Assembly: GCF_000024885.1 (NCBI RefSeq) | Contig: NC_013512.1 | Location: 124,001 to 188,000 of the forward strand | DNA: 64,000 bases | Direction: 5' to 3' | DNA from: Sulfurospirillum deleyianum DSM 6946 | GTDB taxonomy: Bacteria > Campylobacterota > Campylobacteria > Campylobacterales > Sulfurospirillaceae | In this document: positions 1 through 64,000 of the stretch, piece by piece | Numbering within the stretch: the first letter of the stretch is position 1 | Layout: every line of letters starts with the position of its first letter | Notes under the pieces: model-generated | Told to the model about the DNA's origin: nothing | Seen by the model: only the letters and a program-made list of their open reading frames with translations | Databases searched by the model: none | Position numbers and translations under genes: made by a program

Positions 1-30
1 CCTAATTGACTAATTTTTTAAGGAAACTGA

Positions 31-1248
31 ATGAAACAAACCCTCAAAGTCGCTACGTTACTAAGTCTTAGTACGGCAACCCTTTTAGCTTCAGGCTATA
101 GAATTCCTGAGCAATCTTTAAATTCTGTCGCAATGAGTGCGGCATACGTCGCCAGTGCCAATGGGGCTGATGCGAGTTATTATAACCCTGCCAATATGGC
201 ATTTATGGCAGAGGGTGGTTATATTGAAACCTCTTTAACGTATATTAATCTCCCTAAAGTGGATTATACCGCTTCTGGTGGAACTCCTGTTGGAAACAGT
301 AGTGGTGATTCCAAAGAGGAGAACTTTTTACTCCCCAATTTACACTATGTCTCACCAATGGTGGGCAATTGGCGTTATGGTCTTTCTATCGTAGCCCCTG
401 CTGGTCTTTCAAAGCGTTGGGATGAGAGCTATCAGATGAGAAGTTCTGAGGAGTTCACCTTAAAAGTTGTGGAGATCAATCCTACGGCAAGTTATAAAGT
501 GAATGACCAGTTAGCTTTGGGCTTTGGTTTGCGTGGAGTTTATACGACAGGAGTGATTAAATATCAAGGTGTTGGTGGAGGTTTTAATTATAACAATAAA
601 ATGGAAGCAGATTCCATTGATTATGGCTATAACCTTGCTTTTAGTTACAAACCGATTGAAGATTTAACATTTTCTGCGACCTACCGTTCGAAAGTAAATC
701 TTACGGTGGATGGTGATGCAAAAACAACAATTAATGGGGCTTTACTCAATGGTGATGTAAAAACACATATTCCTTTGCCTGCCTCGTTAGTCCTAGCAAC
801 AGCTTATACCTTAGATAAGACAACCCTTGAATTTGTATTTGAGCGCACCTATTGGTCAAGCTATAAAGATCTAGACTTTGACTTTGAAAATAGTGCTGTT
901 GAAGCAACTCCTTTAGGGCAATCAAAGCTAAAAAACTGGAAAGATGCCAATGCTTATCGTATAGGTATTAGTCACCAATACAGTGATGCACTAAAACTCA
1001 TGGCAGGTTTTGCGATTGATAAAACCCCTGTTCCTAGTAGCACGATGGGCTTTGAGCTTCCTGATTCGGATGCGAAGATTTACTCTGCGGGTTTTGAGTA
1101 TGCCTTAAGTAAAGAGATGAAAATGGGCTTAGCGTATCTGTACAGTGACAAAGAAGATAGGAGTGTGACTAACTCAGCAGGGGTTAATGGCAAATTTAGT
1201 GATTCAGCCGCACATCTTGTCACAGCATCTCTCAAATATAAGTTTTAG
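31..1248 (+). CDS. FadL/TodX (OmpP1) family outer-membrane transporter
   Basis: This encodes a 405-residue outer-membrane beta-barrel of the FadL/TodX family, which takes up hydrophobic compounds such as long-chain fatty acids. Residues 1 to about 21 form a signal peptide. The mature protein begins with the family's N-terminal hatch, G-Y-R-I-P-E-Q-S, followed by the typical A-D-A-S-Y-Y-N-P-A-N stretch near residues 46-55. The chain ends in an aromatic residue (Y-K-F), as expected for barrel assembly. The start is supported by AAGGAAAC just upstream. The acyl-CoA ligase gene follows 2 bases later, which suggests coupled uptake and activation of fatty acids. The substrate is inferred; some FadL relatives carry aromatics instead. 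Confidence 0.88.
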   Translation: MKQTLKVATLLSLSTATLLASGYRIPEQSLNSVAMSAAYVASANGADASYYNPANMAFMAEGGYIETSLTYINLPKVDYTASGGTPVGNSSGDSKEENFLLPNLHYVSPMVGNWRYGLSIVAPAGLSKRWDESYQMRSSEEFTLKVVEINPTASYKVNDQLALGFGLRGVYTTGVIKYQGVGGGFNYNNKMEADSIDYGYNLAFSYKPIEDLTFSATYRSKVNLTVDGDAKTTINGALLNGDVKTHIPLPASLVLATAYTLDKTTLEFVFERTYWSSYKDLDFDFENSAVEATPLGQSKLKNWKDANAYRIGISHQYSDALKLMAGFAIDKTPVPSSTMGFELPDSDAKIYSAGFEYALSKEMKMGLAYLYSDKEDRSVTNSAGVNGKFSDSAAHLVTASLKYKF

Positions 1249-1250
1249 AT

Positions 1251-2813
1251 ATGCTCAGTTATCCGTATCAAAATTTTTATGAGGTGCTGTGTTCGAATGC
1301 AAAAAACGCACCTCGAAAAACGGCTATTTTTATGGATGATAGAAAGATAAGTTATGCCAAACTCAAAGATTCGATTGATACGTTTGCACACTTTTTAAAG
1401 CAAAGCAACATTCAAAAAGGTGACAAAGTCGCCATGATTGTAGGGAACTGCGAAGCGTTTGTGGTGGCGTTGTACGCCATCACCAAACTAGGCGCTATTG
1501 CCGTTCCTCTCAATACTTTCTTAAAAGAAGAGGAGTTTGAGTATATCTTAAATGACTGCGGTGCCAAAATGCTTTTAAGCTCCTATGCTTTTGCTAAAGA
1601 AACGAAACCTTTGCTAGAGCGTACTAAAATTGAGCGTATTATTTGGATAGAAGCGCCTTTGGATGAAAATGAGGAACGTTTCGAGACAATTTTAGCGACA
1701 ACGCTTAGGGATGTAGAAGAAGCGTGTGAGGCTAAGCTTGATGATACCGCCTGTATCGTCTATACTTCAGGAACAACAGGTAAACCTAAAGGGGCGATGC
1801 TCAGTTACCGCAATCTCTTCTCAAATGCCATTAGTGGAGCAGACTCTTTTAAAGTTACATGTAACGATAGGTTTATTGTTTTTCTACCGATGTTTCACAG
1901 CTTTACACTCTCCATTATGGTGCTTTTACCGATGTTTACCTGTTCTAGCATTGTCATTGTGCGCTCTGTTTTTCCTTTTGCCAATGTACTCAAACAAACA
2001 TTGCTAAAACGTGTCACCATTTTTCTAGGCGTTCCTACGCTCTATAACGCCTTGTTGAAGGCAAAGATTCCATGGTATTTTATGTGGTTTAACAAAGTAC
2101 GCATTTTTATCTCAGGCAGTGCGCCATTAAGTGAACAAGCACTCAATGATTTTGGTGCCAAATTTAAAAAAGCCAAACTCTTAGAGGGATATGGTTTAAG
2201 TGAATGTTCACCTGCGGTATGTGTAAACCGACTGGATCATCAAAAACCGCTCTCCGTTGGGCTGCCTCTTCCTAGCTATGAGATTAAGATAGTGGATGAA
2301 GAACGGATGGAAGTTCCTATGGGTGAGGTAGGTGAGATTATGGTCAAGGGTGATTGTGTCATGCAAGGCTATCTGAATCATCCTGATGCGACGGATGAGA
2401 CGATTAGCAATGGTTGGTTACTCACAGGTGATTTGGGCAAGAAAGATAAAGATGGCTTTGTGTACATTGTGGATCGTAAGAAAGATTTGATTATCTCAAA
2501 AGGGATTAATATTTATCCTAGAGAAATTGAAGAGGTGATTTACAAATACGAAGGTGTGGACGCTGTAGCGGTCATTGGACTTAAAAATGAACAAACCAAA
2601 GATGAGGATGTCCTAGCTTTTATCCAACCCAAAGAAAATGTGACCCTCATCGAAGTAGAACTCAGAAGTTACCTAAAGAAACATTTAGCCAATTTTAAAT
2701 TACCAAAGCATATTTATTTTGTAGAAGAGTTACCTAAAAATGCAACAGGAAAGGTCTTAAAACGGGTCTTAAAAGAAAATGTTCAATCTGGCAATTTTTT
2801 GCGTAAAAAATAG
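1251..2813 (+). CDS. fadD: Long-chain fatty acid--CoA ligase / AMP-forming acyl-CoA synthetase
   Basis: This 520-residue member of the ANL adenylate-forming superfamily activates a fatty acid to acyl-AMP and then acyl-CoA in the cytoplasm. The phosphate-binding motif Y-T-S-G-T-T-G-K-P-K-G lies near residue 171. The A8 hinge region (D-L-G followed by D-R-K-K-D-L-I-I-S-K-G) lies near residues 395-417. The C-terminal P-K-N-A-T-G-K motif holds the catalytic lysine of the adenylation step. The length is normal for the family. It starts 2 bases after the FadL-type gene, so the two are surely co-transcribed. The chain-length preference cannot be read from sequence. One TTACATGTAA motif (1855-1864) lies inside and encodes V-T-C-N. 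Confidence 0.87.
   Translation: MLSYPYQNFYEVLCSNAKNAPRKTAIFMDDRKISYAKLKDSIDTFAHFLKQSNIQKGDKVAMIVGNCEAFVVALYAITKLGAIAVPLNTFLKEEEFEYILNDCGAKMLLSSYAFAKETKPLLERTKIERIIWIEAPLDENEERFETILATTLRDVEEACEAKLDDTACIVYTSGTTGKPKGAMLSYRNLFSNAISGADSFKVTCNDRFIVFLPMFHSFTLSIMVLLPMFTCSSIVIVRSVFPFANVLKQTLLKRVTIFLGVPTLYNALLKAKIPWYFMWFNKVRIFISGSAPLSEQALNDFGAKFKKAKLLEGYGLSECSPAVCVNRLDHQKPLSVGLPLPSYEIKIVDEERMEVPMGEVGEIMVKGDCVMQGYLNHPDATDETISNGWLLTGDLGKKDKDGFVYIVDRKKDLIISKGINIYPREIEEVIYKYEGVDAVAVIGLKNEQTKDEDVLAFIQPKENVTLIEVELRSYLKKHLANFKLPKHIYFVEELPKNATGKVLKRVLKENVQSGNFLRKK
1855..1864. repeat. First copy of the dispersed 10-bp palindrome TTACATGTAA (28 copies in window)
   Basis: Exact copies begin at 1855, 4674, 8167, 9621, 10848, 10884, 13860, 21005, 21541, 21981, 23915, 27082, 27689, 27983, 29140, 30342, 32808, 44150, 45981, 47343, 50900, 54732, 56712, 57636, 58558, 59328, 61072 and 61138. 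Near copies lie at about 15221, 30773, 34509 and 48409. Flanks often extend the palindrome to CTTTACATGTAAAG or CGTTACATGTAACG. I counted these by eye. The role is unknown; see findings. Confidence 0.95.
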
Positions 2814-2914
2814 AGATTAACTTTCGTATCAAAGGGTTATTTTATTATCATCTTGTCATCATATAAACCCCAATATGTGCAAGGGTATGATTTATTGGGA
2901 TGAAAGGGTGAGTA

Positions 2915-4648
2915 TTGAAGTATTTAATCGATTTTTTAGAGTGTAAAGATGTTCAAAAATGTCAAATTTATGAGCATCTAAAATGTTCACTCAATGAAGC
3001 GAAGCTCTTACAAATCATGACCAAAGAGTATGTTCAAGGCTCGGTAGACTTGGATGTTTCTGAGATTTTGATGAAACTTTTTGGTCAAAAAAATTATGCC
3101 CATTTGCATCAGCTTGTTTTAGTCAAAGAGCTAATTGAACAAGGCTGGATTGTTCAGAATAATTTTTTAAATTCTAAGATTATGGATGTTTCTCAACTGG
3201 AGCTTTTAAACAGCAGTGTGACACTGAGCTCCGCATTTCTAAAACTCCTTGAGGAAGGAACACTTGAGGTCGTGTTACCAGATGTGACACCTTATGAGGA
3301 TCATCTTGAATATTTAAAAGATCAATTTTTTCGTATCGAACTCTATCAAAAACTCAGTCAAACAAAAAACAGTGCGACAGAAAGCTCCCCAAGTATTGGG
3401 CGACTTAAAAACAAACTCGAACTTTTAGAGAGCCGTATTAGTGAGCGTATAAAAGTAACACAAAATGAGATTATCGTTGAAAGTATTTTTAAAGAGAATG
3501 AATTAAGCCTCAAAGAACAACTCATTTTTCTAGCCCTTCTTAAAGAGGAGTATGCAGGAGAGTTTGAGAGTTTAAGAGATATGAATACGCTTATTAATCT
3601 CATTAGTTTGGATGATTATGAAAAGATTAAAAACCGCTCGTTACTCGAAGAAGGTTCAAAACTCATTGAAAATCTCATTATTGATTACGATGAAATGCTT
3701 AGCACCTTTGGGGGTGTGACACGTAGTTTTTTCATTGCCGAAGAGATTTTGCAAAAAATTATGCACCCTAACAAAGAGAAGAAAAATAAAAAAATTAAAC
3801 TTGATATGCTGATTGGTGAGCAAGAGCTTTTTGAGCTGATTGACCCTAAAACAACGCTCGAAGATGTCATTTTGCACCCTAAGACCAAAGAGGTTTTGGA
3901 CAATTTACTCAAACAGATTGATAAAAATGTGGTGAAATTGCTTAGAGAATGGGGCATCAAAGAGAGACGCAGTGGGATTGATGCGAAGATTATTCTCTAT
4001 GGACCTCCTGGTACTGGCAAAACCATGACGGCTCTTTCTTTGGCAAAGTCGATGAAAAAACGAGTGCTGAGTTTTGATTGTTCGAAGATTCTCTCAAAAT
4101 ATGTGGGGGAAAGTGAAAAAAATGTACGCAATATTTTTGACACCTACAAAGAGTTGTGCAAAAAAACCAAAAGTGAGCCACTTTTACTGCTTAATGAAGC
4201 CGACCAGTTTTTAAGCGCTCGCTCAACCGACAGTGGAGCAAGTGCTGATAAAATGCACAACCAAATGCAAAATATCTTTTTAGAGCAGATTGAGCGTTTT
4301 GATGGACTACTGATTGCAACGACCAATCTTTTAGAGACGATTGACCCTGCCTTTTCCAGACGTTTTGACTATAAAATAGCCTTTGAAAAGCCTGACTTTA
4401 CTCAGCGTTTGGAACTTTGGAAAAAGCTTTTACCTCAAAATGCACGTTATGAAGAGGGACTTGATATTGAGCGCTTAGCGTCCTATCCGCTCACAGGTGG
4501 GCAGATTAAAGTAGTGCTTAAAAACACAGCACTTAAGGTAGCCACCAAAGAGGAGCCTTTGTTTACCTTTGAGGATTTTAAACTCTCTATTGATCGTGAA
4601 ACCAAAGGCGCTTTTGGGGATGTGAAGTCGGTTGGTTTTATGAAGTAA
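2915..4648 (+). CDS. AAA-family ATPase with long N-terminal region
   Basis: This 577-residue protein has a C-terminal AAA ATPase domain. Walker A, G-P-P-G-T-G-K-T, is at residues 363-370. The Walker B strand ends L-L-L-L-N-E at residues 427-428. N-E in place of D-E is common in this bacterial subgroup, so I do not read it as inactivation. An F-S-R-R-F arginine-finger segment follows. The N-terminal 300 residues are mostly helical and I recognise no domain there. The start is TTG with AAGGGTGAG upstream; a GTG at 2908 is out of frame and soon hits a stop. The gene stands alone, ahead of a hairpin terminator and the nuo operon. Its substrate is unknown. Confidence 0.8.
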   Translation: MKYLIDFLECKDVQKCQIYEHLKCSLNEAKLLQIMTKEYVQGSVDLDVSEILMKLFGQKNYAHLHQLVLVKELIEQGWIVQNNFLNSKIMDVSQLELLNSSVTLSSAFLKLLEEGTLEVVLPDVTPYEDHLEYLKDQFFRIELYQKLSQTKNSATESSPSIGRLKNKLELLESRISERIKVTQNEIIVESIFKENELSLKEQLIFLALLKEEYAGEFESLRDMNTLINLISLDDYEKIKNRSLLEEGSKLIENLIIDYDEMLSTFGGVTRSFFIAEEILQKIMHPNKEKKNKKIKLDMLIGEQELFELIDPKTTLEDVILHPKTKEVLDNLLKQIDKNVVKLLREWGIKERRSGIDAKIILYGPPGTGKTMTALSLAKSMKKRVLSFDCSKILSKYVGESEKNVRNIFDTYKELCKKTKSEPLLLLNEADQFLSARSTDSGASADKMHNQMQNIFLEQIERFDGLLIATTNLLETIDPAFSRRFDYKIAFEKPDFTQRLELWKKLLPQNARYEEGLDIERLASYPLTGGQIKVVLKNTALKVATKEEPLFTFEDFKLSIDRETKGAFGDVKSVGFMK

Positions 4649-4666
4649 AGGCTTGCAAGCCTTTTT
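4647..4666 (+). terminator. Hairpin terminator after the AAA ATPase gene
   Basis: An 18-bp perfect palindrome (AAAGGCT stem, TGCA loop, AGCCTTT) overlaps the stop codon at its first base and is followed by a short T run. It is a good intrinsic terminator and separates the AAA gene from the nuo operon. Confidence 0.8.
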
Positions 4667-4673
4667 GAGCACT

Positions 4674-4683
4674 TTACATGTAA
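4674..4683. repeat. TTACATGTAA copy between the AAA gene and nuoA
   Basis: This copy extends to the 14-bp palindrome CTTTACATGTAAAG. With one bulged base the flanks GAGCAC and GTGTTC also pair, giving a second hairpin (about 4667-4692) straight after the terminator, in the probable nuo leader/promoter region. Confidence 0.9.
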
Positions 4684-4729
4684 AGAGTGTTCAAATGGAT
4701 TTGTGGTAAAAAAAGTAAAGGAATTGCAG

Positions 4730-5128
4730 ATGACCTCTTTGTCGCACATGGATTTTTCACATCCTTTTTTTGGAGCCTTTTTTCTACTCGTTTTTTGTGC
4801 AGTTGTCTTTTATGGCATTACCATTTTAGCACGAACCGTGAGTCGAAAGATGGCACGTTTGGATACGGAGAAGCTTAAACTCACCATCTACGAGTGTGGA
4901 CCAGAAGTGACCAAACAGCCCAACAAAATCTCCGCACACTTCTATTTGTTTGCGGTATTGTTTATTTTGTTTGATGTGGAGATTATTTTTATGTTCCCGT
5001 GGGCGGTTAACTTTAAGGTTTTAGGAATGTTTGGGTTTATTGAGATGATTTTGTTTGTTTTGATTTTGAGCATAGGTTTTGCCTACGCATGGAGAAAAGG
5101 AGCGCTTGAATGGCACAGCATAAGATAA
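4730..5128 (+). CDS. nuoA: NADH-quinone oxidoreductase subunit A
   Basis: This is a small Complex I membrane subunit of 132 residues with three transmembrane helices. The loop after helix 1 holds the conserved Y-E-C-G segment, and the F-D-V-E-I-I-F motif in helix 2 is characteristic. The frame is open upstream to a GTG at 4703, but AAGGAA just before the ATG at 4730 favours the shorter start. It is the first gene of the 14-gene nuo operon and overlaps nuoB by 19 bases. NuoA helps form the interface between the membrane arm and the quinone site. Confidence 0.93.
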
Positions 5129-5619
5129 ATTACCTCCAAGAAGCAGGGCTTCCTGTTGCTTTGACGACGGTTGATAAATTGGTGCAGTGGGGTCGTAGTA
5201 ACTCGCTTTGGCCTCTTACCTATGGACTGGCTTGTTGTGCGATTGAGATGATGGCAACGGGAGCGAGTCGTTACGATTTTGACCGTTTTGGAACGATTTT
5301 TAGAGCGAGCCCTAGACAAGCCGATGTGATTGTGATTGCAGGAACACTGACCAAAAAACATGCTCCTTTTATGCGCCGTTTGTACGACCAGATGCCTGAT
5401 CCAAAATGGGTCATTAGCATGGGTAGTTGTGCCAACACAGGCGGAATGTTTAATACCTACGCTACCGTTCAAGGGGCGGATAGAATTGTGCCTGTGGATA
5501 TTTATCTTCCAGGGTGTGCGCCTCGTCCTGAAACGCTTCAGTATGCGCTTATGCTGCTTCAAAAGAAAATTAGAACCGAGAAAGCCTCTCGTAAACTTGC
5601 GCCTAAAAGGTTGGTATGA
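5110..5619 (+). CDS. nuoB: NADH-quinone oxidoreductase subunit B
   Basis: This 169-residue peripheral-arm subunit carries the terminal [4Fe-4S] cluster N2 that reduces quinone. The ligands are visible: the tandem pair C42-C43 in L-A-C-C-A-I-E-M, C107 in M-G-S-C-A-N-T, and C136 in P-G-C-A-P-R-P. Length and motifs are fully typical. The gene overlaps nuoA by 19 bases and nuoC by 4 bases (ATGA), so translation is coupled. Confidence 0.97.
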
Positions 5620-6416
5620 TGAGAGTTTACAGCGATAAAAAAAACGTACAAAAAAAAGCTTACTACAACGACCGTTATTTTGTAGCTCCAGAAATTCCCA
5701 AAGAAGCAGTGGAGAGTGATGAAGTTTTTGCCAAAGATGTGAAAGATTTGGAGTCTTCCTTTTTTATTAAGGAATCGTACATCCAAAGAGGTCAGCTTGT
5801 CCTTTATATCAACGCAAAGGATAATCTCAAAGTTTTAGAATTTTTAAGGGATAAACTCTCCTACAATTTTTTAAGTGAGCACAGTGCGATTGATTGGTTG
5901 GCTAAAAGCGGTGAGTTTGAGATTTTTTACCAACTCCTCTCCACGAGCAAACGTAAACGTCTGCGTGTAAAATGTTTTCTCAAAGAGAAAGAGACTTTGC
6001 AAAGCGTGAGCAATGTGTATAAAAGTGCTGATTGGGCGGAACGTGAAATGTATGATATGTTTGGTGTCATCATTAGTGGGCATCCGTATATGAAACGTCT
6101 TTTGATGCCGGATGATTGGTATGACCATCCGCTTCGCAAAACCTATCCACTTCAAGGTGATGAGGTTGCGCAGTGGTATGAGATTGATAAAATTTTTGGT
6201 AAAGAGTACCGTGACATTATTGGACCAGAAGAGCGAGATAGCGCACGTATTGATGTGAATGATACCTACCGTTTTGCGCATCTTCACCATGAAGTGCCTT
6301 TTGGTGCAGAACCTAGTGTGGAGAAGACAAACACCGATTATCAAGAAGAGGGTGGGGTGTTTATTGTGAAAAAATTGAAAAAAGAAGATTCCAAAATTGT
6401 GAAAGAAAGGCCTTAA
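5616..6416 (+). CDS. nuoC: NADH-quinone oxidoreductase subunit C
   Basis: This 266-residue, 30-kDa-type peripheral-arm subunit bridges NuoB and NuoD. The conserved core lies in the second half: [11 protein letters not shown] near residues 138-148, then a [11 protein letters not shown] segment. There is an N-terminal extension of about 60 charged residues relative to short NuoC proteins. nuoC and nuoD are separate genes here, unlike the fused nuoCD of E. coli. Two adjacent ATGs (5616 and 5619) could serve as start; the first overlaps the nuoB stop. Confidence 0.95.
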
Positions 6417-6418
6417 CC

Positions 6419-7645
6419 ATGCAAAAAGTCAATCGTCTAAAACCTTTCTTTGAGAATATCGCTTTTGAGCGTGAAGATAACCATATGATTGTGAACTTTG
6501 GACCTCAACACCCCAGTTCTCACGGACAATTACGCCTGATTTTAGAGCTTGATGGCGAGAAAGTGAGCAAAGCAACCCCTGATATTGGCTACTTGCACCG
6601 TGGTATGGAGAAGATGGCTGAAAATATGATTTACAATGAGTTTTTGCCAACGACCGATAGAATGGATTATATTGCCGCAAGTTCCAATAACTACGGGTTT
6701 TCTTTAGCGGTTGAGAAGCTCATAGGACTTGAAGTGCCTAGACGGGCAAAAGTGATTCGTATGCTTTTACTGGAGCTAAATCGTATTACCTCACATCTTT
6801 TTTGGTTAGCAACCCATGCGCTTGATGTAGGTGCGATGACCATCTTTTTATACACCTTTAGAGAAAGGGAGTATGCGCTGGATTTGATTGAGGATTATTG
6901 TGGTGCAAGACTCACACACTCTTCAGTTCGTATTGGTGGCGTGCCTTTGGATTTACCTAAAGGCTGGTTAGAAAACCTCAATCGCTACCTCAATCGTTTA
7001 CCCCATGATATCACCGATTATGAAGCATTGTTGGATGAGAACCGTATTTGGAAGATGCGTTTGGAAGGGGTGGGTGTTGTCACTCCTGAACAAGCGCAAA
7101 GTTGGGGTTGTTCGGGTCCGATGTTAAGAGGCAGTGGCATTGCGTGGGATATTCGTAAAGAAGAGCCGTATGAACTCTACGATGAGGTCGAGTTTGATGT
7201 CCCTGTCAGTACGACCTGTGATAGTTATGGACGCTATAAATTGCATATGGAAGAGATGAAACAGAGTATTCGTATTTTAAAACAACTCATTCCGATGTAT
7301 GAAGGAACAAGCCCTGAGATTATGGCGCATGCTCCGCAGTATATTAGTGCACCTAAAGAGCAGATTATGACGCAAAATTATGCTTTGATGCAACATTTTG
7401 TTCTCGTTACACAAGGTATGCGCCCACCTGTGGGTGAAGTCTATGTGGCAACCGAGTCGCCTAAAGGTGAGTTAGGGTTTTACATTAACTCCCAAGGAGA
7501 GCCTTATCCGTACCGTTTGAAACTGAGAACCCCTAGCTTTTTTCACACCGCTTTCTTGCAGGAGTTATTGGTGGGTGAGTATTTGGCGGACGTGGTGGCG
7601 ATTATTGGAAATGCGAATATCGTCTTTGGCGAAATTGACAGATAA
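6419..7645 (+). CDS. nuoD: NADH-quinone oxidoreductase subunit D
   Basis: This 408-residue, 49-kDa-type subunit forms the quinone pocket with NuoB. The signature P-Q-H-P-S-S-H-G and the following Y-L-H-R-G-M-E-K motif near residues 30-65 hold the quinone-site His. The family resembles the large subunit of [NiFe] hydrogenases but lacks the nickel-binding cysteine pairs. It starts 2 bases after nuoC. The full length and conserved C-terminus (G-E-I-D-R) indicate an intact gene. Confidence 0.97.
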
Positions 7646-7654
7646 GGAGAGGGC

Positions 7655-7894
7655 ATGCAACGCTATGATTTACGCCATTTAGGGGATGATTTTTACGGAC
7701 GTATGCTTGAAATTATTGACGAGAGCACTTTGGGTGAGGTGTCTATTTTTATGTTTGAAATAGGCGATTTTTCTCCTGTTCAAAAAAGTGCTGATGTGAT
7801 TAAAGAGGCGGGTTGGACGCTGATGAACTCTCTTAAATTCAATGAAGCGGATTGGATGATTGTGGTTAAAAAAGTAAAAAGTGAAGTAGCATAA
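7655..7894 (+). CDS. Complex I accessory subunit in nuoE position (Campylobacterota type)
   Basis: This 79-residue protein occupies the nuoE slot but is not NuoE: it has no cysteines, so it cannot carry the [2Fe-2S] cluster N1a. It resembles, from memory, the small Cj1575c/HP1264-type subunits found in the nuo operons of Campylobacter and Helicobacter. AAGGAGAGGGC precedes the ATG. It overlaps the next gene by one base (TAATG). In Campylobacter the matching pair is thought to let Complex I accept electrons from flavodoxin rather than NADH; the extension to this organism is inference. Confidence 0.85.
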   Translation: MQRYDLRHLGDDFYGRMLEIIDESTLGEVSIFMFEIGDFSPVQKSADVIKEAGWTLMNSLKFNEADWMIVVKKVKSEVA

Positions 7895-8727
7895 TGGAAA
7901 AGAAACAGTTTATACACGCCCTGCAACAAGCAAAAAAAGAGGCTTTTGCTTTTAGTTGTAACGATTTTGATGTGATTATCTCCGTGGGTGTTTTGCCCTC
8001 ACGCCATGATGAAGCACTGCTTCAGGCACTTCAAAATAGCGATGCCAAATTGGTCTATTTGTTTAGCATGGAAGAGGCTTCACTGATTGAGAAAAGTGCT
8101 TTTTTTAGCCGTTATGAAGTGGGCTCAGAAGAGGGTGTTTTTGCGCTTTTAGCCAAAAGTTTTCTTTTACATGTAAAGATGCCTCACATGATTGAATCGT
8201 ACTTTGAAGAGCTGGATGAGGGTTATTTGAGTGCGGAGAGCAACGTGGGTGAAGAGGAGATTGAGGTGATTGAAGCCTTGTATCAAAAGGCGAATAAGGT
8301 CTTACTCCTTTTAGGGGATGATGTCATCTTCCATCCAAGAGCTTCTCATATTGCCAAACTCGCAGGACTCATCGCCCGTTATGGAAAAGCTCATGTGATG
8401 GTTGTGGGTGCAACGGAGGCAGATGTGAGCCTCAATGATAGTTTAGAGATGATGGATGAGGTTGCGGATATTAAGAGTTTTGATGGGGTTGTGGTCTATG
8501 AATGTCCTTTGAAGGTAGGTGAAAAAGAGGGCGTATTGATTGGATCATCCCAGTTTCAAATGGCGGCTAAAGTCAAAGAGAATGAAAGCATTGGCGTGAA
8601 AATAGGCGAAGAAGTCCATGCGTGTACTTTCGTTAAAAATGAAACGCTCAAAGGGGTTATTGGATTAATGCCCTGTGCGAAACTGGGTAGGGCGTATCCC
8701 TACCATGTTGTCAAAATAGTGAAGTGA
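7894..8727 (+). CDS. Complex I accessory subunit in nuoF position (Campylobacterota type)
   Basis: This 277-residue protein sits where nuoF should be, but it lacks the NADH- and FMN-binding glycine motifs and the four-cysteine N3 site of NuoF. It matches the Cj1574c/HP1265 type by position and character. Residues from about 135 (G-D-D-V-I-F-H-P-R-A-S-H-I-A-K-L-A-G-L-I) closely match a NuoG segment near its residue 540 in this same operon, which suggests descent from the NuoG C-terminal domain. It probably forms part of a modified electron-input module. No redox cofactor site is evident. Confidence 0.85.
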   Translation: MEKKQFIHALQQAKKEAFAFSCNDFDVIISVGVLPSRHDEALLQALQNSDAKLVYLFSMEEASLIEKSAFFSRYEVGSEEGVFALLAKSFLLHVKMPHMIESYFEELDEGYLSAESNVGEEEIEVIEALYQKANKVLLLLGDDVIFHPRASHIAKLAGLIARYGKAHVMVVGATEADVSLNDSLEMMDEVADIKSFDGVVVYECPLKVGEKEGVLIGSSQFQMAAKVKENESIGVKIGEEVHACTFVKNETLKGVIGLMPCAKLGRAYPYHVVKIVK

Positions 8728-8734
8728 GGCTGTC

Positions 8735-11212
8735 ATGAACGATATTACGATAACGATTGATGGAAAAGCGTGTCTTGCCAAAGAGGGTGAATACGTTTTA
8801 GGCGTTGCACGCAGAAATAACATTTTTATCCCAGCACTGTGTTATGTGACCAACTGCTCACCTACGCTAGCATGTCGCCTCTGTTTGGTGGATATTGATG
8901 GCAAGAGGGCGTATAGTTGTAATGCCAGAGCCAAAGAGGGGATGAATGTCATCACCAAAAGTGAAGAGATTGAAAAAGAGCGCCGTGCGATTATGGAGAT
9001 TTACGATGTGAATCATCCTTTGGAGTGTGGCGTGTGTGACCAAAGTGGCGAGTGTGAGCTTCAAAACTACACCTTGCACATGGGGGTTGATGCGCAACAT
9101 CACTGTATCGCAGACACGCACCGTCCAACCAAACAGTGGGGGCGCATTCATTACGATGCTTCTTTGTGTATTGTGTGTGAGCGCTGTGTGACCGTCTGTA
9201 AAGATATGATAGGCGAGTCTGCCCTTAAAACCGTTCCTCGTGGTGGCGCAGAGTTGGACAAAACATGGAAAGATAAAACCGAAAAAGATGCCTATGCCAT
9301 GTGGAATAAGCTTCAAAAGTCGATTATTGGCATTGCCAGTGGGGCGGAGAGTTTGGATTGTACGCAGTGCGGTGAGTGTACGGCGGTGTGTCCTGTGGGT
9401 GCGCTTGTGGGTTCAGACTTTCAGTACAGCTCCAATGCGTGGGAGCTGAAAAAAATCCCCGCTTCCAATCCTCACAGCAGTGATTGTTCCCTTCTTTTTT
9501 ACGATGTCAAACAGACTAGCATCAGCAATCCAGAGCCAAAAATTTACCGTGTGAGCAGTGAGCATAACTACGCACCGCTTCATGCAGGCGCACGCTACGG
9601 GTTTGACTTTCAAAACGAGGTTACATGTAAAGATGAAAAAGCCTTTGAAACGGTTGTGGAGAGCTTAAAAACCAAGGTCGATACGATTGCATTTGAGAGT
9701 TACATTACCAATGAAGAAGCATTCATTTTACAAAAGCTCAAAGAAACGTATGGCTATAAACTCATTAACCCTGAGGCAAAACGATACCAAGAATTTCTTA
9801 AACACTATGCAAGTACCTCAGGCAAAAGCCTTTACAGTGGTGATTTAGAGCGTGTTCGCTCCAGCAATTTTGTCGTGAGTTTCGCAAGTGCCATCAAAAC
9901 CGATAGCCCCAATGCGGGTTATGCGATGAACAATGCGATAGGCATGAACAAAGGCGCAGGGCTTTACTTCCATCCTATCCCAGACCCTGTGGTTTCAGCT
10001 TATTCGAAAAACCTCCTCTGCATTACACACAAAGTAGGTGCTGAAGAGGCGATTGCGTACTTTCTTTTAGACTTTTTTGGTGACAAAGAGGCGATGCCAA
10101 AAGCACTTACAAGCTATTTAGCCACATTTCATACGATTGAGAAAAAAACCATTCAAGAAAACATTAAAGAAGATGTCAAAGAGATGGTGAAAGATGAAGA
10201 GAGCGGTGAAGAAAAAGAGGTCATCACCAGTGTGAGTAAAGTGGTCGAAAAAGAGATAGAAGTCGATACCAATGCTTTGGTTTCACTCATAGGCGCTGAG
10301 GCGGATGTGAGTGATAAAATCACGAAACTGCTCGATAAAAAAGATAGCTTTAGTCTGATGGTAGGAGAAGATGTTTATGCGCATCCAAGGGCAAAAAACA
10401 TTGCTAAGCTTTTAGGCTTAATAGAGCGTTTTACGCCATTTAGCGTGGTGATTATTCCTTCTCGCACCAACACCTTAGGCGTTTCGCTGATTTGTGATTT
10501 GGATGAAGAAAAAGGAAACTACATCCTAGGCTATAACACCCAAGGGGATGTGACGTTGAGTGCTTTGGGTAAAGGGGATTTGGCAATGCCAGCACTCAAT
10601 CAGCAAGAGGGCACGTTTAGCTCCATGAATAAGCGAGTGGTTCCAACCAACGCCGCCCTTCCTTTTAAAGGGTATTGTCTTAATGACATTGCGAACGCAT
10701 TAGGATTTGAGGCAGAGTGGACGATTGATTACACGCCTCTTTTACCTGCTCAAAAAGGGTTTAAAGCTCAAAAATTTGATGACCTTCCAAATCAGTATGA
10801 AAACGATGGAAGGGAAAATCGAGGCTATCTTTTAGAGACACAAAACCTTACATGTAACGATGAGGTTGAGCCTTTAATAAGCTTTACATGTAAAGAGGGG
10901 GATATGGTCTATCTTGCTAACCCTGTGCACCAATTTAGTGCTTTTACTAACAGAGCACATCAGCTTAACGAAGCGGGTGCTTTGTATGTCTCCAAAGCGT
11001 TTTTAGAAGCTAAAAATCTTAAAAGTGGCGATATGCTAACCCTTGAAAACGATGCGGGAGCGAAGTTGGTCATTGTGCTCAAAGAGGAGCCAATGATAGG
11101 GGGAATGATTCCTTATTTACCAGATTTTGATACTAAAATAGATGTCACACCGTTTTTTAAAGAGGGGTATCGTTTTGCGAGTGTAACAATGAAAGGAGTT
11201 GCGCATGTTTGA
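8735..11212 (+). CDS. nuoG: NADH-quinone oxidoreductase subunit G
   Basis: This 825-residue iron-sulfur subunit has all N-terminal cluster sites visible: C36, C47, C50 and C62 for [2Fe-2S]; H94, C98, C101 and C107 for the His/Cys-ligated [4Fe-4S] cluster; and tetrads C145/148/151/155 and C209/212/215/219. The remainder is a molybdopterin-oxidoreductase-like domain. A Lys/Glu-rich stretch at about 467-510 looks like an insertion (see findings). With NuoE and NuoF absent, NuoG is the likely first Fe-S carrier for the incoming electrons. It overlaps nuoH by 8 bases. Three TTACATGTAA copies lie inside, each encoding T-C-K or T-C-N. Confidence 0.95.
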   Translation: MNDITITIDGKACLAKEGEYVLGVARRNNIFIPALCYVTNCSPTLACRLCLVDIDGKRAYSCNARAKEGMNVITKSEEIEKERRAIMEIYDVNHPLECGVCDQSGECELQNYTLHMGVDAQHHCIADTHRPTKQWGRIHYDASLCIVCERCVTVCKDMIGESALKTVPRGGAELDKTWKDKTEKDAYAMWNKLQKSIIGIASGAESLDCTQCGECTAVCPVGALVGSDFQYSSNAWELKKIPASNPHSSDCSLLFYDVKQTSISNPEPKIYRVSSEHNYAPLHAGARYGFDFQNEVTCKDEKAFETVVESLKTKVDTIAFESYITNEEAFILQKLKETYGYKLINPEAKRYQEFLKHYASTSGKSLYSGDLERVRSSNFVVSFASAIKTDSPNAGYAMNNAIGMNKGAGLYFHPIPDPVVSAYSKNLLCITHKVGAEEAIAYFLLDFFGDKEAMPKALTSYLATFHTIEKKTIQENIKEDVKEMVKDEESGEEKEVITSVSKVVEKEIEVDTNALVSLIGAEADVSDKITKLLDKKDSFSLMVGEDVYAHPRAKNIAKLLGLIERFTPFSVVIIPSRTNTLGVSLICDLDEEKGNYILGYNTQGDVTLSALGKGDLAMPALNQQEGTFSSMNKRVVPTNAALPFKGYCLNDIANALGFEAEWTIDYTPLLPAQKGFKAQKFDDLPNQYENDGRENRGYLLETQNLTCNDEVEPLISFTCKEGDMVYLANPVHQFSAFTNRAHQLNEAGALYVSKAFLEAKNLKSGDMLTLENDAGAKLVIVLKEEPMIGGMIPYLPDFDTKIDVTPFFKEGYRFASVTMKGVAHV

Positions 11213-12197
11213 AACAGCAGTGATGGTTGAAACCGTGGTAAAAGCGGTCATCGTTGTCTCTGTGGTGGCGGCGATGGCAGGTTTTGCAACCTTTATTGAG
11301 CGTAAGGTTTTGGCGTTTATGCAACGACGTCTTGGACCCATGCATGTGGGACCCTATGGTTTGTTACAACTTGCCGCTGATGGAATTAAGCTCTTTACCA
11401 AAGAGGATATTATCCCTCAAAATGCGATTAAGCCCATTTTTATGATAGCCCCTGTCATTGCGGCAACCAGTGCGTTTGTCGCGATGGCAGCTGTGCCTTA
11501 TTTTCCTGAGTTTACGCTGTTTGGTTACACCATTCATCCTATTATCTCCGACATTAACGTAGCCCTTCTCTACGTGATGGGTGTCGCATCGGTGGGTATT
11601 TATGGGCCGTTGTTAGCAGGTATGAGCAGTGCGAATAAATGGTCGCTTTTAGGAGCGGCTCGTGCGGTGGTGCAGATGCTCTCCTTTGAAGTGGTGACAG
11701 GGCTTTCGGTATTAGCGCCTATTATGCTTATTGGTTCTCTCTCTTTGATTGATATTAACGACTATCAAAGTGGAGGCATTACCCAGTGGCTCATTTGGAA
11801 ACAACCTTTAGCGTTTGTACTTTTTGCCATCGCAGGATTTATGGAGACCAACCGTGCCCCATTTGATACGGTTGAGTTTGAAGCCGAAGTCGTTGCTGGG
11901 TATGCTACGGAGTATTCAGGGATGCGTTGGGGACTCTTTTTTATTGGGGAGTACGCCAATATGATTACCATTTCAGTACTCGTGAGCATCATTTTTATGG
12001 GCGGATATGCTCCTTTAGGGTTTATTCCAGGGGCAGTGATGATGCTCTTAAAAGTCTCTTTTTGGATTTTCTTATTTTTATGGGTCAGAGCGGCATGGCC
12101 ACACGTCAGACCTGATCAGTTAATGTGGGTTTGTTGGAAAGTGATGATGCCTCTTGCTGTGGTCAATATCTTGATCACGGGCTTTGTGCTGATTTAG
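11205..12197 (+). CDS. nuoH: NADH-quinone oxidoreductase subunit H
   Basis: This 330-residue membrane subunit with about eight helices lies next to the quinone cavity. The F-I-E-R-K-V-L-A-F-M-Q-R-R-L-G-P motif near the N-terminus and the acidic E-T-N-R-A-P-F-D loop are family signatures. The frame is open to a TTG at 11199, but AAAGGAG lies 6 bases before the ATG at 11205, which I take as the start. It overlaps the nuoG stop by 8 bases. Confidence 0.96.
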   Translation: MFETAVMVETVVKAVIVVSVVAAMAGFATFIERKVLAFMQRRLGPMHVGPYGLLQLAADGIKLFTKEDIIPQNAIKPIFMIAPVIAATSAFVAMAAVPYFPEFTLFGYTIHPIISDINVALLYVMGVASVGIYGPLLAGMSSANKWSLLGAARAVVQMLSFEVVTGLSVLAPIMLIGSLSLIDINDYQSGGITQWLIWKQPLAFVLFAIAGFMETNRAPFDTVEFEAEVVAGYATEYSGMRWGLFFIGEYANMITISVLVSIIFMGGYAPLGFIPGAVMMLLKVSFWIFLFLWVRAAWPHVRPDQLMWVCWKVMMPLAVVNILITGFVLI

Positions 12198-12206
12198 GAG
12201 GCTTAG

Positions 12207-12821
12207 ATGACACTAAATGATTTTAAAAAACGTGATTGTAGCGGGGATTATATCTTTTTTGAGGGTGAGAAAAAGAGTGAAAATGGCTGGGAAGCGTTTC
12301 AAAGAGTGGTGAAGCGAACCCTTAAGGGTGAGTTATTTGTAGGACTTTGGGTGGTGCTTCGTGAGATGATACGGTTTGACATTCACACCCTCAAATACCC
12401 CAGTGAAAAAATGGAAATGGGTCCACGCTATCGTGCGATTCATCGTCTGCTTCGTCTCTTTGAGAGCGGGAGTGAGCGATGTATTGGGTGTGGATTGTGT
12501 GAAAAAATTTGTATTGCAAAGTGTATTCGCATGGAGACACGCATTGATGAGAAGAGTCGCAAAGAGGTGAGTCAGTATAGCATTAACTTTGGGCGTTGTA
12601 TCTTTTGTGGGTATTGTGCGGAGGTGTGTCCAGAACTGGCCATTGTGCATGGAGCGGAGTATGAAAATGCGAGTGAACAGCGGGCTCATTTTGGACTCAA
12701 AGAGGATATGCTCACCCCTCTTGATACCTTTAGAGCCAAAGAACAAAAAGAGTTTTCAGGCTTTGGTGCTTTAAGCGACCATGCCGATGAAACCGTTAAA
12801 AAAACACCATTAGCGTATTGA
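12207..12821 (+). CDS. nuoI: NADH-quinone oxidoreductase subunit I
   Basis: This 204-residue ferredoxin-like subunit holds two [4Fe-4S] clusters (N6a and N6b) and passes electrons to NuoB. The tetrads are C92-C95-C98-C102 and C131-C134-C137-C141, the second followed by proline. It is longer than many NuoI proteins because of an N-terminal extension and a charged C-terminal tail of about 45 residues. The first tetrad is followed by I-A-K-C rather than the usual C-P. Confidence 0.95.
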   Translation: MTLNDFKKRDCSGDYIFFEGEKKSENGWEAFQRVVKRTLKGELFVGLWVVLREMIRFDIHTLKYPSEKMEMGPRYRAIHRLLRLFESGSERCIGCGLCEKICIAKCIRMETRIDEKSRKEVSQYSINFGRCIFCGYCAEVCPELAIVHGAEYENASEQRAHFGLKEDMLTPLDTFRAKEQKEFSGFGALSDHADETVKKTPLAY

Positions 12822-12828
12822 GGTTGCC

Positions 12829-13383
12829 ATGTATGAAACAGTAGCATTTTATATTTTTTCCATACTCACATTGGGTATGTTTGGCATTGTGGTGATGAGC
12901 AAAAACGCTTTGTATGCCATGAGCGCACTCGCAGGTGGGATGATTTTTATCTCAGGATTCTTTTTTATTTTAGACGCTGAGTTTTTAGGTGTGGTACAGA
13001 TTGTGGTTTACTCGGGCGCTATTATGGCGTTGTATGCGTTTGGTATGATGTTTTTTGATACCACCCGTGATGTCAGCGAGAAGATGCGTTCGAAAAAAAT
13101 TGCGTACACACTTTCGATTGTCAGTGCTGTTTTGATTGTCGCCATTTTATGTATGCCGTTGGTTTCAGAGAGCATTGAAGCTTCGTATCCTGCCATTGAA
13201 AATGTAGGAAATATTCAGATGGTAGGACTTATTTTATTTACCAAATACTTAGTGCCTTTTGAATTGGCGGCGATTATGCTTTTAGTGGCGATGATTTCAG
13301 GTATTGTTTTAGCGAGTAAAAAAATGGATGAGCATTTAGCCATAGAAGAGGATGAATGTGAAATGCTAAAGGAGGGCAAATGA
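12829..13383 (+). CDS. nuoJ: NADH-quinone oxidoreductase subunit J
   Basis: This 184-residue membrane-arm subunit has five predicted helices. The V-Q-I-V-V-Y-S-G-A-I segment of helix 3, which contains the pi-bulge region of NuoJ/ND6, is visible at about residues 55-70. A charged C-terminal tail follows the last helix. It overlaps nuoK by 4 bases (ATGA). Confidence 0.95.
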   Translation: MYETVAFYIFSILTLGMFGIVVMSKNALYAMSALAGGMIFISGFFFILDAEFLGVVQIVVYSGAIMALYAFGMMFFDTTRDVSEKMRSKKIAYTLSIVSAVLIVAILCMPLVSESIEASYPAIENVGNIQMVGLILFTKYLVPFELAAIMLLVAMISGIVLASKKMDEHLAIEEDECEMLKEGK

Positions 13384-13682
13384 TTACGTTAACCCATTAT
13401 CTTATTTTAACGGGATTGCTTTTTGCTATTGGTTTGGTCGGTGTTATGCGAAGAACCAATCTTTTGATGCTCTTCTTTTCCACAGAGATTTTATTGAATG
13501 CCGTTAATATTGGTTTTGTTGCGGTCTCAAAGTATTATGGAGATTTTACAGGGCAGATGTTTGCTTTTTTTATTATTGCCGTGGCAGCCAGTGAAGTTGC
13601 TGTGGGTTTGGGACTTCTCATTTTGTGGTATAAACGCAATGGCTCTGTTGATTTAAATAGCCTCCAAATGATGAAAGGGTAA
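13380..13682 (+). CDS. nuoK: NADH-quinone oxidoreductase subunit K
   Basis: This 100-residue membrane subunit has three helices. Conserved membrane glutamates appear in the F-F-S-T-E-I-L-L-N-A-V-N segment and the A-A-S-E-V-A-V-G-L segment; these two carboxylates are part of the proton path. Length is typical. It overlaps nuoJ by 4 bases and is followed 3 bases later by nuoL. Confidence 0.96.
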   Translation: MITLTHYLILTGLLFAIGLVGVMRRTNLLMLFFSTEILLNAVNIGFVAVSKYYGDFTGQMFAFFIIAVAASEVAVGLGLLILWYKRNGSVDLNSLQMMKG

Positions 13683-13685
13683 GCT

Positions 13686-15542
13686 ATGGAAAATTATCTC
13701 TACACCGCACTTTTTGCTCCTTTAATTAGTGCCCTCTTTGGGGCGTTATTTGCGGCACGCCCTAAAGCATTGTTTGTGGGTATTGTGGCGTCGTGTCTTA
13801 TTGGACTTTCGATGCTTTCTTCTTTGGTGCTACTCTTTGATGTGAATGAGCATGGAGCGTTACATGTAACGCTGATGGAATGGATTGTCGCAGGGAATTT
13901 ATACATCCCTTTTGGTTTTGTGGTTGATGAAGTTTCGGTCATTATGATGGTAACTGTGACGCTTGTTTCCACTGTTGTGCATATTTACTCCATTGGATAT
14001 ATGGATCATGATAAGAGTTTTAACCGCTTTTTCTCCTATCTCTCAGCCTTTGTTTTTTCGATGATGATTTTAGTGATGAGCGATAATTTTGCGGGGCTTT
14101 TTATCGGTTGGGAAGGCGTGGGGCTTTGTTCGTGGTTGCTCATTGGTTTTTGGTACCACAAACACTCCGCTTCTTGGGCGGCCAATGAAGCGTTTATTAT
14201 GAACCGTATTGCAGACCTTGGTATGCTAATGGGACTCTTTTTAATTTATTGGAATGTAGGTTCTTTACAATACGATGATGTCTTTGCAACTCTCAAAGAG
14301 TTTGATAACGCTTTAATTACAACGATGGGAATCTTTTTATTTATTGGTGCGATGGGAAAATCAGCGCAGTTTCCTCTGCATACATGGCTAGCAGATGCGA
14401 TGGAAGGACCTACGCCTGTTTCGGCACTGATTCACGCCGCAACGATGGTAACCGCAGGTGTTTACTTGGTTATTCGTGCAGGGGAACTTTACAGTATGGT
14501 GCCAGATGTTGGATTTGCGATAGCTTCCCTAGGGGCATTTGTCGCTCTGTTTGCAGCTTCAATGGCGCTTGTGAACAATGACCTTAAACGCATTATCGCC
14601 TATTCAACCCTTTCACAATTAGGATATATGTTTGTGGCTGCAGGTCTTGGTGCGTATTGGATTGCGTTGTTTCACTTAATGACCCATGCCTTTTTTAAAT
14701 CCCTTCTCTTTTTGGGTGCGGGAAATGTCATGCATGCGATGCACGATGAGTTGAACATTAAAAAAATGGGTGGGCTTTATGGCTCTATGAAGGCTACGGC
14801 TATTCTCATGAGTGTCGCTTCGGTTGCATTGGCTGGAATTTATCCTTTTGCGGGCTTTTTCTCCAAAGATAAAATTTTGGAAGTGGCGTTTAATGAGGGT
14901 GCCTACTTTTTATGGTTTGCGCTTTTTATTGGAGCAGGGTTAACGGCATTTTACAGCTTTCGTTTAGTGATGCTTGTTTTCTTTGGTGAAAAAGAACATA
15001 TCAAATACGGAGTACATCCACACGAAGCACAACCTTTTGTGATCTATGCTTTACTTCCTTTAGGGCTTTTGGCAGTGGTAGCAGGACTTTTTGAGCACAG
15101 TTTTGAAGGCTTTGTAACACGCATTTTGAGCCATTATGAGATTCATATTGCGCATGGGACGGAAATCGTTTTAATTGCTGCCACTTTAGGTATTGCATTA
15201 AGTGGTATTGCGTTTGCTATTTACATGTACAAACGTGGTGGTTTTTCAAAACGCTTAGAAGAGCGTTGGTGTTACAAACTTTTAAGCAATCAATACTACA
15301 TTCCAAAATTGTATGAGCTTTATATTATGCGTCCTTTTGATGCCATGGCAAAATTTGCATGGTTGAATGTGGATATGAAAGTGGTTGATAGTACCGTTGA
15401 TTTTATTGCAAAGATGATTTATGGAACGGGAGAAAAAGCACGAAAAATGCAGAGTGGAAATCTCTCTGATATGTTGCGCTGGATGGTTGTAGGAATCGTA
15501 GTTTTGCTCTTTTTAGCGCTTTTTTATAGACCCATGGCGTAG
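13686..15542 (+). CDS. nuoL: NADH-quinone oxidoreductase subunit L
   Basis: This 618-residue antiporter-like subunit is one of three proton-pumping modules of the membrane arm, with about 16 helices. The core motif D-N-F-A-G-L-F-I-G-W-E-G-V-G-L-C-S-W lies near residues 132-150. The lysine-bearing discontinuous helix and the P-T-P-V-S-A-L-I-H-A-A-T-M-V segment follow. The C-terminal part forms the long lateral helix. One TTACATGTAA (13860-13869), extended to 16 bp, encodes L-H-V-T. Confidence 0.96.
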   Translation: MENYLYTALFAPLISALFGALFAARPKALFVGIVASCLIGLSMLSSLVLLFDVNEHGALHVTLMEWIVAGNLYIPFGFVVDEVSVIMMVTVTLVSTVVHIYSIGYMDHDKSFNRFFSYLSAFVFSMMILVMSDNFAGLFIGWEGVGLCSWLLIGFWYHKHSASWAANEAFIMNRIADLGMLMGLFLIYWNVGSLQYDDVFATLKEFDNALITTMGIFLFIGAMGKSAQFPLHTWLADAMEGPTPVSALIHAATMVTAGVYLVIRAGELYSMVPDVGFAIASLGAFVALFAASMALVNNDLKRIIAYSTLSQLGYMFVAAGLGAYWIALFHLMTHAFFKSLLFLGAGNVMHAMHDELNIKKMGGLYGSMKATAILMSVASVALAGIYPFAGFFSKDKILEVAFNEGAYFLWFALFIGAGLTAFYSFRLVMLVFFGEKEHIKYGVHPHEAQPFVIYALLPLGLLAVVAGLFEHSFEGFVTRILSHYEIHIAHGTEIVLIAATLGIALSGIAFAIYMYKRGGFSKRLEERWCYKLLSNQYYIPKLYELYIMRPFDAMAKFAWLNVDMKVVDSTVDFIAKMIYGTGEKARKMQSGNLSDMLRWMVVGIVVLLFLALFYRPMA

Positions 15543-15552
15543 GAGTTAGAGA

Positions 15553-17079
15553 ATGGAACATATTTTATCCCTTTTAGTATTTTTTCCAGCAGCAGCAGGT
15601 CTTTTAGGCTTTTTGGTTGCTAAAGAGAGTATTCGGGCGTATGGTATTAGTGTCAGTGCGATCGAGTTTGTTTTGTCCGTTATTTTATGGATGGGGTTTG
15701 ATAGTGCAAATGCTGGGTATCAGTTTGTGGAGTTTTATGCGTTTATCCCAAGTTATGGTATGAGTTACTATTTGGGTGTGGATGGCATCTCGCTCTTTTT
15801 AGTCATTCTTTCAACCTTTATTACCATGATTGCTTTGATTGCACTTAGCATTGAGAAAGATGTTAAAAATCTAATTATTTCGGTACTCTTTTTAGAGATG
15901 ACGATGGTGGGCGTATTTCTTATTTTAGATGTCATTTGGTTTTATGCGTTTTGGGAACTCTCTTTGGTGCCGATGCTTTATATCATTGGTGGATGGGGTG
16001 GCGAAAAGCGTATGTATGCTGCCATTAAGTTTTTTCTCTATACCTTCGCAGGTTCGGTGTTAATGTTAGTGGGTATTTTGTATATGGGCTTTTTGTATTA
16101 TGAAGCGACAGGCATTTGGAGTTTTGCTTTGCCTGATTGGCATCTTTTACAAGTTCCTTTTACGACGCAGTTATGGCTATTTGGGGCTTTCTTTTTAGGC
16201 TTTGCCATTAAAGTACCGATGTTTCCCTTTCACACATGGTTGCCTTATGCACATGGACAAGCGCCTACGATAGGTTCTATTATTCTAGCAGCGGTGCTTT
16301 TGAAGATGGGAAGTTATGGTTTTGTACGTTTTTCACTCCCTCTTTTTCCTGATGCAAGTGTCTATTTTTTAATTCCCGTGGCGATTATATGTGTGATTAT
16401 GGTTATTTATGCAGCAATGATTGCGTATGCTCAGGATGATATGAAACAAGTGATTGCATATAGTTCAATTTCGCACATGGGTATTGTCATCCTAGGTACG
16501 TTTGCTATGAACGCTGAGGGTATTACGGGGTCTATCTTTTTAATGCTCAGCCATGGTATTGTCAGTGGTGCGCTTTTTATGCTTGTGGGGGTTATCTATG
16601 ATCGCCGACATACTAAATTGATGAGTCAATTTGGAGGGTTAGCGCAAGTCATGCCACGTTTTGCAACCATTTACGGCATTATGTTGATGGCCTCTGTGGG
16701 ACTTCCTTTAACGATTGGTTTTGTGGGTGAATTTTTGTCTTTGATGGGATTTTATCGTGTGAGTTGGGTCATCACCCTTTTTGCGGGAACAGGAATTATT
16801 TTAGGGGCAGTGTATATGCTCGTACTCTATAAAAAATCGTTTTTTGGTGCGGTGGTACATGAAGAAAATCGAGGGTTAAAAGATTTGAGTGCCAAAGAAC
16901 TCACAGCATTAATTCCTTTGGTTGCTTTGGTTGTAGCCTTAGGTGTTTACCCTAAACCGTTGCTTTCAACGATTGATATGAGTGTTCAAAAAATGCTTGT
17001 TTTAATGGATCAAAAAGCAGTTGAGCCTTCAACAAAAGCGCTTTTAATGCATGCTAATACCATAGGAGGGACACACTAA
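15553..17079 (+). CDS. nuoM: NADH-quinone oxidoreductase subunit M
   Basis: This 508-residue antiporter-like proton-pumping subunit has about 14 helices. The conserved W-E-L-S-L-V-P-M motif carries the key membrane glutamate (near residue 137), and the F-A-I-K-V-P-M-F-P-F-H-T-W-L-P-Y-A-H segment carries the key lysine. It has a one-base stop-start overlap with nuoN (TAATG). Confidence 0.96.
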   Translation: MEHILSLLVFFPAAAGLLGFLVAKESIRAYGISVSAIEFVLSVILWMGFDSANAGYQFVEFYAFIPSYGMSYYLGVDGISLFLVILSTFITMIALIALSIEKDVKNLIISVLFLEMTMVGVFLILDVIWFYAFWELSLVPMLYIIGGWGGEKRMYAAIKFFLYTFAGSVLMLVGILYMGFLYYEATGIWSFALPDWHLLQVPFTTQLWLFGAFFLGFAIKVPMFPFHTWLPYAHGQAPTIGSIILAAVLLKMGSYGFVRFSLPLFPDASVYFLIPVAIICVIMVIYAAMIAYAQDDMKQVIAYSSISHMGIVILGTFAMNAEGITGSIFLMLSHGIVSGALFMLVGVIYDRRHTKLMSQFGGLAQVMPRFATIYGIMLMASVGLPLTIGFVGEFLSLMGFYRVSWVITLFAGTGIILGAVYMLVLYKKSFFGAVVHEENRGLKDLSAKELTALIPLVALVVALGVYPKPLLSTIDMSVQKMLVLMDQKAVEPSTKALLMHANTIGGTH

Positions 17080-18563
17080 TGGAGACAATCTCTATTGATA
17101 TAGCAACACTGAATATTCCTGCACTGCTTCCTATGGCGATTTTAGCATTAGGAGCATTGGCACTGATATGTGTGGATTTGGCGGTTAAAGGTCTCAATCG
17201 TAGTTTTCTAACGATGATTACCATTTTGTTTATTCTCTTAGATTTAGGAGCCGTTTTAGGCTATAACGGACCTGTGCGTGGTTTCTTTGATGTCTTACTC
17301 ATTGATGGTATTGCCCTTATTGCGCAAGTGATTCTTTTGGTTGCCTCAGCTATCTTTTTACCCCTTTCGTTGAGTCATCGCCATTTTAGAGAGTTCGAAA
17401 TGGCAGAGTTTTATGTGCTCTTTATGTTTATGATTGTGGGTTTTCAGTGTATGGTCGTCAGTGACAATCTCATTTTGATTTTTATCGGTCTTGAGACTTC
17501 AAGTCTTGCCTTATACACCTTGATTGCGATGCACAACCGTGCTAAAGCTTTTGAGGCAGCGATTAAATATTTTACAATGGGTGCTTTAGCCGCAGGATTT
17601 TACGCACTCTCTGCGCTTATTTTTTATGCGATGAGTGGAAGTGTTGAGATTCATGAAATTGAACGAGTGCTTCAAGAGAGAAATTTTGAACCGTTGATTG
17701 GCATTTTGGCAGGGGCAATTTTTATGCTAGGAGCCCTTGGATTTAAGCTCTCTTTGGTGCCATCGCACACGTGGACACCTGATGTGTATGAGGGAAGTTC
17801 TGCGCCACTTGCAGGGTATATGGCAGTGGTTCCAAAAATCGCTGGATTTGTCGTTGCAATGCGCCTTTTTGAGATGTTAATTTTTTCAGGTGTGGTCTGG
17901 TTGGAGCATATTTTATACATTGCGGTTGTGCTTACCATGACGTTGGCAAATATTACCGCATTGGTACAAGAAGATGTCAAACGTATGCTAGCATTTAGCT
18001 CTATTTCTCATGCAGGTTTTATGATGGCAGCTATTTTAATAGGCACCACCCAATCCAATACAGCACTCTTTTTGTACTGGACACTTTTCATGTTTACGAA
18101 TCTAGGAGCATTTACGATGCTTTGGATTGTAAGGCATCGTAAGAATTTGTGGGATGAGCGCTATCAGCACCCTTTTACTAAATTCTCAGGTCTTGTAAAA
18201 ATTATGCCAGCAACGGCAACCATTATGGGAATTTTTATGTTTGCACTTGCGGGTATGCCTCCTTTTTCTGTTTTTTGGGGAAAGCTCTATCTTATCAGTG
18301 CGGCGATTAACAGTGGCTATATCTATTTGGCGGTGATTATTGCCATTAACAGTGCGATAGCAGTTTATTACTATATGAAGCTAGCGGTTTATATGTTTTT
18401 AAAAGAGCCAGTCATGGCGGATGCAAGACTGTATGAGACCAATGCATCGACCCCTTTGAAAGTGATTGTTGGAGTGGCTGTGATGATTACAGTCTTTGCT
18501 ATTGTTTTTGTTGAACCACTGCTTGGAGTTTTGACAAAATATGTCAGTATGAGTGGTTTTTAA
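17079..18563 (+). CDS. nuoN: NADH-quinone oxidoreductase subunit N
   Basis: This 494-residue last antiporter-like subunit of the operon is predicted to have 14 helices. The I-F-I-G-L-E-T-S-S-L-A-L-Y segment near residue 135 carries the conserved glutamate, and the L-V-P-S-H-T-W-T-P-D-V-Y-E-G-S segment is a family hallmark. A strong intrinsic terminator follows directly, so nuoA-nuoN form one transcription unit. Confidence 0.96.
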   Translation: METISIDIATLNIPALLPMAILALGALALICVDLAVKGLNRSFLTMITILFILLDLGAVLGYNGPVRGFFDVLLIDGIALIAQVILLVASAIFLPLSLSHRHFREFEMAEFYVLFMFMIVGFQCMVVSDNLILIFIGLETSSLALYTLIAMHNRAKAFEAAIKYFTMGALAAGFYALSALIFYAMSGSVEIHEIERVLQERNFEPLIGILAGAIFMLGALGFKLSLVPSHTWTPDVYEGSSAPLAGYMAVVPKIAGFVVAMRLFEMLIFSGVVWLEHILYIAVVLTMTLANITALVQEDVKRMLAFSSISHAGFMMAAILIGTTQSNTALFLYWTLFMFTNLGAFTMLWIVRHRKNLWDERYQHPFTKFSGLVKIMPATATIMGIFMFALAGMPPFSVFWGKLYLISAAINSGYIYLAVIIAINSAIAVYYYMKLAVYMFLKEPVMADARLYETNASTPLKVIVGVAVMITVFAIVFVEPLLGVLTKYVSMSGF

Positions 18564-18589
18564 ATAAGGGGTGAAAAACCCCTTATTTT
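18563..18589 (+). terminator. Intrinsic terminator of the nuo operon
   Basis: A perfect 9-bp stem (AATAAGGGG / CCCCTTATT) with a 7-base A-rich loop is followed by T residues, directly at the nuoN stop codon. It also excludes a GTG start at 18571 for pflA, since that GTG lies in the stem-loop. Confidence 0.9.
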
Positions 18590-18591
18590 GC

Positions 18592-18597
18592 TATAAT
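18592..18597 (+). promoter_or_regulatory. -10 box (TATAAT) of pflA
   Basis: A perfect TATAAT, preceded by T-rich sequence, lies 6 bases before the pflA ATG at 18604. Transcription would begin at or within one or two bases of the ATG, implying a leaderless or nearly leaderless mRNA. There is no ribosome-binding site in the 6 intervening bases. Confidence 0.6.
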
Positions 18598-18603
18598 GTA
18601 GGC

Positions 18604-20997
18604 ATGAAATTACTACTTTTCCTCTTCTTTTTATCGGTACAACTTTTTTCACTGGAATTGGTTTTAAACAGTGGTAAAGAGAGTAAAACCAATTATGCAA
18701 TCTTGCATATTATGGATGCGAAACCTTTCTTGTGTGAAACCATGGTATTTGAAAAAGATAAAAAACAGTACCTGTGTCAAGTCGATAGACCGATTACCAA
18801 ACGTATTGAATCCAAAAAAACAAAATATGCCGAACTTGATTTTTATGAAAAAGGGGGGCAGTTTTATATTTTAATTGATCCTAAGGTCAATTCAAAATTG
18901 ATTCCTATCGAAGAAGAACTCTACAACACGACAGAAATTTTAACCAAACCAAAAACCAACCGTTATACCCATTGGAGTATCTTACTTGAAGAAAAGGCAT
19001 TGTTTGAAGCAGAAGCAGGGCATGATGGGTTAGATTTTCCTGTGCAATTCTCTAAAAATGAACGTCCTTCGATTGGGGCGCTTGATTTAAATGGTGCTCC
19101 CATTTCGTATGCGCAAAGTAAAGATATTGGGCTGTATCTTGAAATTAAAAAAGCCTATTATGATGGATACGATGAGAGTGTGATTAAAGATGTGAAGCGG
19201 GTGTTAAGTCTCTATCCAAACTCTATTTTTCGAAGTGAATTGGAGCTATTTCAGATGCGCTCTATGGATAAACTTCTTAGTGCACGAAGCGATGAAAGTC
19301 CTGAATTTGCTTTTAATGAAGGAGATATGATTACCCTTGCAAAGCAATGGAGTAAAGAGTTTACCAGTGACGAAAATCTCCCTGAAGTTTTGATGTTTAT
19401 GGCAAAGGCGTATCTGAAATCGGGAGCGAAAGCGGATGCTAATTATGTGCTTGATATTTTAGTGGATGAACATCCTCAAAGTTCTTTTACCAAACGGGCT
19501 ATTTTGCTTTTTGCAGACAACCTTTTTCTTAAAAAAGAGAAAGATAAAGCACTTAAGCTCTATTTGGATGTACTTTACAGTGCGCAGGATTTAGATATTG
19601 CTTCTGAGGCTGCGATTCGTTTGAGTGATCATCAAATGGATGCTGGAAAAATGCAAGAGGCGAAAGAGTATCTTTTTAAAGTCTTAAATGTTAATGCCCA
19701 ATTTTTGTTAAAAGATAAAGAGCGAAGTTACAAACTTGCACGTAGATTAGCAGAGCATAAGTTGTATGACTTGGCTGCAAAAGTTGCAGATGTTCTGCTT
19801 CAAGGTATATCTGAGAAAGCTGAAAATCGAGAAATCTTACTCAAAGAGAGTGGGGATTGGCATGCTAAAGCCAATGAAGTGGAAGCAGCGCATAGTCGTT
19901 ATAAAGAGTATTTGGCAGCATATAAAAATACAGGCGATTATGTGCAAGAAGTGACGGAAAGTTTAGATACGCTTTTCTTCCGTCTGAATGAAAATAATGA
20001 GACAAAATTAGCCGCTTACTATGATACGTTAATTGAAAAGTACGCCAATAATGAAATTGGGCAGAGGGCCTTGTTAGAAAAAGCCAATTTACTCCTCAAA
20101 CAAAAAGCGTATGCGAAAGTACTTGCCTTAGAGGAAGCACTGACACCTCTTCCTGAGACGTTTGATCTTAAACCTGCTGAGTTGATTTATGCTGCGGCAA
20201 AAGGTTTGAGCGTGGAACATCTGAATCAAAAAGCGTGTCAAGAGAGTGTTTTATTGATTGAGCAGTATACGTTGCATATAGATGAGCCTGTGTATCAAGA
20301 GGCGTTGTTTAACTGTTTTATGGCAACCGCGCGGTATGAAAATGCGCATGAAATTAGTCGCTCACACCTTCAAGATGCTTCACTCAAAGAGCGTTATGCG
20401 TGGGCACAAAAAGAGGTGCAAGCTCTCTATAAAATGGGAGAATATGAAGAAGCAGTTGCGTTTAAAGAGGATTTGAAAACACTTTCCTTTAGTTTACGAG
20501 AGAAAATTAGCTTAGACAGTATTCGTACCCTTTTCTTTGCGCTGGTTAAATTGAAAAATAATGATGGTGCGCTCTCTTTAGCGCAGAGCATTGGAATTTT
20601 GTATCCTAATGAAGCCAGTAACTTAGATATTTATGATGAAATTATTACGATAGCGAGTGAAACCAAAAATGATTTATTGCTTGTCAAATATGCCAAAATG
20701 ATTGTGGATGAGCAGAAAAAATATCAATCCACAGCGCTATCTCCTCGTATAGAATTTAGTTATATTGAAGCACTAAAACGCTTAGGTAGGGATGATGAAG
20801 CGTTAACTCTTGCAGAATCACTCATGGGAAGCTCTTTGAAAAATGAGGATAAAATACGCTTGTTTTACCATGCGGGTGAGTTAAGTTTAAAACTCAAAGA
20901 GCGTGAAAAAGCCAAAGCTTACTTTACGCAGTGTGTTGAAAATAACGAGAGCAGTTCATGGAAAAAGATTTGTGAGGAAAATCTCAAACTTTTTTAA
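18604..20997 (+). CDS. pflA: PflA-like paralysed-flagellum protein (periplasmic TPR protein)
   Basis: This 797-residue exported protein has a signal peptide (M-K-L-L-L-F-L-F-F-L-S-V-Q-L-F-S) and then a beta-rich region up to about residue 180. Long helical TPR-like repeats fill the rest, for example the segments around A-K-A-Y-L-K-S-G-A-K-A-D-A-N-Y. In C. jejuni the gene directly after nuoN is pflA, a component of the periplasmic flagellar-motor scaffold needed for stator placement and torque. Position, size and architecture support orthology. I reject the longer GTG start at 18571 because it lies in the nuo terminator and would hide the signal peptide. Confidence 0.8.
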   Translation: MKLLLFLFFLSVQLFSLELVLNSGKESKTNYAILHIMDAKPFLCETMVFEKDKKQYLCQVDRPITKRIESKKTKYAELDFYEKGGQFYILIDPKVNSKLIPIEEELYNTTEILTKPKTNRYTHWSILLEEKALFEAEAGHDGLDFPVQFSKNERPSIGALDLNGAPISYAQSKDIGLYLEIKKAYYDGYDESVIKDVKRVLSLYPNSIFRSELELFQMRSMDKLLSARSDESPEFAFNEGDMITLAKQWSKEFTSDENLPEVLMFMAKAYLKSGAKADANYVLDILVDEHPQSSFTKRAILLFADNLFLKKEKDKALKLYLDVLYSAQDLDIASEAAIRLSDHQMDAGKMQEAKEYLFKVLNVNAQFLLKDKERSYKLARRLAEHKLYDLAAKVADVLLQGISEKAENREILLKESGDWHAKANEVEAAHSRYKEYLAAYKNTGDYVQEVTESLDTLFFRLNENNETKLAAYYDTLIEKYANNEIGQRALLEKANLLLKQKAYAKVLALEEALTPLPETFDLKPAELIYAAAKGLSVEHLNQKACQESVLLIEQYTLHIDEPVYQEALFNCFMATARYENAHEISRSHLQDASLKERYAWAQKEVQALYKMGEYEEAVAFKEDLKTLSFSLREKISLDSIRTLFFALVKLKNNDGALSLAQSIGILYPNEASNLDIYDEIITIASETKNDLLLVKYAKMIVDEQKKYQSTALSPRIEFSYIEALKRLGRDDEALTLAESLMGSSLKNEDKIRLFYHAGELSLKLKEREKAKAYFTQCVENNESSSWKKICEENLKLF

Positions 20998-21023
20998 ACG
21001 CTCGTTACATGTAAAACGTGTTT
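20996..21023. terminator. Imperfect inverted repeat between convergent pflA and miaA
   Basis: The arms AAACGC and GTGTTT flank a TTACATGTAA core (21005-21014) that also supplies the miaA stop codon. It could terminate both convergent genes, though the arms carry several mismatches. Confidence 0.45.
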
Positions 21024-21901
21024 GCGATTAAAGGCTTAAGTCTCTCTATCTCGATTTTAGGATGTATTGGAAACTGTGATGCGTTAAATGTGCGTTGGCG
21101 TTTAGCTAAATGGAGTGTATTGAGGGTAATGCGCTCTTCTAGCAGGCCGAGTGTATATCTTCCATCAAAATAGTCTAGCACCTCTTTAATGCCAATCGCT
21201 TTCATACATTGAGGCGTTCGTGTGTACTTTTTTTCTAATCCAAACACTTCCTCAATCAATCCCATCTGAAGCATTTTTTGAGTGCGTAAAGCAATCCTTT
21301 GTGCCAAAATCTCTTTGGGTGTCTCAATTTCAAAAAGAGGAACTTCACAAATAAGCGGTGCTTGTTTGGTGTTCGCAAGATAGTCGGAAGGCACTTCATC
21401 GGTAGCATAAAAAATTTCTAACCATTTTTCAATGCGGTAGCGATCGTTTAAGGCAATTTTTGAGGCAAAGGTAGGGTCTTTGCGTTGAATCAGCGCATAA
21501 GCTGAGGTTAAATCAAGTAGGCTTTCTTCCACTTTTTCTTTTACATGTAAGGATATTTCAGGTTTGACACTAAAGCCTTCCATCATTGCTTTGAGATAAA
21601 ATCCTGTTCCTCCAACGATAATGAGATGCTTTTGATCTTTTTCGCATGCTTCTTTGGCGTCTTTATAAAGGTCAAAAAACATCGTGACATCAAAATGCTC
21701 ATTGGGTAAAAGTACATCCATACCAAAATGAGCAATGCCCTGACGCTCTTCAAGACTCGGTTTAGCCGAAGCAATATCAATCTCTGTGTAGATGCTCAGT
21801 GAATCAAGGGATAAAATATACGCCGAATGTTTATGGGCAAGTTCAATGGCAAGGGCGGTTTTTCCCGAAGCGGTTGCTCCTAAAATAGCAATAGTTTTCA
21901 A
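21005..21901 (-). CDS. miaA: tRNA dimethylallyltransferase
   Basis: This 298-residue enzyme transfers a dimethylallyl group to A37 of tRNAs reading UNN codons. The P-loop G-A-T-A-S-G-K-T-A is at residues 8-16. The catalytic L-D-S-L-S-I-Y-T segment and the D-I-A-S-A-K-P motif follow, and G-G-T-G-F-Y-L-K-A is near residue 98. Length is normal. The last codons and the stop (Y-M-stop) are formed by a TTACATGTAA palindrome; a second copy (21541-21550) encodes L-H-V-K. Confidence 0.95.
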   Translation of the reverse strand: MKTIAILGATASGKTALAIELAHKHSAYILSLDSLSIYTEIDIASAKPSLEERQGIAHFGMDVLLPNEHFDVTMFFDLYKDAKEACEKDQKHLIIVGGTGFYLKAMMEGFSVKPEISLHVKEKVEESLLDLTSAYALIQRKDPTFASKIALNDRYRIEKWLEIFYATDEVPSDYLANTKQAPLICEVPLFEIETPKEILAQRIALRTQKMLQMGLIEEVFGLEKKYTRTPQCMKAIGIKEVLDYFDGRYTLGLLEERITLNTLHLAKRQRTFNASQFPIHPKIEIERLKPLIANTFYM

Positions 21902-21980
21902 TGGTATTCTCTTTGTTTTATGCGGTTTTATGGGGCAATTATAACACTTTTAAAGGGTTTTGTTGTAAAATCAAGTCATC

Positions 21981-21990
21981 TTACATGTAA
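21981..21990. repeat. TTACATGTAA copy between divergent miaA and the prenyltransferase gene
   Basis: This copy lies in the gap between divergent genes, 10 bases before the TTG start of the prenyltransferase gene. The AAAGG that follows it probably serves as ribosome-binding site, so the palindrome lies in the leader. Confidence 0.9.
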
Positions 21991-21999
21991 AGGTTTCTC

Positions 22000-22869
22000 T
22001 TGCAACATTTTTGGCAAAAACTTAAAGATATTGGTGATTTAATCGTTTTTAAACACTCTGTTTTTGCGCTTCCTTTTATTTTTACGGCAATGATTGTCTC
22101 TTCAAAAGCGCACAATGATACAGTATGGTTTGGATTTAAGCTCTTTGTTTTAGGACTTTTAGCGGCAGTAAGCGCTCGGAATTTTGCGATGGCGTTTAAC
22201 CGTTACGCAGATAGAGATATTGATAAGTACAACCCACGAACTGCCAATCGTCCGAGTGTGGATGGTCGCATAGGGGCTTCAAATTTACTCTTTTTTATTG
22301 GTTTTAACGCACTGCTTTTTATTGCGGTGGCTTATTGTATCAATGACCTTGCCTTTTATTTGAGTGTGCCGATTTTGATGATTTTGGGTGGGTACTCTTT
22401 GTTTAAGCGTTTTTCACCCTATGCGCATTTGGTTTTGGGTCTCTCTTTGGGGTTGGCACCGATTGCAGGAGTCGTAGCCGTGGAAGCTGCTATTCCTTTA
22501 TGGGCGGTGCTTCTCTCTATTGGTGTGATGTATTGGGTGGCTGGATTTGATCTGCTTTATTCTTTGCAAGATATGGAGTACGATAAAGCCAATGGGCTTT
22601 TTTCCATTCCTTCTCGTTTTGGTTGGGAAGCGACGTTTTTCATCTCCCGTTTGTTTCATGCTCAAACTGTTTTGTTTTGGTTGCTTTTTGTGGTTGAAGC
22701 GCAGTTGGGAGGGTTTGCCTATGGAGCAATAGGGGTTTCTGCCGTGGTACTGTTTTTAGAGCACCGTATTGTTGCCAAAGATTTTACCAAAATTGATAAA
22801 GCGTTTTTCACGCTCAATGGCTATTTGGGAATGATCTTTTTTAGTCTCATTTTTTTAGATAGGATATAA
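22000..22869 (+). CDS. mqnP: UbiA-family prenyltransferase (menaquinone biosynthesis, MqnP-like)
   Basis: This 289-residue integral membrane prenyltransferase has eight to nine helices. The two Asp-rich metal/diphosphate motifs are visible: N-R-Y-A-D-R-D-I-D near residues 67-75 and D-L-L-Y-S-L-Q-D-M-E-Y-D near residues 183-194. Campylobacterota make menaquinone by the futalosine route, where this family (MqnP) prenylates the naphthoate intermediate; the assignment to that pathway is by family and taxon. The start is TTG with AAAGG upstream. It is first in a three-gene run with the two genes below. Confidence 0.85.
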   Translation: MQHFWQKLKDIGDLIVFKHSVFALPFIFTAMIVSSKAHNDTVWFGFKLFVLGLLAAVSARNFAMAFNRYADRDIDKYNPRTANRPSVDGRIGASNLLFFIGFNALLFIAVAYCINDLAFYLSVPILMILGGYSLFKRFSPYAHLVLGLSLGLAPIAGVVAVEAAIPLWAVLLSIGVMYWVAGFDLLYSLQDMEYDKANGLFSIPSRFGWEATFFISRLFHAQTVLFWLLFVVEAQLGGFAYGAIGVSAVVLFLEHRIVAKDFTKIDKAFFTLNGYLGMIFFSLIFLDRI

Positions 22870-22870
22870 G

Positions 22871-23404
22871 ATGATGGATGGTATTCGTTTTGTTCCCGCA
22901 GTTTTACATATGGTGTACGAAGAGGGAACATCCGAAAATGCCTCTTTTTTACAAGAGTATTATGCACTGATGCAACTCAATGATGATCCTTTGGGTGTCT
23001 GGCTCAAATCGTCTAAAATTCGTAAGGCTGCAGAAGAGAGTGACCCAGTGCTTTTAACACTCCTCATTGAGTTACATCGAAAAATAGAGACTTTAACACA
23101 CCTTGTTACATCCAAGACACCTTTGGTTTTGGAGCTCAAAGAGAGTGCGATGCTCAGTGATATTGCCCACGGGTATCTTCGCTTGAGTGAGGCTGTTTTA
23201 ACACCTCAAAAAGGATATTATGCACGTATTGCGATGCCTACTTTTCCTCAGCGTTCCATGCCTCTTTTTTTTGAAGCAGTCGATGCATTTGTGGGGAAAA
23301 TTGTTTTGATGCATGAAGATGATGAGCAAGAGTGGAGTGCTTATATGACGGCATGCGAACGTGCAATGATTCGTCAAATGAAAGGAAATGGAAGTGAGTA
23401 TTGA
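22871..23404 (+). CDS. PilZ-like protein of unknown function
   Basis: This soluble 177-residue protein is mostly helical in its first 80 residues, including a helix (I-E-L-H-R-K-I-E-T-L-T-H-L-V) that could oligomerise. A beta-rich segment follows with L-S-D-I-A-H-G-Y-L-R-L, resembling the D/N-x-S-x-x-G strand of PilZ domains. The RxxxR c-di-GMP motif is not evident, so binding is doubtful. I regard PilZ-like as a weak call. It starts 1 base after the prenyltransferase gene and overlaps the next gene by 17 bases. Confidence 0.5.
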   Translation: MMDGIRFVPAVLHMVYEEGTSENASFLQEYYALMQLNDDPLGVWLKSSKIRKAAEESDPVLLTLLIELHRKIETLTHLVTSKTPLVLELKESAMLSDIAHGYLRLSEAVLTPQKGYYARIAMPTFPQRSMPLFFEAVDAFVGKIVLMHEDDEQEWSAYMTACERAMIRQMKGNGSEY

Positions 23405-23909
23405 AACTTTAGCGTTTATAGGACTTGCTGCGCTGGTGATTATTGTCTTTTTAATGGTTTATATTCGTGATATGGAGGTCAATAAAAAGCTCTCTATTTA
23501 TGAAAAGAGTATTGAAGAGCTCAATTATCAAAACCATGTGCTTAACAAAGCGCTCAATGAACTACGTACTCAGGAGAAAGAACCCGCATTTGACCCAGCG
23601 GTGCTTGAGCAAAAGATGGTACAGTTTGTCAAAGAAGAGATTCATAAGAGTGCTATTCCTGTGGTGTCATCGCTTAAAGAGATTGAGTCGATTATTTACC
23701 ATTTTAAAGAGGAGCAAAGCAGTCGTTTGGAACGCATTGAAAGTCGTACCAAAGAGATGAGTTTTGCTTCAGCTTCGCCTTCAAGTTCGAATGAGAAGAT
23801 GATTATTGCACACTATACCAAAGGAAAGAGTGAGGCAGAAATCGCTAAAGACTTACGTATTGGTATTGGGGAAGTGGATTTGGTTTTAAAGTTAGCCAAT
23901 TTAAAATAA
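23388..23909 (+). CDS. Membrane-anchored coiled-coil protein with C-terminal helix-turn-helix
   Basis: This 173-residue protein has one N-terminal transmembrane helix (residues about 7-26), a coiled coil rich in Glu/Lys/Leu (about 33-125), a Ser-rich linker, and a C-terminal segment (K-S-E-A-E-I-A-K-D-L-R-I-G-I-G-E-V) that reads as a helix-turn-helix. The design recalls SwrB/DUF6115-like proteins, but I cannot assign a function. Its overlap with the PilZ-like gene suggests a joint role, perhaps in motility or surface behaviour. It ends at a 24-bp palindrome. Confidence 0.6.
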   Translation: MEVSIETLAFIGLAALVIIVFLMVYIRDMEVNKKLSIYEKSIEELNYQNHVLNKALNELRTQEKEPAFDPAVLEQKMVQFVKEEIHKSAIPVVSSLKEIESIIYHFKEEQSSRLERIESRTKEMSFASASPSSSNEKMIIAHYTKGKSEAEIAKDLRIGIGEVDLVLKLANLK

Positions 23910-23931
23910 CGGGTTTACATGTAAACCCGTT
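23908..23931. terminator. 24-bp perfect palindrome between convergent genes, TTACATGTAA core
   Basis: The half-site AACGGGTTTACA and its exact complement meet at 23919/23920, in the 28-base gap between a forward gene and the reverse MCP gene. As RNA it folds into a GC-clamped stem on both strands, so it is a good bidirectional terminator. The dispersed palindrome forms its core. Confidence 0.7.
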
Positions 23932-23937
23932 TAAGAC

Positions 23938-25281
23938 TTATTTGGATGTTCGAGAAAGCGTTGAGCCTTCTTGAATCATCGCATTTAAAAGTTTAAAGAG
24001 TGTAGTACTTGCTTCTTCCATACGTTTAAAGTTTTCAATAAAGTGTGAAAGAGAGTCTAGGGTATAGCCACTTTGGAGAGCGTCCATGTTGGTATGAACG
24101 TATTGGTGCACATTTTTATGAGCTTCTTCTAGTCGTGAATAAGAAGGTGTGAGGCTAAAACGCTCTTTGGTCAGTGGAGCTTCATACCATTGTCCTAAAC
24201 GACATTCATGGTGATTCGCAAAATGCGCCTCTTTTTGTTCGTTTAAGATAGCCGAATAGGCTTTGGTTTTGTAAACAATGTGATCCATTTTTGCCAAGAT
24301 GGTAAAAATTTTATTTTCCAGTTTAAATGAGGTATCTGCGGTTGCATTGGCATCTTCATTAAAGGCTTTGAGAATCTCTTCAAAATGCATCACATTCTCT
24401 CCACTTGTGTTTGCAATCACACTAATACGCTCAGAATTGGCATGAATACCATTGGTCTCTTGTTGTAAGGTTTGAATGGTCATCGCAATCTCTTGCGTTG
24501 CTTTTTGAGTTCGTTCTGCGAGTTTTCGCACTTCATCCGCAACCACCGCAAAACCGCGTCCATGTTCTCCCGCTCGTGCGGCTTCAATGGCGGCATTAAG
24601 CGCTAAAAGGTTGGTTTGATCAGCAATATCTTTAATTAAATTGACCACAGAAGAGATTTCAGACGTTCTAAGGCTTAAAGAGGTGATCGCTTCATTGGTA
24701 CTGTTTAAAAGCTCAAGCAACTCTTTGATTCCTTCAGAAAGTTCACCCAGTGTGTGGAGGCTTTCATCTGATTTGTGCGCTGTTGTATTGGCGATATCAG
24801 TAATATGAGACATCTCTTGAATGCTACTGTTTAAGTCCTCTTGAATACTTAAAACACCGTTGTTACCGTTACCAAGGTCTGCAAAAGCAGAGGAGAGTAC
24901 CCCTTTGGCTTTTCCTTTTTGTCCATCAATAACGCCTTGAACACCTCTTGAGATATACTGGGCGTTGCTTGCAAAAAGTCCACGAAATCCCTCATTAAAA
25001 ATATTACGATAGGTTTTTCCTTGACTGGCTGATTCGATGGAGGTTTTACTCTCGCGCATTAACGCCTCCATCTGGTCTAGGAGATCATTAATCCCTAAGG
25101 CAATTTGTCCCATAGGATCATTGGGGTCAAGATTGACAATGCGAGGTTCTAAATTGCCTTGTGCGGCTTCTTTAATGACATTCAAGGTTTTTTCATACAG
25201 CGCCTCATCACATTTAAGTCTTTTTCTACTCCCTAAAAAAGGGATTTTATAAGCGTTGTAAGACGTTTGAGAACTCTTCAT
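23938..25281 (-). CDS. Soluble methyl-accepting chemotaxis protein with C-terminal CZB zinc-binding domain
   Basis: This 447-residue cytoplasmic chemoreceptor has no transmembrane helix. The signalling hairpin ([21 protein letters not shown] at the tip) is near residues 222-242. The C-terminal domain has the CZB pattern: a His in D-H-I-V-Y, then [10 protein letters not shown], then H-K-N-V-H. CZB domains bind zinc and often sense hypochlorite or zinc. Its first 35 bases overlap the end of the PAS gene, so the two are coupled. Together they look like a split Aer/CetAB-type energy-taxis receptor. Confidence 0.85.
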
Positions 25282-25765
25282 AATTCATTCCTTTCTCTGC
25301 TAAGACATCGTTTAAATAACGCAGTGAAGCTTCCATACCACCACTTTTTTCTAACTCTAAAAGTTTGGCATACAGAGGCTCGATAATAGCCAATGCTTTA
25401 GGGTTTGCTTTACGTCGAATGGAGTAGTATCCCACAACTTTACCCAGGGCATCCACTGAGGCAGTGACATTGGCATAGACCCAGTAATACCCACCATCAA
25501 AGCTCAAGTTTTTAATATAAGCAAAAATTTCTTCTTTGTTTTTAATTTTTTCCCAGAGCAGTTTAAAAATAATATGAGGCATCTCTGGATGACGAATAAT
25601 ATTGTGCGGTTTGCCCAAAAGTTCTTGTTCGCTTGCGCCAACAATTTTTAAAAAAGGCTCATTACAGTAGGTGATTTTTCCGTGCGTATCTGTTTTAGAA
25701 ACTAAAAAAGCATCCGCACTCACAGCATGTTCTTTTTGATTAGGAATAGGTTTATTCATCCCCAC
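25247..25765 (-). CDS. Aer/CetB-type PAS domain protein
   Basis: This 172-residue PAS protein resembles the sensor domain of E. coli Aer, with the motif [10 protein letters not shown] near residues 54-63 and the [10 protein letters not shown] segment near 91-100. Aer-type PAS domains bind FAD and report redox or energy state. A C-terminal helical tail of about 45 residues could contact the MCP. It is translated just before, and overlapping, the CZB-type MCP. The pair corresponds in principle to CetB/CetA of Campylobacter, but here the partner MCP is soluble. Confidence 0.82.
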
Positions 25766-25799
25766 ACTCCTTGAAAAGATTTAAGTACAACTGTAGTTT

Positions 25800-25828
25800 A
25801 TCTTAGCCTCTGTTACAAAAAGCTTCAA
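25800..25828 (-). promoter_or_regulatory. Promoter of the PAS-MCP pair
   Basis: Read on the reverse strand, TTGAAG (25828-25823) and TAAGAT (25805-25800) are separated by 17 bases, 35 bases before the PAS start codon. The -35 hexamer is also one arm of a CTTCAA/TTGAAG inverted repeat (25823-25847). Confidence 0.5.
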
Positions 25829-25854
25829 CAGTCAAAATAGCTTGAAGGAGAAAC

Positions 25855-25882
25855 TTGCATCTGTAAAAGATTTGTGTATAAT
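25855..25882 (+). promoter_or_regulatory. Promoter of moaA
   Basis: TTGCAT (25855-25860), a 16-base spacer and a perfect TATAAT (25877-25882) give a leader of about 53 bases. The leader holds a small GCTTT/AAAGC hairpin. I do not recognise a molybdenum cofactor riboswitch in it. Confidence 0.65.
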
Positions 25883-25941
25883 AGCCCCCACGAGCTTTTA
25901 GATAAAAGCGTAAGCATATCACTGTAGAAATAAGGACTTTC

Positions 25942-26910
25942 ATGCTTATTGATGGATTTGGAAGAAATGTAACCTATCTTAGAATTTCTGTGACCGAACG
26001 GTGTAATTTTAGATGCCAATACTGTATGCCAGAGAAGCCTTTTTCATGGGTTCCGAAAGAGAATTTGCTCAGTTTTGAAGACCTTTTTTTGTTTGTTAAA
26101 GTCGCCATTGATGAGGGGATTAGCAAGATTCGAATTACAGGGGGTGAGCCTCTGTTAAGAACTGATTTGGATAAGTTTATTGCCATGATTAATCACCATA
26201 AAAGTGGGCTGGATTTGGCACTCACAACGAATGGTTTTTTACTCAAAGGAGCGGCGCAAAAACTTAAAGATGCTGGCTTAAAACGGGTCAATGTTTCTTT
26301 GGATAGTCTCAAAGCAGATGTTGCGGCAAAAATGGCGCAAAAAGATGTTTTAACCAGAGTACAAGAGGGCATTGAAGAGGCGTTGCGTGTGGGGCTGAAA
26401 GTAAAAATCAACATGGTGCCAATTCAAGGCATTAATGCCGATGAGGTCTTAGACGTGCTTGAGTACGCCAAAGCCAGAGGGATGTCGATTCGCTTTATTG
26501 AATACATGGAAAACACCCATGCCAAAGCACAATTAAAAGGGCTGAGTGGACAAGAAGTGCGAGATAAAATCGCTATAAAATATACGTTTAAAGCGATAGG
26601 GCGGGAAGGTCCTAGTCCTGCACATCTTTTTGAAATGGAAGATGGGTATGTCTTTGGTGTCATTGACCCGCATCAGCACGATTTTTGTGAAGATTGCAAT
26701 CGTATTCGTTTAACCGCAGAAGGGATGTTGATTCCTTGTCTTTATTTTGATGAGGCGATGAGCATCAAAGATGCCGTGCACAAAGGGGATATGAAAGAGG
26801 CAACGGAAATTTTAAAAGAAGTTTTACGCAATAAGCCTGAAAAAAACAAGTGGAGCGATGATGACCAAAATGAGGTCTCTAAGCGTGCTTTTTATGAGAC
26901 AGGCGGATAA
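25942..26910 (+). CDS. moaA: GTP 3',8-cyclase
   Basis: This 322-residue radical SAM enzyme is the first step of molybdenum cofactor synthesis, converting GTP to 3',8-cyclo-GTP. The N-terminal cluster motif is C21-x3-C25-x2-C28. The C-terminal second cluster is visible in [10 protein letters not shown] and the later I-P-C. It is full length. It converges with moeA and overlaps it by 19 bases at the 3' ends. Campylobacterota use many molybdo- and tungstoenzymes in respiration, which fits this pair. Confidence 0.95.
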
Positions 26911-28046
26911 GTAAAAAAGAAGAAGGGAATCTCTTCTCCTTCTTCAATGGATGTTTTTTGTTCAACCAAAGCATAGCCATTGCATTGACTTAAAATATTG
27001 AGTCTTCCTGCTTCATAATGAGGCGCACTTACAAAATGATTTCCATCGCTGTATCCAGGAATCGCATTCATAGAAGCATCCTTACATGTAACTCTTTTTT
27101 GATTGATACAACTGATAAAAGAGGGCAAAAGAGAGGGATGTGATTGGAGGTGTCTAAGCAGTGGCACACCTAGCATTTCAAAGCCTAAGGTACAACTGAG
27201 CGGTAAACCAGGTAGATGTAAAATAGGTTTTTCATTTAAGAGACTTAAAGCACTCGGTCTAGCGGGTGTAATCGAGACATGATGAAAAAGAGGAAAGAGC
27301 GTCTTTTTTTCCAATAAGGAACACATACTATCGTTTCGACTGAGCGCACCTGTGGTAATAATCGCATCTGAGGTGGGCACTAATGTATCCATAGCTTTTA
27401 AAATAGCATCTTCATTTTCATCGCAGAGGTGAATGTCCCCAATCTTCCCTCCCAATTCTAAGATGCGTGCGGCTAAACTCATCGCATTTGAATTGCAAAT
27501 CTCTTTTTTAACTAAGGGTGTTCCAATGCTCAAAAGACTGATGGTTGGTTTTTTGAAAACGTGAATGTTTCGAATACATTGCGAAGCAAGGGCGGTTATC
27601 TTTTGGGCACTCAAGCGCTCCCCTTTTTTGAGCAATACTTCTCCTTGCGTAATGTCTTCACCCTCTTTTTTGATATGCGCAAATAGCGTTACATGTAAAG
27701 ATATCTGAATCTCATTTTCTCGTTCAACGAGTACCTCTTCTTCGGGGATAATGGCATTAATGCCCTCTGGAATAGGAGAACCTGTGGAAAGTTTGACGCC
27801 ATAACCCAAAGGAATTGAAGAAGGATAAGGCGCTTGAAGCAGGGGGTAATGTGTCGTAAGGGCTTTAAAAGCAATCCCATAGCCTTCCTTTAAACTCATG
27901 GGGTATTTTGGGAGTGCAAATTTTGCGTAAATATCTTGACTAGCAACACGATGCAAAGCATTTAAAAGAGGTAAAGTTTGTTTTACATGTAAAGGTTTGA
28001 TAGATGTTTGAATGATTTGAAGTGCTTCTTGGTACGAAATGGGCAT
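26892..28046 (-). CDS. moeA: Molybdopterin molybdenumtransferase
   Basis: This 384-residue enzyme inserts molybdate into adenylylated molybdopterin. The family segments are present: S-T-G-S-P-I-P near residues 91-97, the central MoCF/MoaB-like domain with T-T-G-A-L-S near residue 235, and H-L-P-G-L-P-L-S near residue 273. The third segment usually reads T-G-G-x-S; here the second glycine is alanine, a mild departure. It carries three TTACATGTAA copies, the highest density of any gene here. It overlaps moaA tail to tail. Confidence 0.9.
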
Positions 28047-28073
28047 AGGCTAACCTTTATATTTATGGGGAGT

Positions 28074-28079
28074 ATTATA
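28074..28079 (-). promoter_or_regulatory. -10 box of moeA
   Basis: A perfect TATAAT on the reverse strand lies 28 bases upstream of the moeA ATG, preceded by GTTTAAG as in Campylobacterota promoters. Confidence 0.55.
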
Positions 28080-28126
28080 CTTAAACGGGTAAAATTTCAG
28101 ATTATTTTTTTGAAGGATTTTTCATC

Positions 28127-28537
28127 ATGGAAGCGTTCATTCGTCTCTCAAGCCAATTACATTTGGTGTTCATTGTGTTCTTGTGTGCACTGATAGTCAT
28201 TAACCTTTACCTCTTAAAGAGTGATAGAACATTTGTCAAACTCTCTAAACGTTTGGAACTGATTGCACCGCAGTATTATATTGTCCTTTCGGCGATTTTT
28301 TTTACAGGTATTATTGTGATGGCTGTGCAGCAATTTACCTTTTCCCTTTCTGTTTGGGTGATGATAGTGGTGTGGGTGGGCATCGTTGCGTTTGGAATCA
28401 GAGGGCATAAACTCTATAAAAAGCTTGAGCGCACGGAAGTGTCTCAAAATGCCTATAAAGCCTATGCGACTAAAAAATATTTGCTTGATTTAGTGGCACT
28501 GATTGTCACAAGTATTCTTTTTTATACGGTCCATTAA
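28127..28537 (+). CDS. Small integral membrane protein of unknown function
   Basis: This 136-residue protein has four predicted transmembrane helices (about residues 12-30, 48-66, 73-90 and 115-134) and a basic loop (K-L-Y-K-K-L-E-R) between helices 3 and 4. I recognise no family. It is preceded by GAAGGA and followed one base later by rsmE, so it is probably in the same operon. Confidence 0.65.
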   Translation: MEAFIRLSSQLHLVFIVFLCALIVINLYLLKSDRTFVKLSKRLELIAPQYYIVLSAIFFTGIIVMAVQQFTFSLSVWVMIVVWVGIVAFGIRGHKLYKKLERTEVSQNAYKAYATKKYLLDLVALIVTSILFYTVH

Positions 28538-28538
28538 G

Positions 28539-29207
28539 ATGCAGTTTGTTTATCATCCTGAAGCAGGAGAAGCTCTCTTAAGGGTAGATGTTCGAGCGTA
28601 TGAGCACCTTTTTAAGGTACGTAGAGTCGCTAAAGACGCACTTTTGTATTGGCGCAATTTAAACGATGGCGTGTTGTATGGATACCGTATTCAAGAGGTG
28701 GGTAAAAAAGAAGCACTTTTGGAGCGTGTTTCAGGTGAAATCTTAGAGATTGATGCTTCAAAAAAAATGCATATTGGTTGGTGTGTGATTGACCCAAAAA
28801 TGATTGAAAAAACACTTCCCATGCTCAATGAACTGGGTGTTTCAAAACTGAGTTTTATCTACGCCGAGTTTTCGCAAAAAAGCCATAAACTTGATTTTGA
28901 TCGGATGCAACGTATCGTGATTAATTCGTGCCAACAGTGCGGGCGTAGCCGTTGGATGGAAATGGAGCTCTTTTCTTCCTTGCAAGCGTACTTAGAAGCG
29001 TATCCAACGAGTACTATTTTGGACTTTTCTCAAGAAACGATGAAAGAATCAGCCGAGATTTCTTCCATACTGATCGGACCTGAGGGAGGATTTAGTGAAA
29101 AAGAGAGAAATATGTTTTCAAATCACACGATTGTAGGGCTTACATGTAAAACGATTTTGCGAAGCGAAACCGCTGTGGTGGCTGTAGCTTCTAAAATATT
29201 GGCATGA
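28539..29207 (+). CDS. rsmE: 16S rRNA (uracil1498-N3)-methyltransferase
   Basis: This 222-residue SPOUT-class methyltransferase modifies U1498 of 16S rRNA. The SAM-binding knot is visible near the C-terminus: L-I-G-P-E-G-G-F-S-E-K-E, then G-L-T-C-K-T-I-L-R-S-E-T-A. The R-R-V-A-K-D N-terminal region is the PUA-like RNA-binding part. The frame is open to 28503, but the ATG at 28539 matches the family N-terminus. The invariant G-L-x-x-x-I-L-R-x-E-T-A motif contains a TTACATGTAA copy (T-C-K). Confidence 0.92.
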   Translation: MQFVYHPEAGEALLRVDVRAYEHLFKVRRVAKDALLYWRNLNDGVLYGYRIQEVGKKEALLERVSGEILEIDASKKMHIGWCVIDPKMIEKTLPMLNELGVSKLSFIYAEFSQKSHKLDFDRMQRIVINSCQQCGRSRWMEMELFSSLQAYLEAYPTSTILDFSQETMKESAEISSILIGPEGGFSEKERNMFSNHTIVGLTCKTILRSETAVVAVASKILA

Positions 29208-29208
29208 C

Positions 29209-29237
29209 TTGAAATAATGAATCTTTTGTGCTATAAT
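29209..29237 (+). promoter_or_regulatory. Promoter of rpmE
   Basis: TTGAAA (29209-29214), exactly 17 bases, then TATAAT (29232-29237). This is among the best sigma-70-type promoters in the window. It implies a leader of about 65 bases for the L31 mRNA. Confidence 0.75.
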
Positions 29238-29245
29238 TTGCACCC

Positions 29246-29264
29246 TTTGGCAGAACGTGCCAAA
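29246..29264 (+). promoter_or_regulatory. Hairpin in the rpmE 5' leader
   Basis: A perfect 7-bp stem TTTGGCA/TGCCAAA with a GAACG loop lies at the start of the predicted leader, 45 bases before the L31 start codon. It could be a binding site for L31 or another ribosomal protein. Function is inferred from position only. Confidence 0.5.
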
Positions 29265-29308
29265 TAAAAAGATTTTATTTTTATGATAAACAATTAAGGA
29301 AAAATAGT

Positions 29309-29509
29309 ATGAAAAAAGATATTCATCCTGAATATGTACCGTGTGTTGTAACATGCGCGTGTGGCAATAGTTTTGAAACTATGTCTAACAAAGCAGAGTT
29401 AAGAATCGATATTTGTAGTTCATGTCATCCATTCTTTACGGGCAGTGAGAAGATTGTTGATGCTGCAGGTCGTGTTGAGAAATTTAAGAAAAAATATAAT
29501 CTCAAATAG
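29309..29509 (+). CDS. rpmE: 50S ribosomal protein L31 (zinc-binding type)
   Basis: This 66-residue ribosomal protein L31 is the cysteine-containing (C+) form: C16, C18, C36 and C39 (T-C-A-C-G and I-C-S-S-C-H) make the zinc site. The family motif S-S-C-H-P-F-F-T-G is exact. TAAGGAAAAATAGT precedes the ATG. It has its own promoter and hairpin leader. The next gene, rsmI, follows 15 bases later. Confidence 0.97.
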
Positions 29510-29524
29510 TTTTTTTTAAATACT

Positions 29525-30337
29525 TTGGTTTACTTTATTCCTACTCCCATAGGAAATCTTGATGACATCTCTGTTCGAAGTTTAAAGCTTTTAGCAGAGT
29601 GTCACACTCTTTTTTGCGAAGATACGCGTATCACTAAACGACTTCTTTCTCTTCTTTCTCAAAAACATGGCATTGAATTTCGCATTAAACAGTTTATTTC
29701 GATGCATTCCCACAATGAAAATAGTGTCTTAGCACAGATAGATAAAGCAATTTTTCAAGAAAACGTTGGGTATTTAAGCGATGCTGGTATGCCTGGGATT
29801 AGTGATCCTGGAAATGCGTTGGTGCGTTTTTGTCAAGAAAACACCCTTGATTATGAAGTACTTCCTGGGGCAAATGCAGCTTTGTTAGCCTATGTGACAA
29901 GTGGTATTGCCACCCATCAATTTTTATTTTATGGATTTTTATCCCACAAAGGAATAGAGCGTCAAAATGAACTTTTTGAAGTTTTAAACGCACCCTATGC
30001 CGTGGTACTCTACGAATCACCCCATCGTATTGAAAAGTTAATCGATGAATTAGCACACTTTGCACCCCATCGTCCTATTTTTGCTATTAAAGAGGCAACA
30101 AAATTATATGAAAAACGTTTTTTAGGTACTTCCCTTGAAGTACAAGTGGCATTTCAAACAGCCAATCTAAAAGGTGAGTGGGTCGTGGTCATTACTCCAG
30201 TTCTCCATGAGGGGGGTGAAGCCATTACGAAAGAAGACCTAGTGAGTCTTGACATTCCTCCAAAACAAAAAGCAAAACTTCTCTCAAAACTCACAGGTGA
30301 AAGTGTAAAAGAGTGGTACGCAAAACTTCAAAACTAA
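29525..30337 (+). CDS. rsmI: 16S rRNA (cytidine1402-2'-O)-methyltransferase
   Basis: This 270-residue member of the tetrapyrrole-methylase-like family methylates C1402 of 16S rRNA. Family segments are present: F-I-P-T-P-I-G-N-L-D-D-I at the N-terminus, F-C-E-D-T-R near residues 31-36, S-D-A-G-M-P-G-I-S-D-P-G near 88-99, and Y-E-S-P-H-R near 163. The start is TTG, required to keep the conserved N-terminus, and there is no clear ribosome-binding site in the T-rich stretch before it. A 20-bp palindrome begins at the last base of the stop codon. Confidence 0.93.
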   Translation: MVYFIPTPIGNLDDISVRSLKLLAECHTLFCEDTRITKRLLSLLSQKHGIEFRIKQFISMHSHNENSVLAQIDKAIFQENVGYLSDAGMPGISDPGNALVRFCQENTLDYEVLPGANAALLAYVTSGIATHQFLFYGFLSHKGIERQNELFEVLNAPYAVVLYESPHRIEKLIDELAHFAPHRPIFAIKEATKLYEKRFLGTSLEVQVAFQTANLKGEWVVVITPVLHEGGEAITKEDLVSLDIPPKQKAKLLSKLTGESVKEWYAKLQN

Positions 30338-30356
30338 TGCGTTACATGTAACGCAT
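30337..30356 (+). terminator. 20-bp perfect palindrome after rsmI, TTACATGTAA core
   Basis: ATGCGTTACA and its exact complement begin at the final base of the rsmI stop codon. It could terminate rsmI transcripts before the separate promoter of the next gene. There is no T tract, so termination strength is uncertain. Confidence 0.55.
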
Positions 30357-30406
30357 CAAAATACCTCTTTTCTTCTCTGTCTCGTATTATTTTAAGCCAT
30401 TTTGGA

Positions 30407-30412
30407 TACAAT
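30407..30412 (+). promoter_or_regulatory. Possible -10 box (TACAAT) of the SpoU methylase gene
   Basis: TACAAT lies 7 bases before the ATG at 30420, with a TTTAAG element upstream. If used, the transcript would start at or next to the ATG, as for pflA. Confidence 0.4.
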
Positions 30413-30419
30413 ATTTACC

Positions 30420-31103
30420 ATGATAATCTATGGAAAACAACTCTTTTTACATCTGTTAAAGCACTATCCTTCAAGGATTAAGACGGTTTTTTTGCCCAAA
30501 AAATGTGATACGAAGCTTTTTTCGCATATTGCTAATGTGACACAAAAAATTTGTAACATTGATGAGCGTAAAGCTCAAGCCTTGTGTCACGGAGGAAATC
30601 ATCAAGGGTTTATTGCGGAGATTGAACCTCTTGAGTTAACACCTTTTAGCGCAATTAAGCAAGGTTCCTTTTTGGTCATTTTGGATGAGGTCACTGACGT
30701 AGGAAATATTGGTGCGATTGTGCGGAGTGCGTATGCTTTTGGTGCGGATGGGCTGATTTTAAGTGGGATGAAAACATGTAACCTTGAAGCCATTTTGCGT
30801 ACCAGCAGTGCGGCAGCATTTGAATTGCCTATTGCCCTCGTGCCTTCAACAAAAGATATGCTCAATGAGTTAAAGCAGATAGGATTTACACTTTATGGTG
30901 CGGATATGGATGGTGTTGATGTTCAAAAGGTGACATTCGCTCCTAAACGGGCTTTGATTATGGGAAGTGAAGGCAAAGGATTGTCTCCTAAAGTCAAAGA
31001 GCGATTAGACACCGTTGTATCCATTAAAATGGCAAGAGCATTTGACTCTTTAAACGTAAGCGCAGCAGCAGCTATATTGTGTGATAGGATCGCCAATGGA
31101 TAA
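30420..31103 (+). CDS. SpoU/TrmH-family RNA 2'-O-methyltransferase (RlmB-like)
   Basis: This 227-residue SPOUT methyltransferase probably makes a 2'-O-methyl mark on 23S rRNA or tRNA. The knot motifs are clear: L-D-E-V-T-D-V-G-N-I-G-A-I-V-R near residues 91-105, I-M-G-S-E-G-K-G-L near residue 180, and F-D-S-L-N-V-S-A-A-A-A-I near 207. The N-terminal substrate-binding part is short compared with E. coli RlmB. The ATG at 30420 is preferred over a TTG at 30402. The next gene starts inside its 3' end. Confidence 0.85.
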   Translation: MIIYGKQLFLHLLKHYPSRIKTVFLPKKCDTKLFSHIANVTQKICNIDERKAQALCHGGNHQGFIAEIEPLELTPFSAIKQGSFLVILDEVTDVGNIGAIVRSAYAFGADGLILSGMKTCNLEAILRTSSAAAFELPIALVPSTKDMLNELKQIGFTLYGADMDGVDVQKVTFAPKRALIMGSEGKGLSPKVKERLDTVVSIKMARAFDSLNVSAAAAILCDRIANG

Positions 31104-32013
31104 CGATGTTAAGGTGTTGGAGAAGATTGGACTAAAAGAGGTTTCCTTAAAAACGCATATTGAGGTGAAACAATTAGAGTTTATTGTTAACGCTCAGTAC
31201 GATAAGTTGAATAAAATTAATACGCTTGGTTTTGTCAAAATTCTTTCACGTGAATATACTATAGATTTTACTGAATGGCTTGAAGGATACCATGACTATT
31301 GGGCAGAGCATGAAAATGATGAGGAACCACAGAAAAATAAAATCTTTATTTGTGCGAAAAGCGATAGAAGTTATAAAAAGGTTGCGTGGTTTTTTCTTCT
31401 TTTAGTGCTCATTGCGACTCTTTTTTTCGTGGGGTCTATTTTTAAAATCAATGTAGGTATCCCAAGTATTCTCGATAAAGTGAAAACGGAACTACCTCAA
31501 ACCAACAATGCCTATCAAAGTGCTCCTGTGGTGAAAGAAGCTGTCACATCTTTAGGTGTCAAAGTTGAGGAACGTGTGGTGGAGAGCAATAGTACGAACA
31601 GTAGTTTAGAAGCGGTTGTTGTGAGTATTAATGAAAATTTGACCCGTCAAATTGAGGGGAATGAGACCAATGCTTCTGAATCTTTAGCCCTCAATGAGGA
31701 AAATACCACGGTTCAAAAAAATGAGCTGAAAAATAAAATAGCAACATTCGTGCCCTTGAAAAAAGTATGGATTGGGGTGGTTAATTTAGAAAACAGTGCT
31801 CGTAAAGAGAGCTCAAATGAGCACAATCTCACGATTGACCTTACTCAAAAACAGATTATTAAAACAGGACATGGATTTTTTAAACTTTTTTATGATGGAA
31901 ATGTCGAGGATTTTAGTGAGCAAGGAGCGACACGATTTTTGGTTGAAAATGGACAGCTTCATAAGATTTCCGAAGAAAAATTTATTGAATTGAATCGAGG
32001 TAAAAACTGGTGA
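31096..32013 (+). CDS. RodZ-like single-pass membrane protein
   Basis: This 305-residue protein has an N-terminal helical domain (residues 1-70) that reads like a degenerate RodZ-type helix-turn-helix, one transmembrane helix at about 96-116, a low-complexity Ser/Asn/Thr-rich linker (about 150-215), and a C-terminal beta-rich domain starting near V-W-I-G-V-V-N-L. This order (HTH, membrane, linker, beta domain) is that of RodZ, which links MreB to the cell wall; mreB lies 20 kb away. The assignment is inference from architecture. The ATG at 31096 is chosen over a GTG at 31081, and it overlaps the upstream gene by 8 bases. Confidence 0.6.
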   Translation: MDNDVKVLEKIGLKEVSLKTHIEVKQLEFIVNAQYDKLNKINTLGFVKILSREYTIDFTEWLEGYHDYWAEHENDEEPQKNKIFICAKSDRSYKKVAWFFLLLVLIATLFFVGSIFKINVGIPSILDKVKTELPQTNNAYQSAPVVKEAVTSLGVKVEERVVESNSTNSSLEAVVVSINENLTRQIEGNETNASESLALNEENTTVQKNELKNKIATFVPLKKVWIGVVNLENSARKESSNEHNLTIDLTQKQIIKTGHGFFKLFYDGNVEDFSEQGATRFLVENGQLHKISEEKFIELNRGKNW

Positions 32014-32825
32014 AAAAACTTTTTATCATTTTAACCCTAGCGCTCTCTTTATTGGGTGCTTCTCCTTTGGATGAAAAGATTAAGAGTTTTGTGGGTTCTT
32101 CTAAATATGAAGCACAAAAAAATTTAATACAGGTTCTCTTTGCACAAAAAGATCAATTTTTAACTTCCAATGGCGAGATAAATAGTGTCAAAGTGATCTC
32201 TGTTTTGAAAAAAAATGGATTGCTTCAACTTCTTTATGATAGACCGATTCAACTTCGTTTAGCGTTTCGAACCCAACAAGATCCTTTTATTTTTTTAAAA
32301 ATTATTAATGAGTCGTTGGAACTAATGGGATACAGTTATTTTTTAACCAACAACGCTTTAAGGGATAGTGGCGGTTTTGTATGGGAAATTTATCTTCAAA
32401 CAGAGCATGTTCTTGATCCCGAAATTTTTGCGAAAACGTTAGAAGCCAAAGGGTGTTATATCACCAATATCGTGCGGAACGAAAACCATTATTGGTTTTA
32501 TGATATCAACTCTGATCGTGCTTTTTTGAGTGCTAAAAAAGTGGAAAGTGGCGTGACTACACCTTTAGGAAAACCTTTAAAACCATACTGGATTGATATT
32601 AAAAATGCGAAAGAGATTGTGATTAATGCACAAAGTTCTGATAAATGGTTCCCAGATGTCGATTTTTTTGACGAAAATTTGAATCTTCTGCACGCAATTA
32701 AATCAGAAGAATCAACACGGACGTTGAAATTAGAAGTGCCTTTAGGGGCTGTGTATCTTAAAATCAGTGATGCTGTTATGCTTGATAATATTAAGCATGG
32801 GTTATCGTTACATGTAAAAGAATAA
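32010..32825 (+). CDS. Exported protein of unknown function
   Basis: This 271-residue protein has a signal peptide (M-K-K-L-F-I-I-L-T-L-A-L-S-L-L-G-A-S, cleaved near residue 18), so it is periplasmic or surface-bound. The mature part alternates short helices and strands. I recognise no family. Its start overlaps the RodZ-like gene by 4 bases (GTGA). A gene for a periplasmic protein occupies the same place in C. jejuni as I recall, so it is conserved in the phylum. The last codons contain a TTACATGTAA copy (L-H-V-K-E-stop). Confidence 0.65.
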   Translation: MKKLFIILTLALSLLGASPLDEKIKSFVGSSKYEAQKNLIQVLFAQKDQFLTSNGEINSVKVISVLKKNGLLQLLYDRPIQLRLAFRTQQDPFIFLKIINESLELMGYSYFLTNNALRDSGGFVWEIYLQTEHVLDPEIFAKTLEAKGCYITNIVRNENHYWFYDINSDRAFLSAKKVESGVTTPLGKPLKPYWIDIKNAKEIVINAQSSDKWFPDVDFFDENLNLLHAIKSEESTRTLKLEVPLGAVYLKISDAVMLDNIKHGLSLHVKE

Positions 32826-32836
32826 AAGGATAAAAA

Positions 32837-34048
32837 ATGTTTGATGAGATTCGTTTTAATACCATTGAGAGATTGCCAGGGTACGTTTTTGCCCAAATTA
32901 ATGAATTAAAATTAGCCGCTCGCCATGCGGGTGATGATATTATCGACTTTTCTATGGGAAATCCAGATGGAAGAACGCCTCAACATATCATTGATAAATT
33001 AGTGGAATCAGCACAAAAAGATGGAACGCATGGTTATTCAGTCAGTAAGGGTATTTTTAAATTACGTTTGGCGATTTGTAACTGGTATGCACGCAAATAC
33101 GGTGTTACCCTAGACCCCAATACGGAAGCTGTTGCAACCCTAGGGAGTAAAGAGGGATTTGTACATCTAGCACAAGCGATTATCAATCCTGGTGATGTGG
33201 CGGTTGTTCCAGATCCTGCCTACCCCATTCATGCGTATGCTTTTATGATTGCAGGAGGCAATGTTCATAAGTTTGGTTTGGACTACAATGAAAAGTACGA
33301 GCTCGATAAAGAGCAGTTTTTTATTAAACTTAAAAAAGTGTTTCGTGAGTCTGCCCCTAAACCAAAATTTGTTGTTGTCAATTTCCCTCACAATCCAACG
33401 TGTGTAACTACAGACCTCTCTTTTTATGAAGAGTTGGTTGCTTATGCCAAAGAAGAACGTTTTTATATTATCAGTGATATTGCGTATGCCGATTTGTCGT
33501 TTGATGGCTATGAGACACCTTCAATTTTGCAAGTAGCAGGGGCTAAAGACGTTGCGGTCGAGTGTTACACTCTTTCAAAAAGTTACAATATGGCTGGTTG
33601 GCGTGTAGGTTTTGTCGTAGGCAATAAAAAACTGGTAGGTGCGCTTCAGAAAATCAAGTCATGGTTTGATTATGGTATGTTTACACCTATTCAGGTAGCT
33701 TCCACAGTAGCACTAGATGGTCCTCAGGAGTGCGTGGATGAGATTCGTGAAAAATACCGTAAACGTAGAGATGTTTTAGTGGAGAGTTTTAATAATGCGG
33801 GTTGGGAGATGGAAAAACCTCAATCAACCATGTTTATCTGGGCAAAAATTCCTAAAGTTGCAGCTCATTTAGGAAGTATGGAGTTTGCAAAACAGCTTTT
33901 AAAAGAGGCGAAAATTGCAGTGAGCCCTGGGATCGGTTTTGGTGAGGCGGGAGATGGTTATGTCAGAATTGCTTTGATTGAGAATGAAAATAGAATCCGT
34001 CAAGCTGCACGTAATGTGAAGAAGTATTTGAAGAGTTTAGAAGGCTAA
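32837..34048 (+). CDS. alaC: PLP-dependent class I aminotransferase (AlaC/LL-DAP aminotransferase group)
   Basis: This 403-residue fold-type I aminotransferase strongly resembles AlaC (YfdZ), with R-L-P-G-Y-V-F near the N-terminus and D-I-I-D-F-S-M-G-N-P-D-G near residues 34-45. The PLP lysine lies in T-L-S-K-S-Y-N-M-A-G-W-R-V-G-F near residues 243-257. AlaC makes alanine from pyruvate; relatives in this phylum are often labelled LL-diaminopimelate aminotransferase, and sequence alone does not separate them. Next to hom, an amino-acid role is expected. AAAGGATAAAAA precedes the ATG. Confidence 0.85.
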   Translation: MFDEIRFNTIERLPGYVFAQINELKLAARHAGDDIIDFSMGNPDGRTPQHIIDKLVESAQKDGTHGYSVSKGIFKLRLAICNWYARKYGVTLDPNTEAVATLGSKEGFVHLAQAIINPGDVAVVPDPAYPIHAYAFMIAGGNVHKFGLDYNEKYELDKEQFFIKLKKVFRESAPKPKFVVVNFPHNPTCVTTDLSFYEELVAYAKEERFYIISDIAYADLSFDGYETPSILQVAGAKDVAVECYTLSKSYNMAGWRVGFVVGNKKLVGALQKIKSWFDYGMFTPIQVASTVALDGPQECVDEIREKYRKRRDVLVESFNNAGWEMEKPQSTMFIWAKIPKVAAHLGSMEFAKQLLKEAKIAVSPGIGFGEAGDGYVRIALIENENRIRQAARNVKKYLKSLEG

Positions 34049-34051
34049 AGT

Positions 34052-35323
34052 ATGATGCGAGTTGGAATTATTGGTGTTGGAACGGTTGGAAGCCATGTTG
34101 TAAAGATTTTGCAAGAGAATGAAGATATTATTACTGCACGCAGTGGCAAAAAAATTGTTCCTATTTTAGGAATTGTGCGAGATGCAACTAAAAAAAGAGA
34201 TGTTTCGATTCCTTTAAGTACAAATCTTGATGATGTTCTTGAAAATCCTGAAATTGATGTTGTTGTTGAATTAATGGGTGGTGTGGATGAAGCGTATAAA
34301 ATTGTCACACGAGCATTAAAAAATAATAAAGCTGTTGTCACTGCTAATAAAGCATTACTGGCATATCACCGCTATGAATTACGTGATTTAGCCGGCAATA
34401 CGCCTATTGGTTATGAGGCAAGTGTCGCAGGTGGTATTCCTATTATTAAGGCACTTCGTGAGGGTTTAAGTGCCAATCACATTGAAGCGATTAAAGGCAT
34501 TATGAATGGTACATGTAATTTTATTTTGACCAAAATGATGAATGAAAAAGCTGAATTCGCAGATGTGCTTAAAGAAGCACAAGCACTAGGCTACGCAGAA
34601 GCTGATCCTACCTTTGATGTAGGTGGTTTTGATGCGGCACATAAATTGTTGATTCTAGCCAGTATCGCCTATGGCATTAACGTTAAACCTGAAGATATTT
34701 TAATCGAAGGGATTGAACATATTAACAGTGAAGACATCTATTTTGCCAAAGAGTTTGGCTATAACATTAAGCTTTTGACGATTGCTAAAAAAAGTGGTGA
34801 TCAAGTAGAATTACGTGTCCATCCTGCACTGGTTCCCATTCAACAGATGATTGCTAAAGTCGATGGTGTTATGAATGGTATTAGTGTCATAGGAGATCGT
34901 GTGGGTGAAACGATGTATTATGGACCAGGTGCTGGAGGAAGTGCGACTGCGAGCGCTGTTGTATCAGACTTGATTGATATTGCACGTCATACACAAAACT
35001 CACCGATGTTAGGGTTTATTAAACCTTTAGAAAAAAGTGGTTTAACCTTGATGGACAAAGATGATATCTGCACACAGTATTATATTCGTGTAAGTGTTGC
35101 AGATAAGATTGGTGTTTTATCTAAAATTTCTGAAATTCTGGGTCAACATTCGATTTCGATTAGTAGTTTTTTACAAAAACAAGACGCCAAAAGAGAAGAG
35201 TGTGCGGTACTTCTTTTTTCAACGCATATCTGTAAAGAGAGCAATATCCAAAAAGCTCTTCATGAATTAAGCCAATTAGAGTTTGTTGAGCAAAAACCTG
35301 CCATGATTCGAATCGAAGCGTAA
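34052..35323 (+). CDS. hom: Homoserine dehydrogenase
   Basis: This 423-residue NAD(P)-dependent enzyme reduces aspartate semialdehyde to homoserine for threonine and methionine synthesis. It has an N-terminal Rossmann motif (G-I-I-G-V-G-T-V-G), the catalytic-domain signature G-Y-A-E-A-D-P-T-F-D-V-G-G-F-D-A-A-H-K near residues 183-201, and a C-terminal ACT domain (from about 345, V-A-D-K-I-G-V-L-S-K-I) for feedback control, probably by threonine. ATGs at 34052 and 34055 are both possible. Confidence 0.95.
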   Translation: MMRVGIIGVGTVGSHVVKILQENEDIITARSGKKIVPILGIVRDATKKRDVSIPLSTNLDDVLENPEIDVVVELMGGVDEAYKIVTRALKNNKAVVTANKALLAYHRYELRDLAGNTPIGYEASVAGGIPIIKALREGLSANHIEAIKGIMNGTCNFILTKMMNEKAEFADVLKEAQALGYAEADPTFDVGGFDAAHKLLILASIAYGINVKPEDILIEGIEHINSEDIYFAKEFGYNIKLLTIAKKSGDQVELRVHPALVPIQQMIAKVDGVMNGISVIGDRVGETMYYGPGAGGSATASAVVSDLIDIARHTQNSPMLGFIKPLEKSGLTLMDKDDICTQYYIRVSVADKIGVLSKISEILGQHSISISSFLQKQDAKREECAVLLFSTHICKESNIQKALHELSQLEFVEQKPAMIRIEA

Positions 35324-35326
35324 CAA

Positions 35327-35653
35327 ATGAGTCTTATGATAGGAAAAGAGGCTGAAACAAAGGCCTCAGCCTATCTTGAAAAAGAGGGTTATACGATTCT
35401 TGCACGTAATTTTCACTCTAAGTTTGGTGAAATTGACATTATTGCCCTGAAAGAAGATATTTTGCATTTTTGTGAGGTGAAATATTCTCAAAAGTATGAT
35501 CCTCTTCTTCGTATTACGCCCTCTAAAATGAAAAAAATTATTACGACGATTCATTACTATTTTTTGACACATCCTTCATCGTATTGTTATCAAATTGATG
35601 CTATTAGTATCAAAGGTGAAGAGATAGAAATAATAAAAAATATTAGTTACTAA
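35327..35653 (+). CDS. YraN/UPF0102 family endonuclease-like protein
   Basis: This 108-residue protein has the UPF0102 fold related to Holliday-junction resolvases. The nuclease-like residues are visible: G-E-x-D in F-G-E-I-D-I-I and V-K in F-C-E-V-K-Y near residues 33-51. The function in the cell is not established. It follows hom by 3 bases and in C. jejuni also sits between hom and trxA. Confidence 0.88.
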   Translation: MSLMIGKEAETKASAYLEKEGYTILARNFHSKFGEIDIIALKEDILHFCEVKYSQKYDPLLRITPSKMKKIITTIHYYFLTHPSSYCYQIDAISIKGEEIEIIKNISY

Positions 35654-35697
35654 AAAAATAAGTTTCTATGCTATGGTAAATTTAAAGTTAGAGTGAG

Positions 35698-35703
35698 TAT
35701 AAT
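35698..35703 (+). promoter_or_regulatory. -10 box of trxA
   Basis: A perfect TATAAT with TTTAAAGTTAGAG upstream (T-rich Campylobacterota style) lies 35 bases before the trxA start. No clear terminator separates it from yraN. Confidence 0.6.
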
Positions 35704-35738
35704 TGAATCACTATAAAATAACGATTTAGGGGAAGAAT

Positions 35739-36056
35739 ATGGGAAAATATTTAGAGTTAAATGCATCAAATTTTGATAGTACTGTAGCAGAAGGCGTTGC
35801 TTTAGTAGATTTTTGGGCACCATGGTGTGGACCATGTCGTATGATTGCTCCAGTCATTGAAGAGTTGGCAAATGATTTTGACGGTAAAGCTAAAATCTGT
35901 AAAGTAAACACAGACGAAGAGCAAGATGTAGCGATTAAGTATGGTATCCGTTCTATTCCTACCATTCTTTTCTTTAAAAATGGCGAGTTGGTCGATCAAA
36001 TGATCGGTGCTTCATCTAAACAAGTTTTAGCTGATAAAATTAATTCACTGCTCTAA
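35739..36056 (+). CDS. trxA: Thioredoxin
   Basis: This 105-residue classical thioredoxin has the active site W-C30-G-P-C33-R and the cis-proline in S-I-P-T near residue 75. It reduces cytoplasmic disulfides using electrons from the thioredoxin reductase encoded next door. AGGGGAAGAAT gives a strong ribosome-binding site. It has its own promoter and is followed by a perfect hairpin before trxB. Confidence 0.97.
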   Translation: MGKYLELNASNFDSTVAEGVALVDFWAPWCGPCRMIAPVIEELANDFDGKAKICKVNTDEEQDVAIKYGIRSIPTILFFKNGELVDQMIGASSKQVLADKINSLL

Positions 36057-36067
36057 TTTAAAATTTT

Positions 36068-36093
36068 ATGAGGAAGCACTAAAGCTTCCTCAT
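36068..36093 (+). terminator. Hairpin between trxA and trxB
   Basis: A perfect 10-bp stem (ATGAGGAAGC / GCTTCCTCAT) with a 6-base loop lies 11 bases after the trxA stop. No T tract follows, so it may be a processing or attenuating structure that sets the trxA:trxB ratio rather than a full terminator. Confidence 0.55.
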
Positions 36094-36184
36094 CTTACAC
36101 TACTTCAAATGGATAAAAGTTTGCAGAGCGTTTCATGTTAGTATGTAACGCTGTGAAAAATCTCCAACAAAATAAGGAAAAACA

Positions 36185-37117
36185 ATGTTAGATTTAGCAA
36201 TTATTGGGGGTGGTCCTGCTGGTCTGAGTGCTGGACTTTATGCAACACGTGGTGGTTTAAAAAATGTTGTTATGTTTGAAAAAGGGCTTCCTGGTGGTCA
36301 AATTACCAGTAGCAGTGAAATAGAAAATTATCCAGGTTCAGCTCAGATTTTAAGTGGTTTAGATTTTATGGCTCCATGGTCAGAACAATGTATGCGTTTT
36401 GGTTTAAAACATGCCATGGAAGAAGTAACACGCATTTCTAAAAATAAAGAGGGTACATTTCATATTGCTTTAGCCGGTGGAAAAAGTGAAGAAGCAAAAA
36501 GTGTTGTGATTGCTACGGGGAGTGCCCCAAAGCGTGCTAACTTTGAAGGTGAAGCAGAATTTTTTGGCAAGGGTGTAAGCACCTGTGCAACATGCGATGG
36601 ATTTTTTTATAAAAACAAAGAAGTTGTTGCCTTAGGTGGCGGCGATACTGCGTTAGAAGAAGCACTTTATCTTTCCCATATTTGCTCCAAAGTTTATTTA
36701 GTGCACAGACGTGATACTTTCCGTGCAAGTCCAAGTACAATCGAAAAAGTGAAAAATAATCCAAAAATTGAACTCGTTTTAAATGTGAGTATTAAAAAAG
36801 CATACGGTGATGCGATGGGTCTTAATGGACTGATTGTCGTTGATAAAGAGGGCAATGAAAGAGATATTAAAGTTCCTGGTGTTTTTGTTTTTGTAGGGAT
36901 GAATGTGAATAACACTATTTTGAAGCAAGAAGATGGTCGCTTTTTATGCGAGATGGATGACAATGGAAATGTTATCGTTGATCTCAATATGCATACTTCT
37001 GTGAAAGGTTTGTTTGCTGCGGGAGATATTCGAACAAAAGCACAAAAGCAAGTCGTGTGTGCTGCAGGTGATGGTGCCACAGCAGGTATTCAAGCTTTAG
37101 AATATGTGAATCATTGA
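36185..37117 (+). CDS. trxB: Thioredoxin reductase
   Basis: This 310-residue FAD/NADPH enzyme reduces thioredoxin. The FAD Rossmann motif G-G-G-P-A-G-L-S-A is at residues 8-16, the redox pair is C134-A-T-C137-D-G, and the NADPH motif G-G-G-D-T-A-L-E-E is near residue 156. The C-terminal G-D-I-R motif contacts FAD. Length is typical. It overlaps the reading frame of dapB only if a TTG start is used for that gene. Confidence 0.96.
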
Positions 37118-37134
37118 AAAAGGAAACGGCAAAA

Positions 37135-37902
37135 ATGATACAGGTAGGAATTCATGGCTCAACGGGAAGAGTAGGGCGATTATTAGTGGAGAATTTAATC
37201 AAAGATAAGGAAGCAAGACCTTATGTTTTGCATGCACTTGAGCCGTTGAGCTTTCCTATACCCAAAGAGACGATTGTGACAGATGATGGATTGACTCTTT
37301 TGGATAAAAGTGATGTGATTATTGATTTTACGATTGCCATGGGTACAGAAAGCCTTTTAGAAAATGCACTCAAATCTCCCAAGCCTTTAGTGATTGGAAC
37401 AACTGGCTTAAACGAACATCAACACAACCTGCTTAAAGAAGTTGCGAGTAATATGCCTGTTCTGTATTCAACCAATATGTCCTTAGGTGTTGCCGTGATG
37501 AATCGCCTTGTGGAGTTGGCATCTAAAAGTTTGAGTGATTTTGATATTGAAATTGTGGAACAGCATCATCGTTTTAAAAAAGATGCACCTAGTGGTACAG
37601 CATTGACATTGGGTGAGTATGCTGCTCGTGGTCGAGGATTAAATTTAGATGATGTACGTGTGAGTGGTCGCAATGGGCTTATTGGTGAGCGAAGTAAAGA
37701 TGAAATTGCGATTATGGCACTTCGTGGCGGTGATATTGTGGGGCGTCATACGGTAGGATTTTATAATGATGGTGAATTTATTGAGATGAACCATACGGCA
37801 ACCAGTCGTGATACCTTTGCAAAAGGTGCTATTAAAGCTGCAAAGTGGATCATCAATCAACCCAATGGTCTCTATACAATTAGTGACTGTCTAGGTCTTT
37901 AA
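37135..37902 (+). CDS. dapB: 4-hydroxy-tetrahydrodipicolinate reductase
   Basis: This 255-residue NAD(P)H-dependent enzyme of lysine and peptidoglycan-precursor synthesis shows the dinucleotide motif G-I-H-G-S-T-G-R-V-G at the N-terminus. The catalytic E-Q-H-H-R-F-K-K-D-A-P-S-G-T-A segment is near residues 145-159. The frame is open to a TTG at 37114, but the ATG at 37135 places the Rossmann strand correctly and has AGGAAACGG before it. Confidence 0.94.
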   Translation: MIQVGIHGSTGRVGRLLVENLIKDKEARPYVLHALEPLSFPIPKETIVTDDGLTLLDKSDVIIDFTIAMGTESLLENALKSPKPLVIGTTGLNEHQHNLLKEVASNMPVLYSTNMSLGVAVMNRLVELASKSLSDFDIEIVEQHHRFKKDAPSGTALTLGEYAARGRGLNLDDVRVSGRNGLIGERSKDEIAIMALRGGDIVGRHTVGFYNDGEFIEMNHTATSRDTFAKGAIKAAKWIINQPNGLYTISDCLGL

Positions 37903-37921
37903 GAAAAGGTAAAATAAACGT

Positions 37922-39259
37922 ATGTGTGCGATTGTTGGTGTATTTGATGTAAAACATGCTTCCAAGATAGCGTATTATGCTCTTTTTGCGATGCAACATC
38001 GTGGTCAAGAGGCGACAGGAATTAGTGCGAGTGATGGTAAAAAAATTCGTACACTCAAAGATAATGGATTGGTAACAGAAGTTTTTAATGAAGATAAACT
38101 CTCTTTCTTACAAGGCGATATGGCAATTGGTCACAACCGATATTCAACAGCAGGAAGCGATTCAGTCAGAGATGCTCAACCCGTAGCCGCAAGTTATAAG
38201 CTGGGAGATATTTCTATCGTTCATAACGGTAATTTAATTAATAAACATGAAGTGAGAAGTAAACTTATTGAGCAAGGTGCCATTTTTCAATCTTCTATGG
38301 ATACTGAAAATATTATTCATCTGATCGCAAGAAGTCAACAAGGAAAACTGCAAGATCGCATTATAGAAGCGTTACATATAATTAAAGGTGCTTACTGTCT
38401 TTTGATTCAAAGTCGTACCAAAATGTTTGCAATGCGTGATCGTTATGGTGTTCGCCCTCTTTCTATTGGACGCTTTAAAAATGGTGGGTATATTGTTGCG
38501 AGTGAAACGTGTGCACTTGATTTGGTCGATGCTGAATTTGTAAGGGATGTACGTCCTGGTGAAATGGTTATTTTTCATCAAGGAGAAAAAGAGTTTGAGA
38601 GTATTCAGCTTTTTGAACCTGATCCACATGTTTGTGCCTTTGAATTTATCTATTTTGCACGACCTGATAGTGTTATTGAAGGTAAAAATGTTTATGCAAT
38701 TCGTAAAAAAATGGGTATGAAACTTGCTGAACTTGCTCCTGTGGAGGCAGATTTTGTAATTCCTGTCCCTGATAGTGGAGTGAGTGCGGCCTTAGGCTAT
38801 GCTCAAGCGAGTGGAATACCTTTTGAAATGGCAATTGTACGAAACCACTACGTGGGAAGAACATTTATTGAGCCAACACAAGCCGTACGTGATTTGAAAG
38901 TAAAACTTAAACTTTCTCCTATTCATAAAATTTTGGAGGGAAAAAAGATTGTGGTTATTGATGATAGTATTGTACGAGGAACAACATCAAGACAAATCGT
39001 TAAGCTTCTAAAACGCGCAGGTGCTGCTGAAGTACATATGCGTATAGCTTCTCCTACCATTGAGCATCCATGTTTGTATGGTATTGACACGCCTAGTTAC
39101 AAAGAACTCATTAGTGCCAATAAAAATGTTGAGGAAGTGCGTGAGTATATTGAAGCGGATTCTTTGGCATTTTTAAGTATTGATGCGCTTAAAGAGAGCA
39201 TTGGAAACGATATGAATTACTCTTTGGTTAGTTTTGATGGAAACTACTTCATTAAATAA
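37922..39259 (+). CDS. purF: Amidophosphoribosyltransferase
   Basis: This 445-residue first committed enzyme of purine synthesis is a class II glutamine amidotransferase with Cys2 as nucleophile after removal of Met1 (M-C-A-I-V-G-V). H-N-R-Y-S-T-A-G is near residue 75. The PRPP-binding loop V-V-I-D-D-S-I-V-R-G-T-T is near residues 342-353. Length is usual. Its stop overlaps the next start (TAATG), so the radical SAM gene is coupled. Confidence 0.96.
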   Translation: MCAIVGVFDVKHASKIAYYALFAMQHRGQEATGISASDGKKIRTLKDNGLVTEVFNEDKLSFLQGDMAIGHNRYSTAGSDSVRDAQPVAASYKLGDISIVHNGNLINKHEVRSKLIEQGAIFQSSMDTENIIHLIARSQQGKLQDRIIEALHIIKGAYCLLIQSRTKMFAMRDRYGVRPLSIGRFKNGGYIVASETCALDLVDAEFVRDVRPGEMVIFHQGEKEFESIQLFEPDPHVCAFEFIYFARPDSVIEGKNVYAIRKKMGMKLAELAPVEADFVIPVPDSGVSAALGYAQASGIPFEMAIVRNHYVGRTFIEPTQAVRDLKVKLKLSPIHKILEGKKIVVIDDSIVRGTTSRQIVKLLKRAGAAEVHMRIASPTIEHPCLYGIDTPSYKELISANKNVEEVREYIEADSLAFLSIDALKESIGNDMNYSLVSFDGNYFIK

Positions 39260-40212
39260 TGCGAGAGCTTTTAACCGCAGGGCGGTATTTTAGAAAAAAA
39301 TTTAGGGAGAGCGTTTACAAAATCCCCATTTCTATTTCTGGATTTACCTGCCCAAATATAGACGGTACCGTTGCAAGAGGTGGGTGTGTTTTTTGTGAAA
39401 ATGAGTCTTTTAGCCCAAATTTAGATCACAATCAACCTAAACGATTTTTTCTACACCCAAACTCTGAAAATCCCTATTTAGACTTTCAGCTCATTCAACT
39501 CGAAGCACAATATAAAAAAACAAAAAAAATTCTTGCAAAAAAATTTAGTGCACAAAAATTTATTATCTATTTTCAATCCTTTACCAATACCTATGCTCCT
39601 CTTGATACCCTTAAAGCTCTCTATACAAAGGCGCTTAGTTTTGAAGGGGTTGTGGGATTAAGCATTGGAACACGTACGGATAGCATTAGTGAAGAAGTGT
39701 TAGCGTATTTATCTGAACTCTCTAAGACGTATGAAATATGGATAGAGTATGGTATCCAATCTTCTTCAGACGCTACGTTAAAACGGATTAATCGTGGGCA
39801 CGATAGCGCTAATATCGCACATTATATTGCATTAACACATCACTATAATCTTAAAATTTGCGCACATGTGATTTTTGGTCTTCCAGATGAGACGCCACAG
39901 ATGGCATTAGAGAGTGTTAAATTTGCTTTAGGTTTAGGGGTTCATTCCTTTAAATTTCACCCTTTATATGTGGTGGAGCGTACAGCTTTAGCCAATGATT
40001 TTAAAAAAGGTCATTTTATTCCCATTTCTAAAGAGTCCTATATTCAGACGCTTGTTGAGGCGATTCAACTTTTACCTGAAAATGTAATGATTCAGCGTGT
40101 CAGCGCTGGTATTGAAGATACGACGTTACTCTCTCCTTCGTGGTGCTATGTGAAACACGAGCAAATGCATGCCATTCGTAAGGCTTTGAGAGAAGTAGGA
40201 TTGAAGTATTAG
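39259..40212 (+). CDS. Radical SAM protein, YhcC/TIGR01212 family
   Basis: This 317-residue radical SAM protein has an atypical cluster motif, C-x11-C-x2-C (C-P-N-I-D-G-T and G-G-C-V-F-C-E-N), as in the YhcC/TIGR01212 family. The reaction is not established. It has one-base coupling with purF. Its end faces two reverse-strand genes across a 40-base gap with only a weak A/T-rich hairpin. Confidence 0.88.
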   Translation: MRELLTAGRYFRKKFRESVYKIPISISGFTCPNIDGTVARGGCVFCENESFSPNLDHNQPKRFFLHPNSENPYLDFQLIQLEAQYKKTKKILAKKFSAQKFIIYFQSFTNTYAPLDTLKALYTKALSFEGVVGLSIGTRTDSISEEVLAYLSELSKTYEIWIEYGIQSSSDATLKRINRGHDSANIAHYIALTHHYNLKICAHVIFGLPDETPQMALESVKFALGLGVHSFKFHPLYVVERTALANDFKKGHFIPISKESYIQTLVEAIQLLPENVMIQRVSAGIEDTTLLSPSWCYVKHEQMHAIRKALREVGLKY

Positions 40213-40252
40213 ATTTCCTTCATAACCCATTGAAAAAAGTCTATGGATTTTT

Positions 40253-40789
40253 TTAGTGGCAGAAAAGCTCGTAACGTGTGTAGGGCTTTTCAAATGCGGG
40301 AGGATAGGGCATAAACACTGTAAAATTACGCATTTCACCCTCTGTTAAATTTTCTGCAATCAGAAAAGTTTTCGTTGTTTCAATCGTAGGGAGTTGATCT
40401 CTTTTGAAAAAGTTTTCAAAAGCGGATTTAGGTACAAAAATCGCAGAGTCTGTTCCTATGCGCTCTAGCGAAGCATTGAAAATTTTAACTTCAAGTTTAC
40501 ACTTTCCAATTGTAAATTTTCCAACATTACGAATTTGTCCTGAAATAGAAAATGATTCATTAATAAGAACTTTTTTTTGAACCATATTTTCAAGTCGTGC
40601 TATTTTAGTATATTTATCAAGTGCGTAAAATGTAAAGGCAATCAAGAGTGAGGTAATAAGAAGATTTGCCATGATAGGTGCAAAAAGTGCTTTTCTTTCT
40701 GTATTTTTCAAGGTAAGAAGTACTATGAGGATAGAAAGAGAGCCAATAATCAAAAGAGCCATCCAATGTAATCCTGTTAGATAGGTCAC
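40253..40789 (-). CDS. DUF2393-type membrane protein (copy 2)
   Basis: This 178-residue protein has two N-terminal transmembrane helices (about residues 10-28 and 39-58) and an extracytoplasmic C-terminal domain of about 110 residues. It resembles its upstream neighbour in layout; both fit DUF2393, a family I associate with Campylobacterota. I chose a GTG start at 40789 because AAGGAG lies 7 bases before it; the longer frame to 40810 would place the ribosome-binding site inside the gene. Function is unknown. Confidence 0.65.
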   Translation of the reverse strand: MTYLTGLHWMALLIIGSLSILIVLLTLKNTERKALFAPIMANLLITSLLIAFTFYALDKYTKIARLENMVQKKVLINESFSISGQIRNVGKFTIGKCKLEVKIFNASLERIGTDSAIFVPKSAFENFFKRDQLPTIETTKTFLIAENLTEGEMRNFTVFMPYPPAFEKPYTRYELFCH

Positions 40790-40800
40790 GTCTTTTCTCC

Positions 40801-41340
40801 TTAATAACACTCAGCTTTGAGCGTTGCGTTTATATCCCCACTGTAATCGAAATCATCGAAAACTATTCGATACTCAAGAGTACTTTCTTGTGGAATAAAT
40901 TCTTTAATAATAATCGACTGATTTGCAAGAGGTTTTAATTGATAGAGATACGCTTTTATATTCGATATATTTTCGTCTGCTTTGAAAATAGAAGCGTGTA
41001 AAATACAGAGGTTAAAATCTTTTTTAGATTGATTGGTAATGGTTGTTTCTAAAATTAAAGAAGAAGAAAAATTGAGTTTTTTTAATAATGTTATGGTTGT
41101 TTCCGTTTTGCGTAAGGTGGTATTGAGTTTTTGATAGATAAAAAAAGGAGCAATACCTAGAAAAAGAAGAGAGACAATAATAATCAGTAACGCAAAGGCT
41201 GAGGATTTTTTGGCGACAAGAATCGCCAAAAAAATCAGGATAAGAAAGGTAAGACATAGCCATCCAAACGCCAAATAGTCATAAAGACTAAGGTGTTGGA
41301 AATAAGTTAAGAGTGAGAGTTTAAGCGCATTAATGTTCAT
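40801..41340 (-). CDS. DUF2393-type membrane protein (copy 1)
   Basis: This 179-residue protein has two helices near the N-terminus (about 21-43 and 47-69) and a C-terminal beta-rich domain outside the membrane ([18 protein letters not shown] region). The pattern of a conserved strand before a charged residue is shared with the downstream copy, consistent with tandem duplication. It overlaps hisIE by 11 bases. No function is known to me. Confidence 0.65.
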
Positions 41341-42013
41341 TGCGGCTGTTTTTCTCTTCTATGCCACTTAGACCAAGGCGTCGCTCAAGCTCTTTTGAAA
41401 TTAAAGAAGGATGAATATCTTTTGCTCCTAGTGCAACGAGTGTATGAAACATTAAGTCAGCAGCTTCATAAATAATCTCTTTAGATTCTCCATCTTTGAT
41501 GGCAAAACAAAATTCACCCGCTTCTTCAACAACTTTTTTTAAGATACTATTATCACCTTTTTGAAGCAAAGAGGCAACATAAGATGTTTTTGGATCCGCA
41601 TGTTTACGCTCTTGAACAATATGATAAATTGTGTCACTGATGGAATAACCCTGAATTGCTTTGGCTTCTTCTTTCGGGGCTTCATCTTTATCAAGACGGT
41701 TAAAAAAGCATGAGCTCCGTCCTGTATGACACGCAACACCTTCTTGTTCTACTTTAAGAAGCAATGTATCGCTATCACAATCTAAATAAGCCTCTTGAAC
41801 ATGTTGCACATGTCCACTGCTTTCTCCTTTTTTCCAAAGAGATTGGCGGCTTCTTGAGTAGTAATGCGCAAAGCCCGTTGAGAGTGTTAACATGAGCGCT
41901 TCTTCGTTCATATACGCTAACATCAAAACATCCCCATTCCTTGCTTCTTGTGCGATCACAGGGAGCAAGGGTGTTTTTGTCCAATCAATAGTTTTTAAAA
42001 GGGCTTGACTCAT
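41330..42013 (-). CDS. hisIE: Bifunctional phosphoribosyl-AMP cyclohydrolase / phosphoribosyl-ATP pyrophosphatase
   Basis: This 227-residue fusion performs steps 2 and 3 of histidine synthesis. The HisI part (residues about 1-120) shows [23 protein letters not shown], then D-C-D-x-D and A-C-H-T-G-R zinc-site residues. The HisE part (about 135-220) has the K-V-V-E-E-A-G-E helix and E-A-A-D-L-M-F-H. No other his gene lies nearby. It overlaps the SPFH gene by 4 bases (ATGA). Confidence 0.95.
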
Positions 42014-43101
42014 TTGCTTACACTAACAGCTTTCTGGCTATCTTTGGTATCAACCCAAATATTCGGTGTTGAACCACCAGGTGTTAAGAAAATCTTAGCA
42101 TCTTTATTTTCACGAAGGGCTTCGTTGAATTTGCCTTGTACTTCGATTTGACGAAGGTTTAAAAGTGGCGATGAAATACTTTCGCTAATTTTTTTGTTAG
42201 CATAGGCTTCTGCTTCGGCTTCAATTTTAAGAGCATTGGCTTGACCTTGAGCGTTAATCTCTCTTGCTTTGGCTTGACCTTCAGCTTCAGCGGCTCGTTT
42301 GAGCGCTTCTTGATTAGCACGTTCGACTTCATATTTGGTACGTTCGACTTCTTGACGTGCGACTTGAACACGCTCAATTTGTTCTTTTATTTTGGCAGGC
42401 AAGACAATTTCACGTAGTTGCACGGTCAGTAATTCAACAGGTTGCCCTGGTTGCGCATCAATCGCTTTACGGATTCCCTCTTCGATATTCACTGCAATTT
42501 CATTACGTTTTTGAGGGAGTTCTTCGGCATTGAATTTACCGATAACGCTTCGTGTAACATCACGAACGACGGGATTAATAATTTTATCTTCCCATGACAT
42601 ACCCCATGTGGCAATGGTTTGAGGTGCTGTGGAAGGTTCGAGTTTGTACTGAACGGTTAGTTCGATAGAAACAGGTAAACCTCTTGCATCGAGTACAGAA
42701 ATAGTTGCATTTCGTTTGATACCAGAGCCTCTTTGAACCACTTCGCCTAAGTCTTCAGTGGAAGAGTAGTTCATAATACGTACTTTTGTATCCACGATAA
42801 AAACCTGTTGGATAAATGGGATAAAAAGATGAAAACCTGGTTCCATAGGGATGGGTTCAAATTTACCCGCAGTTGCTTTAATACCCATTTCACCTGAGTT
42901 AATAATGACATAGGGTTTTGCAAAGATAGCAATTAAAACAACGGCAATCAGAAAATAGACCACCCCTGAAGCTTTGCCAAAATTTTTCATAAAATCGGGA
43001 GGTTCTACGTTAAAAGGTGTGCGATTGTCATTATCGCCTCCCCCACCGAAGTTCCCTCCACCGTTTTTCTTTTTAAAATAATCGTTCAAATCTGCTGGCA
43101 T
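42010..43101 (-). CDS. SPFH/prohibitin-family membrane protein (HflK-like)
   Basis: This 363-residue protein has a Gly/Asn-rich N-terminal stretch (residues 13-27), one transmembrane helix at about 47-65, an SPFH band-7 domain (about 68-260), and a long Ala/Glu/Arg coiled coil (about 240-320). Members form large ring-like membrane cages, often around FtsH protease. The glycine-rich N-terminus resembles HflK. In C. jejuni an SPFH gene likewise precedes ilvE and faces bcp. There is no second hflC-like gene beside it, so it probably forms a homo-oligomer. Confidence 0.85.
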
Positions 43102-43114
43102 AAATTTCCTTTGG

Positions 43115-44029
43115 TTAAATATACGTTAAAAGATGTTTGTATTTTAGATTACGTCCATAAACAACATCAAAATAGGCTTCTTGAAGCTGTTTGGTCATTG
43201 CTCCTCGGTTTCCATCACCGATAATGTAATTATCAATATCTTTGATAGGCGTAACTTCTGCGGCTGTGCCTGTAAAAAATGCTTCATCTGCGATATACGC
43301 TTCATCACGGCTAATGCGTCTACGCTCAATAGGAATACCCGCCTCTTTGGCTAAATCAAGAACCGTTGCTTGGGTGATACTCTCAAGGGATGTATCATTT
43401 GGTGGTGTAATTAAAACGCCATTTCTGACGATAAAGAAACACTCTCCACTTCCTTCTGCGATAAATCCTTCATCATCCAATAAAAGCGCTTCTTCGTATC
43501 CTGCTTCGATGGCTTCGTATTTTGCCATTTGAGAATTGAGGTAGTTTGCCGCTGCTTTTGCTTTTCCCATAACGGATTTTGCTGGGTTTCGCACAAAAGA
43601 GGAAATCTTAACACGAATGCCGTTTTCTAAGCCTTCATCACCCAAATAGCTTCCCCACTGCCATGCGGCAATGGCTGTGTTGACAGGAGCTTTAATGTGA
43701 TTTAAGCCCATAACGCCGTATCCTAAATAAATAAGCGGTCGAATATAGACATTGGATTTAAAATCATTGGCTTTTAAGAGTTCAATGTGTGCTTTTTCTA
43801 ACTCTTCAAGTGAAAAAGTAGGCTTAATGCGCGTGATTTTTGCTGAATTGAGTAAACGCTTTGTATGTTCTCTAAGCTTAAAAATCGCCAAACCATTCTC
43901 GGTCATGTAGGCACGTGTTCCTTCAAAAACGCCATTGCCATAATGAAGCGTGTGGGTCAAAATGTGTATTTTTGCATCATCCCATGCTACTAATTTGCCA
44001 TCCATCCAAATGTACTGTGCTTTATCCAT
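43115..44029 (-). CDS. ilvE: Branched-chain amino acid aminotransferase
   Basis: This 304-residue fold-type IV PLP enzyme performs the last step of valine, leucine and isoleucine synthesis. The signature G-V-F-E-G-T-R-A-Y is near residues 33-41, the PLP lysine segment is G-K-A-K-A-A-A-N-Y near 155-163, and E-G-S-G-E-C-F-F near 195. T-G-T-A-A-E-V-T-P binds the phosphate. Length is exactly typical. Confidence 0.96.
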   Translation of the reverse strand: MDKAQYIWMDGKLVAWDDAKIHILTHTLHYGNGVFEGTRAYMTENGLAIFKLREHTKRLLNSAKITRIKPTFSLEELEKAHIELLKANDFKSNVYIRPLIYLGYGVMGLNHIKAPVNTAIAAWQWGSYLGDEGLENGIRVKISSFVRNPAKSVMGKAKAAANYLNSQMAKYEAIEAGYEEALLLDDEGFIAEGSGECFFIVRNGVLITPPNDTSLESITQATVLDLAKEAGIPIERRRISRDEAYIADEAFFTGTAAEVTPIKDIDNYIIGDGNRGAMTKQLQEAYFDVVYGRNLKYKHLLTYI

Positions 44030-44115
44030 GTTTTTACCTTTTTACATGTCGTTTTCTAAAGAGGTACTATGGTAGCCAAAAATTAATTAAAGATAGTTTT
44101 AGTATGAAAATGCGT

Positions 44116-44121
44116 TATAAT
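44116..44121 (+). promoter_or_regulatory. -10 box of bcp
   Basis: A perfect TATAAT lies 60 bases before the bcp start; the predicted leader contains a TTACATGTAA copy. Confidence 0.55.
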
Positions 44122-44149
44122 TTTGTGACATAAGGTGAAATTTTAATCC

Positions 44150-44159
44150 TTACATGTAA
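44150..44159. repeat. TTACATGTAA copy in the bcp leader
   Basis: This non-coding copy lies between the bcp -10 box and its ribosome-binding site, in the gap between divergent ilvE and bcp. A degenerate copy, TTACATGTCG, lies at about 44043 in the same gap. Confidence 0.9.
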
Positions 44160-44180
44160 ACCAAAAATGAAGGAAAAAAG

Positions 44181-44645
44181 ATGTTAAACCGTGGTGATAT
44201 TGCTCCTGCGTTTAGTTTGCCCAATCAAGACAATGTAGAGATTTCTTTGCGTGATTTGGAAGGGAAATGGGTGGTTCTTTATTTTTATCCCAAAGATAAT
44301 ACTCCTGGATGTACGAGTGAAGCGTGTGATTTTACAGAGGCACTTCCTGCGTTTGAAGATTTAAATGCGGTTATTTTAGGGATTAGTCCTGATAGTCCAA
44401 AATCACATCAAAATTTCATTTTGAAACAGAATTTGGAGATTACGCTTCTTTCAGATGAAGCCAAAGAGGTGGCTCAAAATTATGGCGTATGGCAGATGAA
44501 AAAAAACTATGGCAAAGAGTATATGGGCATTGTGCGTTCGACATTTTTGATTGACCCTGCTGGGAAAATTGCGCAGGTATGGAGCAATGTAAAAGTAAAA
44601 GAACATGCAAACGCTGTGAAAGAGGCGTTAGTATCCTTGCAATAA
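44181..44645 (+). CDS. bcp: Thioredoxin-dependent peroxiredoxin (Bcp/PrxQ)
   Basis: This 154-residue PrxQ-type peroxiredoxin reduces peroxides using thioredoxin. The active site reads T-P-G-C44-T-S-E-A-C49-D-F; C44 is peroxidatic and C49 is the resolving cysteine five residues on, as in atypical 2-Cys Bcp proteins. AAGGAAAAAAG precedes the ATG. It ends at a bidirectional hairpin shared with the DUF748 gene. Confidence 0.95.
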   Translation: MLNRGDIAPAFSLPNQDNVEISLRDLEGKWVVLYFYPKDNTPGCTSEACDFTEALPAFEDLNAVILGISPDSPKSHQNFILKQNLEITLLSDEAKEVAQNYGVWQMKKNYGKEYMGIVRSTFLIDPAGKIAQVWSNVKVKEHANAVKEALVSLQ

Positions 44646-44670
44646 TCTAAGGCTTTGACTCCTTAGATTA
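44643..44670. terminator. Bidirectional hairpin between convergent bcp and DUF748 genes
   Basis: A perfect 10-bp stem (TAATCTAAGG / CCTTAGATTA) with an 8-base loop overlaps the last bases of bcp and the stop codon of the reverse gene. No long T run is present on either side. Confidence 0.65.
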
Positions 44671-47532
44671 GTTGCTAATCGAGATAGCGCATCCCACCCA
44701 TTTTTCACGTAATGCATCGCTGCTTTGAGGTTCTTGTATCTGGAGTCGATCAGGGGCAATTTTATGTTTGGTGATAAGATTGTCTCGAATTGCTGTTGCT
44801 CGTTTGTTTGCAAGGGTCGTTAATGCTTCAGGAGTAACCGTGATTTTTTCAGCAATTTTACTTCTTAAACGCTCATAAATAGCCCCTTTGTCAAGTTTTT
44901 CCTCTTGATAGCGTTGAAGCTCTTTTTTATAAGCCTCTTTTGAGTAGTAGGTGACAAAAAGTTTTTCGATAGCTCGTCCATAACTATTTTTTTCACTGCT
45001 TCCTTTGGGTGTCAAAGTTTCAATTTGTGCAGTGACATTGTTCTCTTGAAGGGCTTGTGTGTCGATGGTTTCATTGAAGCTAGGTGTAATGAGGAGTTTA
45101 AGTTCGCCTCTTTTTTCTAAAATAAGTTGGTAGTGTTCCATCTTCTCTTCTTCTGACCCGATGAGCGCAAACTCGCCAGCCGCAAAGTCAATGCTGGTTA
45201 GATTTTCGGTTTCAATGCCCAGTACAGAGCCTAAAAGCTTAAAGGGAGAAGTAATGACACTGCCCAGTAAATTTCCAATCGCACGCCACACAATGCTTCC
45301 ATAACGAAACTCTGGACTATTCATATCACCACTGACAGGAAGATTGATATCAATTTGACCACGGGAATCTTTTAAAATCGCAATGGCAAGACCTAAAGGT
45401 ACGTTAATCGCTTCATCACTTTCGATTTTTTCACCTAAGGTAAGAGAGTCAAGATTGATTTTATTGTCTCCCTCCATTAAGCCTTTTCGAATTTTATAGG
45501 AGAGATCCATAGAGAGTTTTCCTCCCTTAATGGCATAACCGACAAATTTTCCTGAATAAGGGGTGAAAGATTTCATATCAAGATTTTTAAAGATGAGTTT
45601 TAGGGTTGCTCGATTTTTAAAGTCAAAAGGCAAAAGCGAACCATCAATTTTCGCATAGCCATACTTGTTAACCTTGCCTTCCAATTTAAGAACAGAAGGC
45701 TTTGCGCTTTGGGTATTGAGTGTTGAAAATTTGCCATTTAGGCTTGTCATGTAGGTTGCAAAAGGAATGGGTAAGGAAGCGTCTTTAAAGTGTGCGCTAC
45801 CGTTTTGAAGGGCAATATCACCGATGAGCAGTTCTAAAGGCGTCTCTTTGGTAGTAGAGGAAGGTTTGGTTTTTGTAGGGGATGTTTGTGCTGCTTGTGT
45901 TTTGAGTATATCTGAGAAATTGGTAGTTTGATCTTTTTTAATATCCAAATTAACATACGGTTTAAGAAGAGAAATTTTCTTTACATGTAAAGAGGCTGGC
46001 GAAGATGCGTAAGCAATGGAGTCCATCTTGAGTTTTTCCCACTGTAAAAGGGTGTTTTTAAAACGATCTAAGAGAACGAGTTTTGAGAGCTCTGCGTCTG
46101 CGCTGATTTTAATCAGAGGATTTTTGCCAAATGAGGCATTCATTTTAGCGTCACTGAAGAGCAATCCTTCTTTTAAAATCAGCGTGGTAAAAGGATGGAG
46201 ATAGGGTTGAACTTTTGCTAGGGAGAGCGCTTTGGCTTTGAGTTCTACAGTAAGTTGTGTCGTTGAGGGAACAAAAGAACCTTTGAGTGCTAGGGAAGCA
46301 TCTTTATCGACGGAGGTATTAAGCTCATAGACGATAGAGCGATTCATATCACTGCTAAGGGAAGTCAACGTAGCATTTAGTCCTGAGAGATGAATGGGCG
46401 CACCTTTAACATTGTGATCGGTCAATATCAGGGCGCTGTTGGTTAAACGAAGCGTATCCAATGCAAAAGTCCATGCCTTTTCTTTTGTACCCTTTTGTTG
46501 AGAAGTCGTAGCTGTTTTAGTTGCAGGAGGGGAAAAGAGTCGTGCGACATTGGGCATATAATGTTCGTGTAACTGTACATCAACAAACGCTTCATGGATA
46601 AGAGCATTTTGAATATGAATCGAAGCTTTTTGAAGGTCAAAATCTATGCCATCAAGCTTTAAAGAAGGCAGTTCAATAACTTTGTTTGTTTGATCAAGAA
46701 AACGTATCTCTTCTAGGTGTGCTTCTGCTTTATCTATGGTGAGTAGTGGCACCTCTTTGCTTAAATCCATGGAAAAAGGAAGGCGAAGACTCAGTGCTCC
46801 TTGCTCGAGCGTTGCGGGGAGCGTAGGAAGCAAATAACGCCAAAAATCTTTCAAAGGTAAACGATCTACGTGTAACTCTCCATGAAATTTTAAAGGCTCA
46901 AGAGAAATACTGCTCGCAAGTGAGATTTTTTCCTCATTTTGGAGTGCAATTTTTAAGGCATGGATGCTGAGATCATCTTTGTAAAAACTCAGATTGTTAA
47001 TGACATAGTTAATGGGCTGAATATCAAGAGCAAAGGGTTCTTTTACACTTTCATCTTTAAAGTGTATGCCCCCTTTTTGCAATTCAACATGCTCGATAAT
47101 CAATGGCATCACCAAAGAAGAGGATGTTTGGGTGGCATTGTGTTCGTTCGAAGAAGAAGGAAAGAAGGTCAAAAGGTTAAATGTGCCATTTTGGTCAATG
47201 TGAAAGTTCGTGAATGGGCGATCTACAAGAATGGTTTTGACATAAAACTCTTTTTTAAATAAAAAGGAGGGTTCATAATTAACATAAAGATGTTCAATGG
47301 TGCTTATATTGCTTTCGTTATGATCTTTCAGGGCAATATTCTTTACATGTAACTCGAATGTAAAGGGGTTGAAGGTTACTTCTTCAAGGCTAAGGGGTAA
47401 CTGGAAGGACTCTTTGATAAGGGAAGGAAGGTATGTTTTTGTCCACCATGGTAAAATCACAAAACCACTTAGCGTGTAGAAAATAAAGAGTGAAAAAAGC
47501 CAAAATAAAACAATTTTAAGAGATTTTTTCAT
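44668..47532 (-). CDS. Large DUF748/AsmA-like envelope protein
   Basis: This 954-residue protein has an N-terminal transmembrane anchor (residues about 7-30), then repeated beta-rich AsmA/DUF748 segments; E-V-T-F-N-P-F-T-F-E-L near residue 47 is the typical opening. The C-terminal 60 residues (T-T-L-A-N-K-R-A-T-A-I-R-D-N-L-I) resemble the end of an OmpA-like domain. Related proteins form elongated bridges for lipid transport between inner and outer membranes; this role is inferred from the family. Two TTACATGTAA copies encode L-H-V-K. It has its own promoter. Confidence 0.8.
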   Translation of the reverse strand: MKKSLKIVLFWLFSLFIFYTLSGFVILPWWTKTYLPSLIKESFQLPLSLEEVTFNPFTFELHVKNIALKDHNESNISTIEHLYVNYEPSFLFKKEFYVKTILVDRPFTNFHIDQNGTFNLLTFFPSSSNEHNATQTSSSLVMPLIIEHVELQKGGIHFKDESVKEPFALDIQPINYVINNLSFYKDDLSIHALKIALQNEEKISLASSISLEPLKFHGELHVDRLPLKDFWRYLLPTLPATLEQGALSLRLPFSMDLSKEVPLLTIDKAEAHLEEIRFLDQTNKVIELPSLKLDGIDFDLQKASIHIQNALIHEAFVDVQLHEHYMPNVARLFSPPATKTATTSQQKGTKEKAWTFALDTLRLTNSALILTDHNVKGAPIHLSGLNATLTSLSSDMNRSIVYELNTSVDKDASLALKGSFVPSTTQLTVELKAKALSLAKVQPYLHPFTTLILKEGLLFSDAKMNASFGKNPLIKISADAELSKLVLLDRFKNTLLQWEKLKMDSIAYASSPASLHVKKISLLKPYVNLDIKKDQTTNFSDILKTQAAQTSPTKTKPSSTTKETPLELLIGDIALQNGSAHFKDASLPIPFATYMTSLNGKFSTLNTQSAKPSVLKLEGKVNKYGYAKIDGSLLPFDFKNRATLKLIFKNLDMKSFTPYSGKFVGYAIKGGKLSMDLSYKIRKGLMEGDNKINLDSLTLGEKIESDEAINVPLGLAIAILKDSRGQIDINLPVSGDMNSPEFRYGSIVWRAIGNLLGSVITSPFKLLGSVLGIETENLTSIDFAAGEFALIGSEEEKMEHYQLILEKRGELKLLITPSFNETIDTQALQENNVTAQIETLTPKGSSEKNSYGRAIEKLFVTYYSKEAYKKELQRYQEEKLDKGAIYERLRSKIAEKITVTPEALTTLANKRATAIRDNLITKHKIAPDRLQIQEPQSSDALREKWVGCAISISN

Positions 47533-47560
47533 GGCATATCCTCCATCGCAAGGTTAAATC

Positions 47561-47566
47561 ATTATA
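47561..47566 (-). promoter_or_regulatory. -10 box of the DUF748 gene
   Basis: TATAAT on the reverse strand lies 29 bases before the ATG, with GATGGAGGATATGCC as ribosome-binding region. Confidence 0.5.
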
Positions 47567-47606
47567 CTACAAAATAGAATAAACTTTTGGTAAAAGAGCG
47601 CTGTGG

Positions 47607-47612
47607 TATACT
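47607..47612 (+). promoter_or_regulatory. -10 box (TATACT) of queH
   Basis: TATACT lies 33 bases upstream of the queH ATG in the divergent gap with the DUF748 gene. Confidence 0.4.
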
Positions 47613-47644
47613 TTTAAACAAAATTAATTCCGTAAAGAAATAAC

Positions 47645-48733
47645 ATGCTTGTTCACATTTGTTGCTCTGTTGATAGTCACTTTTTTTTGAAAAAATTAGC
47701 GCAAAAATACCCTCAAGAATCCTTACAAGCTTTTTTTTATGACCCAAATATTCATCCTTTTAGTGAGTATCGTTTACGTCTGTTAGATGTCAAACGTAGT
47801 TGTCAAACATTGGGGATTGTTTTGCATGAGGGTGCGTACAATTATGAGGGATGGTTAGAGGCGGTACGAGGATTTGAAAATGAACCTGAAAAAGGCAAAC
47901 GTTGTACGATTTGTTTTGATAACAGGTTAGAAGAAACAGCGAAAAAAGCCCTAGAATTAGGCGAAAATGTGATAACAACGACATTGCTAACAAGTCCTAA
48001 AAAATCACTTTCACAGTTAGAAAATGCGTTAGCGACGATTGCTAGGAAGTATGGATTGGAAAGTGTTGCGCCTGATTTTCGAAAACAAGGTGGAACCCAA
48101 GAACAATTTGCTTTAGCTAAAGAGGCAATGCTCTATCATCAAGATTATTGTGGGTGCTCGTTTGCGCTTCGTGTTCAAAGAGAACAGCAAAAGAGGTGGG
48201 TAGATGAACTCAGTTCTCCTCTAAGACCTCAAGTGCTTCCTTCCTCCATTGAAGAACGTATCGCATTGTATGAAAAAGTGATGGATTATGAAGCAGAAGC
48301 GACTCCATTTCGATTGATGCGTGAGAAGTTCTTAAACTACCGTTTGCTTCGAGGATGGGTGAGAAAAAGTGAAGGAAGTGTTCTGCCAAGTTATATTTTG
48401 TTTTACTCTACATGTAAAAAAGAGCGTATCAAATCTAAGATAGAGTTTATCGCCGAAGGGGTTGGTTATTTTGCCAAAGAAGAGGCTCGGTTTCTTTCAT
48501 TAGAGTGTTTTAATGCCATTGCACATGCCAGATATGATTCGGTGAAAGAGATGTTACAAAATCCCCCAACCATAGCGTGTGAGATACGTGTAAGAGAGGC
48601 AATCTGTGGGAGATTTTCTTTTTCTCTAAGCCCTTTGATTGTGTTGGATGAGGTTGAAATGGGAGGCTATGAACTCTGCGTTGAGAGCAAGAGTTATCCT
48701 GACATTAGAGAAAATTTAGTATTAATTGGCTAA
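47645..48733 (+). CDS. queH: Epoxyqueuosine reductase QueH with long C-terminal extension
   Basis: This 362-residue enzyme reduces epoxyqueuosine to queuosine in tRNA. The N-terminal 190 residues carry the QueH signatures: H-I-C-C (C6, C7), Y-D-P-N-I-H-P-F-S-E-Y, K-R-C-T-I-C-F-D-N-R-L near residue 84, T-L-L-T-S-P-K-K-S, and Y-H-Q-D-Y-C-G-C-S. These cysteines bind the metal clusters. Another 170 residues follow that standard QueH lacks and that I do not recognise. It is upstream of fabZ and separated by a short gap. Confidence 0.85.
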   Translation: MLVHICCSVDSHFFLKKLAQKYPQESLQAFFYDPNIHPFSEYRLRLLDVKRSCQTLGIVLHEGAYNYEGWLEAVRGFENEPEKGKRCTICFDNRLEETAKKALELGENVITTTLLTSPKKSLSQLENALATIARKYGLESVAPDFRKQGGTQEQFALAKEAMLYHQDYCGCSFALRVQREQQKRWVDELSSPLRPQVLPSSIEERIALYEKVMDYEAEATPFRLMREKFLNYRLLRGWVRKSEGSVLPSYILFYSTCKKERIKSKIEFIAEGVGYFAKEEARFLSLECFNAIAHARYDSVKEMLQNPPTIACEIRVREAICGRFSFSLSPLIVLDEVEMGGYELCVESKSYPDIRENLVLIG

Positions 48734-48764
48734 AATATTAGAATTTTGTTAGAAGGTTTTAAAG

Positions 48765-49214
48765 ATGTTAATTGATGTTGTAGAGATTCAAAAAATACTC
48801 CCCCACCGCTTTCCTTTTTTACTGATTGATCGAGTCACTGCGTTGCAATCAGGCACTTCCATTGAAGCGTATAAAAATGTGACGATTGGTGAACAAATTT
48901 TTCAAGGGCACTTTCCTGAGCATCCTATTTATCCAGGTGTCATGATTATTGAAGGGATGGCGCAAGCTGGTGGTGTTTTAGCGTTTAAAAGCATGGATGA
49001 AGAGGCTCAAGAAGGTACCAAAGAAAAAGTGGTTTACTTTATGAGCATTGATAATGCGAAATTTAGAAATCCTGTACGGCCAGGAGATAAATTGGTTTAT
49101 CAATTAGCTGTTTTGAAACACCGAGGCAATATTTGGGTTTTGGATGCCAAAGCCTACGTGGATGATAAGTTGGTGGCAGAAGCCGAACTTAAAGCTATGA
49201 TTGTGGACAAATAA
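48765..49214 (+). CDS. fabZ: 3-hydroxyacyl-[acyl-carrier-protein] dehydratase
   Basis: This 149-residue hotdog-fold dehydratase of fatty-acid synthesis has the catalytic His and Glu in [19 protein letters not shown] near residues 46-64. The N-terminal [12 protein letters not shown] motif is exact. It leads a lipid A/fatty-acid pair with lpxA, whose ATG follows 1 base after the fabZ stop. Confidence 0.97.
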
Positions 49215-49215
49215 G

Positions 49216-50007
49216 ATGTCAAATATTCACCCAACCGCTATTGTGGAAGAGGGAGCATTGCTTGAGGGCAATGTTGAGGTGGGCGCTTTTTGTTTTATCT
49301 CTAAACATGCCAAAATAGGTGAGGGCACCAAAATCGCTCAGGGTGCGCACATCTACGGTAACACCACGATTGGAAAATACAATGAGATCTTTTCACACGC
49401 TGTTTTGGGGTCAATTCCTCAAGATTTGAAATATGCGGGTGAAGAGGTAGAGTTAATTATTGGGGATTATAACAAGATTCGTGAGTTTACGCTTTTTAAT
49501 CCTGGTACCTTAGGTGGAGGAAGTAAAACAGTCATTGGCAGTTACAATCTCTTTATGGGGTATGTGCATGTAGGACACGATGTGCACATTGGCGATCACT
49601 GTATTTTAGCGAATGCCGCAACCCTTGCAGGACACGTTGAGATGGGAAGTTATGCGGTTATTGGTGGGATGACACCGATTCACCAGTTTGTTAAAATTGG
49701 AGATTTTGCCATGATCGCAGGAGCATCTGCCCTTTCACAGGATATTCCACCGTTTTGTTTAGCAGAAGGAAATCGTGCGGTACTAAGAGGCTTAAATCTC
49801 AATGGGTTACGACGTCATTTTGAGCGTGTCGACATTGATGCTTTGCGTGTGGCGTATCGTAAATTGTTTGAATCAGGACAACCGCTTCAAGAGACAGCCG
49901 CTGCGCTTGTAGTGAGTGAAAGCAATGAAAAAGTGTTGCAACTGTGTCGTTTTATTGTCGAATCAACTCGTGGGATTCCATTTGAGAGGAAAAATAATGG
50001 TCAGTAG
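49216..50007 (+). CDS. lpxA: UDP-N-acetylglucosamine acyltransferase
   Basis: This 263-residue left-handed beta-helix enzyme performs the first step of lipid A synthesis. Hexapeptide repeats run through residues 5-190; the catalytic His is in the V-H-V-G-H-D-V-H region near residues 119-126. The C-terminal helical part follows. The ATG at 49216 fits the family N-terminus (I-H-P-T-A-I-V); a TTG at 49201 inside fabZ is rejected. It overlaps clpX by 11 bases. Confidence 0.96.
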
Positions 50008-51235
50008 AGAATGTAGTTTTTGTGGAACCAAAGAGAGCAATGATACCCGTCTCATAGCGGGTGATGATGTCTTTATTTGTGAGCATTGTGTGGTTTCTGC
50101 GTATAAAATCTTCTTTGGGGAAATTCCAGAGAATTCAAGTACGCACTCATCCCAAGAAGAGTCTTTTAACCCAACACTTCTTACCCCTAAAGAGTTAAAA
50201 AAAGTATTAGATGATTTTGTCATTGGTCAAGACCAAGCGAAAAAAGTATTTTCAGTAGGGGTTTATAACCATTACAAACGTATTTTTAAACAGAGCATGA
50301 TGAGCGATGATACTGAAATTTCAAAATCCAATATTTTATTGATTGGACCTACGGGAAGTGGAAAAACGCTTATGGCACAAACGTTAGCACGTTTTTTAGA
50401 TGTGCCTATTGCTATTTCTGATGCAACCAGCCTCACAGAAGCGGGTTATGTGGGTGAAGATGTGGAAAATATTTTGACAAAATTGCTTCAATGTGCCAAT
50501 GGTGATGTGAAAAAAGCAGAGCAAGGTATTGTTTTTATTGATGAAATAGACAAGATTGCCCGTATGAGTGAAAACCGCTCTATTACCAGAGATGTTTCAG
50601 GTGAGGGTGTACAGCAAGCACTGCTTAAAATTATTGAGGGCAGTGTGGTCAATATTCCACCTAAAGGGGGACGTAAACACCCTAATCAAGAGTTTATTCA
50701 AATTGATACGACCAATATTTTATTTGTGTGTGCGGGTGCGTTTGATGGATTGGAAGAGATTATTAAGCGTCGTATCGGCAAAAATGTTTTGGGTTTTGAG
50801 CAGGAAAAACGCAGTAAAAGTCAAGACAATGGGCTTTTTGACCTAGTAGAACCTGATGATTTAGTGCACTATGGGTTAATTCCTGAGTTGATTGGTCGTT
50901 TACATGTAACGGCAAAATTGTCTCCTATTACCAAAGAAGATATGGTACGCATTTTAACAGAGCCTAAAAATGCGATTTATAAACAGTATCAAAAATTATT
51001 TGGGATTGATAATGTCGAGTTGACGTTTGAAAAAGAGGCGCTTGAAGCAGTTGCTGAGCTTGCCATCAAACGTAAAACAGGCGCACGTGGACTTCGAAGC
51101 ATTATGGAGGAGCTTATGGTGGATGTGATGTATGAGCTTCCAGAGTTAGAGGGGTATGAAGTGATTGTCACCAAAGATGCCGTCCAAAAAGGTGAGAAGC
51201 CTCTTTATGTTAAAAAAGATAAAAAAAGTGCGTAA
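49997..51235 (+). CDS. clpX: ATP-dependent Clp protease ATP-binding subunit ClpX
   Basis: This 412-residue AAA+ unfoldase feeds substrates to ClpP. An N-terminal zinc domain has C6-x2-C9 and C28-x2-C31. Walker A is G-P-T-G-S-G-K-T near residue 117, the pore loop is G-Y-V-G-E-D-V-E-N near 153, and Walker B is V-F-I-D-E-I-D-K near 181. The reading frame is open further upstream into lpxA, but only the ATG at 49997, after GAGAGGA, gives a normal zinc-domain start. No clpP lies in this window. Confidence 0.95.
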
Positions 51236-51251
51236 GTAAAGGATAGATGAG

Positions 51252-52286
51252 ATGATTTTAGACAAAATAATTGGGTTTTTTTCGAGTGATATGAGTATTG
51301 ACCTAGGAACAGCGAATACTTTGGTATTGGTGAAGGGCAAAGGTATTATTATCAATGAACCTTCTGTGGTAGCTGTTCAGCGTAATCGTTATGGAAAGCA
51401 AAACATTTTAGCCGTAGGAAAAGAAGCAAAAAATATGGTGGGGAAAACGCCAGGAGATATTGAAGCGATTCGTCCTATGCGTGATGGAGTGATTGCTGAT
51501 TTTGATATGACAGAGAAGATGATCCGTTACTTCATTGAAAAAGCACATCGTAGAAAAAGTTTTTTACGCCCACGTATTATTATCTGTGTCCCTTATGGTT
51601 TGACACAAGTAGAGCGAAAAGCGGTACGTGAATCTGCTATGAGTGCGGGTGCTCGTGAAGTCTTTTTGATTGAAGAACCTATGGCAGCTGCGATTGGCGC
51701 AGGGCTTCCTATTCGTGAGCCTCAAGGAAGTTTAGTCGTGGATATTGGTGGCGGTACAACCGAAATTGGCGTCGTTTCTTTAGGAGGATTGGTCATTAGT
51801 AAGTCGATTCGTGTCGCAGGTGATAAGATTGATATGGCGATTGTGGATTATGTTAAGAAAAAATATAACTTATTGATTGGCGAGCGAACAGGCGAAGAGA
51901 TTAAAATTTCGATTGGTACAGCCATACCAATGGAAGAGCCTCTTTCTATGGTTGTAAAAGGGCGTGATCAAGTCAGTGGTTTACTCAGCCGTATTGAACT
52001 CAGTAGCGAAGATGTGAGAGATGCGATTAAAGAGCCACTTAAAGAGGTCGCAGATGCGCTTAAAGATGTTCTTGAAGTCATGCCTCCTGATTTAGCGGGG
52101 GATATTGTTGAAAATGGTATTGTTTTAACAGGTGGTGGTGCATTGATTCGTGGGTTTGACAAGTACCTCTCAGATATTGTGAAATTGCCGGTTTTTGTAG
52201 CGGATGAGCCTCTTTTAGCGGTGGCAAAAGGAACAGGTAAGGCCCTTGAAGAGATAGATTTATTACAACAATTATCGAATGAATAA
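51252..52286 (+). CDS. mreB: Rod shape-determining protein MreB
   Basis: This 344-residue bacterial actin directs sidewall peptidoglycan synthesis. ATPase motifs are clear: phosphate 1 loop S-I-D-L-G-T-A-N-T near residue 15, phosphate 2 [10 protein letters not shown] near 163, and the adenosine motif L-T-G-G-G-A-L-I near 294. It is followed by mreC with an 8-base overlap; mreD is not adjacent. Confidence 0.97.
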
Positions 52287-53025
52287 AGTTAAAATTCTTC
52301 TCTTGTGTGTCGCTTTTGTGTTTGTATCGTTTCGATACGGCACAGAAGCAAGGCATGTCATAGGTGGTATCCAAAATAAAATACTGGCTTTTTATGTCGA
52401 TACCAAAATGGCGTTATGGGAAAAAATTGATGAACACATCAACCAGCAAGAAGAGATACAAAAGTTAAGAGCTGAAAATCAGGTATTGCAAAAATCAGCT
52501 GTTTTGTCGATTGCTTTTGCAAGTAAATTAAACGATTTACTCAAAGAACATAACACAACAGGCTATCATCCAAATGTGCAACTCGTGGAATCTATTGGGT
52601 ATGCTAATTTAAATGATTATGGAAAAGTATGGCTTCGCTTTGATGACTTTAATCAAAGTAAAATTTATGGACTTCTGCAAAAAGGGTATGCTGCTGGAAT
52701 TGTTGTAGCCAACGATGGACATCCACAAGCCTTGTTGCTCAGTGATCCTCAGTCAATTTTTGCGGTATATGTGGGTGAAAGTAAGATGCAAGGTATTGTG
52801 CAAGGAAATCGTAAAGAGGTGCTTGTAAAATACATTTCTCAGTGGTTGTTGCCTCAAGTTGGGGATGAAGTGGTGACAAGTGGCTTAGATGGGATTTTTT
52901 TTGAGGGTATCAAAGTGGGTGTGGTTTCAAAAGTGATTGAAGAGGAGTCTTCAAAAACCGTTGTGGTAACACCGTATGTTACACCAAGAGTTCCCGCATA
53001 CATGCATGTGATTAAGCAGAACTAA
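52279..53025 (+). CDS. mreC: Rod shape-determining protein MreC
   Basis: This 248-residue protein has an N-terminal membrane segment (residues 1-22), a coiled coil (about 45-90), and the MreC beta domain (about 100-245) with [12 protein letters not shown] and [13 protein letters not shown]. MreC links MreB to the periplasmic cell-wall machinery. It is a little shorter than E. coli MreC because it lacks the long C-terminal tail. Confidence 0.93.
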
Positions 53026-53087
53026 TATTCAATCCAGTCTCTTTGGATATTGGCTTGAGTATTATATAGCAGATTAAAAGGAAAGAA

Positions 53088-56000
53088 ATGCCAAAACGTC
53101 AAGATATTAAAACCATATTATTAATTGGATCAGGTCCAATCGTCATCGGACAGGCATGTGAATTTGACTACTCTGGAACGCAAGCGGCAAAAACGCTTAA
53201 AGAGTTAGGCTATCGTGTTGTTTTGGTGAATTCAAATCCTGCAACGATTATGACAGACCCTGAGTTTGCAGATAGAACGTATATTGAACCTATTACTCCA
53301 GAAGTGATTGCACGCATTATTGAAAAAGAGAGTGTTGATGCTGTGCTTCCAACGATGGGTGGGCAAACAGCGCTGAATGTTGCCATGACCATGCATGAAA
53401 AAGGGATGCTTAACAATGTCACATTTTTAGGGGCAAATCCTGCGGCCATTAAGAAAGGTGAAGATAGACAAGCTTTTAAAGAGGCGATGTTGAAAATCGG
53501 AATGGATTTACCTATTAGTGCCTATGCTTACAACATGGAAGATGCGTATGTGGCGGCTGAAAAAATAGGCTTTCCATTGATTATCCGTGCTTCTTATACC
53601 CTAGCAGGTGGCGGTAGTGGTGTTGCGTATAATATTGATGAGTTTAAAGAATTGGCGATGGCAGGATTGGATGCCAGTCCGATTAATGAGATTTTGATTG
53701 AAGAGTCACTCTTAGGTTGGAAAGAGTATGAGATGGAAGTCATTCGTGATAGAGCGGATAACTGCATTATCGTCTGTTCCATTGAAAACCTAGACCCAAT
53801 GGGTGTGCATACGGGAGATAGTATTACCATTGCACCAGCGCTTACGTTAACGGATAAAGAGTATCAGCGTATGCGAAATGCTTCGTTTGCCATTTTGCGT
53901 GAGATTGGCGTCGATACGGGTGGAAGTAACGTCCAGTTTTCAATTTGTCCTAACACAGGTCGTATGACGGTGATTGAGATGAACCCTCGTGTGAGTCGTA
54001 GTTCGGCACTTGCTTCTAAAGCGACAGGGTATCCTATCGCCAAAGTGGCGACACTTTTGGCGGTTGGTTTTACGCTTGATGAGATTAAAAATGACATTAC
54101 AGGAACAGCGGCAAGTTTTGAGCCTGTCATTGACTACATTGTGACAAAAGTGCCTCGCTTTACCTTTGAAAAATTTCCACTTGCCGATTCGACATTAACG
54201 ACTTCAATGAAGAGTGTGGGTGAAGTGATGGCGATTGGTCGTACGTTTAAAGAGTCGTTCCAAAAAGCACTCTGCTCACTGGAGACCAATCTTAGTGGTT
54301 TTGAGAGTATGAAAGTGGATGAAGAAAAACTCAAAAATGAGATTCGTCGCCCCAATGCGGATAGAATGCTCTATGTAGGTGAAGCGTTCCGTCGTGGGTA
54401 CAGTGTGGAAGATATTTTTGCGTTAAGTAAGATTGATCCGTGGTTTTTAAATCAGTTTAAAGAGATTATTGATTTTGAAAAAAAGATCGATATGTTTATT
54501 TTAAATGATGAAAAGCTTTTGCGTCAGGCTAAAACGATGGGCTTTTCGGATAAGATGATTGCAAAACTTATTAATCAAGAAGACAATTTAGAACTGACCT
54601 CAAATGATATCTATTTTGCACGAACTAAACTTGGCATTGATTTTGAGTACAATGAAGTCGATACCTGCGCGGCAGAGTTTAAAGCCTTAACACCGTATCT
54701 TTACTCTACCACTAATGTGACAAAACTTCCTTTACATGTAAAGAGTGAAGAGAGCCAAAAAAAGGTGATGATTATTGGTGGGGGGCCTAACCGAATTGGT
54801 CAAGGTATCGAGTTTGACTATTGTTGTGTGCATGCGGCGTATGCGCTAAATGATATGGGTGTTAAAACCATTATGTATAACTGTAATCCTGAAACCGTTT
54901 CAACCGATTACGATACCAGCGATATTCTTTACTTTGAGCCGATTGATTTTGAACATGTAAGAAGTGTGGTTGAAAAAGAGAATCCCGATGGGATTATCGT
55001 TCATTTTGGTGGACAAACACCGCTTAAATTAGCGAAGAAATTGACCGTTATGGGTGCAAAAATCATCGGTACCACCGCACGTGTGATTGATATGGCAGAA
55101 GATAGAGAGAAGTTTTCTAAATTTATTACCGAAAATAACATTAAGCAACCAAATAATGCCACTGCAACCAGCGAAGAAGAGGCGATAGAGAAAGCTAAAG
55201 AGATTGGGTATCCTGTTTTAGTGCGTCCAAGTTATGTTCTCGGTGGACGTGCGATGCGTATCGTCTACAACGAGAGTGAGCTTCGAACGTATATGAATGA
55301 AGCGGTCAGTGTAAGCCATAATTCACCTGTTCTCATCGACCAGTTTTTAGACCGTGCCATTGAAGTGGATGTGGATGCCATTTGTGATGGTAAAGATGTG
55401 TACATTGGTGGTATTATGCAACACATTGAAGAAGCGGGAATTCATAGTGGCGATAGCGCATGTTCTCTGCCTAGTGTCAGTTTAAGCGATGCTATTTTGG
55501 CAAAAATTGAAGCGCAAACACAACAAATCGCTCTTAATTTAGGTGTTGTAGGTTTGATGAACATTCAATACGCTATCTATCAAGACGATGTATATATGAT
55601 TGAAGTGAATCCAAGAGCGAGTCGTACCGTGCCATTTGTGAGTAAAGCAACAGGTATGCCAATGGCAAAAATAGCCACTCGTGTCATGTTTCAAGGTAAT
55701 CTTAGAGAAGCGCTTAAATTTTACGATAAATTTGATGTGTTACGAGAAGAAAATGGCATTTTAAAACCTAAGAAATTTGATCATGTTGCAGTGAAAGAGG
55801 CGGTATTCCCGTTCAATAAACTTCAAGGCGCAGACCTCATTTTAGGACCTGAGATGAAATCAACAGGCGAAGTCATGGGTATTAGCAAAAACTTCCCAGC
55901 TTCGTTTGCAAAAAGTCAAATCGCTTCGGCTAACGTGCTTCCAAAGAGTGGCTCTGTGTTTATCTCATTGGTCGATATCGACAAAAGTTTTGCGAAACAA

Positions 56001-56345
56001 ATCGGTGAGAAATTTGTTCAATTAGGCTTTAAAGTGGTTGCCACAGGCGGTACGCACAAAGCGCTTCAAGATGCGGGTGTGGAGGCTGAGTTTGTCTATA
56101 AAATCAGCGAGGGTCGTCCAAATATTGAAGATAAACTCAAAAATGGGGATATTGCGCTTGTCATTAATACGAGTGATGCCAAATCAAGCAAAGACGATGC
56201 GAAGAAAATTCGCCAAGCCGTGCTTCGTTTTAAAATCCCTTATTTTACCACCGTTGCTGCCGCTGCTGCTGCGACAGAGTCCATTGAGTACATTCAAGAT
56301 AAAAGCGCACTTGAACCACGTGCATTACAAGACTATTTAAACTAA
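53088..56345 (+). CDS. carB: Carbamoyl-phosphate synthase large subunit
   Basis: This 1085-residue synthetase makes carbamoyl phosphate for arginine and pyrimidines. It contains two homologous ATP-grasp halves, starting at [13 protein letters not shown] near residue 10 and [12 protein letters not shown] near 563, and a C-terminal MGS-like allosteric domain from about 940 (F-K-V-V-A-T-G-G-T near 982). Length is normal. carA is not in this window. One TTACATGTAA lies in the linker between the halves (L-H-V-K). Confidence 0.97.
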
Positions 56346-56350
56346 AAATC

Positions 56351-56791
56351 ATGAATCCCCAGCTGGTATATCTAGCCCAAACAGAGACAACAGCGGGGTT
56401 TCTCTCCCAAAATGTAGACGCGCTCATTCAAACGAAAAACCGCCCAAGCGGTAAATCGTTTTTGATGAGTGTGGATTCGCTTAAAACCTTGCGTACCTTT
56501 ACGAGAGTTCCAACATTGCATAAAAATTGTGTACGACGCTCCAAAAAAACAACGTTTGCTTATCCGTGTGGCTTAGCGATTCGTGTGGTGAAAGAGGAAG
56601 CGCATTTGGAATTTTTACGCAAACTAAAATGGAGTTACTCGACCTCTTCAAATCCCAGTGGAAAAGGTTTTGATGAAGCATTTGCCAAAGAAAAAGCGGA
56701 TGTGATTGTCTTTACATGTAAAGGTTTTTTTGAAGATAAGCCTTCAATGATTTACAGATTAGGCAGAGTGAAAAAGAAGCGATTGCGATGA
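56351..56791 (+). CDS. Sua5/YciO/YrdC (TsaC-like) domain protein, short form
   Basis: This 146-residue protein resembles the TsaC/Sua5 fold: N-R-P-S-G-K-S-F near residues 31-38, a strand with P-C-G-L-A-I-R-V-V, and Y-S-T-S-S-N-P-S-G-K near 95-104, which recalls the S-T-S-A-N-x-S-G motif. It is about 50 residues shorter than functional TsaC and the N-terminal Y-P-T-D-T-x-Y-G-L motif is absent (Y-L-A-Q-T-E-T-T-A-G-F instead). A protein of this kind follows carB in C. jejuni as I recall. It may be a specialised or degenerate copy. One TTACATGTAA encodes T-C-K. Confidence 0.7.
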   Translation: MNPQLVYLAQTETTAGFLSQNVDALIQTKNRPSGKSFLMSVDSLKTLRTFTRVPTLHKNCVRRSKKTTFAYPCGLAIRVVKEEAHLEFLRKLKWSYSTSSNPSGKGFDEAFAKEKADVIVFTCKGFFEDKPSMIYRLGRVKKKRLR

Positions 56792-57645
56792 GAACAGCTA
56801 TGAATCAGTATGATGCAACCGCTATTCTAAAAGCATTCATGCAAGAGATTCATAAAGATAAATGGATTCTTCCTTTTATCATAATGTTTTATTTTAGTAT
56901 GGTATTTGTATTAATCCCTTGCGCATTATTTTGGGTGTTTTCAATGGTTATGTATGCTGATTTACCTGTAACAGATCATTATATGACGTTTATTGCTTAC
57001 AAGACCCCATTCGTATTAGTTCCTTTTTCGTTTGTTTTATTGTTTTATTTTTACAGTGTTTATTCTGAGATAGATAATAAAGACAAAAAAGTGTATCGAA
57101 AAGCAAGAAATTTCATGTTGATAACTATGATCATAGGCTGTGTTCCCATTTTTATTGCGGAGTATCGATTGGTATGGATTGCTCTTTACAGTTGTGTGTT
57201 TATTACTACACTTTATTTTCTTTCTCTTTCTTATTTGGACAGAGATACATATTCTGAAAGAGTCTTGCTTAAGAGTTATGATGATTTGGGTGTCTATGGG
57301 ATGATGGATAATCCTATCAGTGTGCAGGATGATGTTAATAGAGCAAGATTAACGGTCGCTACCGCCTCAACAGGTTTTTTGTTTGTCACTTTATTTGTAA
57401 AATCTTTTTTGAAATCTTTAATTTATTTTCTAGCGATTTGTAATAAAAGATATGTTTTTGAAGCGGTACGTTATTTAGATGAAGTTTTTGAAAACAACAT
57501 GGAACCATTAAAGCCATTGCAAAATCACTATGTAAAATCTATTTTGAGTTATAAAGGATATCTTGAATATTCAATAAATGGGTATGTCTTAACAGAAAAA
57601 AGCAGAGATTTAGCTTTGAAAGTGAAGAATAATCCTTACATGTAA
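56788..57645 (+). CDS. Integral membrane protein of unknown function
   Basis: This 285-residue protein has about four to five hydrophobic segments (near residues 26-48, 62-84, 108-126, 129-150 and 190-218) and a soluble C-terminal tail. I recognise no family. Its codons are more A/T-rich than those of the neighbours, and it has many Phe/Tyr/Met residues. It overlaps the TsaC-like gene by 4 bases (ATGA). The stop codon lies within the TTACATGTAA core of a 36-bp inverted repeat. It looks like accessory content between carB and the reverse-strand NifX operon. Confidence 0.6.
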   Translation: MRTAMNQYDATAILKAFMQEIHKDKWILPFIIMFYFSMVFVLIPCALFWVFSMVMYADLPVTDHYMTFIAYKTPFVLVPFSFVLLFYFYSVYSEIDNKDKKVYRKARNFMLITMIIGCVPIFIAEYRLVWIALYSCVFITTLYFLSLSYLDRDTYSERVLLKSYDDLGVYGMMDNPISVQDDVNRARLTVATASTGFLFVTLFVKSFLKSLIYFLAICNKRYVFEAVRYLDEVFENNMEPLKPLQNHYVKSILSYKGYLEYSINGYVLTEKSRDLALKVKNNPYM

Positions 57646-57658
57646 AGATTATTCTTCA
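57623..57658. terminator. 36-bp inverted repeat (one mismatch) between convergent genes, TTACATGTAA core
   Basis: Seventeen of eighteen base pairs match around a centre at 57640/57641. The outer arms are TGAAGAATAATC and its complement. It contains the stop codon of the forward gene and ends 7 bases before the stop of the reverse NifX-like gene. It is the longest inverted repeat I found here and a likely bidirectional terminator. Confidence 0.75.
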
Positions 57659-57664
57659 TAGTTT

Positions 57665-58033
57665 TTATTTATGGCTACTGCAGGTATGATTTGGGTCAAT
57701 TTTAGCAACATTACCTGCTAAAAATGCACGTAAAGAGTCTTCTAAAATCTCATTTTTATCATCAAAATAGACATCAATACCAAGAGCTAGAAATTTTTTC
57801 AAAGGCTCTCCACCAATACCTCCCACAATCAGAACATCTGCTCCAAGGGATTGAATATTGCTCACGGCATTTTGACATGCACCAGTAACATGTCCAGGGT
57901 TTTTATGAACACTTACATCTTTTACGATGCCATCTTCAACTTTGACAACAGTATAAAAAGTGGCTCGACCAAAATGTGCACCACGTTTGGCACTGAGCCC
58001 ATCATCTTTGGTGGTAGGAAATACAATAATCAT
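57665..58033 (-). CDS. NifX/NifB C-terminal-domain protein (dinitrogenase Fe-Mo cofactor family), copy 2
   Basis: This 122-residue protein has the ribonuclease H-like NifX/ORP fold: H-F-G-R-A-T-F-Y-T-V near residues 19-28, a G-A-C-Q-N-A region, and G-A-D-V-L-I-V-G-G-I-G near 64-74. Family members bind Fe, Mo or mixed Mo-Cu-S clusters. A C-terminal H-x-C-S-S-H tail could bind metal. It is last in the DUF134-ATPase-NifX operon, 50 bases after copy 1. No nitrogenase genes are present, so I do not infer nitrogen fixation. Confidence 0.85.
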   Translation of the reverse strand: MIIVFPTTKDDGLSAKRGAHFGRATFYTVVKVEDGIVKDVSVHKNPGHVTGACQNAVSNIQSLGADVLIVGGIGGEPLKKFLALGIDVYFDDKNEILEDSLRAFLAGNVAKIDPNHTCSSHK

Positions 58034-58083
58034 AACTTAACCTTTTATTTATTTTTTAGAATAGTTATTTTAACGCTTTTAAA

Positions 58084-58422
58084 CTAAAACTTTTCCAGTG
58101 CACCATCTTGATAGGCTTTGTACGCTTCTGCCACACTCATTTCACCCGCACCAACATAAACAACCGTATTCATTTGCGCCAATACCGCACGAGCATTTTC
58201 TCCAGGACCATTGCCTGTAATAATGACATCCACACCTAAATCTGCCATTACTTTTGCCATTTTAGGACCTGCACCGTGTTCTTGATTGACAATTTCACGG
58301 TTATCATGAATCGTAATTTGACCACTTTGCTCATCAAAAACAAGGACATAATACGTACGTCCAAAACGTGCTTCCATCATGGATTCCCATGCAGGGTCTT
58401 TGGTTGTAAAAGCTATTTTCAT
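58084..58422 (-). CDS. NifX/NifB C-terminal-domain protein, copy 1
   Basis: This 112-residue protein is of the same family: A-R-F-G-R-T-Y-Y-V-L near residues 18-27, H-G-A-G near 49-52, and G-V-D-V-I-I-T-G-N-G-P-G near 62-73. It lacks the Cys/His tail of copy 2. It starts 1 base after the stop of the ATPase gene. Two NifX-like proteins beside two MinD-type ATPases match the ORP-complex type of gene cluster. Confidence 0.85.
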   Translation of the reverse strand: MKIAFTTKDPAWESMMEARFGRTYYVLVFDEQSGQITIHDNREIVNQEHGAGPKMAKVMADLGVDVIITGNGPGENARAVLAQMNTVVYVGAGEMSVAEAYKAYQDGALEKF

Positions 58423-58423
58423 T

Positions 58424-59302
58424 TTATACTCCTAATGTATTTTTTATGGTTTCAAAACTCTCTTCAAGTAACTTTTTTAAAGGCTCATCGCTGTATTCGG
58501 TAATGGTTTTTGCTTCAACCATCGCTTGTGTAAAGGCTTTGTTGTAAGGAATACTCTTTACATGTAAAATGGATTCTTCTCTCAAAAAGGCTTCAATCTG
58601 CGCACACACTTCAGGATTTAAATCGGCTTTGTTAATAATACATCCTGCTTTAATACGAAATTTTTTCACGACTTCATAGACCCGTTTTAAATCATGTAGC
58701 CCTGAAAGCGTTGGCTCGGTTACGAGTAAGGCAAAGTTAGCCCCACTTAAGGAAGAGACCACAGGACAGCCAATGCCAGGTGAGCCATCCACAATCATCA
58801 ACGATTTATTTTTTGCTAAGGCAATGGCTTTGCCCTCTTTTTTAACTTTAGCGACCAGTTTACCTGAATTTTCAGCACCAATACCCAGTTTTGCATGCAC
58901 CATGTCGCTTCCGTATTTGGTTTGAGATGTAAACCATGCTCCTGCCAAACGCTCATTCATCGAAATAGCATTGAGTCGGCACACTTTTTCACAGTATCCA
59001 CACCCTTCACACGAGAGCTCATCCACAACATAACGACCATTTTCTAAGACAATCGCATCAAAACGGCACACCTTTGCACATCGTCCGCAATTACGGCAGG
59101 TCTCAGGATCAATGTGGGCTAAAACACCGCTGTAAAAATCCTCTTTGTGATCAAAATCTGGCTGAAGTAAAAGGTGCATATCCGCTGCGTCTACATCACA
59201 ATCCACAACCACACATGCATCTTTGGCTAAACTTGCCAGCGCTGCGGTAATGGAGGTTTTTCCCGTACCGCCTTTGCCTGAAATGACGACAATCTCTTTC
59301 AT
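58424..59302 (-). CDS. MinD/Mrp-type ATPase with internal 2x[4Fe-4S] ferredoxin domain (ATPase B)
   Basis: This 292-residue P-loop ATPase of the MinD/Mrp deviant-Walker class (S-G-K-G-G-T-G-K-T-S at residues 8-17) is interrupted at about residues 65-110 by a ferredoxin insert with two C-x2-C-x2-C-x3-C sets (C-R-N-C-G-R-C-A-K-V-C and C-E-G-C-G-Y-C-E-K-V-C). Such proteins act in Fe-S or metal-cluster handling and in ORP complexes. It overlaps ATPase A by 4 bases, so the two probably form a heterodimer. One TTACATGTAA encodes L-H-V-K. Confidence 0.88.
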   Translation of the reverse strand: MKEIVVISGKGGTGKTSITAALASLAKDACVVVDCDVDAADMHLLLQPDFDHKEDFYSGVLAHIDPETCRNCGRCAKVCRFDAIVLENGRYVVDELSCEGCGYCEKVCRLNAISMNERLAGAWFTSQTKYGSDMVHAKLGIGAENSGKLVAKVKKEGKAIALAKNKSLMIVDGSPGIGCPVVSSLSGANFALLVTEPTLSGLHDLKRVYEVVKKFRIKAGCIINKADLNPEVCAQIEAFLREESILHVKSIPYNKAFTQAMVEAKTITEYSDEPLKKLLEESFETIKNTLGV

Positions 59303-60165
59303 TGCGCAGCTCCTTGAAAACGTGCTTTTACATGTAAAGCTATTTTTTCGATTTCATCTTTGAAAGATGGAATCTCTTTATAGATAAGTTTTCCCGCCGA
59401 ATAGAGCTTTGCTGCTTCAATCAAATGAGGAATTTTTCCAATAATAGGGATGTTTTCTCTTTGGCAATACGCTACAACATCTTCATTTCCCATACCATAA
59501 CGGTTAATGACCACTCCAAACTCTTTTCCTAAAATGCGTGTCGTCTCAACCGCAAGGGTTAAATCGTGCAAACCAAAAGGAGTGGGTTCAGTCACTAAAA
59601 TGACAAAATCAGCATCTTTAATCGCCTCAATCACAGGGCAAGACGTCCCTGGAGGTGAATCAAAAAGCTTCATGGTTTCATCATCAAAATGTTGATCAAC
59701 ATATTTTTTAGTCTGCGCAATCAATGAGACGGCTTGTTCCTCTCCGATATTTAAACGACCTTCTACAAACTCAATATCCCCTGCAAGAAAATGGCTCAGT
59801 TCGCCCATTTTTTGAGGTTCCATCGGCAGTGAACCCATAGGACAAAGCTCTGAACAGGCATAACAGCTGTGGCAGAGATTGGGGAAGATTAAAATCTCAT
59901 TGGCAAGGCAAAGAAGGGCATTAAAATTACAGTTTTCAATGCATTCACCACACAGGGTACATGAAGTGCTATCCCAACGAGGAATCATCTTCATTTTATC
60001 CTCTTTGCGTAAGAGTTCGCCTTGTAAAAAAAGATTGGAATTGGGTTCTTCCACATCCAAATCAACCAAAACAGTGCTTTGACTCTCCCCTAAAAATGTT
60101 GCAAGATTGGTGGAGAGGGTTGTTTTCCCTGTTCCACCTTTACCACTGGCTATGGCTATTTTCAT
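59299..60165 (-). CDS. MinD/Mrp-type ATPase with internal 2x[4Fe-4S] ferredoxin domain (ATPase A)
   Basis: This 288-residue paralogue of ATPase B has A-S-G-K-G-G-T-G-K-T-T at residues 5-15, then the ferredoxin insert with C-T-L-C-G-E-C-I-E-N-C and C-H-S-C-Y-A-C-S-E-L-C-P, and the D-S-P-P-G-T-S-C-P switch region (about residue 158). The reading frame is open 28 codons further upstream, but the ATG at 60165 starts the P-loop strand directly and overlaps the zinc-ribbon stop by 4 bases. Lysine 7 is the deviant Walker A lysine used for dimer contacts. Confidence 0.88.
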   Translation of the reverse strand: MKIAIASGKGGTGKTTLSTNLATFLGESQSTVLVDLDVEEPNSNLFLQGELLRKEDKMKMIPRWDSTSCTLCGECIENCNFNALLCLANEILIFPNLCHSCYACSELCPMGSLPMEPQKMGELSHFLAGDIEFVEGRLNIGEEQAVSLIAQTKKYVDQHFDDETMKLFDSPPGTSCPVIEAIKDADFVILVTEPTPFGLHDLTLAVETTRILGKEFGVVINRYGMGNEDVVAYCQRENIPIIGKIPHLIEAAKLYSAGKLIYKEIPSFKDEIEKIALHVKARFQGAAQ

Positions 60166-60443
60166 TGTTGTACCGCAGTGTTTTTTTGTTGGACGAGTTC
60201 TTCTCTCACAAGGGTATGACCACATGCAGGGCATTTTTGTGTGGTGCATTTAACCCCTCTTTCATGAGGTACTTTTTCACCGCATTTGGTGCAGACACAA
60301 AAGCCACCCATGCCAAAAGCTCCACCATTGTTTCGACCACCACCCATATTTCCTTGATTGCCGTTACCTCGCATATTTGCACCACGTCCGCCATTTTGAT
60401 TCATACCGTTTCCACAACGGTTCGCTTTGTTTCTTCCAAACAT
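60162..60443 (-). CDS. Gly/Asn-rich zinc-ribbon protein
   Basis: This 93-residue protein has a low-complexity Gly/Asn/Met-rich N-terminal half (N-G-G-R-G-A-N-M-R-G-N-G-N) and a zinc ribbon in the second half (C-V-C-T-K-C-G-E-K-V and C-T-T-Q-K-C-P-A-C-G-H). Small proteins of this kind accompany NifX/MinD clusters in several anaerobes. It is probably a metal-binding or scaffold partner of the complex encoded here. AAAGGAAACAAA precedes the ATG. Confidence 0.75.
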   Translation of the reverse strand: MFGRNKANRCGNGMNQNGGRGANMRGNGNQGNMGGGRNNGGAFGMGGFCVCTKCGEKVPHERGVKCTTQKCPACGHTLVREELVQQKNTAVQQ

Positions 60444-60531
60444 TTTGTTTCCTTTGTTATTGATCGTACCATTTTCATCTTATCAGGGGATAAAAATGGT
60501 TTAAAATAAGGTTATTCCAAGCCTTTAGTAC

Positions 60532-60978
60532 TCATTTTTGAACTCTTTCGTGGCAACATCGTCCATGCCCAAAGCCTCTGGCAAAATTGACCAAGTGGCT
60601 CGAGTGACACAAAGGACATTGCTCATGTTCTTCGTGCAGACTCGCTTTGAAAATATGGCGACACTCCACACATCGATAAAGATTCTCTTTAAAATGAATA
60701 CTCCCACCACCAATCGTTAGCTTTGATCCAGTAATCAGCATTGAAGCTACTTTTTTACGCGCACGTTCTACCAATCGTGTAAACGTTGAGCGTGAAATTC
60801 CCATTGCTTCAGATGCTTGTTCATGCTCAAATCCCTCATGATCTGCCAAGCGAATCGCTTCGTATTCATCGAGTTCAAGCACAATCGTTTCAAGTTTGTC
60901 TCCAATCACTCCTGCTGGTTTAAATGTTGTAAACAGCGGAGGATGACTGACCACTCTCTCTTTTGGATTTCTAGCCAT
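60532..60978 (-). CDS. DUF134 family DNA-binding regulator with C-terminal zinc ribbon
   Basis: This 148-residue protein of the UPF0251/DUF134 family has a sigma-70 region-4-like helix-turn-helix (D-E-Y-E-A-I-R-L-A-D and Q-A-S-E-A-M-G-I-S-R-S-T-F near residues 54-88) and a C-terminal zinc ribbon (C-V-E-C-R and C-P-L-C-H). The frame extends to 61023, but the ATG at 60978 matches the family start (M-A-R-N-P) and has AGGAA before it. It is first in the NifX/ATPase operon, and its promoter carries two palindromic sites, so I infer autoregulation. Confidence 0.85.
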   Translation of the reverse strand: MARNPKERVVSHPPLFTTFKPAGVIGDKLETIVLELDEYEAIRLADHEGFEHEQASEAMGISRSTFTRLVERARKKVASMLITGSKLTIGGGSIHFKENLYRCVECRHIFKASLHEEHEQCPLCHSSHLVNFARGFGHGRCCHERVQK

Positions 60979-61009
60979 GAAAGTTCCTATTTCCTTATAA
61001 GGTTTCGCC

Positions 61010-61039
61010 ATTATAATACACATATGTGCATAATGTCAA
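61010..61039 (-). promoter_or_regulatory. Promoter of the DUF134-ATPase-NifX operon
   Basis: On the reverse strand, TTGACA (61039-61034) and TATAAT (61015-61010) are separated by 18 bases, 31 bases before the DUF134 ATG. Both hexamers are perfect consensus, so control is probably by repression. Confidence 0.8.
61019..61028. promoter_or_regulatory. Operator-like palindrome CACATATGTG in promoter spacer (site 1)
   Basis: A perfect 10-bp palindrome between the -35 and -10 hexamers; binding here would block RNA polymerase. It is identical to the core of site 2. Confidence 0.75.
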
Positions 61040-61048
61040 GAGTAAATA

Positions 61049-61062
61049 TGCACATATGTGCA
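61049..61062. promoter_or_regulatory. Operator-like palindrome TGCACATATGTGCA upstream of -35 (site 2)
   Basis: A 14-bp perfect palindrome sharing CACATATGTG with site 1. Centre-to-centre distance is 32 bp, about three helical turns, so two dimers could bind on the same face. Confidence 0.75.
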
Positions 61063-61071
61063 AAAATAGTT

Positions 61072-61081
61072 TTACATGTAA
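61072..61081. repeat. TTACATGTAA copy upstream of the DUF134 operon
   Basis: This non-coding copy lies 9 bases beyond operator site 2. It is distinct in sequence from CACATATGTG, so I treat it as a member of the dispersed family and not as a third operator. Confidence 0.9.
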
Positions 61082-61132
61082 GGATGAAAAAGTTAAAAGT
61101 TGAGCTCTGCAAGAACTCTAGTTAGGAGGACT

Positions 61133-61161
61133 AGGCGTTACATGTAAAACATGCAACGCCT
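61133..61161 (-). terminator. Hairpin terminator of the surE-tcdA unit, TTACATGTAA in the stem
   Basis: Arms of 13 bases (starting AGGCGTT) pair with one mismatch around an AAA/TTT loop, overlapping the stop codon of the reverse TcdA-like gene. One arm contains a TTACATGTAA copy (61138-61147). Confidence 0.65.
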
Positions 61162-61804
61162 ATATTTTCCCCGCAATCTTTCGAATCGCAAGAGAAGCGA
61201 GTGTCAAGCCAAAGGCTCCTGTGACGCACATTAGGCTTCCTAGCGCTTTGCACAAAGGTTCCTCATCGGAGAAAACGGTGAGAAAATCTCCTTGAAAGCC
61301 ACTTTTTTTAAGCTCATAACGCATTTTTTTCGCTAACGCATCACCATGGGTTTTCCAAATCGAAGCGGTTTGGATGCGGGTGGGGTCAATTTTTTTGGCA
61401 CTGCCACTGGAGCTTAAAAGTTTTTCACTCACTTTGTGAGCAATGGCAATTTTGGCGGGTATATCATCAATGGCATCAATCACCACATCGTAAAGTGAAA
61501 AATCAAAGTGTTCCACCCATTCTGGCGTAATGAGTGCGTGAATGGGTGTGATATTGGGATAAAGTGAGGCAAGGTGTAAGACTTTGACTTCGCCTAGGGC
61601 TTCAGAGCCTAATTGGCGGTTTTGATTGGTGATGTCATACACATCATCATCCACGATAGTGATGTGCCCAATGCCTGTGCGAAAGAGTGTATCCAAGCAG
61701 ACACTTCCGACACCTCCGACACCTAAAAGTAAAATGTGAGCGTTTTGGAGTTTTTCAAAATCATCATTCAAAACAGAGCGAACTCTGGTAAAGCGGTCAT
61801 CCAT
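61160..61804 (-). CDS. tcdA: TcdA-like ThiF/HesA-family enzyme (tRNA A37 threonylcarbamoyladenosine dehydratase)
   Basis: This 214-residue E1-like protein has the ATP-binding motif G-V-G-G-V-G-S near residues 28-34, R-T-G-I-G near 42-46, D-I-T-N-Q-N-R-Q near 57-64, and V-I-D-A-I-D-D near 107-113. The order fits TcdA, which cyclises t6A37 in tRNA, better than MoeB or ThiF because the adenylation zinc cysteines are missing. It is about 50 residues shorter than E. coli TcdA. It overlaps surE by 8 bases. Confidence 0.75.
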   Translation of the reverse strand: MDDRFTRVRSVLNDDFEKLQNAHILLLGVGGVGSVCLDTLFRTGIGHITIVDDDVYDITNQNRQLGSEALGEVKVLHLASLYPNITPIHALITPEWVEHFDFSLYDVVIDAIDDIPAKIAIAHKVSEKLLSSSGSAKKIDPTRIQTASIWKTHGDALAKKMRYELKKSGFQGDFLTVFSDEEPLCKALGSLMCVTGAFGLTLASLAIRKIAGKI

Positions 61805-62588
61805 GTTCTATCCAGTGGTTTAACGTTTCTAATTCATCATGCGCAGTCATATCGAGCTGAATCGGTGTAATAGAGACATATCCCGCTTCAATGGCACTGA
61901 GGTCACAGTCCTTTTTTTCACTCTTTCTCCACTCTAACGTGTGCACACCTAGCCAATAATACTCCTCGCCTCTAGGATTTCGATGCAAGTGCGCATCATT
62001 GCCATACATACGATACCCCGCACGGGTAATTTTATACCCTTTACATTCATCAGGCGTGAGTGGCGGAATATTGATATTTAAAAAGCGACGCTCACTTAGA
62101 GGAAATGTGCCTTCTAAGATTTTTTTCGCTAAATCATGCACCGTTTTCTCCGCCAAATCATACCCATGGGTGAGTTCAATGTTTTGAGGCCCTCCCACAT
62201 AGACTTGTGAAATCGCAATCGAGGGAATACCGTGCAAAGCGCCTTCCATAGCCGCACTGGCTGTTCCGCTGTACGTAATGTCCTCGCCTAAATTGGAGCC
62301 TTTATTGATGCCACTTACAATGAGGTCGGGTTTGTTTGAACCTTCAAAAAGAGCGTTCAATGAGAGGTAGATACAATCCGTGGGTGTGCCATCATCGAGT
62401 TTAAAAAAGTCATCTTCAAGAGAGATAAAACGAAGCGGACGGGTCAGGGTAAGGGAGTGTCCGCAGGCAGATTTTTCAGAACTTGGAGCGACAATAGTCA
62501 CATGCCCTAAAGGACGAAGCGCACGAGCAAGTGCGTGAAGCCCTGCACTTTCAAAACCATCATCATTCGTAATTAAAATGCGTTTCAT
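61797..62588 (-). CDS. surE: 5'/3'-nucleotidase SurE
   Basis: This 263-residue metal-dependent nucleotidase has the N-terminal site I-L-I-T-N-D-D-G-F-E-S-A-G (Asp8-Asp9), the S-S-E-K-S-A-C-G-H motif near residues 36-44, and S-G-I-N-K-G-S-N-L-G-E-D near 92-103. Length and motifs are typical. It is followed by the TcdA-like gene with an 8-base overlap and is divergent from lpxB. Confidence 0.96.
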   Translation of the reverse strand: MKRILITNDDGFESAGLHALARALRPLGHVTIVAPSSEKSACGHSLTLTRPLRFISLEDDFFKLDDGTPTDCIYLSLNALFEGSNKPDLIVSGINKGSNLGEDITYSGTASAAMEGALHGIPSIAISQVYVGGPQNIELTHGYDLAEKTVHDLAKKILEGTFPLSERRFLNINIPPLTPDECKGYKITRAGYRMYGNDAHLHRNPRGEEYYWLGVHTLEWRKSEKKDCDLSAIEAGYVSITPIQLDMTAHDELETLNHWIEHG

Positions 62589-62610
62589 TTATAAACCTTG
62601 TTTTTGGGAT

Positions 62611-62616
62611 ATTATA
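62611..62616 (-). promoter_or_regulatory. -10 box of surE
   Basis: TATAAT on the reverse strand lies 23 bases before the surE ATG. Confidence 0.5.
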
Positions 62617-62633
62617 ACGAAAGAGACTTATGT

Positions 62634-62692
62634 TAGACTTCCTTTAAAGCACAAAAGCGAGTCTATTTTTAAGAGATTTTTGTATAGACTTC
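62634..62692. repeat. Alternating TAGACT/AGTCTA repeats in the surE-lpxB gap
   Basis: TAGACTTC occurs at 62634-62641 and 62685-62692, with the complement AGTCTA at 62660-62665 between them. The middle element can pair with either outer copy, giving two mutually exclusive hairpins in the leader region of lpxB. Confidence 0.55.
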
Positions 62693-62720
62693 GTCATAAA
62701 GAATTAAAAAAGGCACTGTT

Positions 62721-63752
62721 GTGAAATTATTGATTTCTGCGCTTGAACCCTCCGCCAATCTCCATTTAGAGCCTATTTTAAATGGAATAGAGGGGTGCGA
62801 AATTTATGGCGTTTTTGATGAACGTTTTGGTAACCCCGTGATGCCTTCAAAAGCATTTTCCATTATGGGTTTTCTAGACGCATTGCCTAAAATTCGTAAG
62901 GCTAAAAAAGCGATAAAAATTATGGCTCGGATGAGTTTTTTCGTGGATAAAGTTATTTTAATTGATTCACCTGCGTTTAATTTGCCTTTAGCCAAAGCGA
63001 TTAAAACAATTAATCCCAATGTGCCAATTATTTATTATATCTTGCCCAAAGTGTGGGCGTGGAAACCCAAACGTGTTAAAGCGATGCAGCGTTATTGCGA
63101 TGTTTTAGCCTCCATTTTTCCTTTTGAAGATCAGTTTTACACCAAATCGACTTATGTGGGCAATCCTCTTTTAGATGAGATTCCACTCTTTAAACTTCAA
63201 TGTGACACGAGTGGCGTGGTTGCCTTTTTACCAGGAAGTCGTAAAAGTGAGATTAAAACGCTCTTTCCCATTTATAAAGAGGTGGCAGCTAAGTTGGTAG
63301 ATAAGGAGAAGATTTTGGTGATTCCCCCTCATTTTGATTATCGAGAGATTGCTGAAATTTACGGGGATATTCACGATTTTAAAATCTGTAGAAATACTTA
63401 TGAGGCATTTGCCAAAAGCGAGTTTGCCTTTATTTGTTCGGGCACAGCAACCCTTGAAGCCGCACTGGTTGGTGTGCCATTTGTATTGGCTTACAGGGCT
63501 AAAGCGATTGATTTTTGGATTGCGAAACATTTTGTGAAATTGAGGCATGTGGGCTTAGCCAATATTTTATTTGATTTTGCCCATAAATCTGCTTTGCATG
63601 AAGAGCTTTTGCAAGAAGAGGTGAGTGTTGAGGGTTTGCTTCACGCTTATAAAAATGTCGATAAAGAGGCATTTTTAATACAGGCAAAGGAGCTTCGAGG
63701 CATGTTAAAGCACGGTGCCACAGAGGCAATGATAAGTATTATTAAGGCATAA
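62721..63752 (+). CDS. lpxB: Lipid-A-disaccharide synthase
   Basis: This 343-residue glycosyltransferase joins UDP-diacylglucosamine and lipid X in lipid A synthesis. Family segments are [10 protein letters not shown] near the start (E. coli has A-G-E-x-S-G-D), V-W-A-W-K-P-K-R-V near residues 112-120, F-L-P-G-S-R-K-S-E near 170, and S-G-T-A-T-L-E-A-A near 242. The start is GTG. It is shorter than E. coli LpxB, and the first motif is altered, as I expect for this phylum. It is followed by greA. Confidence 0.92.
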
Positions 63753-63780
63753 TTATTGGAAGGATATAAGGAGTATACGA

Positions 63781-64000
63781 ATGAATACTAAAGAACCGAT
63801 GACTGAATATGGCTATAAAAAATTAACCGATGAACTGAGTGACTTAAAAAAAAGACAACGTCCAGAGACGGTGATAGAGCTTGATATCGCACGAAGCCAC
63901 GGCGATTTAAAAGAGAATGCGGAATACCATGCGGCGAAAGAGAAATTGGCGTTTATTGATTCTCGTATTGCAGAACTCAGCGATTTGGTATCGCGCTCGC
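63781..64000 (+). CDS. greA: Transcription elongation factor GreA (5' part, runs off the window)
   Basis: The first 73 codons of GreA are present. The N-terminal coiled coil contains G-Y-K-K-L-T-D-E-L, then the [17 protein letters not shown] segment with the acidic tip that stimulates transcript cleavage by stalled RNA polymerase. AAGGAG lies before the ATG. The gene continues beyond the window edge. Confidence 0.95.

Follow-up and report, generated by a model that had tools for sequence, protein, structure and literature searches.

A predicted operator for the DUF134 regulator of an ORP-like operon in Sulfurospirillum deleyianum

We report an operon of six minus-strand genes (57665-60978 of the window, i.e. 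of the whole 64,000-nucleotide stretch of the Sulfurospirillum deleyianum DSM 6946 genome that was analysed) in which we consider the DUF134 protein rather likely to be the dedicated autoregulator, and probably a repressor, of an ORP-type system, whose ATPase pair (A and B) would feed electrons, or Fe-S or metal-sulfide units, to NifX carriers. The cofactor, the substrate and the sign of the regulation are what we infer here. ORP-type clusters occur in many phyla, mostly in anaerobic lineages, and their function has been studied mainly in Desulfovibrio. The predicted operator and regulon appear to be the new part, and would give DUF134, an uncharacterised family, a testable job.

Organisation and distribution of the operon

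The features of the locus are collected in Table 1. All six reverse-strand genes of the initial annotation are present in the order that it gave, and Pfam confirms the families of five of them: the regulator is a member of PF02001 DUF134 (76.3 bits, gathering cut-off 27), ATPases A and B both match MinD/CbiA plus Fer4, and the NifX-like proteins match PF02579 Nitro_FeMo-Co (56.6 and 54.0 bits, cut-off 26.3). No Pfam or NCBIfam profile scored above cut-off for the zinc-ribbon protein, which is nonetheless a conserved family that recurs with the same cluster in other phyla. The 4-bp overlaps, described as several, are real but number only two, zinc ribbon/A (60162-60165) and A/B (59299-59302), and the remaining genes are separated by 1 bp (B/NifX1), 50 bp (NifX1/NifX2) and 88 bp (DUF134/zinc ribbon). 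Two starts were corrected: that of ATPase A to 60165, and that of DUF134 to 60978, the listed ATG at 61023 being rejected because it lies between the promoter hexamers. The extra H-x-C-S-S-H tail claimed for one NifX protein does exist, as HTCSSH in NifX2, and relatives share its C-x-x-H core.

Table 1. Genes and predicted regulatory elements of the locus (window positions)
Feature	Coordinates	Strand	Description
DUF134 regulator, 148 aa	60532..60978	-	sigma-region-4-like HTH, C-terminal CxxC...CxxC ribbon and HGRCCH tail
Zinc-ribbon protein, 93 aa	60162..60443	-	Gly/Asn-rich head and ribbon C49, C51, C54, H60, C66, C71, C74
ATPase A, 288 aa	59299..60165	-	MinD/ParA fold, signature Lys K9, two CxxCxxCxxxC clusters, invariant C176 after switch II
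ATPase B, 292 aa	58424..59302	-	architecture as ATPase A, signature Lys K10, invariant C179
NifX1, 112 aa	58084..58422	-	NifX/ORP fold
NifX2, 122 aa	57665..58033	-	nearest TM1816 (1t3v/1o13); C-terminal HTCSSH tail
Upstream operator (predicted)	61050..61061	.	palindrome GCACATATGTGC; centre-to-centre 32 bp with second site
Second operator (predicted)	61018..61029	.	GCACATATGTGT; within -35/-10 spacer; kept in relatives
-35 hexamer TTGACA	61034..61039	-	sigma70 consensus match
-10 hexamer TATAAT	61010..61015	-	sigma70 consensus match

Chance is a very poor explanation for the gene set, the same order being seen again in other phyla at 53-64% identity of ATPase B. The system is found in 16 of the 397 Campylobacterota genomes, and the cluster, including the zinc-ribbon protein, also in Calditrichota, Bacteroidota, Chloroflexota, Planctomycetota, Omnitrophota, Bacillota, archaea and others, so that the earlier suggestion of a distinct system in Campylobacterota is not supported. 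The co-occurrence that was proposed as a check was found: DUF134 is present in 16/16 Campylobacterota genomes with ATPase B, against 22/200 in the phylum sample. It lies within the fetched stretch at only 30 of 80 ATPase-B loci, so that the remainder must be served by DUF134 genes elsewhere in the genome or by different regulators; sigma54 activators (GAFTGA-type motif), sought as a replacement beside DUF134-less clusters, were seen at 3 loci only. ATPase B is nearer to that of Calditrichota/Bacteroidota-like lineages (mostly 58-64%) than to that of most other Campylobacterota. A transfer of the operon into the genus from such donors was considered and set aside, the tree being without resolution (three label changes, two of them forced).

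The eight ferredoxin cysteines, the signature lysine and a ninth cysteine of the ATPases are 99-100% conserved (82 A and 93 B sequences). ATPase A lies immediately 5' of B in 52/69 loci and the two are naturally fused in a protein of 621 aa at locus L115, the only clean fusion, since L061 carries an N at the junction. The ninth cysteine may be the equivalent of the NifH cluster ligand Cys132. Together, the invariant cysteine and the natural fusion offer a concrete biochemical hypothesis for the working of the pair.

A predicted operator for DUF134

The promoter is a perfect sigma70 promoter (12/12 hexamer match, 18-bp spacer) that holds two copies of GCACATATGTG[C/T], overlooked in the initial annotation, one of them within the -35/-10 spacer, and in the entire 2.3-Mb genome GCACATATGTG occurs at this promoter only. 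A double ACATATGT at the promoter, by which we propose to recognise the DUF134 regulon, is found here, and both double sites of this genome sit at its two DUF134 loci. Within 250 bp upstream of DUF134 genes, ACATATGT is found at 32 of 59 loci compared with 30 of 1274 other ORFs (shuffle mean 0.5, p ~5e-31), counts in which the loci are related and not independent events. When a matrix was built from 41 Campylobacterota sites only and applied to other phyla, it found the site in 16/28 DUF134 upstream regions against 23/453 controls (p=2e-12), and among the best-scoring 'controls' three precede NifX genes that belong to these same clusters; with this matrix, roughly half of the DUF134 loci in other phyla show no clear site.

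Nine of 200 Campylobacterota genomes have double sites, and DUF134 is present in every one of the nine (p=4e-10); nine of the eleven double sites are at DUF134 promoters and one more is at an unlinked NifX gene. Furthermore, in three genomes (G124, G387 and G374) DUF134 is on a separate contig and the operator is upstream of the ATPase operon. The link between DUF134 and the operator is thus, as a matter of sequence, well supported. Two other unlinked operators, each in a single genome, lie between DUF4405 and DUF2202 genes and upstream of a rhodanese/TauE pair. Sites that resemble the operator, within or close to a nitrogenase K-like gene, hydrogenase-maturation-like genes, cydA and sensor-kinase genes, were taken as chance or unproven.

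The operator provides a direct handle on the system, as a defined DNA site for DUF134 from which targets may be predicted in any genome, and it would unite the NifX, Gly-rich, zinc-ribbon and A-B ATPase genes in one regulon though they are scattered. The signal that relieves DUF134 control, once identified, would point to the function of the system.

Proposed mechanism and alternatives

DUF134 is predicted, with good computational support, to bind the palindrome [A/T]TGNACATATGTNCA[A/T], often at two sites ~23-34 bp apart, and would thereby control its own operon and, elsewhere, unlinked NifX, Gly-rich and ATPase operons. We read it as a repressor because one site falls between the -35 and -10 hexamers of a perfect sigma70 promoter, a position that favours repression and falls short of proof; bound there, it would block RNA polymerase for as long as no metal-sulfur signal is sensed. 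The sensor here may be the Cys ribbon of DUF134 itself and, in other DUF134 proteins, a fused or separate NifX domain: DUF134-NifX fusions exist, one of them as the first gene of an A-B-NifX operon, and they suggest a NifX-type sensor for DUF134. ATPases A and B would form a MinD/NifH-like heterodimer in which ATP turnover gates a transfer: electrons or Fe-S units would leave the two ferredoxin inserts and reach the NifX carriers by way of the ninth cysteine, which follows switch II. A metal-sulfide or Fe-S unit would sit on these carriers, with the zinc-ribbon protein as a small conserved partner. An AlphaFold model of ATPase B (pLDDT 95) fits this reading: MinD ranks first among its structural matches, and nitrogenase Fe protein, DPOR L and Cfd1/ApbC rank lower. 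More speculatively, DUF134 and NifX might represent a cross-phylum class of metal-sulfur cofactor sensors, in which the regulator registers how far a NifX-type domain, fused to it or separate, is loaded, and tunes an ATP-driven ORP-type cofactor pathway in anaerobes via the conserved ATGNACATATGTNCAT operator.

DUF134 could instead be an activator that recruits RNA polymerase at the upstream site; its HTH matches sigma region 4, the part that binds -35 DNA (5fgm, 2h27), and that site is ~10 bp above the -35 hexamer. We think this unlikely: the promoter is already at consensus in both hexamers and an activator bound to the downstream site, in the spacer, would obstruct. Other regulators with CATATG-centred sites may exist, and the cognate protein for ACATATGT is assigned from sequence, leaving some room for the site to belong to another factor, or to be a restriction/modification remnant, near these genes by chance. 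This is the least probable of the alternatives, given that the double site is confined to DUF134-containing genomes, tracks the target genes to unlinked positions and persists in held-out phyla.

The function of the system is a separate question. A true ORP cell-division system, in which the A-B ATPases would position the septum, a role proposed for the orp genes of D. vulgaris (PMC3897727, PMC6345978), would account for the matching core proteins and for MinD as the best structural match of ATPase B. Likeness to MinD is, however, common to the whole ATPase class, MrpORP is missing and the control differs; presence in so few Campylobacterota genomes also disfavours a core division role, and we hold this reading to be quite improbable. 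A stronger, though still doubtful, candidate is metal (Mo/Cu/Fe) stress or storage in place of maturation, the NifX proteins sequestering thiometallates or excess Fe-S. ORP binds a Mo-Cu sulfide cluster (PMC6345978 and references), and the unlinked operators at the DUF4405/DUF2202 genes and the rhodanese/TauE pair would fit; but storage has no obvious need for two ferredoxin ATPases, and those extra sites each come from one genome. Feeding of NifX carriers by the A-B pair is the reading that we retain.

Comparison with known systems

The gene set resembles an ORP cluster without strictly being one: MrpORP is missing and the promoter is of the sigma70 rather than the sigma54 type. The ORP analogy of the initial annotation holds for the core: like the D. 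vulgaris orp operon, also from an anaerobe, the locus encodes a pair of MinD-type ATPases (Orp3/Orp4 type), both of which carry two [4Fe-4S] ferredoxin motifs, together with a NifX-fold protein (Orp8 type). The latter is NifX1 here, and the D. gigas ORP 2wfb ranks third among its PDB matches (E 3e-6). The analogy fails for MrpORP (Orp9, an Mrp and NifX fusion), which the S. deleyianum genome lacks, its own Mrp covering model positions 3-255 only and 0/8 genomes scoring above cut-off, and for control, which in D. vulgaris is by sigma54, the activator DVU2106 and IHF (PMC3897727) and here by a sigma70 promoter with a predicted DUF134 operator. The zinc-ribbon protein and the second NifX protein are additional to the D. 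vulgaris set.

For DUF134 (PF02001, UPF0251, COG1342) neither a function nor an operator was found in the literature searched, and the same holds for the function of DUF5320; an operator and a regulon are proposed here for the former. NifX1 and NifX2 share the fold and family of the PF02579 proteins (NifX, NifB C-terminus, NafY; MTH1175, TM1290, TM1816), but their operon partners are MinD-type ATPases, unlike those of the nitrogenase-cofactor proteins (NifX/NifY), which go with NifD/NifK. A genome-wide search with PF00148 (NifD/NifK) found no nitrogenase subunit, control genomes being positive, in agreement with the earlier statement that this is not nitrogen fixation. Finally, ATPases A and B have in common with the MinD / NifH / Mrp-ApbC class the fold and the deviant Walker A with its signature lysine, and add to these a 2x[4Fe-4S] ferredoxin insert and the invariant single cysteine after switch II.

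Gene content and promoter region

The six reverse-strand genes that the initial annotation had grouped as an operon lie in a complete Campylobacterota genome of 2,306,351 bp (G000, Sulfurospirillum deleyianum DSM 6946), of which the window covers G000:C1:124001-188000. All six genes are present, Pfam confirmed every family but that of the zinc-ribbon protein, and only the gene starts and the number of 4-base overlaps needed small corrections. The operon is preceded by TTGACA-18 bp-TATAAT (61039-61010), the sole perfect (12/12) sigma70 promoter in the region.

Features of the operon, its promoter region and an over-represented palindrome (window positions)
Feature	Position	Strand	Length	Remarks
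Six-gene operon	60978 to 57665	minus		order DUF134, zinc-ribbon, A, B, NifX1, NifX2
DUF134		minus	148 aa	family by Pfam
Gly/Asn-rich zinc-ribbon protein	60162-60443	minus	93 aa	without Pfam family
ATPase A		minus	288 aa	family by Pfam
ATPase B		minus	292 aa	family by Pfam
NifX1		minus	112 aa	family by Pfam
NifX2		minus	122 aa	family by Pfam
Sigma70 -35, TTGACA	61039-61034	minus		18 bp before -10
Sigma70 -10, TATAAT	61015-61010	minus		12/12 match jointly with -35
Upstream palindrome GCACATATGTGC	61050-61061			candidate operator, flanks promoter
Second palindrome GCACATATGTGT	61018-61029			candidate operator, fills promoter
Palindrome TTTACATGTAAA	4673, 8166, 10883, 23914, 27982, 45980, 54731, 56711, 58557, 59327		12 bp	

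The zinc-ribbon protein belongs to a conserved small family of 35 ORFs (the window gene and 34 in other loci), with a Gly-rich head followed by C-x-C-x2-C...H-x5-C-x4-CPxCG; no Pfam or NCBIfam model reaches its cut-off with the members tested. Judged by these sequences, it is not peculiar to the window locus. At L156:1532-2041 (G086:C11), a NifX protein unlinked to DUF134 has a double operator upstream and carries a Gly/Arg-rich tail, indicating that NifX and its Gly-rich partner can occur as a fusion.

The palindrome TTTACATGTAAA is hugely over-represented in the window (10 copies against 0.01 expected). It occurs 566 times in the genome, where its reversed control is absent, 14-788 times in 12 further genomes searched from the same genus, and at most once in eight other genera. 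Like the cyanobacterial HIP1 element it lies both within genes and between them, and we found no mention of it in a HIP1-like role in the literature searched.

A candidate operator for the DUF134 regulator

The two near-identical palindromes GCACATATGTGC and GCACATATGTGT lie 32 bp apart, centre to centre, and GCACATATGTG has no occurrence in the whole G000 genome beyond the window promoter. In relatives the same palindrome core is found upstream of DUF134, the proposed regulator, commonly inside or beside the -35/-10 elements: ACATATGT precedes DUF134 in 32/59 loci, compared with 30/1274 other ORFs of the same loci (p about 5e-31) and a shuffle mean of 0.5. When a matrix trained on 41 Campylobacterota sites (consensus TTTGAACATATGTTCAAA) was scored on held-out phyla, 16/28 DUF134 upstreams (p=2e-12) exceeded the 95% level set by 453 controls, and three of the best-scoring 'controls' (L094, L129 and L092) proved to be NifX upstreams in clusters where DUF134 comes last. 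A search for the double site in 200 genomes, made without reference to genes, returned 11 sites in 9 genomes, all nine of which carry DUF134 (p=4e-10); nine sites lie at DUF134 promoters. Of the remaining two, one is at a NifX gene that is unlinked and encodes a Gly/Arg-rich tail, and the other falls between a DUF4405 and a DUF2202 gene.

In three genomes (G124, G387 and G374) DUF134 and the ATPase operon are on different contigs, yet the operator is upstream of the ATPase operon, which points to control in trans. A Calditrichaceae genome (G407) has a second DUF134-NifX pair preceded by a second double site. In G000 itself a second locus (G000:C1:2044347-2045304; L046, L216) holds a double operator between a DUF134-NifX fusion and a divergent gene for a 166-aa NifX protein. 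Operator-type palindromes also lie just upstream of ARMT1-like (DUF89) genes in three Planctomycetota loci (L205, L207 and L210); in two of these the ARMT1-like gene is followed by DUF5320, zinc-ribbon or NifX genes. The candidate operator thus tracks gene families rather than a single locus.

The tail of the DUF134 proteins takes three forms. It can be a Cys ribbon, which has a GHGxCC end in the window protein, while many relatives show CxxC...CPxC; it can be a NifX domain fused to DUF134 (L041, L042, L045, L046 and L191); or it is lacking, often with a separate adjacent NifX gene. One DUF134-NifX fusion, of 260 aa, opens an A-B-NifX operon of a Campylobacterota genome (L191:3481-4263). These forms suggest that a metal-sulfur unit, bound to NifX or to Cys, may be what the regulator reads. 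In the AlphaFold model of the window protein (pLDDT 88) the HTH matches sigma region 4 (5fgm, rmsd 0.5, 47 columns), and the whole chain has no significant structural match. The literature searched contained no description of the regulator-operator pair, its cross-phylum conservation or the NifX-fused regulators, features that make the system testable.

The two ATPases and their distribution

Relatives of ATPase B (45-64% identity) occupy 80 kept loci in over 20 bacterial and archaeal phyla. The suggestion of a distinct system in Campylobacterota finds no support in this spread, only 16/397 genomes of that phylum having the gene. The proposed co-occurrence did emerge: A, B and NifX genes are most often found together, and DUF134 is present in 16/16 Campylobacterota genomes with ATPase B, compared with 22/200 in a sample of the phylum. 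In the ATPase tree the window falls inside a supported clade (100/94) of 30 rows, comprising two Campylobacterota groups with Calditrichota, Bacteroidota, Spirochaetota and others.

Gene A lies immediately 5' of gene B in 52/69 loci and a Spirochaetales bacterium has a natural A-B fusion of 621 aa (L115:5041-6906), which argues for ATPases A and B working as a pair. The signature lysine and eight ferredoxin cysteines are 99-100% conserved (82 A and 93 B sequences), as is a ninth cysteine directly past switch II (A C176, B C179). The model of ATPase B (pLDDT 95) best matches MinD, followed by nitrogenase Fe protein, DPOR L and Cfd1/ApbC. By analogy with NifH, in which a cysteine at what would be the corresponding position binds the bridging cluster, the ninth cysteine may serve as a ligand or a relay where A meets B. 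Electrons or Fe-S units would pass, gated by ATP, from the ATPases to the NifX carriers, and the cargo may be Fe-S, Mo-Cu-S or another sulfide.

Comparison with nitrogenase and ORP systems

A genome-wide family search found no nitrogenase subunit in G000, in agreement with the initial annotation. Separately, another genome of the genus (G206) has a nitrogenase K/G-like gene pair, by sequence reading, at L219:1971-3756.

The likeness first proposed to the orange protein (ORP) clusters of sulfate reducers holds for the core proteins. The D. vulgaris core consists of two ferredoxin-MinD ATPases plus a NifX-fold protein (PMC6345978), and the window operon has this core in common with it. In the PDB comparison NifX1 shows a recognisable relationship to ORP from D. 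gigas, whose structure is solved (2wfb, E 3e-6), and NifX2 is nearer to TM1816. The likeness does not extend to MrpORP, the Mrp-NifX fusion of D. vulgaris, which exceeded the cut-off in 0/8 genomes (the Mrp of G000 spans the ATPase half only), nor to regulation, since D. vulgaris orp is under sigma54 control (PMC3897727) whereas the window operon has its perfect sigma70 promoter instead. Because the core is shared, yet MrpORP and sigma54 control are not, the gene set should best be named ORP-like, and it belongs to a known, poorly understood kind of system.
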